A stretch of 47,954 bases of DNA, from positions 1 through 47,954 of the forward strand of contig JAJQEA010000058.1 in assembly GCA_021201905.1 (NCBI GenBank), in the 5' to 3' direction. The notes beneath the pieces are model-generated. The model had not been told where the DNA came from, searched no databases, and worked only from the letters and a program-made list of their open reading frames with translations. The translations under genes were made by a program, and so were the position numbers. Below, piece by piece: positions 1-47,954 of the stretch (positions within the stretch are counted from its first letter, which is position 1; the number at the start of each line of letters is the position of its first letter). The DNA comes from Clostridia bacterium. GTDB lineage: Bacteria > Bacillota > Clostridia > Lachnospirales > Lachnospiraceae.

Positions 1-53
<53 letters not shown>

Positions 54-341
54 ATGCTGTTTGGAGTAGCCCCATGCAAGGTTCCTCATTTATGTGAACT
101 GGCAAATCCGGAGAATTACATTACAAAAGATTGTCCTCCCTTTTTTATCCAACATGGATTGGCCGACACAGTAGTTCCATTTCAGCAGAGTATACTATTT
201 GCAGATAAGCTAGAAAAGGTAATCGGACAGGACAAGGTAACCCTTGAACTTTTTTCCAAGGTGGACCATGCGGAAGCATTTTTTAGGACACCGGAGAATA
301 CTGAAAAGATTTTTGCATTTTTGGATAAATATTTAAAGTAG
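54..341 (+). CDS. Alpha/beta hydrolase (esterase/lipase, BD-FAE-like), C-terminal fragment truncated by window start
   Basis: FIQHGLADTVVPFQQSILFADKL...VDHAEAFF: typical C-terminal Asp/His region of alpha/beta hydrolases; runs into the poly-C. Confidence 0.7.
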   Translation: MLFGVAPCKVPHLCELANPENYITKDCPPFFIQHGLADTVVPFQQSILFADKLEKVIGQDKVTLELFSKVDHAEAFFRTPENTEKIFAFLDKYLK

Positions 342-358
342 TAAAGGAGAAAAATACC

Positions 359-1445
359 ATGAAAAAAAATAATGTTAATCTGTGGCGTTGCTATGTCAGC
401 TATATTATCTGCAGCAATATTAAGTGCCTGCTCATCATCCTCAAAGGGGAATGAAACCGTATCAGCATCCGAAGCGGCTGCCCCATCTGAAGATAAAGCA
501 GGTGAAAGTAAATCTTCAAGTACAGAAGAGCAAAAAGAGGTTTCACTCCAGTATAGTACAACATCCACGCCAGGAACCGTTTATGTACAGGCATTCCAGA
601 GGATGGCAGAGGAAGTGGAGGAAAAGACTGGAGGAAAAGTTCATGTGATTATATACGACTCCAGCCAGTTGGGAAATGAGAGTGATGTGGATACAAATGT
701 ACTGGATGGCAGTATTGATATGTGCAATACCGGTTCAGGAGAGTTAGGTAAGCGTTATCCTGCCTTTAATGTCTTTCAGGCGCCATATCTGTTTGCAAGT
801 TATGAGCATTTTGAAAAGTTCATAGGCAGTGAAGTGGAAAAGGATTTGTTTCAGAAGGCAAATCAGAATCTTGGAACAACTGTGTGTGGAACCCAGACAA
901 TGGGAGCCAGATATGTCATTACCACAGGAATAAAGGCCACTACACCTGCAGAGTTTGCAGGGGCCAAGATAAGATGCCCGGATATGCCGTCTATTATTTC
1001 AACTGTCAATGGTCTGGGAGCCACGGCTACACCCATGGCTGCCACAGAACAGTATCTGGCTATGCAACAGGGGGTTGTGGATGGTGCTGAACATACATTA
1101 TCAGGATTCTCAGCGTGGAATATACAGGAACTCTGTAAAGAACTAATGCTTACAAACCATGCCCGTGAAGTGACATTTACTCTTGTATCTCAAAGCTGTC
1201 TTGATAAGCTTACCCAGGAAAACCAGCAGATACTGCTGGACGCCATTAATAATGCAGCAGCCTGGGCTAATGAACAGACAAATAAGGAAGAAGAAGGGTT
1301 CATGCAACGGTATCAGGAAGAGAACGGAATCGAACTTGTGGAGGTAGATGATGACGCATTCAGGGCGGCACTGGCACCTGTTTCCCAAAAGCTGAGTGCA
1401 GATGACCCGGAATTGTATACTGAAATTCAAAAGCTGGAACCGTAA
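359..1445 (+). CDS. TRAP transporter substrate-binding lipoprotein (DctP family); apparent +1 base in A tract just after the start codon
   Basis: ORF 372-1445 gives a DctP-type protein with lipobox LSAC; the ATG at 359 downstream of AAAGGAG is out of frame by one base because of an A8 tract. Confidence 0.85.
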
Positions 1446-1479
1446 CAATGAAGCATATTTTTAGGAAAAGGATGACAAA

Positions 1480-1980
1480 ATGGAAAATACAGTTAAAATT
1501 ATTATTTCCAAGATGGAATATGTGGAGCGGGTCGTCACATCTGTCATCTTTTGCTCCATGATGATAGTTGTCACTGCCCAGATTGTCATGCGCTATGCAC
1601 TCAACAGTCCGTTGTTATGGAGCGAGGAATTCGCGAGATATGTATATGTGTGGCTGGTATTCATCGGATCTGCGTATTGTGTGACACAAAATAAGCATGT
1701 GGCTGTTACCCTTGTCACGGACCGCCTTCCTGTGCTTTGGCAGAAGGCATTAAAAGTTTCCTGTAATATACTGGTGGCAGCAGCCCTGATATATCTGCTG
1801 CCACACTCGGCAAGATATGCATTTAAGCAGGGAAATCTGTTGTCCGGATGTATGCAGATTCCCATGAGTTGTGTGTTTGCAGCCATTCCGGTTGGATATA
1901 CATTAATGATTGCCCATATGCTTCTTCAAACCATTCTTATTATCAAGGCAGAGTCCGGTAAGGAGGTGTATAAACCATGA
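1480..1980 (+). CDS. TRAP transporter small permease (DctQ family)
   Basis: 4-TM hydrophobic protein between DctP- and DctM-type genes; ATGA overlap with the next gene. Confidence 0.9.
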   Translation: MENTVKIIISKMEYVERVVTSVIFCSMMIVVTAQIVMRYALNSPLLWSEEFARYVYVWLVFIGSAYCVTQNKHVAVTLVTDRLPVLWQKALKVSCNILVAAALIYLLPHSARYAFKQGNLLSGCMQIPMSCVFAAIPVGYTLMIAHMLLQTILIIKAESGKEVYKP

Positions 1981-3251
1981 TAGCCATGATGGCAGCGCTT
2001 ATAGTCTTGATGATATGTGGGATGCCCATCGGATTCTCGCTTCTGCTGGGTTCCCTGGTGTATTTTTTATCAGCGGATGCTTCTCTGAACATTATAGTAC
2101 AGAAGATGGCAATGACGGTAGGGGATTCGTTTTCTATGATGGCAGTACCATTTTTTATGTTCGCCGGTGCGATCATGAACCACAGCGGAATAACAGGACA
2201 GATTTTCGGTTTTGCAGACAAGCTTGTGGGCCATATAAGAGGCGGGATGGGGCATGCTAATATCTTGGCATCCGTCATTTTTGCGGGGATGTCTGGAAGC
2301 GCGATTGCGGATACCGGAGGCTTGGGGGCCATCGAGCTTAAGGCCATGAAGGATGCAGGATATGATGATGACTTTTCACTTGCCATTACCGGGGCGTCCA
2401 GTTGCATTGGACCCGTGATTCCCCCAAGTGTTCCATTTGTTATGTATGGAGTTATTGCAGGGGTGTCTATTGGAGCACTTTTTATGGCAGGGGTAGTTCC
2501 GGGCTTATGCATGGCAATGGCGATGGCTGTTGTTGTCTGGTATCAGGCAAAAAAACGGGGATATGAACCTCATGCACGTGCCGGAATCAGGGAAATTGGG
2601 CATAGTTTCGTCCATTCCTTTTGGGGGTTGCTGGCGCCAGTCATATTGATTGGTGGGATTGTCACCGGCGTATGTACACCAACGGAAGCTGCAGTTGTAG
2701 CTGCTGCATATTCACTGATTATATCCTTTGCCACTCATAATATAAAATTCAGGGACCTTCCGGCCATTATTGATGAAACGGTCAAGACTACGGCCATGGT
2801 GATGCTCATTGCATCAGCCAGCTGTGTCTTTGGATGGATATTGACAGTCGAACAGATTCCGGTACATGCGGCGGCTGCAATATCATCAATCGTGCCCAAC
2901 AAAATAGTGGCAATATTACTGGTAAACCTTCTGTTTCTTGTGGTTGGAATGTTCATGGATGGGACAGCGTCAATTATTATTCTGACACCTATTCTGGTTC
3001 CGCTTATGAGTTCATACGGTATGAATCTGGTACATTTTGGGGTACTTATGACAGTCAATGTGATGATTGGCCTCTTAACACCTCCGGTGGGAATGGTGCT
3101 GTATGTGTTGTCCGGTGTATCTGGCGTTAAGGTGGAAGCTATATCAAAAGCCATGATTCCATATATAATAACATTGATTGTGGTAGTTTTAATTCTTTCT
3201 TTTGTACCGCAGATAGTGCTGTTTCTTCCTGGTCTTATGGGAGCTATATAG
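1977..3251 (+). CDS. TRAP transporter large permease (DctM family)
   Basis: PFFMFAGAIMNHSGIT, GMSGSAIADTGGLG, IGPVIPPSVPFVMYG motifs. Confidence 0.95.
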   Translation: MIAMMAALIVLMICGMPIGFSLLLGSLVYFLSADASLNIIVQKMAMTVGDSFSMMAVPFFMFAGAIMNHSGITGQIFGFADKLVGHIRGGMGHANILASVIFAGMSGSAIADTGGLGAIELKAMKDAGYDDDFSLAITGASSCIGPVIPPSVPFVMYGVIAGVSIGALFMAGVVPGLCMAMAMAVVVWYQAKKRGYEPHARAGIREIGHSFVHSFWGLLAPVILIGGIVTGVCTPTEAAVVAAAYSLIISFATHNIKFRDLPAIIDETVKTTAMVMLIASASCVFGWILTVEQIPVHAAAAISSIVPNKIVAILLVNLLFLVVGMFMDGTASIIILTPILVPLMSSYGMNLVHFGVLMTVNVMIGLLTPPVGMVLYVLSGVSGVKVEAISKAMIPYIITLIVVVLILSFVPQIVLFLPGLMGAI

Positions 3252-3289
3252 TTTTTGCATTAAAAATAAGTATGACGTTTAAAGCGCGT

Positions 3290-3325
3290 TGGGCCTGGTA
3301 AATATGCCAGGCCCAGTCTTTATTT
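3290..3325 (+). terminator. Rho-independent terminator after TRAP operon
   Basis: GGGCCTGG-loop-CCAGGCCC followed by a T-rich stretch. Confidence 0.8.
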
Positions 3326-3479
3326 TAAAAACAGAATATATAATTAGAAAATAATCGTGAAAATATCGTTAGAATATCTTAAGTTGACGCAAAACTGTCC
3401 CCTGGTCTATAATAGAACCATGAAAAGAAGAAACAAGGAAAGTGCAGCAAGGGGGAATCCTTGGAGGAGGTTGAATTTC

Positions 3480-4730
3480 ATGAGAAGCATGAAGCGATTG
3501 TTATGTCTGGCTCTGGCCGCAGGCACGCTGATTACAGCGATGCCCATCCAGTCCCTGGCAGCATCTGATTATAAGTATATCACGAACATCTCTCTGAAGG
3601 TGGATATAGACCTGGATTCAGGGGATGAAATCAATGATGGTGACAGTCTGGGAACGGATTCCAGCGACAGCGGGAACAAGGTATACACTTCATCAAACAA
3701 ATACAGGGTACAGTCGGCAGAGTGGTCCGATGACAAGGAAGTGACCATTGGCGACACGCCGAAGATAACCGTATGGCTGGAGCCGGAGAGTTCCAGCAAC
3801 AGCAATTACGATTACCGTTTCCGCAGCAGCTACAGTTCAGGCAGCGTCAGTGTAAGCGGAGGCACCTTTGTGTCTGCTTCCAAAAGCGGAAGTGACCTCA
3901 AGGTGGTAATCAGGGCAAACGGAATCAAGGGAACCTACGACCCGCCGGAGGACGCGGAATGGGGCAGCACCCGGGGCAGAGCCAGGTGGGAGGAACCGGA
4001 AAACGGCGGTTCCGGATATTATGACGTGTATTTATACCGGGGTTCATCCGTTGTCAAGAAGCTGGAGGAGTACAAGGGAACATCCTATAATTTTTATCCC
4101 TATATGACCAAGGAGGGCGATTATTCCTTTAAGGTCAGAACCGTACCCCACACAGAGGAGGAAAAGAAGCGCGGTAAAAAGAGCGAATGGACAGAAGCAG
4201 GAGACTTATATATCGCTGAGGACGAGGTTTCTGACGGCAGCGGGCAGGAGGACGGAAACGGCAGCACTCCCAGCGGAGGAAACACGGACGTTGGATGGCG
4301 CAAGGAAGGCGACACATGGTATTTCAAATATCCTGACGGCAATTACCAGAAAAACGGCTGGCTGAGATGGAATGATAAATGGTATCTGTTCGACGAGACA
4401 GGCAAGATGGTGACGGGATGGAAGCAGACCAACAGCGGATGGTACTATCTGGGTGAAAGCGGCGATATGAAGACAGGTTGGGTAAAGTCCAATAATATTT
4501 GGTACTATATGAACCCCAACCAGGACGGACCGGAAGGCGCCATGGTCAAGAACAGCTGGCTCACCATTGACGGAAAGACGTATTTCATGAACGAAAGCGG
4601 CGCCATGGTGGAAGGGTGGTACAAGGTCCAGGATAATTGGTACTACTTCTATCCGGGACAGGGACAGAAGGCTGTAAACACATCCATCAGCGGTTTCCAG
4701 TTAGACGCCAATGGAGTATGGCAGCATTAG
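3480..4730 (+). CDS. Secreted protein with N-terminal repeat-family domain and C-terminal choline/cell-wall-binding-type repeats (paralog 1)
   Basis: Signal peptide MRSMKRLLCLALAAGTLITAMPIQSLA; repeats such as GWLRWNDKWYLFDETGKMVTGWKQTNSGWYYLGESGDMKTGW; GGAGG upstream of ATG 3480. Confidence 0.85.
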   Translation: MRSMKRLLCLALAAGTLITAMPIQSLAASDYKYITNISLKVDIDLDSGDEINDGDSLGTDSSDSGNKVYTSSNKYRVQSAEWSDDKEVTIGDTPKITVWLEPESSSNSNYDYRFRSSYSSGSVSVSGGTFVSASKSGSDLKVVIRANGIKGTYDPPEDAEWGSTRGRARWEEPENGGSGYYDVYLYRGSSVVKKLEEYKGTSYNFYPYMTKEGDYSFKVRTVPHTEEEKKRGKKSEWTEAGDLYIAEDEVSDGSGQEDGNGSTPSGGNTDVGWRKEGDTWYFKYPDGNYQKNGWLRWNDKWYLFDETGKMVTGWKQTNSGWYYLGESGDMKTGWVKSNNIWYYMNPNQDGPEGAMVKNSWLTIDGKTYFMNESGAMVEGWYKVQDNWYYFYPGQGQKAVNTSISGFQLDANGVWQH

Positions 4731-4818
4731 GATAAAGAGGTTTGTGAGTGATTTGCGGGAAAAGGAAGTATGATGGCATTTTTCATAGATAAAGGAAGGA
4801 TAGTTGAAAGGAGACGCT

Positions 4819-5814
4819 ATGAAAAGAGGCAGGTTTTGTTTTACAGCTGCTGCCGTTTGTTTGATGGTATTTGGCCTGAGCATAAGTGCTCAGGCTAAAA
4901 CCACATATAGGCTGGAGATTACCAACCAGTACGACACAGACGGCACCAGCAGGGACGACAATGACAAAGACAGGGTACATCCCCTGGAACCGGATGTGGA
5001 AGTGTCTGAAGGCTCCTCGGATGGGATGGAGCTGGCATCCGATGTGGAGTGGTCCAAGGATCCCCTGAACTGGAGTGCAGGCAATGAGGTGACAGGAACC
5101 CTGTATCTGGGCTGCACGGGAAGCCTGGGCAGGGACAGTCTGGAGCTTCGTGTGACCAATGGAAGAAATGAAGCAAAGGTTTCCTCCGTGAAAAAGTATA
5201 CGGGAGAGGACTATGAATCAGATTTGGGAAATGTATATGAGGTGAAATTTAAGTACCAGGTTGCGGCGCAGTTGGGAGAGACTGACTGGGCCGGCTGGGA
5301 CAGTGCGAACCCCGGTCTTGCCAGGTGGAATGCTGTTAAGTACGCCAACACATACCGGGTTGTTCTCTATGATGACCAGGGGTCTGTGGTGAGCCAGCTT
5401 GTGGAGGGCTGTACCGAGTACGATTTTTCACCCTTTATGACAAAGGAGGGGATTCAGTATTATTTTGAGGTCCAGGCCATTGCGAGAAACGGAAACCAGC
5501 AGGATTATCTTGAGGATGGCGAACCTGTAAGCTCCCTGGCCTCCGGGACTAATACACCGGGCATTACCGGCGGCACCTGGGGAGATTATCAGGAGGGCAG
5601 GCGTTTTACTTATCAGGATGGAACCGCAGCCGCAGACCGGTGGGAGCGTATCATGGGAAAATGGTATTATTTTAACCCGGAGGGTTATGCTGTCACCGGA
5701 TGGAACCAGATTCAGGGTATATGGTACTACATGTATGGGGATGGCGCCATGGCAGCGGGAGTCACCACGCCGGACGGCTTTCAGGTAGACGGCAGCGGGG
5801 CATGGATTCATTGA
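4819..5814 (+). CDS. Secreted protein with C-terminal wall-binding repeats (paralog 2)
   Basis: Signal peptide MKRGRFCFTAAAVCLMVFGLSISAQA; shared module YRVVLYDDQGSVVSQL...YDFSPFMTKEGIQYYFEVQA; GKWYYFNPEGYAVTGW repeats. Confidence 0.85.
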   Translation: MKRGRFCFTAAAVCLMVFGLSISAQAKTTYRLEITNQYDTDGTSRDDNDKDRVHPLEPDVEVSEGSSDGMELASDVEWSKDPLNWSAGNEVTGTLYLGCTGSLGRDSLELRVTNGRNEAKVSSVKKYTGEDYESDLGNVYEVKFKYQVAAQLGETDWAGWDSANPGLARWNAVKYANTYRVVLYDDQGSVVSQLVEGCTEYDFSPFMTKEGIQYYFEVQAIARNGNQQDYLEDGEPVSSLASGTNTPGITGGTWGDYQEGRRFTYQDGTAAADRWERIMGKWYYFNPEGYAVTGWNQIQGIWYYMYGDGAMAAGVTTPDGFQVDGSGAWIH

Positions 5815-5859
5815 CACAGAGGCACGGTTTATGGTTTGCAGTGAAAGGGAGAGTGTGAT

Positions 5860-6850
5860 ATGGGGAGACTGAAACGGCAGGCAGTCATTTGGATGTCAGG
5901 GGCGCTGTTGATGTCCATGTGCGGGACGGCCATGGCATCCACAAGGACAGAGATAGACAGTATATCCCTGGATGTAGAGGCGAATATTGAGGCGGGCGAC
6001 AGTTCTGGCGATGTGGATGTGACCTGTGATTCCGGCGATTACTATGTGGACGATGTGGAGATAACCAATGAGCCTAAAAACGGATGGGATGACGGCGATA
6101 AACCAAAGCTGAAGGTCACGGTGGAGGCAGAGGATGACTATTACTTTTCTTCCGGCCTGTCTAAAAATGACGTGGACTTAAGAGGGGCGGACGGCAAAGT
6201 TACATCTGTTACCAGAAAGAGCAGCACCTTGATTGTATACATTACTCTGGATTCCCTGGACGGCAGTGACAGCGGATATGATTTGGATGTCTACGGACTG
6301 GAATGGGATGAATCCGACGGCATGGCCTCATGGGAGGACAGCGGGGATGCAAGGAAATACGAGGTAAGGCTTTACCGCAACGATAATTCAGTGACCTCTG
6401 TACTTACAACCTCTGACACCAGTTATGATTTTTCCGGTTATATAACAAGAAGCGGCGATTATATGTTTAAAGTCAGGGCTGTGTACAATTCCTCTGACAA
6501 GGGCAGCTGGGAGGAATCCGACTCCTGGTATGTCTCATCTGAGGAAGCGGATGAAATCAGCCATGGCAAAAGGACATCCGGCTGGCTCATCCTCATCCAG
6601 TTACAAAGGCGCATGGCTCAGGGATGCGGTGGGCTGGTGGTATTGCAATGCGGATAAGAGCTATACGGTAAATAACTGGCAGTATATTGATGACAGGTGG
6701 TATTTCTTCAATGCAGCGGGCTACATGGTGACGGGCTGGATTGACTGGAACGGCAGATGGTATTACTGCGGAGACGATGGAGCCATGTATTCTAACACCA
6801 CCACACCGGACGGGTATTATGTGGGGGATGATGGAGCCTGGGTGCAGTGA
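5860..6850 (+). pseudogene. Secreted protein with C-terminal wall-binding repeats (paralog 3), frameshifted near 6583
   Basis: ORF 5860-6657 has the shared N-terminal and Fn3-like module; ORF 6530-6850 carries the repeats (DRWYFFNAAGYMVTGWIDWNGRWYYCGDDGAMY). Removing T6583 joins them as TSGGSSSSSYKGAW. Confidence 0.8.
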
Positions 6851-6928
6851 CCCGCAGCTGGCCGGATATGGAAAGACGGCAGAACCTCAGATAAGGTGGA
6901 AAATACGCCGTATGCATTTTATCAAAAA

Positions 6929-6970
6929 GAAAATCCCCGGGGAGCTTAAAAACTCTCAGGGGATTTTTTC
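6929..6970 (+). terminator. Rho-independent terminator
   Basis: AAATCCCC...GGGGATTTTTT hairpin with T run. Confidence 0.75.
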
Positions 6971-7149
6971 TGCTGTATGGATATCCTGCCCTCTGGACTC
7001 GGTATTGCGGCTGGCGCTGTTTTTTGCCGCAGCCGTGGCTCCACAATGGGATTATGCAACGGGATTATTGCGCCGCTGCTCTTGACTTCTATAGTAATAT
7101 CAACTAAAATTGAGAAACGTAGCAGAACGAAGGTTTTGAAAGGACGCAT

Positions 7150-8004
7150 ATGGGAATCGTGAAAGCGGCAAAACTGGTATATGAGTATATCAGGCGCGAT
7201 GAGGAAGAAAATATAGAAGAAGTGAACCGGGCCATTGACGGTGTGGATGTGGACATAAAAAAGGGTGATTTTGTGGCTGTTCTGGGCCATAATGGTTCCG
7301 GCAAGTCTACCCTGGCCAAACATGTAAACGGTCTGCTGCTGCCCACGGAGGGAACCGTATGGGTGGGAGATATGGATACCAGGGATGAGGAACATATCTG
7401 GGATGTGAGAAAGACCGCCGGCATGGTGTTCCAGAATCCGGATAATCAGATCATTGGCAATATTGTGGAGGAGGATGTGGGCTTTGGACCGGAGAATATA
7501 GGCGTGCCCACGGAAGAGATATGGAAGCGTGTGGAGGCGAGCCTCAAAGCAGTGGGAATGACCGCCTACCGGCTCCAGTCCCCCAACAAGCTTTCCGGAG
7601 GACAGAAGCAGAGGGTGGCCATAGCAGGCGTCATGGCCATGAAGCCAGAGTGTATTATATTGGACGAGCCCACTGCCATGCTGGACCCTAACGGCCGCAA
7701 GGAGGTCATACGGACCATACATGAGTTAAACCGGACAGAGGGCATCACGGTTCTGCTGATTACCCATTATATGGAGGAAGCCATTGAAGCGGACAGAATC
7801 ATTGTGATGGACGACGGCAGGATTGTCATGGACGGACAGCCAAGGGAGATCTTTTCCAGGGTCAGAGAGCTGAAAAGCCATGGGCTGGACGTGCCTCAGG
7901 TGACAGAGCTGGCCTGGGAGCTTAAGGAGGCAGGGATGCCCCTTGCAGATGGAATCCTTAGCAGGGAAGAGCTGGTGGAACAGCTGGTACCCCTTCTGAG
8001 ATAG
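7150..8004 (+). CDS. ecfA1: Energy-coupling factor transporter ATPase
   Basis: [39 protein letters not shown]; followed by ecfA2 and ecfT. Confidence 0.93.
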
Positions 8005-8021
8005 GGAGAAGGAGATAGAGG

Positions 8022-8900
8022 ATGTCAATAAAAGCAGTTGATTTGAATTATGTATATGGGGGAGGCACAGCCTTTGAACAGCATGCCCTGTTTGACGTGA
8101 ATCTGGAGATTGAGGACGGGGAATTCGTAGGGCTGATTGGACATACAGGATCGGGGAAATCCACCCTGATTCAGCATTTAAACGGGCTGATAAAGGCCAG
8201 CGCCGGCGAACTCTACTACAATGGGGAGAATATCTATAGCCAGGGTTATGACATGAAGCAGCTGAGGAGCAAGGTGGGACTGGCGTTTCAGTATCCGGAG
8301 CACCAGCTCTTTGAAGTGGATGTGCTGACAGACGTATGCTTCGGACCTAAGAATCAGGGACTGAGCGGGGAGGAGGCTGAAGCCAGGGCAAAAAAAGCCC
8401 TGGAGCAGGTGGGCCTGGACCCTTCCTATTACAAGCAGTCTCCCTTTGAGCTGTCCGGCGGCCAGAAACGGCGGGTGGCCATTGCCGGCGTGCTGGCCAT
8501 GGAACCGGAGGTCCTTATACTGGACGAGCCGACGGCTGGCCTGGACCCCAGGGGAAGAGACGAGATTCTGGACCAGATTGACAGGCTTCACAGGGAGCGC
8601 CATATGACCATCATACTGGTTTCCCACAGCATGGAGGATGTGGCCAGGTATGCGGACCGGCTTATTGTGATGAACCATGGGCAGAAGGTGTTTGACGGTG
8701 CGCCCAAGGAGGTATTCCGTCATTACAGGGAACTGGAGACCATGGGACTGGCGGCGCCCCAGATAACCTATCTGGTCCATGACCTGAAGGCAAAAGGCAT
8801 TGATATTGATAATGATATTACCACAGTGGCAGAGGCCAGGGAGGCGATTCTGGTGCTGAGGGACAGACTGACAGAAAGCAGCAGGGATAAAAATGTTTAG
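8022..8900 (+). CDS. ecfA2: Energy-coupling factor transporter ATPase
   Basis: GHTGSGKSTLIQHLNGL, LSGGQKRRVAIAGVLAMEPEVLILDEPTAGLD. Confidence 0.93.
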   Translation: MSIKAVDLNYVYGGGTAFEQHALFDVNLEIEDGEFVGLIGHTGSGKSTLIQHLNGLIKASAGELYYNGENIYSQGYDMKQLRSKVGLAFQYPEHQLFEVDVLTDVCFGPKNQGLSGEEAEARAKKALEQVGLDPSYYKQSPFELSGGQKRRVAIAGVLAMEPEVLILDEPTAGLDPRGRDEILDQIDRLHRERHMTIILVSHSMEDVARYADRLIVMNHGQKVFDGAPKEVFRHYRELETMGLAAPQITYLVHDLKAKGIDIDNDITTVAEAREAILVLRDRLTESSRDKNV

Positions 8901-9693
8901 AGAGATAACGTTGGGCCAGTACTATCCGGTGGACTCGGCAGTCCATAGACTGGACCCCAGAACAAAGCTTTTTGGAACTATGGTGTTCATAGCCTCCTTG
9001 TTTGTCGTAAACAATATATGGGGGTATGTCATTGCCACTGTGGTGCTGGCGGTTGTGATTAAGCTGACCAAGGTGCCGGTGCGTTTCATACTCAGAGGAC
9101 TGAAGGCTATCATGATTCTGCTGTTAATCAGTGTCAGCTTTAACCTGTTCCTCACAGACGGGCGCATACTGGTAAAGTTCTGGATTTTCAAGATAACCTA
9201 TGAGGGCGTGCGCATGGCCTTTTTTATGGGTCTGAGGCTTATCTATCTGGTCATTGGTTCATCCGTCATGACGCTGACCACCACGCCGAACCAGCTGACA
9301 GACGGTCTGGAGAAGGGCCTTGGCTTCCTGAAGCGGTTCAGGGTGCCGGTCCATGAGGTTGCCATGATGATGTCCATTGCCCTGAGGTTTATTCCCATTC
9401 TTGTGGAGGAAACCGATAAAATCATGAAGGCCCAGATGGCCAGGGGAGCTGACTTTGAAACCGGCAACCTGATACAGAAGGCAAAGGCCATGGTGCCGCT
9501 CCTGGTGCCCCTGTTTATCTCCGCTTTCTGCAGGGCCACAGATCTGGCCATGGCCATGGAAGCCCGCTGTTACCGCGGCGGCGACGGCCGCACAAAGATG
9601 AAACCCCTTCAGTACCGCCAGGCGGACCATGATGCCTATATGATATATGCTCTGTATTTTGTGGTCATCATAGCGTCCAGGGTTTATCTCTAA
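8893..9693 (+). CDS. ecfT: Energy-coupling factor transporter transmembrane protein
   Basis: FREITLGQYYPVDSAVHRLDPRTKL, C-terminal ARG motif QMARGADFETG. Confidence 0.93.
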   Translation: MFREITLGQYYPVDSAVHRLDPRTKLFGTMVFIASLFVVNNIWGYVIATVVLAVVIKLTKVPVRFILRGLKAIMILLLISVSFNLFLTDGRILVKFWIFKITYEGVRMAFFMGLRLIYLVIGSSVMTLTTTPNQLTDGLEKGLGFLKRFRVPVHEVAMMMSIALRFIPILVEETDKIMKAQMARGADFETGNLIQKAKAMVPLLVPLFISAFCRATDLAMAMEARCYRGGDGRTKMKPLQYRQADHDAYMIYALYFVVIIASRVYL

Positions 9694-9731
9694 AATGAGT
9701 ATTGCGCTGCATAAACAGGAAGGTAGAACCA

Positions 9732-10475
9732 ATGAAACGAATACGGCTTGTGGTTGCCTATGACGGCACACAATATCACGGCTGGCAGATACAGCCCGGG
9801 GCAGTGACCATAGAATCTGTTCTCAATGAGGCCCTTACCCAGCTCATGAGGGAGCCCATCCAGGTCATAGGCGCCAGCAGGACAGATTCAGGCGTCCATG
9901 CAAGGGGAAATGTGGCTGTCTTTGACACGGAAAGCCAGATGCCGCCGGATAAAATTTGCATGGCCCTGAACCAGAGACTTCCGGAGGATATCCGGGTTCA
10001 GGTATCTGAGGAGGTGCCCTCTGACTGGCATCCCAGGAAATGTGCCTGCATCAAGACATATGAATACAGGATTCTAAATAGGAGAATCAACATGCCCATG
10101 GAGCGCCTGTACTCCCATTTCTGCTATTATAAGCTGGATGTGGACAGGATGCAGGCTGCTGCGAATATGCTGGCCGGGGAACATGATTTTAAAAGCTTCT
10201 GCAGTGTCCGTACCCAGGTAACGGATACGGTAAGGACCGTTTACAGGATTGATGTAGCGAGAAATGACGATGACATCATTACCATACGCGTGACCGGAAA
10301 CGGTTTTCTGTATAACATGGTGCGCATCATTGCCGGAACTCTGATGGCCGTGGGAACCGGCCACATACAGGCAGAGGATATGCCCTCCATTCTGGAGGCA
10401 AAGGACCGGCGGGCGGCAGGCCCCACGGCGCCTGCCAGGGGGCTTACCCTGATAGAAATGAAATATGAGCTGTAA
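9732..10475 (+). CDS. truA: tRNA pseudouridine(38-40) synthase
   Basis: YDGTQYHGWQIQP, ASRTDSGVHARGNVAVFDT, TGNGFLYNMVRIIAGTL. Confidence 0.95.
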   Translation: MKRIRLVVAYDGTQYHGWQIQPGAVTIESVLNEALTQLMREPIQVIGASRTDSGVHARGNVAVFDTESQMPPDKICMALNQRLPEDIRVQVSEEVPSDWHPRKCACIKTYEYRILNRRINMPMERLYSHFCYYKLDVDRMQAAANMLAGEHDFKSFCSVRTQVTDTVRTVYRIDVARNDDDIITIRVTGNGFLYNMVRIIAGTLMAVGTGHIQAEDMPSILEAKDRRAAGPTAPARGLTLIEMKYEL

Positions 10476-10511
10476 ATGCCGGATTTTCTTTGCTTATTCG
10501 GCATTTTTTCT
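10475..10511 (+). terminator. Rho-independent terminator after truA
   Basis: AATGCCG...CGGCATTTTTTC. Confidence 0.8.
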
Positions 10512-10522
10512 TTGTAAAGTGG

Positions 10523-10551
10523 TTGACAGGGAGTGTTTGGTATTATATAAT
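10523..10551 (+). promoter_or_regulatory. Consensus sigma-A-type promoter upstream of rplM
   Basis: TTGACA (10523-10528), 17-nt spacer, TATAAT (10546-10551). Confidence 0.85.
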
Positions 10552-10555
10552 ATAA

Positions 10556-10698
10556 AATTGTGACATTAGCAAAGAATGCTCATCCAAAGCCCCGGAGTGA
10601 GCACTTTGATTGATAAATACTTCCCATATTTATCAGGCATATAGCGGGCATCCGTTGGATGTCAGGTGTATAACAAGGTTGAGATTAACAGGAGGTTA
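10556..10698 (+). promoter_or_regulatory. Structured 5' leader of rplM-rpsI, candidate L13-type ribosomal-protein leader
   Basis: About 140 nt leader with hairpin potential: TGCTCA/TGAGCA, GATAAATA-CTTCCCA-TATTTATC, CATCC-GTT-GGATG. Confidence 0.55.
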
Positions 10699-10702
10699 AC
10701 CA

Positions 10703-11131
10703 ATGAAGAGTTTTATGGCTAGTCCAGCGACAATTGAAAGAAAATGGTATGTAGTTGATGCTACAGGATATACATTAGGACGTCTGCCTTCAGAGATAGC
10801 AAAGGTGTTAAGAGGTAAGAACAAGCCGATTTTCACACCTCATATGGATTGCGGCGATTATGTAATCGTTGTGAACGCTGAGAAGATTAAAGTAACCGGC
10901 AAGAAGTTAGATCAGAAGATTTATTACAATCACTCTGATTACGTAGGCGGTATGAGAGAGACAACCCTGCGTGAATTGATGGCTAAGAAGCCTGAGAAGG
11001 TTATCGAGTTAGCAGTTAAGGGTATGCTTCCAAAGGGACCTCTGGGAAGAAGCATGTTTGGCAAGCTTCATGTATATGCAGGCCCAGACCATGAGCAGGC
11101 AGCACAGAAACCAGAAGTTTTAACATTTTAA
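10703..11131 (+). CDS. rplM: 50S ribosomal protein L13
   Basis: [30 protein letters not shown]...[13 protein letters not shown]. Confidence 0.97.
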
Positions 11132-11155
11132 TGAGGATTGGAGGAAGAAAGTATC

Positions 11156-11548
11156 ATGGCTAACGCAAAATTTTACGGAACAGGCAGAAGAAAAAAATCC
11201 ATCGCCAGAGTATATTTAGTACCAGGTATCGGCAACATCACCATCAACAAGAGAGATATCAATGAGTATCTTGGTCTTGAGACTTTGAAGGTTATTGTTC
11301 GCCAGCCATTAGTAGCTACTGAGACTACTGATAAATTCGATGTAATGGTTAACGTTCGCGGCGGTGGCACAACAGGACAGGCCGGTGCAATCCGTCACGG
11401 CATCTCCAGAGCTCTCCTTCAGGTAGACGCTGATTACAGACCAGCCCTGAAGAAAGCTGGTTTCTTAACAAGAGACCCAAGAATGAAAGAGAGAAAGAAG
11501 TACGGCTTAAAGGCAGCCCGTCGTGCTCCTCAGTTCTCCAAGAGATAA
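11156..11548 (+). CDS. rpsI: 30S ribosomal protein S9
   Basis: [19 protein letters not shown]...[18 protein letters not shown]. Confidence 0.97.
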
Positions 11549-11573
11549 TCAATTGCATATTTATTATGTATGG

Positions 11574-11607
11574 ACACCCACAAACATCAAGTTTGTGGGT
11601 GTTTTTA
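11574..11607 (+). terminator. Rho-independent terminator after rpsI
   Basis: ACACCCACAAAC-ATCAA-GTTTGTGGGTGTTTTT, 12-bp perfect stem. Confidence 0.95.
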
Positions 11608-11651
11608 AATCGACAGCCTCTTTTTGGCTCTTTGTTTTTTTGATATCATCA

Positions 11652-11693
11652 GAACAGGGATGGCTGAACCTTACGGCTCAGGCATCCCTGTTC
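11652..11693. repeat. Long inverted repeat/hairpin between convergent genes
   Basis: GAACAGGGATG (11652-11662) / CATCCCTGTTC (11683-11693) with internal CTGA/TCAG pairing. Confidence 0.7.
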
Positions 11694-11719
11694 TTGTGCG
11701 TGATATGCAAATTTACGAA

Positions 11720-12175
11720 TTACCGTACCCCGAATTTGGTACCACGTCTGAGTGTTCCGTTGCTGTTCCACTCTGTATATACATATGGACCGCCGTCGGT
11801 GGTTCCGTTTTCGGTGAAGGTGTGGTTCTGGCCATTGTAGGTGCGTTCTCCGGTCTTTAACTTACAGCTGTTGTTGTCGAAGTAGTAGACATTGCCGTTA
11901 ATCTTCATGATTCCGCCCTGGAGCTCGCCTGTATCGGCGGCGTAATACCAGGTGCCGTCCCTCTGAATCCATCCGGTACGCATGATTTGGTCCTCACCAA
12001 AGAAGAACCAGTGGTTTTTGTAGTTCACCCAGTTATTGGTACAGTAATCCCCGGAGCCCCACTGATACTTTGTACCCTGAGACGTGTGAATGAATCCTGC
12101 AGCAAATGATGTCATGGCACTTCCCGCGGCCAGGGCCATGGAGAGAGCTGCGACTGCTAAATATTTCTTTTTCAT
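11720..12175 (-). CDS. Small secreted protein with wall-binding-type aromatic repeats
   Basis: Signal peptide MKKKYLAVAALSMALAAGSAMTSFAAG; NHWFFFGEDQIMRTGWIQRDGTWYYAADTGELQGG. Confidence 0.8.
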   Translation of the reverse strand: MKKKYLAVAALSMALAAGSAMTSFAAGFIHTSQGTKYQWGSGDYCTNNWVNYKNHWFFFGEDQIMRTGWIQRDGTWYYAADTGELQGGIMKINGNVYYFDNNSCKLKTGERTYNGQNHTFTENGTTDGGPYVYTEWNSNGTLRRGTKFGVR

Positions 12176-12327
12176 AAGAAGCATGCCTCCTTGCGATTTA
12201 TATTAGTGTATTGCTTTTCTGAGTAGATTCTACACCATGGAGCGGCTCCAAGGTCAATACAGTTAATATATTCGTAAGGATACGGAAAAGTTTCGGAAAG
12301 GTTCGGGACCCATAGCAGACTTCCGGC

Positions 12328-13059
12328 CTAAATCCAACCCCCATCCAGTCCGATAACCTGTCCGGTAAGGTAAGATTCCTTGTAACCAAGATGGTAAACC
12401 AGATCAGCCACCTCCTCGGCCCGGCCCAGGCGGCCGGATGGAATTTCGTCCACCAGGGCGATAAGGTCGTCCTCGTCCATCCACTGGTTCATCTCCGTGT
12501 CAATGGCTCCGCAGGCAATGGCGTTGACCTGGATGTTGCTGGGGGCAAGCTCCTTTGCCAGGGCCTTTGTCAGGGCGTTGATACCGCCCTTGGTGGCTGA
12601 GTAGGCTGTCTCGCAGGACGCGCCCACAACGCCCCAAACAGATGATATATTGACGATTTTCCCCTGCTTCTGGGAAACCATATAGGGGACTGCCAGCTTA
12701 CAGCAATTGAAAACAGATGTCAGGTTGGTGCGCAGCATGCGCTCCCAGTCCTCCGTGGACATGTCCTGCAAAAGCCCGATGTAGGAGATGCCGGCATTGT
12801 TTACAAGGACGTCCACACCTCCAAACATCTTCTTGATCTTAAGGAACAGATCCTCACAGCATGCCATGTCCCCCATATCTCCTTTATATGCCAGGCAGGG
12901 GACCTGGAAGGATTCGATTTCCTTCTGGGTCTGTATCAGCTGTTCCTCCCTGTGAACGCAGCTGACAGCTACATTATAGCCCTTCTTTGCAAATTTAACT
13001 GCCACGGCCTTGCCGATGCCTCTGGAGGCTCCGGTGACCAGTACGGTTTTACGCGGCAT
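12328..13059 (-). CDS. SDR-family oxidoreductase (FabG-like; possibly EF-P 5-aminopentanone reductase/YmfI type)
   Basis: TGASRGIGKAVA, NNAGIS, YSATKGGINALTKALAKELA, GQVIGLDGGWI. Confidence 0.85.
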   Translation of the reverse strand: MPRKTVLVTGASRGIGKAVAVKFAKKGYNVAVSCVHREEQLIQTQKEIESFQVPCLAYKGDMGDMACCEDLFLKIKKMFGGVDVLVNNAGISYIGLLQDMSTEDWERMLRTNLTSVFNCCKLAVPYMVSQKQGKIVNISSVWGVVGASCETAYSATKGGINALTKALAKELAPSNIQVNAIACGAIDTEMNQWMDEDDLIALVDEIPSGRLGRAEEVADLVYHLGYKESYLTGQVIGLDGGWI

Positions 13060-13227
13060 AAGATACACATCCTTTCTGTTATGGGTTATAACATATTTTA
13101 CCATACCAATGATAGAATTGTAAGAAATTGAATTGTAATAAATAAATTATATGTGATATAATAATTACAAATTGTTTAAAATAGTAAGAACATTGGCTTA
13201 GATTGAATATAAGGAAAAGGTGAAACT

Positions 13228-14151
13228 ATGTCTCATATTTATGACTTAATTATTATCGGCTCCGGACCGGCAGGTCTTGCAGCCGCTGTTTACGCCCAGA
13301 GGGCAAAGCTGGATACCCTTGTGGTTGAGAAGGCCATGGTCAGCGGAGGCCAGGTCCTGACCACATATGAGGTGGATAACTATCCCGGACTTCCCGGCAT
13401 CGGCGGATACGATCTGGGCCTTAAGTTCAGGGAACACGCGGACCGTCTGGGAGCCAGGTTTGTGGAGGACGAGGTTTTGAAAATCCAGGATGGAGGCAGG
13501 GGAGCTGTCAAGAGCGTGGTGTGTCAGGAAAACACCTATGAGGCAAGGGCCCTTATACTTGCCACGGGAGCTGTCCACAGGAAGCTGAGTGTTCCGGGTG
13601 AGGAAGAACTGGCAGGAGCCGGGGTGTCCTACTGTGCCACCTGCGACGGGGCGTTTTTCCGCAATAAGGTAACGGCTGTCATCGGGGGCGGTGATGTGGC
13701 TGTGGAGGATGCCATTTTCCTGGCGCGTATGTGCAGCAAGGTATATCTGATTCACAGGAGAAATGAGCTGCGGGCAGCCAAGAGCCTCCAGGAGAATCTG
13801 CTGTCCCTGGACAATGTGGAGGTAATCTGGGATACGGTGGCTGACAGTATCAATGGGGAGGGAATGGTAAAGAGCCTTTCCCTCACCAATGTAAAGGACG
13901 GACAGAAAAGGGAACTGGAAGTGCAGGGCGTGTTTATTGCAGTGGGCATATCACCGGAGAGCAGGGCCTTTGAGGGACTGGTGGATATGGACCACGGCTA
14001 TATCAGGGCCGGGGAGGACACCGTGACATCGGCGCCTGGTATATTTGCGGCAGGCGATGTGAGGACCAAGCCCCTCCGCCAGATTATCACGGCTGCCGCG
14101 GACGGGGCAAATGCGATAACCAGTGTGGAGCGGTATCTGGTAGAGAATTAG
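13228..14151 (+). CDS. trxB: Thioredoxin reductase-family FAD/NAD(P) oxidoreductase
   Basis: IIGSGPAGLAAAVYAQRA, redox motif CATCDGAFF, GIFAAGDVRTKPLRQIITAAADGA. Confidence 0.92.
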   Translation: MSHIYDLIIIGSGPAGLAAAVYAQRAKLDTLVVEKAMVSGGQVLTTYEVDNYPGLPGIGGYDLGLKFREHADRLGARFVEDEVLKIQDGGRGAVKSVVCQENTYEARALILATGAVHRKLSVPGEEELAGAGVSYCATCDGAFFRNKVTAVIGGGDVAVEDAIFLARMCSKVYLIHRRNELRAAKSLQENLLSLDNVEVIWDTVADSINGEGMVKSLSLTNVKDGQKRELEVQGVFIAVGISPESRAFEGLVDMDHGYIRAGEDTVTSAPGIFAAGDVRTKPLRQIITAAADGANAITSVERYLVEN

Positions 14152-14167
14152 GGGAGGCAGGCTACAG

Positions 14168-15682
14168 ATGAATAACTGGAAGAAAGTAATCGTGCTCAGC
14201 GGTTTGTGCAGCTGCGCGCTTTCGGTGAACGCCTTTGCGTCCACAAACCTGGAGACGGGATCTTCTCTGGCTGGTATATCCGTTGCGCTGAATAATTATT
14301 ATGCAGGTAACACAGAGCCGGAAAAGCAGCTGGCTTCATCCTATTCTAACATACAGAACAAGTCTGCCCAGTCAAATACAGCCGCAGCCTCCGCCAAGAG
14401 CGGTTTAGGCAGCGGCCAGGACAGCGACAATAAGGGCAGCGATAATAAAGGCGGCAGCCAGTCCGGCATCGCCTCAGGGGACGCCGGAAAGGCAAAGGCG
14501 GCCCAGGAGACCGCGTCCAAGCCAAAGTCCTCAGCGTATGATAACATTGCAGTGTCAAAGATAAACGGCACGGTGAACATCCGCACAGAGGCCAACACCA
14601 GCAGCGGTGTGACCGGCAAGATTAACAATGATTGCACGGCCACCATCCTGGATACGGTGGACGGAGAGGGCGGAAAATGGTACAAGATTCAGTCCGGTTC
14701 CGTTACCGGATACATAAAAGCAGATTATTTTGTGACAGGACAGCAGGCAGAATCCAGGGCCAAGCAGGTGGGAACCACCTATGGCACCATAGTGGGCACC
14801 CCCAGCCTGCGTCTGAGACAGAGCCCCGACATGGAAGGAAAGACGCTGACTCTGCTGTCAGAGGGCGCCCGCTATGTGGTTACGGGCGAGGAAGGTGATT
14901 TCCTGAAGGTCCAGGTGGATTCGGATTTGGAAGGTTATGTGTTTAAGGAATATATGAAGACCAGTGTGGAGTTCAACAAAGCTGTGTCGGTGGAAGAGGA
15001 GAAGGCTAAGGCGGCAGAGGAGGCCAAGCGCAAGGAAGAGGCGGACAAGGCCCTGAAGGCTCTGGAGGATGCGAAGAAGGCGGATGCGGCCAAGAAGACC
15101 ACGGCGGCCACCACAAAGGCCGAGAAAACCACGGAAGCTCCTGCCACGACGGCTCCCAAGAAGGAAGAGACAAAGGGAACAGACGCCGTCACCACCATTG
15201 CCGCCAATCCTGAGAACGGCAAGGACAGTACGGTGGCAGCGCCCACAACGGCAAAGGCGCCTGAGACGGTGGACAGCAAGGGTCCGGGCTCTCCTGGCGG
15301 AACCTCCACAGAGGTGGCTTCCGCAACCCGTAACGCGGTGGTGGCATACGCAAAGCAGTTCCTGGGCAACCCCTATGTGTACGGCGGGACAAGCCTGACA
15401 AGCGGAGCCGACTGTTCCGGATTTACCCAGAGCGTATTTGCCCATTTTGGCATCAGTACGGGAAGAAGCTCCAGGGACCAGGCTGCCAGAGGAAAGGCCA
15501 TATCAGTCAGCGATGCCAAGCCGGGAGATCTGCTGTTCTATGCCAGCGGCGATTACATCAACCATGTGGCTATCTACATAGGCGGCGGACAGGTTATCCA
15601 CGCCAGCAATCCCACCACGGGTATCTGCATTATGCCGGCAAATTACAGGACGCCCTGTAAGGCAGTGACATTTTTGGATTAA
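14168..15682 (+). CDS. Secreted NlpC/P60 (C40) peptidoglycan endopeptidase with two SH3-type domains and an Ala/Lys/Thr-rich linker
   Basis: VNIRTEANTSSGVTGKI and LRLRQSPDMEGKTLTLL SH3 motifs; YVYGGTSLTSGADCSGFTQSVF...GDLLFYASGDYINHVAIYIG catalytic domain. Confidence 0.92.
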   Translation: MNNWKKVIVLSGLCSCALSVNAFASTNLETGSSLAGISVALNNYYAGNTEPEKQLASSYSNIQNKSAQSNTAAASAKSGLGSGQDSDNKGSDNKGGSQSGIASGDAGKAKAAQETASKPKSSAYDNIAVSKINGTVNIRTEANTSSGVTGKINNDCTATILDTVDGEGGKWYKIQSGSVTGYIKADYFVTGQQAESRAKQVGTTYGTIVGTPSLRLRQSPDMEGKTLTLLSEGARYVVTGEEGDFLKVQVDSDLEGYVFKEYMKTSVEFNKAVSVEEEKAKAAEEAKRKEEADKALKALEDAKKADAAKKTTAATTKAEKTTEAPATTAPKKEETKGTDAVTTIAANPENGKDSTVAAPTTAKAPETVDSKGPGSPGGTSTEVASATRNAVVAYAKQFLGNPYVYGGTSLTSGADCSGFTQSVFAHFGISTGRSSRDQAARGKAISVSDAKPGDLLFYASGDYINHVAIYIGGGQVIHASNPTTGICIMPANYRTPCKAVTFLD

Positions 15683-15718
15683 AAGATGACGGACAGGATA
15701 TGACAGACATAGGATTAT

Positions 15719-15775
15719 AAAACAGGCTTTCGCGGATTCGTAGTAATTACGAACCCGCAAAAGCCTGTTTCGTTG
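15719..15775. terminator. Hairpin terminator between convergent genes
   Basis: AAACAGGCTTT...GCGG...TTCGTAGTAATTACGAA...CCGCAAAAGCCTGTTT. Confidence 0.8.
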
Positions 15776-15822
15776 TGATTCTGTTGCCGCAGCTTTGCCC
15801 CTATACCTCCATGTATCGGATG

Positions 15823-17226
15823 CTATCCATTTTTTGTGTACTCCTGAATGGAGTCCGATGACAGAATCAGGTGGCGGCTGGCCAGAGCATACACCTTTTC
15901 AAAATCACATGTAATGATGCATACGGTATTTCCGTTGTTGGCAATGCGCTGAAGCGCATTTTTCAATACATAGACGGTCTCATAGTCAATATATTTTTCG
16001 GGGTTGACACAAAAAATAATCTTTTTGCGGAGAAATTCATAGCAGTAAAGATACATGGCCAGTTTTTCCTTCTTGGGCAGATGGCGGCAGGAGGCCCTGG
16101 CTGTGAAGCCCTCGTCTTGATACTCTGCCAGAAAAGCCTGCTCCATATACTGCATCCGCGTCTGCTTTAATATGCCCAGGGGCCCGGCTGCCTTTTTGTA
16201 ATTGCTGATACAGATATTATCCCTGGTGGGCAGCGGCTCAAAGATACAGTCGTCCAGCTCAAAACCCGCGTTAATAAGGGAAGGACAGCCCTCATGCCGG
16301 ATGTTCTTGCCATATATGGATATGGAACCGGAGGTTGGCTTCTGGGGATGGAATATGGAGTCCAGAAGCTGTGAGGATGCGTTCCGGAATAAATCAAAAA
16401 TAGTCACGATTTCTCCTTCATGCAGATGAAAAGAGATATTATACAAGGAGCCGTGGCAGAGTCCGTCTACCCGCAGGGATATCTCGCCGGAGGCCTGGGA
16501 GGGAATTTCACGGTAGATAATGGGTCGGCTGTACAGCGTGGAAATATCCACTGTATTTCTCTTCTCATTGTAAATCCATTTGATGGTCCGGTGGTCAGCC
16601 ATGAAGTATATGCGGTGGGAAAAGAGCTGGAGCTGGTTGATGTCACAGGAGGTTATGAGAAAGGAAATGACTTTAGTTTTCAGATACTGGAACATACCGG
16701 AAAACTGAGGCGTCTGGAAAAAGGAAAGAGGCATATCATCCAGGATAATCAGCTTTGCTCCGAGAATGTAAGCCTTCAGGATTTCCACCAGATATTGCTC
16801 AGTCTTTGTCAGGCTGCACACCTTTTCCTGAGGCGATATGGACAGCCCCAGTTCACGCATCCAGTTCAGGGTCTCATGCAGTATCAGCTTTCTGTGCACA
16901 AGACAGGTTCCGTATTTGTGCCTTCGTATTACAAAAATATTTTCCATGACAGAGAGCGAGGGAATCAGAGAGCTGTTCTTCTGTATCAACGCAGTGTTGG
17001 AGGAGAGCAGACGGTGGGACGCCGGATTTTCCTCATAATAGAACTTCCCTTTGCAGGGGGATACCTGCCCGGACAATATCAGTGAAAGAAGGGTCTTGCC
17101 GGAGTCATGCAGACCCATGAGTCCAAGGGATTCCCCCTTATATTGGTACATGTCCAGGTGGTTAATGAGAAAGGAATGGTCTTTTTGGTAGCACAGGTCC
17201 TGTATGCGGTACAGTTCTTCAGGCAT
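15823..17226 (-). CDS. Degenerate RbsA/MglA-like double ABC ATPase-domain protein (regulatory pseudo-ATPase candidate)
   Basis: NBD1 Walker A GLHDSGKT and RbsA-like IPSLSVMENIFV; signature replaced by LTKTEQY; Walker B LIILDDMP. NBD2 lacks Walker A (TIFDLFRNASSQ), signature (LPKKEKL) and Walker B (IIFCVNPEKY). SD AGGAGG lies upstream of ATG inside the end of the HK gene. Confidence 0.8.
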   Translation of the reverse strand: MPEELYRIQDLCYQKDHSFLINHLDMYQYKGESLGLMGLHDSGKTLLSLILSGQVSPCKGKFYYEENPASHRLLSSNTALIQKNSSLIPSLSVMENIFVIRRHKYGTCLVHRKLILHETLNWMRELGLSISPQEKVCSLTKTEQYLVEILKAYILGAKLIILDDMPLSFFQTPQFSGMFQYLKTKVISFLITSCDINQLQLFSHRIYFMADHRTIKWIYNEKRNTVDISTLYSRPIIYREIPSQASGEISLRVDGLCHGSLYNISFHLHEGEIVTIFDLFRNASSQLLDSIFHPQKPTSGSISIYGKNIRHEGCPSLINAGFELDDCIFEPLPTRDNICISNYKKAAGPLGILKQTRMQYMEQAFLAEYQDEGFTARASCRHLPKKEKLAMYLYCYEFLRKKIIFCVNPEKYIDYETVYVLKNALQRIANNGNTVCIITCDFEKVYALASRHLILSSDSIQEYTKNG

Positions 17227-18022
17227 GGGCATTTCCTCCTGACAGGGAAAAGTCATCGGACTGAATGGAAATATAGGGGATGTGGATTTCCACATCCGTT
17301 CCAAGGGAGGGGGTGCTGGACACGTGAAGTCCGTAGTTTTCCCCGAATACCAGCTTCAGCCTCCGGTTCACATTCCACAGCGCAATGCCGGTGCTCTTTT
17401 TGCCGGATGTGGGAGAGACATGATATTCCTGGTTTAAGGACTGGTTGAGCTTCTGCAGGGTGGAAGAGTCCATGCCCTTTCCGTTGTCGGATATGCGTAT
17501 GTTGATGTGCTTCTTCGTGGTCACGGCTTCTATGGTGATCACACCCTGGCCGGCTATGTCCGTAAATGCATGAACAATGCTGTTTTCCACTATGGGCTGC
17601 AGAGTCAGCTTTGGGAGCACCGCGTCCATGATGCTGTCCCAGGTATCAGGCAGGTTTACATTCACAAGAAACCGGTTCCTGAACCGGTATTGCTGAATCT
17701 TCATGTAATTGTTGATAACGTTGATTTCGTCATTCAAGGTTGCAAAATCACTTTTTGTACTGATGCTGTAGCGGAAGAAATTTGACAGGGAGTAAGTGAT
17801 GTCCGCTATTTCCGGCATTTCGTTTAATACGGCCTGGGCACGTATGCATTCCAGGGCATTGTACAGAAAATGGGGATTAATCTGGTTTTGGAGCGTCAGA
17901 AGTTCCGTCTGCTTTTTGAGAATTTCGTTCTCGTAGTATCTGGCTCTGTCAATCATGGCTGCCTGGGTATGCTCCTCCAGGAGCTTCTGTAATTTTTTTT
18001 TGTGAGTAATTTCATGTTTCAT
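17219..18022 (-). CDS. Soluble YesM/LytS-type sensor histidine kinase (no TM segment)
   Basis: QINPHFLYNALECIRAQA H-box; LQPIVENSIVHAF N-box; DNGKGMD and GIALWNVNRRL G-boxes; N-terminus hydrophilic/coiled-coil-like. Confidence 0.9.
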   Translation of the reverse strand: MKHEITHKKKLQKLLEEHTQAAMIDRARYYENEILKKQTELLTLQNQINPHFLYNALECIRAQAVLNEMPEIADITYSLSNFFRYSISTKSDFATLNDEINVINNYMKIQQYRFRNRFLVNVNLPDTWDSIMDAVLPKLTLQPIVENSIVHAFTDIAGQGVITIEAVTTKKHINIRISDNGKGMDSSTLQKLNQSLNQEYHVSPTSGKKSTGIALWNVNRRLKLVFGENYGLHVSSTPSLGTDVEIHIPYISIQSDDFSLSGGNAHA

Positions 18023-18040
18023 CCCGCCCTTTTCTTCTTG

Positions 18041-19633
18041 TCAACTGTATATCTTGCGGTAATCCTTTGGGGTGATGCCCACGTATTTTTTTAAAGAGCT
18101 TGCTGAAGTAACGAGCGTCCTGAAAGCCCACGAAATATGCAATCTCATTGACAGACAGGTTGGATTCCTTGAGCTTGGTTTTGGCATGCTCTATCCGGTA
18201 GGAATTCAGGTAGTCCACGAAGTTTTTACCTGTTTCCTTCTTGAAAATGTTGGAGAGATAGGCTGGGCTCAAGGACACCAGAAGAGCCGCGTCCTCCAGG
18301 TGGATGGAATCCGTATAGTGTTCCTTTATGTATCTGAGAACAGTGCGCACCGGGCGGGCGTTTTGGGCCTGTATAGCCTTGTGTATATTCTCAAATATAT
18401 AGGATACCGGTTCCGCCACAGCGGCCTTCAGGGACTCCAGAGATAATGCGTTGTCGATTGCATAATGAATCTGGGTGGACAGATAGTCCGGTGACAGCTC
18501 CCCCTGATCCAGGGAAATATCCATGTGCATCAGCATCTGGCAGATGTCCTGCATCATGGAAATGACATCAAACAACGGAAAGAGATGCCTGGGTTTGAAA
18601 AACAGCTGGTTCAGGGTGGCCATAAAATCTGCAAAATGGACGGATTCCACGGCTTTTCTGAATTGATGCAGGTATGCCTCTTTTTCTTCCAGGGACAGGT
18701 GGGGAACAGGCGCAGTCTTTTCATAAAACAGAATCTGGCCGCATCCGGCCAAAATGCGGTAATACAATGCGTCTGTGGCATCCTTGTAGGAACGGCTGAA
18801 GGAGGAAACCTCCGGGTAAGCCGTGCCTACCCCTATGGTGATTTTTAATCCCGCGAACATGTCCAGAAGGTTATAAGCCTTCTGGTAGAATTCCGTCAGG
18901 CAGGCCTGAAACCGGCTGTCAGCCATTACAGGGTAATTTACGCCAAAGCAGATGGTGCTGTCCTCCACACAGGAGAGCGTCTGGTAACAGAGGTCCGCCA
19001 GATCCTCATGGAACATGGAAATCAGCTTTTTATTCAGGGAGCCCATGTGGTCAGGGTTGTCTGCTCCCTGATTGGCAAAATCCAGTTTGATGCAGAGGAT
19101 GCGGAAAAGTCCGGGCTTGAAATCAATGCCATACTCCTCTGTCACATGGTCCAGCGTAACGGAGGAATCCTGTATTTCCCATATGATTCGTTTCAAAAAG
19201 AAAGATTTACCAGGATGCTCGGTATGGACAGCAGAGAGGTCCTCGCTGCCAGGGGCGGGCTGCTGCCGCAATTCCTCCAGGATTTTTTTAGAGCCTGGTT
19301 CAGTTCCGTTTCACTGATGGGCTTCAGGATATAATCGTCCACAGCGTATTTCAGTGCGTTGTGGGCGTATTCAAATTGTTTATAGCCGCTTACGATGATA
19401 AAACGGCAGGGGATGTTAAGATACCTGGTCTGGCGGATCAGTTCAATACCGTCCATAACAGGCATGCTTATGTCCGTAATTACAATAGCAGGTCTGTGCT
19501 CCTGAATTTTCTGGAGTAATTCCTGTCCGTTATGGGCAAAACCCGTAAACTCCAGGCCCAATTCATCCCAACATATCATTTTTTTGATAAGTTCGCATAT
19601 CAGGCATTCGTCATCGGCAATCAGTACCTTCAT
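18041..19633 (-). pseudogene. YesN-type response regulator (REC + AraC HTH), split by apparent homopolymer frameshifts at 19283-19289 and 18085-18091
   Basis: ORF 19193-19648: VLIADDE, ITDISMPVMDG, ILKPIS; ORF 18012-19271: AraC HTH (LSPAYLSNIFKKETGKNFVDYLNSYRIEHAKTKL). Correcting A7 to A8 restores ALKKILEELRQQP; A7 to A6 restores KLFKKYVGITPKDYRKIYS*. Confidence 0.85.
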
Positions 19634-19868
19634 TTTTTCAGTAAGCACAAGAATCCCTCTTTCTCTTTTTGATTGTCAATAATATAGCACAATGAAAATG
19701 GGGTGTCAAATAAATGGAGGGTTAAAAGTGCACAAAAATAGGCGGATGGAACGTGAAAAATAGAAATAATACACATATTCTAAAAATCGGTGCATTGTGG
19801 AAAAGAGAAAAGAACATTATGATAAGTTTCGGCAGTTAACAACACAGAGGTATGAAAGGAGAAGGAGT

Positions 19869-21227
19869 ATGAAGAAACAATTGCTGGCATGTATGTTGGC
19901 GGTGTCCATGATGGCGGGAACTCTGGCAGGATGCGGAGGTTCTGCACAGACTTCGGGGACTACGGCCCAGGATAAGGCTAAAGAGGCTGCTCCGGCGGAC
20001 AGCCAGGACCAAAAGAGCCAGAAGGACGGGGATGGTGACATTACACTTACCCTATGGCATATTGAAAATGATGCCAAGGGGCTGGAGGTGGTAAAGCGCT
20101 GTATTGAACGGTTTGAGGCCAGCCATCCCAACGTGAAGGTGGAGCAGGTGCCTATGGAGAATGACCCGTATAAGACAAAGCTTACCACAGCCATGGCTGC
20201 CGGGCAGGAACCGGATATATTTATTTCCTGGGGCGGAGGATGGCTCCAGTCCTTTGTGGAAGAGGGAAAGGTTTTGGATATTGACCAGAATGTCAGGGGA
20301 ATTTCGGATCTCTACCATGAATCAGCCCTGTCCCTGTTCGAGATTGAGGGGAAATACTGGGCAGTGCCCTTTAGCACCGGCGCGGCGCCTGTGTACTATA
20401 ACACAAAGATATATGAGGAACTGGGACTCAAGGTGCCTGAGACCGTGGACGAGCTGGAAGCAAACTGCCAGGTGTTAAAAGACAACGGCATCATTCCCTT
20501 TGCCCTGGCCAACTCCAGCCAGTGGCCGGGCGCCCTTACCTTTATCTGGCTGTCCCTGAGGGAAGGCGGTTCACAGACATTCCTGGATGCATTTAACAGG
20601 ACAGGGAACGCCACCTTTGAGGACGAGAGCTTTATCAAGGCCGGACAGAGGATTCAGGACTGGGTTAAGAAGGGATATTACCCGGAAGGCGCCAACGGCA
20701 TCAACTACGATACAGGCGGTTCCCGCATGCTGTTCTACGGCGGACAGGCAGCCCACATTATTCAGACCAACGGCTTCGTTGCAAACTGTAAGTCAGAGCA
20801 GCCTGATTTCTATGAGAATAACCTGGGATTATTCAATTATCCTGTGATTGAAGGCGGCAAGGGCAAGGCGGACGAGATTCTCGGCGGCGGCAACGGATAT
20901 TCCATCGCTGCATCCTGCCAGCATCCCCAGGAAGCCATGGAGCTGGTAAAGGCCCTGACAAGCCAGGAATATGCTCAGGATATGTCCGATACGGCGGGCA
21001 TCCTTACCGGAGTAAAGGGAGTGGATATTAAGGACAGCAAGCTGCAGCAGATGGAGGATCTCCTGGTAAATGCCTCCTACATGCAGAATTACTATGACCA
21101 GTTCCTTCCTACGGAATTGGGAAATCTGCACAAGCAGACCACATATGATCTGTTTGGCCTTACTACCACGCCGGAACAGGCGGCAGCTGATATGGAAGCC
21201 CAGGCGCAGAAGGATTTAACAAAGTAA
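19869..21227 (+). CDS. Carbohydrate ABC transporter substrate-binding lipoprotein (family 1)
   Basis: Lipobox LAGC after MKKQLLACMLAVSMMAGT; DITLTLWHIENDAKG...ERFEASHPNVKVEQVP. Confidence 0.92.
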   Translation: MKKQLLACMLAVSMMAGTLAGCGGSAQTSGTTAQDKAKEAAPADSQDQKSQKDGDGDITLTLWHIENDAKGLEVVKRCIERFEASHPNVKVEQVPMENDPYKTKLTTAMAAGQEPDIFISWGGGWLQSFVEEGKVLDIDQNVRGISDLYHESALSLFEIEGKYWAVPFSTGAAPVYYNTKIYEELGLKVPETVDELEANCQVLKDNGIIPFALANSSQWPGALTFIWLSLREGGSQTFLDAFNRTGNATFEDESFIKAGQRIQDWVKKGYYPEGANGINYDTGGSRMLFYGGQAAHIIQTNGFVANCKSEQPDFYENNLGLFNYPVIEGGKGKADEILGGGNGYSIAASCQHPQEAMELVKALTSQEYAQDMSDTAGILTGVKGVDIKDSKLQQMEDLLVNASYMQNYYDQFLPTELGNLHKQTTYDLFGLTTTPEQAAADMEAQAQKDLTK

Positions 21228-21308
21228 TCATAAGTTGATTTCGGTATGTGAGGGTGCTGCGGGCAGCGCCTTCATTCCAGATAACGCTCTGTCAGAAGGA
21301 GAAATCAT

Positions 21309-22181
21309 ATGAGCAGAAGAAATAAACATATTGGAATCATAGCGCTGTTTGTGCTTCCCGCCCTGTTCTTTTACGGTACGTTTAATGTGGTGGGAATTCT
21401 CAGGACATTTTTCTACAGCTTCATGGACTGGAAGGGAATCAGCGCCAACAGGACCTTTATCGGCCTTGACAATTATATTGAATTGTTTGGGGATTCATTT
21501 TTCTGGAATGCCATGAAGAATAATGTAATCCTGGTGATCGTATCCGTGGCAATCCAGCTTCCGGGAGCGCTGCTCCTGGCGCTTCTTATTAACCAGGAAT
21601 TAAAGGGAACACGCTTTTTCCGCACGGTATTCTTTATGCCCATGCTTCTCTCCACCGTGGCAACCGGTATCATGTGGATTCTGTTTTATGATCCGTATTT
21701 CGGCCTTATGGCCAACCTTATGCAGAAGCTTGGGATGAAGAGCATTGCGTTTCTGGAGGGAAGTTCTTCCATGCCTTCCATTATGTTCGTCATATGCTGG
21801 CAGTTCATTCCCTTTTATATGATTATATTAAAGGCGGGCCTGACCAACATTTCAGCGGATATTTATGAGGCGGCCAAAATAGACGGCGCCAACGGCAGCC
21901 AGTGCTTTTGGCGGATTACCCTGCCCCTTCTCATGCCCACGCTGCGCTCAGCCGCGGTGTTACAGCTGGTTGGTTCTCTTAAATATTTTGATCTGTTTTA
22001 CGTCATGATGGGCGGGGCTCCCAACAAGGCAACGGAACTTATGGCAACCTACATGTATAAAAAAGGATTTACGGAGTTCCGCATGGGGTATGCAAGCACC
22101 ATTGCGGCCAGCATGTTTATCCTGTGCTTTGCCATAGCGTGTATATTCCTGTATATCACCAGAAATAAGGAGGCGGCATAA
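21309..22181 (+). CDS. Carbohydrate ABC transporter permease (MsmF/UgpA-like)
   Basis: EAA motif YEAAKIDGANGSQCFWRITLPLLMP. Confidence 0.93.
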   Translation: MSRRNKHIGIIALFVLPALFFYGTFNVVGILRTFFYSFMDWKGISANRTFIGLDNYIELFGDSFFWNAMKNNVILVIVSVAIQLPGALLLALLINQELKGTRFFRTVFFMPMLLSTVATGIMWILFYDPYFGLMANLMQKLGMKSIAFLEGSSSMPSIMFVICWQFIPFYMIILKAGLTNISADIYEAAKIDGANGSQCFWRITLPLLMPTLRSAAVLQLVGSLKYFDLFYVMMGGAPNKATELMATYMYKKGFTEFRMGYASTIAASMFILCFAIACIFLYITRNKEAA

Positions 22182-22182
22182 T

Positions 22183-23016
22183 ATGGGCGTATTGTTAAAA
22201 AGAAGAGTGATGCACACAGTCCTCTATGTAATCAGCATTGTCATTGCCCTGATTACAGGGTTTCCCTTTCTGTTTCTGGTTATCAACAGCTTCAAGGGAA
22301 TGGGAGAGTACCTGACAAATATCTGGATGCTGCCCAAAGAGCTGTTTCTGGGCAATTACCAGATGATTCTGAAACCGGACTTTCTGAGATATTTCCTCAA
22401 CAGTGTCATTGTGTCGGCTGTCAGCGTGTTCATTATCGTAGTGGTATCTTCCATGATTTCCTTTACCTTTGCCAGAATGCGCTACCGGGGAAAAAATCTG
22501 CTGTACTTTGCCATCATCGCCGGAATGATGATTCCTGTACATACAACCCTGATTCCTACCTTTACCCTGCTCAGCAGCGTCGGGCTGACAGACTCACTGA
22601 CCGGTCTTGTGGGCCCCTATGTCAGCTATAATATACCCATAGCCGTGTTCATCCTGACCCAGTTTTTCTGGGAAATCCCAAAGGAGCTGGAGGAAGCGGC
22701 CATCATTGACGGTTGCAGCATTGTGGGTACTTTTAAAAATATCATACTGCCCTTATCGGGACCGGCTATCTCCACAATCGTAGTGTACACGTTCCTGAAT
22801 ATATGGAATGAGTTCATCAATGCCAATGTGCTGATTACCAGTTCGGCAAAGAAAACGCTGCCCCTGGGAATCCGGGAATTTTACGGAATACAGTCTGTTA
22901 ACATACCGGCAGTCCTCACCGCAATCCTGGTGGGATCCCTTCCCGTTATCCTTCTGTACTTTTTCGCGCAGGAGAAGGTGGTGAACGGATTGACACAGGG
23001 AGCGGTTAAGGGTTAA
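22183..23016 (+). CDS. Carbohydrate ABC transporter permease (MsmG/UgpE-like)
   Basis: EAA motif LEEAAIIDGCSIVGTFKNIILPLSGP. Confidence 0.93.
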   Translation: MGVLLKRRVMHTVLYVISIVIALITGFPFLFLVINSFKGMGEYLTNIWMLPKELFLGNYQMILKPDFLRYFLNSVIVSAVSVFIIVVVSSMISFTFARMRYRGKNLLYFAIIAGMMIPVHTTLIPTFTLLSSVGLTDSLTGLVGPYVSYNIPIAVFILTQFFWEIPKELEEAAIIDGCSIVGTFKNIILPLSGPAISTIVVYTFLNIWNEFINANVLITSSAKKTLPLGIREFYGIQSVNIPAVLTAILVGSLPVILLYFFAQEKVVNGLTQGAVKG

Positions 23017-23035
23017 GGAAAGGGGAATTGAAACC

Positions 23036-25144
23036 ATGGATTTTGAGAAAAGAGCAAGGGAACTGGTGGAGCAGATGACGCTGGAGGAGAAAGCTTCCCA
23101 GCTTCGGTTCGACGCTCCGGCTATCGCACATCTGGGAATCCCCAGATACCACTGGTGGAATGAAGCACTTCACGGAGTAGCCAGGGCAGGAACAGCTACC
23201 ATGTTTCCGCAGGCCATTGGCATGGCGGCCATGTTTGATGAGGATATGATGGAGGAAATAGGGGCAGCGGTGGGGGTGGAGGCCAGGGCCAAATACAATG
23301 CATATGCGGCCCAGGAGGACAGGGACATCTATAAAGGCCTTACACTCTGGTCTCCCAATGTAAATATTTTCCGTGATCCCAGATGGGGCAGGGGACATGA
23401 AACCTTTGGAGAGGACCCTTACCTGTCCGGAAGGCTGGGAGTGGGATTCATCAAAGGAGTACAGGGAGAGGGAGAGTACCTTATGGCCGCCGCGTGCGCA
23501 AAACATTTTGCGGTGCACAGCGGACCGGAGGAGAAGCGCCATGAATTTGATGCCAGGGTCAGCCGGAAGGACCTGTGGGAAACATATCTGCCTGCATTTG
23601 AGGCATGTGTAGTGGAGGGAAAGGTGGAAGGCGTCATGGGCGCCTATAACCGGACAAACGGGGAACCCTGCTGCGGCAGCAAGACCCTGATACAGGACAT
23701 CCTTAAGAAAAAGTGGAACTTTGACGGCTATTTTGTTTCGGACTGCTGGGCTATTAAGGATTTCCATGAGAACCATCAGGTGACGGACACCGCTGCGGAG
23801 TCGGCGTCCATGGCGCTGAAAAACGGCTGCGACATCAACTGCGGCAACACATATCTGCACATTTTAAGCGCATGGGAAAAGGGGCTGGTATCAGAGGAGG
23901 ATATTACAGAGGCCGCGGTACATGCCATGCGTACCAGGCTCAGGCTTGGACTATTTGACGGAGAATGCCCGTATCACAATATTCCCTATGAGACAGTGGG
24001 ATGCAGGGAACACCGCAGACTGGCCATAAAGGCAGCAGAGGAATCCATGGTTCTTCTTAAAAATGACAACATCCTGCCCCTTAACCGGGATTTGAAAAAG
24101 CTGGCGGTCATCGGTCCCAACGCGGACAGCCGGTGGCCCCTTATCGCCAATTACCATGGAACGGCGCCCAGATATGTGACGGTTCTGGAGGGGATTGAGA
24201 CACTTCTGGGAGAGGAGGCCCGAATCTACTATTCAGAAGGCTGCCACACCATGAAGGAGAAGGTGGAACAGCTTGCCCTGCCGGGCGACCGCATAAGCGA
24301 GGCGGTAACAGCGGCCAGGGAAGCCGGGATAGCTGTTGTGTGTATCGGGCTGGATGAACGCTATGAGGGAGAACAGCAGGATCTGGGCAACCGGTTTGAC
24401 GAGGCGGTGAGCATGGCGGATAAACCTTCGCTGGCATTTCCGGAATCCCAGAGACGTATGCTGGAAGCCCTGATTGAGACAGGCATACCTCTTGTGGTGG
24501 TAAATATGACGGGCAGCGCCATGGATTTAAAGTGGCTGTCCCAGGCAGAAAGCGTGAAGGCAATCCTTCAGGCGTGGTATCCTGGCGCAGAGGGTGGAAT
24601 TGCAGTGGCAAAGACTCTGTTGGGCGAGTGCAATCCCTCTGGAAAGCTTCCTGTTACATTTTACCAGTCCGAGGAAGAGCTGCCGTCCTATGAAGATTAC
24701 AGCATGAAAAACAGAACGTACCGGCACATGGAGGGGGAGGCACTTTATCCCTTTGGATTCGGTCTTTCCTATACCAGATATAAGTACAGGAATCTGAGCT
24801 GGCGCACGGATGAGAATGGAAATGTCCTGGTATCCGCTGTGGTCAAAAATGACGGAAGGCTGTACGGGGAGGAGGTGGTCCAGGTGTATGTGAAAAATCT
24901 GGATTCACCCCTGGCAGTCAGAAACCATGCCTTATGCGCCTTTGCCCGTGTTGGCCTGGAAGCCGGACAGGAGAGGACCGTAGATTTCTGCCTGCCGGCC
25001 CACGCATTTTACGTGGTGGATCAGGATGGGGAGAGACGCCCGGATGGCAGGCGGTTTCATGTGTATGTAGGCGGAAGCCAGCCGGATGACAGAAGCTGCC
25101 ATCTGATGGAGGAAAAGCCTCTGATGGTTCAGGTGGAGCTGTGA
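23036..25144 (+). CDS. Glycoside hydrolase family 3 (beta-glucosidase/beta-xylosidase type), cytoplasmic
   Basis: WWNEALHGVAR, SPNVNIFRDPRWGRGHETFGEDPYL, GYFVSDCWAI nucleophile region, C-terminal Fn3-like domain. Confidence 0.93.
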   Translation: MDFEKRARELVEQMTLEEKASQLRFDAPAIAHLGIPRYHWWNEALHGVARAGTATMFPQAIGMAAMFDEDMMEEIGAAVGVEARAKYNAYAAQEDRDIYKGLTLWSPNVNIFRDPRWGRGHETFGEDPYLSGRLGVGFIKGVQGEGEYLMAAACAKHFAVHSGPEEKRHEFDARVSRKDLWETYLPAFEACVVEGKVEGVMGAYNRTNGEPCCGSKTLIQDILKKKWNFDGYFVSDCWAIKDFHENHQVTDTAAESASMALKNGCDINCGNTYLHILSAWEKGLVSEEDITEAAVHAMRTRLRLGLFDGECPYHNIPYETVGCREHRRLAIKAAEESMVLLKNDNILPLNRDLKKLAVIGPNADSRWPLIANYHGTAPRYVTVLEGIETLLGEEARIYYSEGCHTMKEKVEQLALPGDRISEAVTAAREAGIAVVCIGLDERYEGEQQDLGNRFDEAVSMADKPSLAFPESQRRMLEALIETGIPLVVVNMTGSAMDLKWLSQAESVKAILQAWYPGAEGGIAVAKTLLGECNPSGKLPVTFYQSEEELPSYEDYSMKNRTYRHMEGEALYPFGFGLSYTRYKYRNLSWRTDENGNVLVSAVVKNDGRLYGEEVVQVYVKNLDSPLAVRNHALCAFARVGLEAGQERTVDFCLPAHAFYVVDQDGERRPDGRRFHVYVGGSQPDDRSCHLMEEKPLMVQVEL

Positions 25145-25177
25145 CAGTGAATGGAAGAGGGCGAAGGAGGAGATAAT

Positions 25178-26617
25178 ATGGATTTTTTGCAGGTGAAAAA
25201 CGGAAAAATTGTAAACCAGTCCGGCGCGGAAGTCTATCTCAGGGGAACCTGTGTGGGCGGATGGATGAATATGGAGGACTTTATTAACGGATACCCGGGC
25301 ACAGAAAGCGGAATGAAACGGGAGCTTGCAAAAGCGTTGGGAGCAGGAAAAGCAGAGTTGTTTTTTGAAAAAATTCTGGATCATTTCCTGAGCGCGGACG
25401 ACATCCGGTTTATTAAGGAAACAGGGGCCAATTGCATCAGGATTCCGCTGAGTTACAGACATTTTGAGGACGATATGAACCCGTTCGTGTATAAGGAGGA
25501 GGGATTTAAACGTCTGGACCGTATACTGGATGTCTGTGAGCAGGAGGGCATCTATGTAATACTGGACATGCATGCCCTGGCCGGATGGCAGAATTGCCAT
25601 TGGCACAGCGATAATGAGAGGGGAGCGGTGATGCTGTGGAAGTACCGCCATTTCCAGGAGCGGCTTATCGCACTGTGGGAGGAATTTGCCCAGAGGTACA
25701 GGGACAGAAGCGTGGTGGCCGGGTACGATATCATGAACGAACCGTCCACCGGCACACCCACCGGTGAACATGCCTATGATTTTTACGAATTCTACCAGTC
25801 TGACTGGGATGCCATTAACCGGCTGTACCGGGAAGTTGCGGAGGCAGTGAGAAAAATAGATAAAAAACATATACTTTTCCTGGAAGGCGACAATTATTCC
25901 AGAGATTTTGCCGGTCTTGACGCGCCCTTTGAGGAAAATCTGGTTTACAGCAGCCATAATTACATTCCGCCGGGGTATGGTCCGGGTAAATATCCGGGAT
26001 ATTACGACGGTGTTTACTGGGATAAAAACAAACAGGAAAATGCGTTTCTGGACCATCAGGGAACCCGCTATGCCATGAAGCATCATGTGCCGCTGTGGGT
26101 GGGAGAGTTTGGATCCCAGTATCATGGATATAAGGAGGAGATACCCTACCGGCTCCAATCCATGGAGGATCAGCTGGGCATTTACAATGCATACGGCGTT
26201 CACTGGACCACATGGACTTATAAGGATCCAGGAATCATGGGATGGGTATTTTTGGATCCGGACAGTGAATACATGAAAATTATCCAGCCGGTACAGGAAC
26301 AAAAGCGGATTCTGGGGGCGAAAAATTTTGTGGCAGACTATGCGGGCGTGGCCGAGGGAAGGAGGAAATCCCGCATTCTGGCGGATTATATACTGGATGT
26401 GATGGGAGAAACCAGGATTGACAAGGCATCCAATGCCTTTGTTATGAACTATGGCGTCCTGAACGGATACGCGGGGGCCATGCTCCAGCCTGCTTATGCC
26501 AGACGCTTTAAAGGATACGGGGAGGACAGCCTGGAGCGCATCGCAGGCGCCTTCAAGCTGGAAAACTGCGTGAAAAATGAAGGGTATCTGGAAGTCCTGA
26601 AAGGAATGCTGCATTGA
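25178..26617 (+). CDS. Glycoside hydrolase family 5-like cellulase/glucanase, no signal peptide
   Basis: NCIRIPLSYRHFE, YDIMNEPSTG acid/base, PLWVGEFGSQYHG nucleophile. Confidence 0.88.
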   Translation: MDFLQVKNGKIVNQSGAEVYLRGTCVGGWMNMEDFINGYPGTESGMKRELAKALGAGKAELFFEKILDHFLSADDIRFIKETGANCIRIPLSYRHFEDDMNPFVYKEEGFKRLDRILDVCEQEGIYVILDMHALAGWQNCHWHSDNERGAVMLWKYRHFQERLIALWEEFAQRYRDRSVVAGYDIMNEPSTGTPTGEHAYDFYEFYQSDWDAINRLYREVAEAVRKIDKKHILFLEGDNYSRDFAGLDAPFEENLVYSSHNYIPPGYGPGKYPGYYDGVYWDKNKQENAFLDHQGTRYAMKHHVPLWVGEFGSQYHGYKEEIPYRLQSMEDQLGIYNAYGVHWTTWTYKDPGIMGWVFLDPDSEYMKIIQPVQEQKRILGAKNFVADYAGVAEGRRKSRILADYILDVMGETRIDKASNAFVMNYGVLNGYAGAMLQPAYARRFKGYGEDSLERIAGAFKLENCVKNEGYLEVLKGMLH

Positions 26618-26707
26618 TAAAATACCGGTTCTCTGATAAACTTAAGTTATTATTTACATAGACACCAGGGCGTTGTTATTACATATGAAAAAGGGGCAGA
26701 TGTCATG

Positions 26708-27670
26708 ATGCAGAGGAAGAACATGGTTTGGAAAGAACGAATGTCGGAGTACTGAATGATTGGCCTGCTCCTTTTTCTCATTGGGGTTTTCTCCTATCTC
26801 TCCCCGGTATTTGCCACCAGAGGGAATCTGTCCAACTTCCTTCGGTTCATACCGGTCCTGGGAATTGTCACGCTGGGCGTGGCAATACTGATGATTTCCG
26901 GCGGTATTGACCTGTCATGCGGGGCCATTACGGCATGTGCGGGAACCGCAGCCGCGTATCTGGCGGTTTACGGGTGCCACCCTGTGGTGTGTGTGGCAGC
27001 GGGTATCCTGTGCGGAGGGGCCTGGGGACTTTTAAACGGCTTTTTGATTACCCGGTTTGAGTTAAAGCCATTTATCGTAACAGTGGGCAGCAATTACATG
27101 ATCCGCGGCCTGACACAGATGATTACAGGGGGCGTGCTCATAGGCGGCCTTCCGGGCTGGTTTTACAGCATATCCAATACAAATCTGTTCGGGGGCATGA
27201 TATATTCAAACTTTCTTATATTCCTGGCGCTGGGAGCAGCCGTGGTACTGGTGATGAAGCATACCATATTCGGCCGCTGCTGCTATGCTGTGGGAGCCAG
27301 TAAAAAGGCCAGCGGCCTGGCTGGGATCCGGGTGAACAGCCACCTTCTCAAGGTGTACTTTATTGAGGGCGCCTTAGCCGGGACCGCAGGGGTTATCCTT
27401 ATGTCCTATCTGAATGTGGGGGCGTCCAGCGAGGCCATGGGACTGGAGGCATACGCTATCGCCGCCGTCATTATAGGCGGAATCCGGTTTGAAGGCGGGG
27501 CAGGCGGCATGGAGCGGGCTTTTCTGGGCCTGCTTATCATCGAGATTTTTAAAAACGGAATGGCTGTGGCCGGGCTGAACACCTATGGCCAGCAGGCAGT
27601 GACCGGACTCATGATATTGGCAGCCATTGTGATGGATTATTTTAGGAAGAAGAAGGAAGAATCTGTATGA
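26708..27670 (+). pseudogene. RbsC-type sugar ABC permease with in-frame TGA at 26753-26755
   Basis: ATG 26708 (MQRKNMVWKERMSEY*) is in frame with ORF 26756-27670 (MIGLLLFLIGVFSYLSPVF...ISGGIDLSCGAI); AGGGG SD upstream of 26708. Confidence 0.75.
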
Positions 27671-28679
27671 AATTCAGGATGGGATGGAATTTATGTCTGA
27701 TGGCCTGCCTGGTCCTGGCCGCGGGCGCAGGTCTTGGGGGCTGCGCAAACCAAGGCGGTACTGGAACCGGCCACGGGAAGGGGCCGACGCTGCATTTGAT
27801 TACTCTGAATGAAAAGGGGCCTTACTGGAAACCTTTGATCGACAGTGCGAAAAAGAAGGCCGGGGAAAGGGGAATCCGGCTGGTGGTGAAAACCGGCCAG
27901 CCAGGAGACTCGTCAAGGCCCCAGAAGCTGATCGAGATGGTTCAGGAGGCCATTGACCAGAAAGCGGACGGCATTGCCATGGCGGCATTGGAACCGGAGA
28001 TGTTTGATGTAAAGGCGGCGGAGGCAATGGAGGCCGGCATAAAGGTGGTTACCTACGACACGGACATCAGGACCAGCGCCAACCGTCTCTCGTACATCGG
28101 GACAAATAATTATGACGCCGGAAAAGGCTGGGTGAGCAGGGAGCCCTGGATTTGAAAAAAAGGGGTATAACAGGAGGAATGCTGACAACGGTTACTTACA
28201 GCGGCTCCGCCCAGAATATGGTGGAGCGGTATAGGGGCCTGAAGGACGGATTTAAGGAGGCCATGGGTGAAGATGCGGACCATTTTACATGGTGTCAGTG
28301 GATTATCAATGATTTAAGCGTATCGAGGGCCAGGGAACAGCTGGAGACCCAGATCATGTCGTATCCGGATTTGAGGGCCGTGTTCACGTTGGGAACGGAG
28401 TCAGTTATAACAGGGACCATGGAAGCCATCCGGTCACAGAAGATGGAGGGGATCTTATATCATTACGGCTTTGACTATTCACCCACCCTTGAGGCGGGGG
28501 TGGATGAAGGGCTGATTACCGGGATTGTGGACCAGAACTGCGAAGCCATAGGCAGCCTGCTGGTGGACAAGCTGGCTGACGCGGTGGACGGCCGGGAAAT
28601 CAGCAGGGAATATCCAGTGGATGTGACGTGGATTGAGGCAAAAGACATAAAGGAGTATGGAAAGAATCATAAGAGGTGA
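27667..28679 (+). pseudogene. RbsB-type sugar-binding lipoprotein, frameshifted at the A4 run 28122-28125
   Basis: ORFs 27667-28155 and 28152-28679; adding one A gives YDAGKRLGEQGALDLKKRGITGGMLTTVTYSG; lipobox LGGC. Confidence 0.85.
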
Positions 28680-28686
28680 CAGACAT

Positions 28687-30413
28687 ATGGATAGAAAGCA
28701 GAAAAGTGCTCCCCAGAGGGAGCTTTGGGCACAGTTTGACGCGCTGCAGCTGGGCAGCGGGTGGGAAGAGGAGGATATCAGGAAGCCTCAGATCCTGTTG
28801 GAGGACGCCTTTGGAGACAGCCATCCGGGGAGCGTGCATCTGGCGGGGTTATGGAGCAGGCTAAGTACGGCGTATTTGAAACAGGCGGATTTCCGGCCCA
28901 GTATCACACCACGGATATCTGCGACGGGTGCGCCCAGGGACATGACGGCATGAACTATATCCTGGCATCCAGGGAGGCTATCTGCGACATGATAGAGATA
29001 CACGGCCGCGTATATCCCTGGGACGGAATGATATTGGCCTCATCCTGTGACAAGTCGGTGCCTGCCCAGCTTAAGGCTGCGGCTAGGCTTGACATACCGG
29101 CCATATTCATACCGGGAGGCAGTATGAGGAACGGGCCGGAAATGACCACATCCCTGAAGGCAGGGGATATATCCCTCAGACAAAAGAGGGAAGGCGCGAT
29201 TACGGAACAGGAAATACGGGACTACAAGCTGACCGGGTGCCCTTCGGTGGGGGCCTGCACCTTCCTTGGAACGGCCAGCACCATGCAGTGCATGGCTGAG
29301 GCGCTGGGACTGGCCCTGCCGGGCTCTGCCCTGATTCCGGCAACCATGCGGGACATTCTTTCATGGGCCCGCCGGGCCGGACGGCTCATAATGAAGCTGG
29401 TGGACGAGGATATCCGCCCAAGCCGGATTATGACGGATAAGGCCTTTGAGAATGCGATGATTGTCCACAGTGCCATCGGCGGCTCCACCAACGGGGTCAT
29501 TCATCTCACTTCCATTGCCAGGGAGCTGGGAATCGGGCTTTCTCCTGAGATGTTTGACGAGATTAACCACAAGGTGCCGCATATAGGAAACATTGCACCC
29601 GGAGGCAGCCATTTGACGGAAGCATTTTGGTTTGCGGGGGGAGTTCCCATGGTGGAGCTGGCCTTAAAGGATATGCTGAATCTGGACGTGATGACCGTTA
29701 CCGGGAAAACCCTTGGGGAAAATCTGGAGGACCTGCAGAGGGATGGCTTTTTTGACAGGTATACCGGATATCTGAGCAACTGCGGCCTGAAGCGGGAGCA
29801 GGTGATTTTTCCGGTGAAGGATACAGAAGAGAAGGGATTCATAGCCATCCTGCGGGGCAATATAGCCCCGGACGGAGCAGTGATTAAATATGTCGCATGT
29901 GTAAAGGAAATGAGGGAGCATAAAGGGACCGCCAGGGTTTTTGACTGTGAGGAGGATGCTTACCAGGCCGTTGTGAACAAGGAAATCCACAGGGGAGACA
30001 TTATCGTAATCCGGTATGAAGGGCCCAGAGGCAGCGGTATGCCTGAGATGCTTATGACCACAGAGGCCATTGTATGTGACGAGGATCTGGACGGGACAGT
30101 GGCGCTTGTCACGGACGGCAGGTTTTCCGGGGCAACCAGGGGAGCCGCCATCGGCCATGTCTCACCGGAAGCAGCTTCCGGAGGACCTCTTGCGTTTGTA
30201 AAAGACGGAGACATCATATCCTACAGCGTGGAAAGACGGAGCCTTGAACTGGTGGGAATACAGGACAGGGAAATATCCCCGCAGGAGGTGCAGAGGATAC
30301 TGGAGGAGAGAAGAAAGGAAGGACTGCGGCAGCGGCCGGGCCGCAGAGGCGTCTTTGGCCGGTACACCAGAAACGCCCTGTCCGCCATGGAGGGAGCAGG
30401 GTATGAAGATTAG
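28687..30413 (+). pseudogene. IlvD/Edd-family dehydratase (sugar-acid dehydratase-like), frameshifted near 28845-28851
   Basis: ORF 28657-28953 N-terminus joins ORF 28761-30413 ([59 protein letters not shown]). Confidence 0.88.
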
Positions 30414-30419
30414 AGGAGG

Positions 30420-31326
30420 ATGCTGTTTATGGATGCGAAATATATAACGCCTGCGGTGACCGCGTTTGACCATGAGGGCCGTGTGGATATGGAAGCCAAT
30501 AAAAGGATTTACCAGTGGCTCATAGAGGGCGGAATGGATGGAATCTTGATATTGGGAAGCATTGGCGAGTTTTTTTGCCATCCCCATGGAAGAGAAGAAA
30601 CGAATGATTCAGGAAGCTCTTGACTATATTGACCACAGGGTTACCGTGTATGTGGGCACCGGCGGGACCGTTTTTGAGGAATGTGTGGAGCTGTCCCGCT
30701 TTGCACTTGACAGGGGGGCGGACGGAGTCATGGTGATCTCGCCATATTACTTTAACCTGCCTGACCGTTCCATACTGAATTTTTATGATACCCTGGCAGG
30801 GCAGCTGGATGGTCCGGTGCTGCTGTATAATTTCCCGGCCAGGACAGGCTATGACCTGAAACCGGAAATTGTGCTGGAGCTGGCCCGCCGCAGGAAGAAC
30901 ATTGTGGGAATAAAGGACACCGTGGATGTGATGGGGCATACCAGGGCACTGATACAGACCGTGAAACGGGAATATCCTGAATTTATGGTATATTCAGGGT
31001 TTGATGAATTTTTCTCCCATAATGTCATCAGCGGCGGGAATGGATGCATCGCAGGGCTGTCCAACTTTGCTCCGGAAACAGCTTCTGGGCTTGCTGAGGC
31101 GGCCAGAAAAGAGGATTACCGGCTTCTGAGGGAATACCAGGTGAAAATTGACCGCCTTATGGCGGTGTACGCAGTCGCGGAACAGTTTGTTCCTATTATA
31201 AAGAAGGCTATGGTGCTGAGGGGGATTGGAATGACCGGAGTATGCGCCAAACCCATGCTGGAGGCATCGGAAGAAGAAACGGAAAAGCTGATGAATCTGT
31301 TGAAGGAAGAGGGATTGGTTTTATAA
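30420..31326 (+). pseudogene. DHDPS/NAL-family aldolase or dehydratase, frameshifted at T7 run 30570-30576
   Basis: ORFs 30420-30623 and 30562-31326; T6 would read LGSIGEFFAIPMEEKKRMIQEA; Schiff-base region NIVGIKDTVD; LYNFPARTGYDL. Confidence 0.88.
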
Positions 31327-31400
31327 AAACGCCTTTATTGGCCCGGAAGAAGCGACCCAGGAAGTGACTTAAGAAGTGACACGGACATAACAGACAGAAA

Positions 31401-31445
31401 CGGACAAGCCGGCAGCCGCATACAGCGGTTTTGCCGGCTTGTCCG
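31401..31445. terminator. Bidirectional-type hairpin between convergent genes
   Basis: CGGACAAGCCGGCA...TGCCGGCTTGTCCG 14-bp perfect stem with inner CCGC/GCGG. Confidence 0.85.
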
Positions 31446-31465
31446 TATTATGAATCAATTGTGGT

Positions 31466-31996
31466 TTAGAACTCGGGCTCAATCAGTCCGTAAGTTCCGT
31501 TCTTGCGCTTATAGACTACGTTCACCTGGTCCGTATCTGCGTTCAGGAACACGTAGAAATTATGTCCCAGCATCTCCATCTGGAGGCATGCTTCCTCGGG
31601 AATGGTTGGCTTGATGGCAAATTTCTTTGTCTTGACAATCTGGATCTCGTCATCCTGTACTTCCTCCTCTTCCTCTATAAAAGCCTGGGAGAAAGAGATG
31701 GCGGCCTGTTTCTTATCAATGAGTTTCTTTCTATATCTGCGGATCTGGCGCTCAATGATTTCCTCTACCAGATCAATGGATACATACATATCGGAGCTGG
31801 ATTCCTCCGCGCGGATGATATTGCCTTTGACTGGGATAGTCACCTCGATTTTTTGTCGGTCTTTCTGTGCGCTCAGCGCTACGATTACTTCGGTGTCCGG
31901 AGTAAAGAAGTGTTCCAGCTTGCCGATCTTCTTTTCGATGGCAGCCTTCAAACCTGGAGTTACCTCAATATTTCGTCCTGTTATGGTATAACGCAT
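31466..31996 (-). CDS. hpf: Long-form ribosome hibernation promoting factor
   Basis: MRYTITGRNIEVTPGLKAAIEKKIGKLEHFF; C-terminal dimerisation domain EEACLQMEMLGHNFYVFLNADTDQVNVVYKRKNGTYGLIEPEF. Confidence 0.94.
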   Translation of the reverse strand: MRYTITGRNIEVTPGLKAAIEKKIGKLEHFFTPDTEVIVALSAQKDRQKIEVTIPVKGNIIRAEESSSDMYVSIDLVEEIIERQIRRYRKKLIDKKQAAISFSQAFIEEEEEVQDDEIQIVKTKKFAIKPTIPEEACLQMEMLGHNFYVFLNADTDQVNVVYKRKNGTYGLIEPEF

Positions 31997-32272
31997 AAAC
32001 ATCAACTCCTTTTCTTGGGATAGTGACATTATATCATATTTATTGTAAAATTACAATCAGAACCTAAGAATTGTTTAACAATTTATCTTAATTTTTTATA
32101 AAAATTTGTTTCAAACCCGGGAAAGAGCTATTGCATTCCTAATAGCAGACTCCTTGAAATGTCAAGAGAAAACCGTGTTTTTTCTTCCGTACTTATCAAG
32201 TTTATCAGAAGTGTACAAAAATAAAATAAATGTAAAGTCGGAAGGGGAAGGACAGCGGAAAAGTTATAAACT

Positions 32273-32390
32273 TGTGGATAATGTGGATAAGTTGGTGTAT
32301 AACTATTTTTTGCCTTAAAATGGACAAACTGTGATGTGGATAACTTTGGGGGTAATGTGTATAAATTTCTGGGGATAATGTGGACAGGTA
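32273..32390 (+). promoter_or_regulatory. Cluster of DnaA-box-like 9-mers
   Basis: TGTGGATAA (= TTATCCACA complement) at 32273-32281, 32282-32290 and 32335-32343; one-mismatch copies at 32356-32364 and 32370-32378; two-mismatch copies at 32294-32302 and 32379-32387. Confidence 0.65.
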
Positions 32391-32700
32391 AAAAATCGAA
32401 CACATTTTTTGTGCAATCTGCTTGGTTGACCATAAGTCCGGAGAAAATGGACAAAATGTTAATTTTTCATTAACCCGTTGAATTAATCTTACTCAAGTGC
32501 TACAATAAGTAAGATTGTATCATAGGCGCAGTATTTGTAGTGTTTTATCCGAAAAGTCCACATATAAAAGGTATTGTGGAAAGGCAAGGAATAGACAGGA
32601 ATTAGCAGACAGATAATAGATGATAAGGCAGATGCTGCAGGTACGGGCGCTGGTTGAAAATTAGTTTCTATTATATAGGAAGAAGTTAGGAGAGTATACC

Positions 32701-35274
32701 ATGAACTTGATTGAAAAGGTGTTCGGGACTCACAGTGAAAGAGAACTGAAGATGATAAGGCCAATCGTGACAAAGATTGAATCTCTGCGTCCCGAGATGA
32801 TGGCCATGTCTGATGAGGAGCTGCGTGACCAGACCAGAATCTTTAGAGAGAGGCTTGCAGACGGCGCCACCCTGGATGACGTTCTGCCGGAGGCGTTTGC
32901 CACGGTCCGTGAGGCGGCAAGAAGAACTCTGAATATGGAGCATTTCCCTGTACAGCTGATTGGCGGTATCGTACTGCATCAGGGCCGTATTGCTGAGATG
33001 CGTACTGGTGAAGGTAAGACGCTGGTATCCACCTGTCCCGCATACCTGAATGCATTGAAGGGAAAGGGCGTTCAGATCGTAACGGTCAATGACTACCTGG
33101 CAAAGCGTGACGCCGAGTGGATGGGTCAGGTGCACAGATTCCTGGGCATGACCGTTGGCGTTGTACTGAACGACATGACAAGTGAACAGCGTAAGGAGGC
33201 ATATGCCTGCGACATTACTTACGTGACAAATAATGAGCTGGGTTTCGATTACCTGCGTGATAACATGTCCATTTATAAGGAGCAGCTGGTGCTGCGCGAC
33301 CTGGACTACTGTATCATCGATGAGGTTGACTCTGTGCTGATTGACGAGGCCAGGACGCCTCTTATCATTTCCGGACAGAGCGGCAAGTCCACCAAGCTGT
33401 ATGAGGTGTGCGATGTGCTGGCACGCCAGCTGGAGAGAGGTACCGTGTCCAAGGAATTCTCCAAGATCGACGCCATCATGGGCGAGGAGATTGAGGAGAC
33501 CGGCGATTTCGTTGTGGATGAAAAGGATAAGGTAGTAAACCTGACAGAACAGGGCGTCAAGAAGGTGGAGGAGTACTTCCATATTGAAAACCTGGCGGAT
33601 CCTGAGAATCTGGAGATCCAGCATAACATTATCCTGGCTCTGCGCGCCAATAACCTGATGTTCAGGGATAAGGATTATGTTGTAAAGGACGACGAGGTCC
33701 TGATTGTAGATGAGTTTACAGGACGTATTATGCCCGGCCGCCGTTATTCCGACGGACTCCATCAGGCAATCGAGGCAAAGGAGCACGTAAATGTGCGCCG
33801 GGAGTCCCGCACCCTGGCTACCGTAACATTCCAGAACTTCTTCAACAAGTATACGAAGAAGGCAGGTATGACGGGTACTGCCCAGACCGAGGAAAAAGAG
33901 TTCCGCAACATCTATGCCATGGACGTTATCGTCATCCCCACCAACAGGCCTATGATCCGTAAGGACCTGGAGGATGCTGTATATAAGACAAAGAAAGAGA
34001 AATACAAGGCAGTTGTGGACGAGGTGGAGAAGGCACATGAGAAGGGACAGCCTGTCCTGGTGGGTACCATTGCCATCGAGACTTCCGAGCTTCTGAGCAA
34101 GATGCTGACTAAAAAGGGAATTCCCCATAAAGTACTGAATGCCAAGTTCCATGAGCTGGAGGCTGAGATTGTAGCAGACGCAGGTATCCACGGCTCTGTC
34201 ACCATTGCCACCAACATGGCTGGCCGTGGTACGGATATTAAGCTGGACGAGGAGACCAAGGCCCTGGGCGGCCTTAAGATCATCGGTACGGAGCGCCATG
34301 AGTCACGCCGTATTGACAACCAGCTGCGTGGCCGTTCCGGACGTCAGGGAGACCCGGGTGAATCCAGGTTCTACCTGTCCCTGGAGGATGACCTGTTAAG
34401 GCTCTTTGGTTCAGACCGTCTTATGGCCATGTTTGAGGCCATGGGTGTGCCGGAGGGAGAGCAGATTGAGCATAAGATGCTGTCCAATGCCATCGAGAAG
34501 GCACAGATGAAGATAGAGAGCAACAACTACGGTATCCGTGAGCAGCTCCTTAAGTTCGACGAGGTCAACAATGAGCAGCGCGAGGTTATCTACGCAGAGC
34601 GCCGCAAGGTGCTGGACGGCGACAACATGCGCGATCTTGTGCTCAAGATGATCACAAACACAGTGGAGAATGCGGTGGATATCTCCGTGTCCGATGACCA
34701 GACCCCGGATAAGTGGGATTTGCAGGAACTGAATAACCTCCTTCTTCCGGTCATTCCTCTGAAGCCGGTAACTCTTACCGACGAACAGAAGAAGTCCATG
34801 AAGAAGAATGAGCTCAAGCACAACCTGAAGGAAGAGGCCATCAAGCTTTACGAGACAAAGGAAGCTGAGTTCCCGGAGCCGGAGCAGATCCGTGAGATTG
34901 AGCGCGTGGTCCTGCTGAAGGTAATTGACAACAAGTGGATGGCGCATCTGGATGACATGGACGCGCTGCGCGAGGGCATCGGCCTTCAGGCATACGGCCA
35001 GAGGGATCCTGTGGTTGAATATAAGATGCAGGGTTATGAGATGTACGAGTCCATGATGGCTTCCATCCAGGAGGAGACAATCCGGATTCTGTTCCATATC
35101 CGCGTAGAGCAGAAGGTGGAGCGTGAACCGGCTACCAAGGTGACAGGCACGAACAAGGATGCATCTGCCCCCAGCGCCCCCAAGAAGCGGGTGGAGCAGA
35201 AGATATACCCCAACGACCCATGCCCCTGCGGTTCCGGCAAGAAGTACAAACAGTGCCACGGAAGAATTAAATAA
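32701..35274 (+). CDS. secA: Preprotein translocase ATPase SecA
   Basis: [83 protein letters not shown]. Confidence 0.98.
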
Positions 35275-35289
35275 TCGACGAAATATCAG

Positions 35290-35323
35290 GGCCGGTGTGA
35301 TATCATCTGAACACCGGCCTTTA
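35290..35323 (+). terminator. Rho-independent terminator after secA
   Basis: GGCCGGTGT...ACACCGGCCTTT. Confidence 0.8.
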
Positions 35324-35399
35324 TGAAAATGACTGCATATAACCATGAAACAGCCCTGATGAGGGGCTCACAAAATATAGATTGAAAGTGGGTGAAGCT

Positions 35400-36537
35400 G
35401 TGGTAGAGTTAGATAGTTTTAAGTATACGTTATCGACGTATGAGAAGCCATTAGTGGAAGTGAGGGATTCACTTTGACCTGGACAACAAGGTCAGAAGAA
35501 TCGCGGAATTAGATAAGTCCATGGAGGAGCCAGGCTTTTGGGACGATCCGGAGCAGTCCACCAGGATGGTCAGGGAGTCCAAGAACCTGAAGGATGAGGT
35601 GGATACCTACCGGGCATTGGAGCAGCAGTATGAGGATATCCAGGTAATGATCCAGATGGGATACGAGGAAAATGATTCCTCCCTGATTCCTGAGATTGAG
35701 GAGACGCTGGAACAGTTTAAGGAGACCCTGGAGAATATGCGGATGAAGCTTCTGCTCTCCGGGGAATATGATTCCAATAATGCCATCCTGCGCCTGAACG
35801 CAGGGGCAGGCGGAACCGAGTCCTGCGACTGGTGCAGCATACTGTACCGCATGTACTGCCGCTGGGCTGAGAGCAAGGGCTTTAAGGCCCATGTGCTGGA
35901 TTTCCTGGACGGCGAGGAAGCGGGAATCAAATCTGTCACCGTGCAGATTGACGGTGAGAACGCGTACGGATATCTGCGCTCTGAGCACGGGGTGCACCGG
36001 CTGGTGCGTATATCCCCGTTTAACTCTGCGGGCAAGCGCCAGACCTCCTTTGTGTCCTGCGACGTCATGCCCAACATTGAGGAGGACATCGATATTGAGG
36101 TGAACCCCGATGATATCCGCGTGGACACCTACCGGTCCAGCGGCGCCGGCGGACAGCACATCAACAAGACGTCCTCAGCCATCCGAATCACCCATTTTCC
36201 CACGGGAATCGTGGTGACATGCCAGAATGAGCGTTCCCAGTTCCAGAACAAGGAGAAGGCCATGCAGATGCTGAAGGCAAAGCTCCTTATGGTAAAGCAG
36301 GAGGAGCAGGCGGCCAAGGCGGCGGGCATCCGCGGGGATGTGAAGGACATCGGATGGGGAAGCCAGATCCGTTCCTATGTGCTGCAGCCCTATACCATGG
36401 TCAAGGACCACCGTACAGGCGAGGAGAGCGGTAACGTGGACGCTGTGCTGGACGGGTCAATCGATAACTTTATCAGCGTCTATCTCCGCTGGATGAGTCT
36501 GGGATGCCCGGATAAGAATGTAAGGGAAGACGAGTAA
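35400..36537 (+). CDS. prfB: Peptide chain release factor 2 with programmed +1 frameshift at CTT TGA C (35472-35478)
   Basis: GTG-initiated MVELDSFKYTLSTYEKPLVEVRDSL then TGA; +1 reading continues DLDNKVRRIAELDKSMEEPGFWDD...GGQHINKTSSAIRITHFPTG. Confidence 0.93.
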
Positions 36538-36566
36538 AGACAGACCAATAGAATCAATGCGCAAGG

Positions 36567-36590
36567 GGACCGGAAATTTCCGGTCCTTTG
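36567..36590 (+). terminator. Rho-independent terminator after prfB
   Basis: GGACCGGAAATTTCCGGTCCTTTG. Confidence 0.75.
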
Positions 36591-36771
36591 TGTATGGGCG
36601 GAGTTTCCTTTGTGTACCGAGAAAAAGGCTCCATAGAAAAATTGGAAAATTAGCGTGAGGAAATAGATAAAAACAGTTGCATTTAAAATAAAAATATGTT
36701 AATATCTTCCTCATGAGCACAGATGTATTTCTAATGCGGACATACACGCGGGCCTACGAAAGGATTGGACA

Positions 36772-37215
36772 ATGGAAGACAAAAGCAAATACTTTGTGGT
36801 GAAACAGAAAGCCGTGCCTGAGGTTCTTTTGAAGGTGGTGGAGGCCAAGAAGCTGCTGGAGACAGAACGGGCCATTACGGTGCAGGAAGCCACGGATAAG
36901 GTGGGAATCAGCCGGAGTTCTTTTTATAAGTACAAGGATGACATATTTCCCTTTTATGACAACACCAAGGGGAAAACCATTACTCTGGTGGTGCAGATGG
37001 ACGATGAGCAGGGACTTCTCAGCGACCTGCTTCATGTGGTAGCGGTGTACAGGGCCAATATACTGACTATTCACCAGAGCATTCCGGTCAACGGCGTGGC
37101 AACGCTCACGCTGAGCGTGGAGGTAAGGGAGAATACAGGCAATGTATCCAGCATGATAGAGGAACTGGAAGTACTGGACGGTATCCATTACGTCAAAATA
37201 CTTGCCAGGGAGTGA
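36772..37215 (+). CDS. ACT domain-containing protein (PheB/UPF0735-like)
   Basis: VGISRSSFYKYKDDIFPFYD; DDEQGLLSDLLHVVAVYRANILTIHQSIPVNGVATLTLS; followed by hom. Confidence 0.88.
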   Translation: MEDKSKYFVVKQKAVPEVLLKVVEAKKLLETERAITVQEATDKVGISRSSFYKYKDDIFPFYDNTKGKTITLVVQMDDEQGLLSDLLHVVAVYRANILTIHQSIPVNGVATLTLSVEVRENTGNVSSMIEELEVLDGIHYVKILARE

Positions 37216-37272
37216 TGGACAGAACGTGCCTTTCGATATCAGAGGAGAATAAAACACAGGGAGCGGAAGATT

Positions 37273-38514
37273 ATGATTAAGACAGCAGTTATGGGGTATG
37301 GTACCATTGGTTCCGGCGTGGCGGAGATACTTGACAAGAACAGGGATGTAATAGCAAGCCAGGCAGGACAGGAAGTGGAGTTAAAATATGTTCTGGATTT
37401 AAGGGAGTTCCCGGACAGTCCGGTGGCAGATAAGATCGTCCACGATTTCAAGGTGATTGAGCAGGACGAGGAGGTGCAGATTGTGGTGGAGACCATGGGC
37501 GGACTGAACCCGGCCTACCCCTTTGTGAAGGCCTGCCTCATGGCGGGCAAGCATGTGGTCACCTCCAATAAGGCGCTGGTGGCTGCCCACGGAACCGAGC
37601 TTCTGGCCATTGCCAGGAAAAAGCGTGTGAATTTCTTCTTTGAGGCCAGCGTGGGCGGCGGTATCCCGATTATACGTCCTCTTTACCGCTGTCTCATGGG
37701 AGAGCGCATCGAGGAAATCACAGGAATATTAAACGGAACCACCAACTTTATCCTGACCAAGATGGACAAAGAGGGGGAATCCTTTGAAAATGCCCTGAAG
37801 GAGGCCCGGAATCTGGGATATGCGGAGCGCAATCCTGAGGCGGATGTGGAAGGCCATGATACCTGCCGCAAGATCGCCATTCTTACAGCCATGGCCACAG
37901 GGAAAGAAGTGAATTATGAGGATATCTACACCGAGGGCATCACGCGGATCACGGATATTGACTTTAAATACGCGGAGAAGATGGGGACATCGGTGAAGCT
38001 GTTGGGAACCAGCCGTATAAAGGACGGCAGGGTTTTGGCCTATGTGGCGCCGGTGATGATCAACAAGACCAGCCCCCTGTACTCTGTGAATGATGTATTC
38101 AACGGCATCCTGGTGAAGGGAAATATGCTGGGTACATCCATGTTCTATGGCAGCGGCGCCGGAAAACTTCCGACGGGCAGCGCGGTGGTGGCTGATATCA
38201 TTGAGGCGGCCCGGAATCTCAAAAAGAACGTGCCCATGGGCTGGACAGACGAAAAGCAGGCCATCGAATCCATGGACCAGGCACAGTTCAGGTACTTTGC
38301 CAGGGTGGCCGGTTCCTACCGCAATAAGGAGCAGGATGTAAAGAACGCCTTTGGACAGGTGGAGGTAATCGAGCTTTACGGAATGGATGAATTCGCCTTC
38401 CTCACCGCCCAGATGACAGAGGGTGAGTTCAAGAAAGGGGCTGTTTCCTATGACACCAGGGAACGGGAGCGGTCTGAATACGGTATCAAGCAGATGATAC
38501 GTGCGGTGCTGTAG
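37273..38514 (+). CDS. hom: Homoserine dehydrogenase
   Basis: AVMGYGTIGSGVAEIL, VTSNKALVA, GTTNFILTKM, YGSGAGKLPTGSAVVADI. Confidence 0.96.
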   Translation: MIKTAVMGYGTIGSGVAEILDKNRDVIASQAGQEVELKYVLDLREFPDSPVADKIVHDFKVIEQDEEVQIVVETMGGLNPAYPFVKACLMAGKHVVTSNKALVAAHGTELLAIARKKRVNFFFEASVGGGIPIIRPLYRCLMGERIEEITGILNGTTNFILTKMDKEGESFENALKEARNLGYAERNPEADVEGHDTCRKIAILTAMATGKEVNYEDIYTEGITRITDIDFKYAEKMGTSVKLLGTSRIKDGRVLAYVAPVMINKTSPLYSVNDVFNGILVKGNMLGTSMFYGSGAGKLPTGSAVVADIIEAARNLKKNVPMGWTDEKQAIESMDQAQFRYFARVAGSYRNKEQDVKNAFGQVEVIELYGMDEFAFLTAQMTEGEFKKGAVSYDTRERERSEYGIKQMIRAVL

Positions 38515-38517
38515 CAT

Positions 38518-38882
38518 ATGGCATCGCTCATAAGCCGGATTACCGGTGAACTTACAAGGCAGGGATTTCCCTGCCTGTTTCATCTTTTAACGGGACTTTA
38601 CTGTCCCGGCTGCGGCGGCACCAGAGCGGTTCGGGCGCTGCTGGCCGGCAATCTGCTCCTGAGTATCCGGTACCATCCCCTGGTGGCCTATATGGCAGTG
38701 GTGCTGACGGCTGAACTGGTAAGCTTCGGGGTGTCCAGGGCGGCAAAAACCCCAGATATTATCTGGGGCATGAAAAATTGCTGGTTTACACCGGCGCAGC
38801 CATTGTGCTGGTGAACTGGGTGTACAAAAACTATATGCTGGTGGTAAGAGGTGTGGACCTGCTTCCGCTGTGGCCGCGCTGA
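38518..38882 (+). pseudogene. DUF2752-type membrane protein, frameshifted at A5 run 38773-38777
   Basis: LTGLYCPGCGGTRAVRALLAGNLLLSIRYHPLVAY; adding one A continues as MKKLLVYTGAAIVLVNWVYKNYMLVVRGVDLLPLWPR*. Confidence 0.75.
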
Positions 38883-38952
38883 GCCGGATGAACGAAGCGG
38901 GGGAGCGGCAGCAATGGAATGGAAACCAGCGCCAATGGGGACGGAGCAGGCA

Positions 38953-39405
38953 CTAAAACCAGATAAAGCCGGTGGTTTTGGGCAGCTGCATCTGCTGGTT
39001 CAGCTGTTCCTGGAGCCGGTTGATGAACTCATTAATCTGAGGTCCGGTCACAGGGTCGCTTAGAGCCTCATAGTAGCTGGCCAGGGCATAGAAAAAGAAA
39101 AATGTAAGGGTGATGGCAATGACGCTTAATACCAGCCCCGCAATGGCCCTGGCATTAAAGGCTTTCCTGGGGCTTATATCGGCGTTCCTGGCCATGAGGG
39201 CAAGGAGGATGCCGATGACGCCGCAGACAAGGCCTGTGGGCATGGCGGTCTGGTTATAGGCCAGTGACATGGGCAGATAGAAAAGGCTGCACACGATTCC
39301 GATAATGCCTGCTATCATGGAACAGGTGCCCAGGCGTTCGGAGGACGTGAAGTTCTTTCCCTGTTTGTTGGAAGGCGGTTTCTGGTTGTTATGAGTATCA
39401 TTCAT
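38953..39405 (-). CDS. Small DUF4190-like membrane protein
   Basis: Two to three hydrophobic segments: SMIAGIIGIVCSLFYLPMSLAY, GLVCGVIGILLALMAR, AIAGLVLSVIAITLTFFFFYAL. Confidence 0.65.
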   Translation of the reverse strand: MNDTHNNQKPPSNKQGKNFTSSERLGTCSMIAGIIGIVCSLFYLPMSLAYNQTAMPTGLVCGVIGILLALMARNADISPRKAFNARAIAGLVLSVIAITLTFFFFYALASYYEALSDPVTGPQINEFINRLQEQLNQQMQLPKTTGFIWF

Positions 39406-39634
39406 CATTCTGAATAAGGACCTTTCTTTTGTCAGGCGCGGCCGTTTCTGCCGTGCCGAAATATTGTAACTGCTATCCTGGCTATTTTATCACGAAATAC
39501 CGGCACTGTCCAGATGAAGAAGCTTTCCATATGCGGGGAACTTTCAGCGGAGACTTTCTGCCAGAACTTGCATAAGCGGTTGGGATGCACTATAATATAA
39601 CAGTTAGTTAGATTACAGATATGCGAGGTTTACC

Positions 39635-41782
39635 ATGGATATTATTAAAAAACTGGCGGAAGAGCTGAATATCGGACGCCATCAGGCGGAAGCAGCCGTC
39701 AAACTCATTGATGAGGGAAATACGATTCCGTTCATTGCCAGATACCGGAAGGAGGCAACCGGCTCCTTAAACGACGAGGTACTGCGAAATCTGGATGAGC
39801 GGTTAAAATACCTGCGCAACCTGGAAGACCGCAAGAGCCAGGTCATTGCCTCTATTGCGGAGCAGGAGAAGCTGACTCCGGAGCTGGAGCTCAAGATAAA
39901 GGAGGCCCAGACTCTGGTGGCGGTGGAGGACCTTTACCGTCCCTACAAGCCCAAACGCCGGACAAGGGCCATGATTGCCAGGGAAAAGGGGCTGGAGCCC
40001 CTGGCAGACCTTATCAGTATGCAGATGACAGGTGAGCCGGTTGAGAAGGCGGCTGCCGGCTTTGTGTCGGAGGAAAAAGGAGTGGCCAGCGTTCAGGAGG
40101 CCATACAGGGAGCCAGGGACATACTGACGGAGCGCATTTCAGATAACGCGGCCTTCCGTACCTACATCAGGAACATAACCATGAACAAGGGTGTCATCCA
40201 GTCCACCGCCAAGGATGAGAAGGCCCAGTCTGTCTATGAGATGTATTATAATTATGAGGAGCCTGTAAAGAAGGCTGCGGGCCACCGCATCCTGGCCCTG
40301 AACCGGGGCGAGAATGAAAAGATGCTGACTGTGAAGATCCTGGCTCCTGAGGAGCAGATTCTGGGGTATCTGGAAAAGCAGACCATTGTCCGGGACAACC
40401 CATATACCACGCCCATCCTCAGGGAAGTGGCGGCCGACAGCTACGGCCGTCTCATCGGCCCCTCCATAGAGCGGGAGATCCGAAACGATTTGACGGAAAA
40501 AGCAGAGGAAGGCGCCATCAAGGTATTTGGAAAGAACCTGGAACAGCTTCTGATGCAGCCTCCCATTGTGGGACGGGTGGTTTTGGGCTGGGATCCTGCC
40601 TTCCGCACCGGATGTAAGCTGGCCGTGGTGGACAGCACGGGAAAGGTGCTGGATACAGTGGTCATTTACCCCACAGCCCCTCAGAACAAGGTGGAGGAAT
40701 CCAAAAAGATACTGAAGAATTTCATTCAGAAATACAACATTTCCCTTATATCCGTTGGAAACGGAACCGCGTCCAGGGAGTCGGAGCAGATTATCGTGGA
40801 TTTGCTGAAGGAAATCAGGGAACAGGTCCAGTATGTGATTGTAAATGAGGCAGGAGCGTCCGTATACTCTGCCAGCAAGTTGGCCACCGAGGAATTCCCT
40901 GCCTTTGACGTGGGCCAGAGGAGCGCGGTATCCATTGCCAGACGTCTCCAGGACCCGCTGTCCGAGCTGGTGAAAATTGACCCCAAGTCCATCGGCGTGG
41001 GCCAGTACCAGCATGATATGAACCAGAAGCGTCTGGGCGAGGCGCTGGAAGGCGTGGTGGAGGACTGCGTAAACAAGGTGGGCGTGGATCTGAACACAGC
41101 CTCGGCCTCCCTTCTGGAATATGTGTCCGGCATCAATAAGACCCTGGCCAAGAACATTGTGGCCTACAGGGAAGAGAACGGGGCATTTAAGAGCAGAAAG
41201 CAGCTGTTAAAGGTAGCCAAGCTGGGACCCAAGGCATTTGAGCAGTGCACCGGCTTTATGCGCATTACCGGGGGCGACAATCCTCTGGACGGCACCAGCG
41301 TCCATCCTGAGAGCTATGACGCAGCCGGAAAGCTTCTGGAAAAGCTGGGCTATAAGCCCGAGGAGCTGTCCCGGGGAGGTCTGGTGGGAATCAGCCGGAA
41401 GATAAAGGATTATAAGAGGACAGCGCAGGAGCTGGGCATAGGAGAGATAACCCTGCGGGATATTGCCGGAGAGCTGGAAAAGCCCGCCAGGGACCCCAGG
41501 GACGAGATGCCCAGGCCCATTTTAAGAAGCGATATCCTGGAGATGAAGGATTTGGAGCCGGGAATGGTGTTAAAGGGAACCGTGCGCAACGTCATTGATT
41601 TTGGCGCCTTTGTGGATATCGGCGTTCATCAGGACGGTCTGGTACATATCTCCCAGATGACGGACAAGTACATCAAGCATCCGCTGGAGGCTATCAGTGT
41701 GGGAGATGTTGTGGATGTAAAAATTTTGAGCGTGGATTTGGCCAAGAAGAGGATTTCACTGACCATGAAGGGCGTAAAGTAA
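39635..41782 (+). CDS. tex: Tex-family RNA-binding transcriptional accessory protein with S1 domain
   Basis: IPFIARYRKEATGSLNDEVLRNLDERL, LGWDPAFRTGCKLAVVD, C-terminal S1 domain GMVLKGTVRNVIDFGAFVDIGVHQDGLVHISQM. Confidence 0.96.
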   Translation: MDIIKKLAEELNIGRHQAEAAVKLIDEGNTIPFIARYRKEATGSLNDEVLRNLDERLKYLRNLEDRKSQVIASIAEQEKLTPELELKIKEAQTLVAVEDLYRPYKPKRRTRAMIAREKGLEPLADLISMQMTGEPVEKAAAGFVSEEKGVASVQEAIQGARDILTERISDNAAFRTYIRNITMNKGVIQSTAKDEKAQSVYEMYYNYEEPVKKAAGHRILALNRGENEKMLTVKILAPEEQILGYLEKQTIVRDNPYTTPILREVAADSYGRLIGPSIEREIRNDLTEKAEEGAIKVFGKNLEQLLMQPPIVGRVVLGWDPAFRTGCKLAVVDSTGKVLDTVVIYPTAPQNKVEESKKILKNFIQKYNISLISVGNGTASRESEQIIVDLLKEIREQVQYVIVNEAGASVYSASKLATEEFPAFDVGQRSAVSIARRLQDPLSELVKIDPKSIGVGQYQHDMNQKRLGEALEGVVEDCVNKVGVDLNTASASLLEYVSGINKTLAKNIVAYREENGAFKSRKQLLKVAKLGPKAFEQCTGFMRITGGDNPLDGTSVHPESYDAAGKLLEKLGYKPEELSRGGLVGISRKIKDYKRTAQELGIGEITLRDIAGELEKPARDPRDEMPRPILRSDILEMKDLEPGMVLKGTVRNVIDFGAFVDIGVHQDGLVHISQMTDKYIKHPLEAISVGDVVDVKILSVDLAKKRISLTMKGVK

Positions 41783-41801
41783 GAATGAAGCGAGGTAGGA
41801 A

Positions 41802-42230
41802 ATGGTAATCGAGACGCGGAAACCGGAAGAAACATATGAGCTGGGACGAAAGATGGGAAGGGAAGCAGGGCCCGGACAGATTGTCTGCCTGAGCGGTGAT
41901 TTGGGCGTGGGAAAGACTGTGTTTACACAGGGCTTTGCGGCCGGCCTGGGCATAGAGGGGCCGGTGAACAGTCCCACCTTTACGATTTTGCAGCAGTATG
42001 AGGACGGACGGCTTCCCCTGTACCATTTTGACGTGTACCGCATTGGTGATGTGAGCGAGATGGATGAAATCGGCTATGAGGACTGTTTCTTCGGAGAGGG
42101 CGTCTGCCTCATCGAGTGGCCCGGCCTGATTGAGGAGATACTGCCTGAGAAGGCGACCTGGGTGACCATTGAAAAGGATTTGGAAAAGGGATTTGATTAT
42201 AGGCGGATTTGTGTGGAGGATAGAGGATGA
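41802..42230 (+). CDS. tsaE: tRNA threonylcarbamoyladenosine biosynthesis ATPase
   Basis: LSGDLGVGKTVFTQGFAAGLGIEGPVNSPTFTILQQYE. Confidence 0.95.
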   Translation: MVIETRKPEETYELGRKMGREAGPGQIVCLSGDLGVGKTVFTQGFAAGLGIEGPVNSPTFTILQQYEDGRLPLYHFDVYRIGDVSEMDEIGYEDCFFGEGVCLIEWPGLIEEILPEKATWVTIEKDLEKGFDYRRICVEDRG

Positions 42231-42979
42231 GAGTACTGGGAATAGAGAGTTCATCCCTGGTGGCCAGTGTGGCCCTGGTGACAGATGACATATTGACAGC
42301 AGAGTATACAGTGGATTTTAAAAAGACTCATTCACAGACCCTGCTCCCTATGCTGGATGAGATTGTAAAGCTTCTGGAGCTGGATATGGATACCATTGAC
42401 GCCATAGCGGTTGCCGGCGGTCCGGGTTCCTTTACCGGGCTGCGCATAGGAGCTGCCACGGCAAAGGGGCTGGGTCTGGCTCTTAAAAAGCCTCTGGTCC
42501 ATGTTCCCACCGTGGATGCCATGGCATACAATATGTGGGGGGCAGAGGGACTGATCTGTCCTGTCATGGATGCAAAACGCAGCCAGGTCTATACGGGGCT
42601 CTACCATACCAGGGACGGCCTGGAGGTGGTGATGGAGCAGCAGCCCATGGATATGCGGGAGCTGGCGGGACTACTCAATGAAAAGGGAGAGAGGGTCGTA
42701 TTCCTGGGAGACGGTGTGCCTGTATATAAGGATATTATCAGGGAAATGCTCACCGTGCCCTATGCCTTTGCGCCGGCCCAGATGAACCGGCAGAGGGCTG
42801 CCTCCGTGGCTGCCCTGGGCATGAACGCGATTTTGGACGCAGAGAGCTGTCCCGGCGCCCGGGTGGTGACAGCGGCAGAGTTCACGCCGGATTATCTGAG
42901 AAAGCCCCAGGCTGAGCGCCAGAGAGAGGCAGAGCAGTCTGCCGGCGGAGCTGCCGAAAAGCTTCCGGGAGATTATTAA
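42227..42979 (+). CDS. tsaB: tRNA threonylcarbamoyladenosine biosynthesis protein
   Basis: GIESSSLVASVALV, VAGGPGSFTGLRIGAATAKGLGLALKKPL. Confidence 0.95.
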   Translation: MRVLGIESSSLVASVALVTDDILTAEYTVDFKKTHSQTLLPMLDEIVKLLELDMDTIDAIAVAGGPGSFTGLRIGAATAKGLGLALKKPLVHVPTVDAMAYNMWGAEGLICPVMDAKRSQVYTGLYHTRDGLEVVMEQQPMDMRELAGLLNEKGERVVFLGDGVPVYKDIIREMLTVPYAFAPAQMNRQRAASVAALGMNAILDAESCPGARVVTAAEFTPDYLRKPQAERQREAEQSAGGAAEKLPGDY

Positions 42980-43030
42980 GGCGGCAGATTCATGGTCTGA
43001 ACTGCCACGGCAACAGAAAGGAGCAGGGAA

Positions 43031-43480
43031 ATGGAGCTGATTCGCGGGGTGCGCCCCATGACGGGCCAGGACATTGAGCAGGTGGCTGATTTGGAGCGGG
43101 TATGCTTTTCGGAGAGCTGGTCTGAGAATCTGATACGCATGGGCCTGGACAGCAGGCTGGATACGTATTTTGTCTATGCGGACCACGGAGCCATCCTGGG
43201 ATATGCGGTTGTGAGGATTCTGGCGGACGAGGGGGAGATACAGCGGATTGGGGTATATCCCAATTACAGGCGTCAGGGAATCGCGCGGGAACTCATGGAT
43301 GCCATGGTGACTTTTGCCAGGTCCAGAGGGGTCCGGGCCATTGCCCTGGAGGTCCGGGAGAGCAACCTGGGAGCCAGAAACCTGTATGATTCCTATGGTT
43401 TCAGGCAGGAGGCTGTCAGGAAGGGATATTATCACAATCCTGCCGAGGATGCCGTCATCATGTGGAACCGGACAATATGA
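43031..43480 (+). CDS. rimI: Ribosomal protein S18-alanine N-acetyltransferase
   Basis: GNAT motif IQRIGVYPNYRRQGIARELM; LEVRESNLGARNLYDSYGF; next to tsaE-tsaB. Confidence 0.93.
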   Translation: MELIRGVRPMTGQDIEQVADLERVCFSESWSENLIRMGLDSRLDTYFVYADHGAILGYAVVRILADEGEIQRIGVYPNYRRQGIARELMDAMVTFARSRGVRAIALEVRESNLGARNLYDSYGFRQEAVRKGYYHNPAEDAVIMWNRTI

Positions 43481-43522
43481 AAGAATTACCACTTAAAATG
43501 TGAATATTTTATGTATATAATG

Positions 43523-43557
43523 GAGAGGAACCGGACATTCCTCTCCTTTTTCTTTAA
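43523..43557 (+). terminator. Rho-independent terminator after rimI
   Basis: GAGAGGAA-CCGGACA-TTCCTCTCCTTTTTCTTT. Confidence 0.85.
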
Positions 43558-43614
43558 GGGGAAGATAAGGGAATGAATGAAAGGATACGATGACAGAGAA
43601 AGACGAGGGTTCAT

Positions 43615-43857
43615 ATGAAAAGGTACAATAAAAATGGACAGCTGGAAACAATAATATGCAATTGCTGCGGAAAGAAGCTGGTGGTGCAGCAGGGCATCAT
43701 CCGGGAAGGATGCATCAGTATTGACCATGCGTGGGATTATTTTTCTGAGAAGGACGGACAGGTCCATCATTTTGATTTGTGTGAAGAATGTTATGATGAA
43801 CTGGTTTCCGGCTTCAAGATACCTGTGGACAGGGAAGAACAGATTGAATTTTTGTAG
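43615..43857 (+). CDS. Small hypothetical protein with two CxxC pairs (putative zinc-binding)
   Basis: 80 aa; CNCCGKKL and LCEECYDEL. Confidence 0.7.
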   Translation: MKRYNKNGQLETIICNCCGKKLVVQQGIIREGCISIDHAWDYFSEKDGQVHHFDLCEECYDELVSGFKIPVDREEQIEFL

Positions 43858-43868
43858 GATGGGATAAG

Positions 43869-43895
43869 GAGAACTGCCAAAGCGGTTCTCCTTAA
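43869..43895. terminator. Hairpin between convergent genes
   Basis: GGAGAAC-TGCCAAAGCG-GTTCTCCTT. Confidence 0.65.
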
Positions 43896-43924
43896 TATGT
43901 ATGCACGGATCCTATGCGCGGATC

Positions 43925-45157
43925 TCATGCAAGTGATATGGTGAAATATTCAGGAAAGCGGTTTCTGTACAGAACCAGAACCTCTCCCTCGATAAGGGGT
44001 GTCAGGTAATCCGTCATTTCCCGGGTAATGTCGTTGCCTGACCGGTTAATCCACTGCCGGGGGACTGTTTTTTCGCGGTTGGCAACCAGAGACACGTCCG
44101 CGGAGGCAAACTGAATCCGGTAACGGTCCTTTGAGGGCAGGCGCAGCAGGGTTGCCATTTTTCCGGTCTGTCCCTGGACTGCACACTGAACCGCCTTTGT
44201 TCCCAGAAGCCGGGATTCGTTTAAATCCGTGCGGCTGGCCAGATGGGCGGCGCAGCGCTGCATGAGATTGAGCTCCAGGGAACGGGTCTTGCATCCCAGT
44301 TCATTCCGGACAATCTGGGCCAGGACGCCGCCGGTTCCCGCGATATCCTTGTGGCCGAACCGGTCGGGGCTGTTGCCGGGAGTCTGCTCAGACAGATAGG
44401 TCCCATTTTCATCCCGGACGCCCTCGCTGACAGCGACCAGCAGATTTCTGTTTTCAGACTGGCGGCTGCGTATGTCCTCCAGAAACCGGCTGATGGAAAA
44501 GGGAACTTCGCAGAGGTAAATAAAATCAGGTCCGCGGTTGCTGTTTACCCTGGATAGGGACGAGGCGGCAGTGAGCCAGCCTGCATTCCGCCCCATGATT
44601 TCCACGATGGTAACCCCAAAGGAATCGTAGACAGCCACATCCCTCTCCAGCTCCGCGAAGGTGGTGGCAATATACTTGGCCGCCGAGGCAAAGCCAGGGC
44701 AGTGGTCAATCTCCATCAGGTCATTGTCAATGGTCTTTGGCGCCCCGATGATTTTTATATCTTCAATCTTTTGGGAACGGCAGTATCTGGCCAGCTTATC
44801 CACTTTGTCCATGGAGTCATTCCCGCCTATGTATATGAAATAGGAGATTTCATATTTCCGGAAAATATCAATCAGAACCCGGTACTGGGCGGCGTCCTCT
44901 TCCGGCCCGGCCAGCTTGAAGCGGCAGGAACCCAGGGCGGCGGCAGGGGTTTGGGCCAGTTTGTCCAGATCCATTGTGTTATTGATATAATCCAGCAAAT
45001 CGATTATTTTTTCCTGTAAAATGCCCTCAATGCCGTTGAGTCCCCCGTATATCCGGTCAATACCGCCCTGAATCATGGCTTCTGTGATGACTCCGGACAG
45101 GGTGGCGTTGATTGCGGATGTGGGGCCGCCGGACTGGGCCACAAGCAGATTGTGCAT
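43925..45157 (-). CDS. 6-phosphofructokinase family, probably PPi-dependent type
   Basis: AQSGGPTSAINATLSGVI, YIGGNDSMDKVDKLA, IGAPKTIDNDL, EIMGRNAGWLTAAS. Confidence 0.88.
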   Translation of the reverse strand: MHNLLVAQSGGPTSAINATLSGVITEAMIQGGIDRIYGGLNGIEGILQEKIIDLLDYINNTMDLDKLAQTPAAALGSCRFKLAGPEEDAAQYRVLIDIFRKYEISYFIYIGGNDSMDKVDKLARYCRSQKIEDIKIIGAPKTIDNDLMEIDHCPGFASAAKYIATTFAELERDVAVYDSFGVTIVEIMGRNAGWLTAASSLSRVNSNRGPDFIYLCEVPFSISRFLEDIRSRQSENRNLLVAVSEGVRDENGTYLSEQTPGNSPDRFGHKDIAGTGGVLAQIVRNELGCKTRSLELNLMQRCAAHLASRTDLNESRLLGTKAVQCAVQGQTGKMATLLRLPSKDRYRIQFASADVSLVANREKTVPRQWINRSGNDITREMTDYLTPLIEGEVLVLYRNRFPEYFTISLA

Positions 45158-45174
45158 CCGTGATTTTCCTCCTG

Positions 45175-45966
45175 CTATTTATTCATGTATAAAGGCATGA
45201 CCTGGCGTATGATGCGGTTGAACTGGGAGGAGTCCCAGGCACTGCGCCCGATAAAGAGACCGTCTACGTCCGGAAGCTGAATCAGCTCCTGGGCGTTTTG
45301 GGGATTTACGCTGCCGCCGTAGAGAATGGGGACGCGGCTTCCCTGTTCCTCGCCAAAGCGTGCGCACAGAATCCGCCGTATGCCCCCATGGCGCGCAGCC
45401 ACATAGTCACTGTCCGCGGGGATGCCGTTTACACCGATGGCCCATACGGGTTCGTAGGCAATCCAGAGATGTTTTGCCTGTGCTTCGGTGACAGAATGAA
45501 GTCCCACCTTTAACTGGGTGCTCAGGGTCTCTTCGCTCAGGCCGTATTCCCTCTGGGTCAGGGTCTCCCCTATGCACAGCAGGGGAGTGAAACCGGACCG
45601 GGCTGCCTTTGCCGTCTTTTTTTCCTGGTCAAAGTCATCCTCCCTGAAGACGTGGCGGCGTTCCGAGTGGCCGATTTCCACTATGCTTACCCCCACTTCC
45701 TTTAGCATGACAGGTGAGATTTCTCCGGTGAACTGTCCCTGGTCCTCCCAGCACATGTTCTGGGCCCCCAGCCTGATGTGGGATTGGGACGTAATCCTGT
45801 TAGCGGACTCCAGGGAGGTGAAGGAGGGGATGACAAACAGGGTAAGAGGGCTGTCTGCCAGGTCCTCTGTGAGCTGGTGGAGCTGTGTCAGAAATGAAGC
45901 TGTGTCCGCAATGGTTTTGTACATCTTTGTGTTTGTGCCAAGATATAACCGATTCAGTTTTTTCAT
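45175..45966 (-). CDS. Triosephosphate isomerase-family protein (TIM-like isomerase)
   Basis: GTNTKMYKT (cf. GNWKMN), VEIGHSERRH, AYEPVWAIGVNGIPA, ILYGGSVNPQNAQEL. Confidence 0.88.
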   Translation of the reverse strand: MKKLNRLYLGTNTKMYKTIADTASFLTQLHQLTEDLADSPLTLFVIPSFTSLESANRITSQSHIRLGAQNMCWEDQGQFTGEISPVMLKEVGVSIVEIGHSERRHVFREDDFDQEKKTAKAARSGFTPLLCIGETLTQREYGLSEETLSTQLKVGLHSVTEAQAKHLWIAYEPVWAIGVNGIPADSDYVAARHGGIRRILCARFGEEQGSRVPILYGGSVNPQNAQELIQLPDVDGLFIGRSAWDSSQFNRIIRQVMPLYMNK

Positions 45967-45979
45967 CAAGCCGCCTCCG

Positions 45980-46438
45980 CTATTTGAGATTTTCGCCTTC
46001 AATTTCTTTGATGGCCTCCACCTTGGATGTGGATGCGCAGTCCACAAATTCCAGCTCCAGCCATTTTTCCAGAATCCGCTTTGCCAGCTCGGCTCCAATC
46101 ACACGCTCGCCCATGCAGATCACATTGCCGTCATTGCTCAGCTTTAAGCGCTCCGCCGAGAAGATGTCATGGCAGACTCCGGCGCGGATGCCCTTGAATT
46201 TGTTGGCAGTCATGGCCATACCCAACCCTGTGCCGCAGATCAGCACACCGTGCTTCTGATAACCGCTGTTTATGATTTCCTGGCACACCTTCTCCGCCAC
46301 ATAGGGATAATAGGTAGAATCCTCAGTGCTGTCGCATCCCATATTCTCCACGGTATATCCCTTTTTCTCCATAAAATCCATGAGTTCATTTTTTAAATGT
46401 ACAGCAGCATTGTCGCACCCGATTACAATTGTTCTCAT
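45980..46438 (-). CDS. RpiB/LacAB-family sugar-phosphate isomerase
   Basis: IVIGCDNAAVHLKNELMDFM; GVLICGTGLGMAMTANKFKGIRAGVCHD; NVICMGERVIGAELAKRIL. Confidence 0.9.
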   Translation of the reverse strand: MRTIVIGCDNAAVHLKNELMDFMEKKGYTVENMGCDSTEDSTYYPYVAEKVCQEIINSGYQKHGVLICGTGLGMAMTANKFKGIRAGVCHDIFSAERLKLSNDGNVICMGERVIGAELAKRILEKWLELEFVDCASTSKVEAIKEIEGENLK

Positions 46439-46454
46439 ATTTTGACCTCCACAT

Positions 46455-46626
46455 TGATAAAAATGTTAATTAATGTTACTATGAGCATATATTAACATTT
46501 TGAAATGTAAAAATCAAGATATATTATCAAAAAAAATGTGAAATAAAATGTAAAAATAACATTTTCAGAACATTATATAACATTTTCATGAGGTCAGGAA
46601 CATCTGGACATTTTCTGAAAATACAA
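46455..46626. promoter_or_regulatory. AT-rich divergent regulatory region with repeated ACATTTT/AAAATGT half-sites (candidate DeoR operator array)
   Basis: Inverted repeats ACATTT-TG-AAATGT (46495-46508) and AAAATGT-AAAAATA-ACATTTT (46546-46566 approx.), plus further AACATT/AATGTT copies. Confidence 0.6.
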
Positions 46627-46708
46627 TTATAATATTTTACAGTCAGATTCGTAACGCTGTGCACCCATGGGCCGCAGCAGGATTGCGACAGGAGGGGAAA
46701 CAGAACTT

Positions 46709-47470
46709 ATGGGAAAAAGGGATCTCAGGATTTATGCGCTTTTGGATACGCTGAAGGAATCTCCCGTATTATCAATCAGGGAGCTGGCAGACCGTTTTCA
46801 GGTCTCGGAGATGACCATCCGCCGTGATATTGATTATCTGAAAGAAAACCGTCTGTTTTACGAAAATCAGGCTTCTGAGCCGGCAGCGCGGGAACACGAC
46901 GAATATCTGTACTCTTCGGAGCAGATCCGCAATTTTGATAAAAAGGACAGAATCGCCCGGTTTGCGGCGGGGATGATTGAGGAGGGGGATATCCTGATTC
47001 TGGATTCGGGAACCACCACAGGCGTGTTGTCCAAATATATACCGGAACAGACGCAGCTCACGGTGCTCTGCTATAATTACCATATCCTGTCCCAGCTTCA
47101 GGGCAATGAGAAGCTTTCCCTGATTTTTGCCGGCGGATATTTCCACCGGAACGACCTGATGTTTGAGAGCGTTGAGGGAATAGGGCTGATAAGGAGGACA
47201 AGGGCCAGCAAGATGTTTGTTTCTGCCTCCGGTGTCCATGAAAAGCTGGGCATGACCTGCGCGCACAATTATGAGGTGGCCACAAAAAAGGCGGCCCTGG
47301 AATCATCCCTGCAGAAGATACTGGTGGCGGACAGCAGCAAGTTCGGCCAGGTAAAGCCGGGATATTTTGCTGAACTGGAAGAGATTGATGAAATTGTGAC
47401 AGATGACGGATTGAGCCAGGAATGGCAGGATCTCATTGCTGAGAAGGATATTCCCCTTCATTTGGTGTAG
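46709..47470 (+). CDS. DeoR-family transcriptional regulator
   Basis: IRELADRFQVSEMTIRRDIDYLKE; ILILDSGTTTGVLSKYI; AGG AGG SD upstream of ATG 46709. Confidence 0.92.
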   Translation: MGKRDLRIYALLDTLKESPVLSIRELADRFQVSEMTIRRDIDYLKENRLFYENQASEPAAREHDEYLYSSEQIRNFDKKDRIARFAAGMIEEGDILILDSGTTTGVLSKYIPEQTQLTVLCYNYHILSQLQGNEKLSLIFAGGYFHRNDLMFESVEGIGLIRRTRASKMFVSASGVHEKLGMTCAHNYEVATKKAALESSLQKILVADSSKFGQVKPGYFAELEEIDEIVTDDGLSQEWQDLIAEKDIPLHLV

Positions 47471-47510
47471 GACGGCATAGCGGAGGCGAGTGTGAAAAGA
47501 GAGGTTAGTC

Positions 47511-47944
47511 ATGTCAAATAAGAGAATGGAATACATTGCCGCCCGCCTGGACAGTACAGGCAGCGTAAAGGTAGCGGAGCTGAGCAGGGAGTTAAACTGT
47601 TCGGAGGTGACCATTCGCAGTGATATACAGAAGCTGGAGGAAAAGGGCCTTGCAAAGAGGATTCACGGCGGCGCGGTAAAGGTGGGCGGACAGCTCATGG
47701 TGCCCTTTGACGCCGGGAATGTGTTTAAAAACAGCGACAGGAAGCGCCGGATTGCATGGAAGGCCTATGAATACATTGAGGACCAGGACACAATCATCCT
47801 GGACGATTCCTCTGTCTGTTATTATCTGGCCCAGTATATCAGGGATGATTCCTCCAAACATCTTCTGGTCATCACCAATTCCCTGGCCAGCGCAGGCGTG
47901 CTGTCCCATCTGAGCCATGTGGAGCTGTTCCTTTTAGGAGGCCA
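47511..47944 (+). CDS. Second DeoR-family transcriptional regulator, truncated by window end
   Basis: VAELSRELNCSEVTIRSDIQKLEEKGLAKRIHGGAVKVGG; open to the window end. Confidence 0.88.
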
Positions 47945-47954
47945 GGGGGGGGGG
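47945..47954. other. Terminal poly-G, probable contig-end artefact
   Basis: GGGGGGGG run abruptly ends a DeoR coding sequence. Confidence 0.6.

Follow-up and report, generated by a model that had tools for sequence, protein, structure and literature searches.

A conserved DnaA-box array, most often found upstream of hpf, as the putative core of an autonomous DnaA-control element in Lachnospiraceae

Introduction

In an Enterocloster genome of 5.85 Mb (431 contigs), the gap between the divergent genes hpf and secA holds a tight array of DnaA boxes away from dnaA, which raises the question of what such an array is doing there and to which gene, if any, it belongs. An earlier note on this DNA had put forward a DnaA titration or regulatory site, control of secA or of hpf, and a secondary origin element. 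The window, meaning the whole stretch of 47,954 nucleotides that was analysed, is contig 98 of this genome, for which contamination is estimated at 8%; the array locus is syntenic with that of other Enterocloster genomes. Lachnospiraceae are among the dominant human gut bacteria, and little is known about the timing of their replication. Full-text searches of the open-access literature gave no relevant paper that connects DnaA boxes to hibernation promoting factor, to the secA cluster or to Lachnospiraceae.

The DnaA-Box Array of the hpf-secA Gap

A motif scan reproduced the three perfect TTATCCACA boxes of the earlier note, two of them abutting, and its two one-mismatch copies, all in one orientation (Table 1); double-mismatch copies are present as well, except that they number three (starting at 32294, 32347 and 32379) and not two. 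The rest of the window contains no further perfect box. The gap (32030-32700), which had been described as AT-rich and roughly 700 bp long, indeed measures 671 bp, with 33% G+C against 51% for the window, and dnaA is away from the array, on contig G000:C398.

The grouping of the boxes exceeds chance: two or more same-strand perfect boxes within 71 bp were seen in 0 of 20,000 simulated gaps (first-order Markov copies). The genome-wide count and density check proposed in the earlier note points the same way, with 136 perfect boxes in 5.85 Mb against 30 occurrences of the reversed control word and, at this density, about 5e-5 such triplets expected per genome. In grouping several boxes outside oriC above chance, the array resembles a DnaA-box cluster of the B. 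subtilis type. As a separate observation, TTATCCACA is about 4.5 times commoner than its own reversed word in this genome, and DnaA boxes may be enriched genome-wide.

Table 1. Features of the array and its surroundings in the Enterocloster window.
Feature	Position	Strand	Basis
TTATCCACATTATCCACA, abutting head-to-tail pair of perfect boxes (32273-32281 and 32282-32290)	32273..32290	-	motif scan; top conservation among 78 aligned hpf upstream regions
Weak (two-mismatch) box TTATACACC, 3 bp from pair (12-bp step)	32294..32302	-	family-conserved; within 30-mer matching 110/200 genomes
Third perfect box, 53 bp upstream of pair	32335..32343	-	motif scan; spacing counts in relatives
Two-mismatch box	32347..32355	-	motif scan
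Distal part: one-mismatch boxes TTATACACA (32356-32364) and TTATCCCCA (32370-32378), the latter abutting two-mismatch box CTGTCCACA (32379-32387)	32356..32387	-	motif scan, alignment
Conserved CGAACACATTTTTTGTGCAA block, outer edge of array (hpf direction: GTTCG ... TTGCACAAAAA)	32397..32416	+	conservation profile
Conserved AT-rich stretch ATTTTATTTTTGTACACTTCTGATAAACTT, on the hpf side of the array	32198..32227	-	alignment
TTGAC motif, starting 107 bp downstream of pair	32161..32165	-	rigid spacing (104-109 bp) in relatives
Predicted hpf sigma-A promoter TTGTAA-N17-TATAAT	32028..32056	-	sequence; conserved in relatives
hpf, ribosome hibernation promoting factor; most frequent, not obligatory, neighbour	31466..31999	-	Pfam PF02482 + PF16321
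Predicted secA promoter TTGAAT-N17-TACAAT	32478..32506	+	sequence
secA, neighbour only	32701..35274	+	Pfam SecA domains

Gene Neighbours in Close Relatives

We compared loci by secA and then by hpf, the latter at the 78 hpf loci with enough upstream DNA out of the best 80 named relatives. The best conserved stretch of the 78 aligned upstream regions is AGTTATACACCAAGTTATCCACATTATCCACA; the outer boxes, CGAAC..TTTTTGTGCAA, the AT-rich block (TTTTTGTACACTT.TCATAAA), TTGAC and the hpf promoter are kept as well, and the distal part of the array is a second perfect abutting pair in many relatives. In 72 of the 78 loci the array lies upstream of hpf, always facing it, with mostly 270-279 bp from the end of the pair to the hpf start, while secA can be anywhere from 263 to 3176 bp away from it. 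Even with secA at 1.2-3.5 kb the array keeps its place near hpf, and it does so too where the two genes are codirectional or 30 kb apart.

In the family sample, where secA has no adjoining hpf, no perfect box was found upstream of it in L054, L055, L057, L058, L061 and L063-L065, two exceptions (L350 and L351) having the array facing secA. The array is thus mostly not kept upstream of secA when hpf is elsewhere, and we reject the control of secA that the earlier note had considered, as boxes are mostly absent upstream of hpf-less secA genes and the array remains by hpf even with secA kilobases away. The link with secA is mainly an accident of the divergent hpf-secA arrangement in this group; it is the array that proved conserved, family-wide, and not its tie to secA.

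The same figures fit a reading in which DnaA acts as a transcription regulator of hpf and the array is its operator, linking ribosome hibernation to replication status: both the near-constant placement upstream of hpf and its indifference to the position of secA speak for it, two genomes of other orders also carry the array at hpf, and DnaA is an established transcription regulator (PMC11317965). However, some 220 bp separate the array from a predicted sigma-A promoter downstream of it, and its spacing from hpf turns out to be loose. Helical phasing to the hpf start looked plausible in close relatives (modes at 275, 254 and 222 bp) but was not upheld across genera, where no phase was detected at 10.5 bp over the 178-452 bp range (Rayleigh p ~0.39). 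Further objections come from the rest of the family.

Occurrence and Addresses across the Family and Beyond

A 30-bp core of the array was sought, with at most 3 mismatches, in 200 genomes of the family, nearly every one from a different genus. It was found in 110 of them (109 of 199 genera), almost always as a single copy, while the reversed-control 30-mer gave no match across the same 200 genomes. About 45% of the family genomes have no core match at 3 mismatches, so that the element is not universal at that sensitivity. A narrow gapped pattern overlooked most copies, and the counts given here rest on the 30-mer, which was built from hpf loci and which other box pairs (the dnaD sites described below) can also match at 3 mismatches.

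Sixty-five core copies share a strand with hpf and face it from 178-452 bp upstream; 36 are away from hpf, three of these being a separate site upstream of dnaD (L329, L337 and L349), and 16 more are in genomes where hpf was not found or not listed. Thus the array is not always upstream of hpf at a functional distance: against the 65 genomes where it is, at least 28 genera have their sole copy away from hpf (G351, whose match is a dnaD site, being left out), genera being counted without a tree and not as independent events.

Away from hpf, the array is usually downstream of a trxB-NlpC/P60 gene pair, and the genes beyond it vary (WecG-type glycosyltransferase, V-type ATPase subunit D, trmB and others), gene calls on draft contigs being open reading frames of at least 150 aa, partly confirmed by Pfam. 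Of 35 non-hpf sites, 11 are between the 3' ends of two genes, which excludes a promoter role at those 11; nine of the 11 nevertheless keep TTGAC at 103-108 bp. Compared across these addresses, the sequences show the element to be autonomous, that is, independent of its flanking genes. Control of hpf, also proposed in the earlier note, is thus possible at the majority address and cannot be the whole function, the array being kept without hpf, including between convergent genes; as a full explanation, the operator reading appears rather unlikely to us. We also noted a trxB and NlpC/P60-SH3 pair at 13228-15682 of the window, about 17 kb from the array, which places the two commonest addresses of the element close together there.

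Other orders of Clostridia have a version of the array whose outer box stands at 42-44 bp, shorter by one helical turn. This version is at hpf in two genomes (L352 and L360) and precedes an amino-acid ABC transporter gene or operon in L353-L357 and L363, several copies being beside comFC- or fliS-like genes; the same ABC transporter arrangement recurs upstream of hpf in G059, at 2.6 kb, and in G037, at 10.7 kb. These few genomes suggest that the hpf neighbourhood may be an old address of the element.

Internal Geometry and Accompanying Modules

Loose with respect to its neighbours, the element is rigid inside, at hpf and non-hpf sites alike. Its order is a box, 53 bp, then weak box, box and box at steps of 12 and 9 bp, with TTGAC at 104-109 bp on the downstream side. 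Among 82 distinct elements, 41 have a perfect box at exactly 53 bp from the pair on its upstream side, 53 have one at 52-54 bp, and most have TTGAC at 104-109 bp. Counted by site, TTGAC is found at this distance in 54 of 71 hpf sites and 23 of 37 non-hpf sites, as opposed to 0.9% in shuffles. Such a single non-coding locus of fixed box geometry has the layout of the datA/DARS class of sites.

The constancy of TTGAC could have another origin, namely a promoter of a small RNA or leader, with DnaA as its regulator. Several hpf-type loci do read TTGACW-N16-TATAGT; however, a -10 is not enriched at the proper spacing in non-hpf elements, and Rfam gave no match in or near the element, so that we hold this reading for improbable. 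A second sigma-A promoter built on TTGAC was discarded on the same ground, the -10 being unenriched outside hpf loci.

Modules other than DnaA boxes (CGAAC..TTTTTGTGCAA, TTTTGT..ATAAA and TTGAC) are conserved at set places, and the TTTTGT..ATAAA version of the AT-rich block also accompanies arrays away from hpf. One could thus picture a site for DNA architecture or segregation whose main reader is another protein, DnaA being one component. Yet the DnaA boxes are the best conserved part and no known segregation motif was recognised, which makes this a very unlikely explanation.

A few further resemblances were seen around the array. The CGAACACATTTTTTGTGCAA block, kept in many genera, looks from its letters (CGAAC..TTTTTGTG) like a degenerate LexA box. 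In many relatives (L083-L146), TTCGACA, the reverse complement of the Spo0A box TGTCGAA, comes just past the CATAAA motif; Enterocloster has no TTCGACA between array and hpf. A perfect dyad, AATTGTTTAACAATT, lies at 32069-32083, just upstream of the hpf -35, and is conserved as AATTGT..ACAATT; similar dyads are also present downstream of some element copies away from hpf.

Replication Context

DnaA boxes adjoining conserved AT-rich DNA could also be a backup or secondary replication origin, or the remnant of one, as the earlier note had envisaged. In the complete genome G014, however, the sign change of the GC skew falls at dnaA (6.33 Mb), and both flanks of the element (5.385 Mb) have negative skew, which rules out a primary origin; no DnaA-trio (as defined in PMC7561715) was found beside the array boxes in the hpf-secA gap, and dnaA has a box-rich region of its own. 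An origin of any kind at this place therefore seems to us highly improbable.

For hpf-type elements, the distance to dnaA is 779 kb of 5.39 Mb in G005, 947 kb of 6.35 Mb in G014 and 985 kb of 6.93 Mb in G306, i.e., 14-15% of each genome; in G361, where the element is not at hpf, it is about 182 kb. The element is not at the terminus in the near-complete genomes looked at, and neither its distance from oriC (5-15% of the genome) nor its strand relative to the fork is constant.

Other DnaA-Box Sites in the Genome

Three more sites were seen elsewhere in the Enterocloster genome. The murC-dnaD gap (G000:C260:11880-12062, L031:3881-4063) contains two abutting perfect pairs and a one-mismatch box immediately ahead of a dnaD-like gene with a DnaB_2 domain, after which comes a gene for a dnaI-like helicase loader; this array is present in most Enterocloster genomes and is matched in three other genera (L329, L337 and L349). 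Its position suggests a possible control of the helicase-loading operon by DnaA. Within the reading frame of an RluA-type pseudouridine synthase, at G000:C65:5482-5891 (L032:3983-4466), there are four perfect boxes and several with one mismatch, in both orientations. Lastly, the 18-mer TTATCCACATTATCCACC (G000:C135:21379-21396, L033) is flanked by a FabK-like nitronate monooxygenase gene and a MerR-family gene; it is present once in most Enterocloster genomes.

Discussion

We propose, with a probability of roughly 0.6, that an autonomous chromosomal element of about 250 bp, ancient and usually present once, controls DnaA, and that the array is its DnaA-binding core. Sequence analysis establishes what this proposal builds on, i.e., the sequence itself, its single copy, its conservation, its rigid internal geometry and its independence from flanking genes, and for these reasons a DnaA titration or regulatory site appears as the best supported among the readings of the earlier note. 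The retention at every address of the pair and of the boxes at 12 and 53 bp would fit a fixed DnaA complex titrating or modifying DnaA. On the other side, most copies lie 180-450 bp upstream of the start of a same-strand gene, which would also suit a role in transcription, the core has no match at 3 mismatches in the share of family genomes given above, and its oriC distance and fork strand vary.

The mechanism that we infer for this DnaA-control element would be as follows. Cooperative binding of DnaA to the abutting pair and to the boxes at 12 and 53 bp, on one face of the DNA (53 bp being five helical turns), would give a nucleoprotein complex of fixed shape, and the TTTTGT..ATAAA/TTGAC module at 104-109 bp on the downstream side is probably recognised by a second factor. 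The complex would then act on DnaA, either by holding it or by altering its nucleotide state, and so tune replication initiation in the manner of the B. subtilis DnaA-box clusters and of datA and DARS in E. coli. The position next to hpf would be the commonest address of the element and not its purpose, control of hpf being a possible extra role at this majority address; if the array does act on hpf as well, replication control would be linked to ribosome hibernation.

Only tentatively would we go one step further and see in it the first Firmicutes candidate for a dedicated site of the datA or DARS kind: a Clostridia element, ancient and usually in single copy, that might change the nucleotide state or availability of DnaA through a second factor 104-109 bp from the core pair.

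In B. subtilis, initiation comes early once all six DnaA-box clusters are lost, which has been interpreted as sensitivity to free DnaA (Okumura et al. 2012, cited in PMC5295017 and PMC13220808). As described in these accounts, the clusters resemble the element in being groups of several DnaA boxes outside oriC in a Firmicutes host, and differ from it in being six, whereas one conserved element dominates in Lachnospiraceae. They are not known to share its rigid geometry. E. coli DARS1 and DARS2 are, like the element, compact sets of DnaA boxes at defined spacing outside oriC, a likeness of layout. DARS sites drive the exchange of DnaA-ADP to apo-DnaA/ATP. The E. coli site datA is likewise a non-coding DnaA-box cluster at a single chromosomal place far from oriC; it depends on IHF and stimulates the hydrolysis of DnaA-ATP (PMC5295017). 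Our candidate differs from it in box order, orientation and neighbours, and has a non-DnaA module at fixed distance.

Both datA and DARS are reported absent from B. subtilis, and whether this bacterium balances DnaA-ATP and DnaA-ADP is unknown (2026 review, PMC13220808); a conserved candidate element of fixed geometry in Lachnospiraceae, with a related form in other Clostridia, would offer a small and movable piece of DNA with which to test this question. Finally, in E. coli ChIP-seq, DnaA acting as a transcription factor prefers closely spaced box pairs with a gap of 2-3 bp (PMC11317965), whereas the pair of the element abuts (0 bp) and has its weak box 3 bp away; close pairing is common to both.
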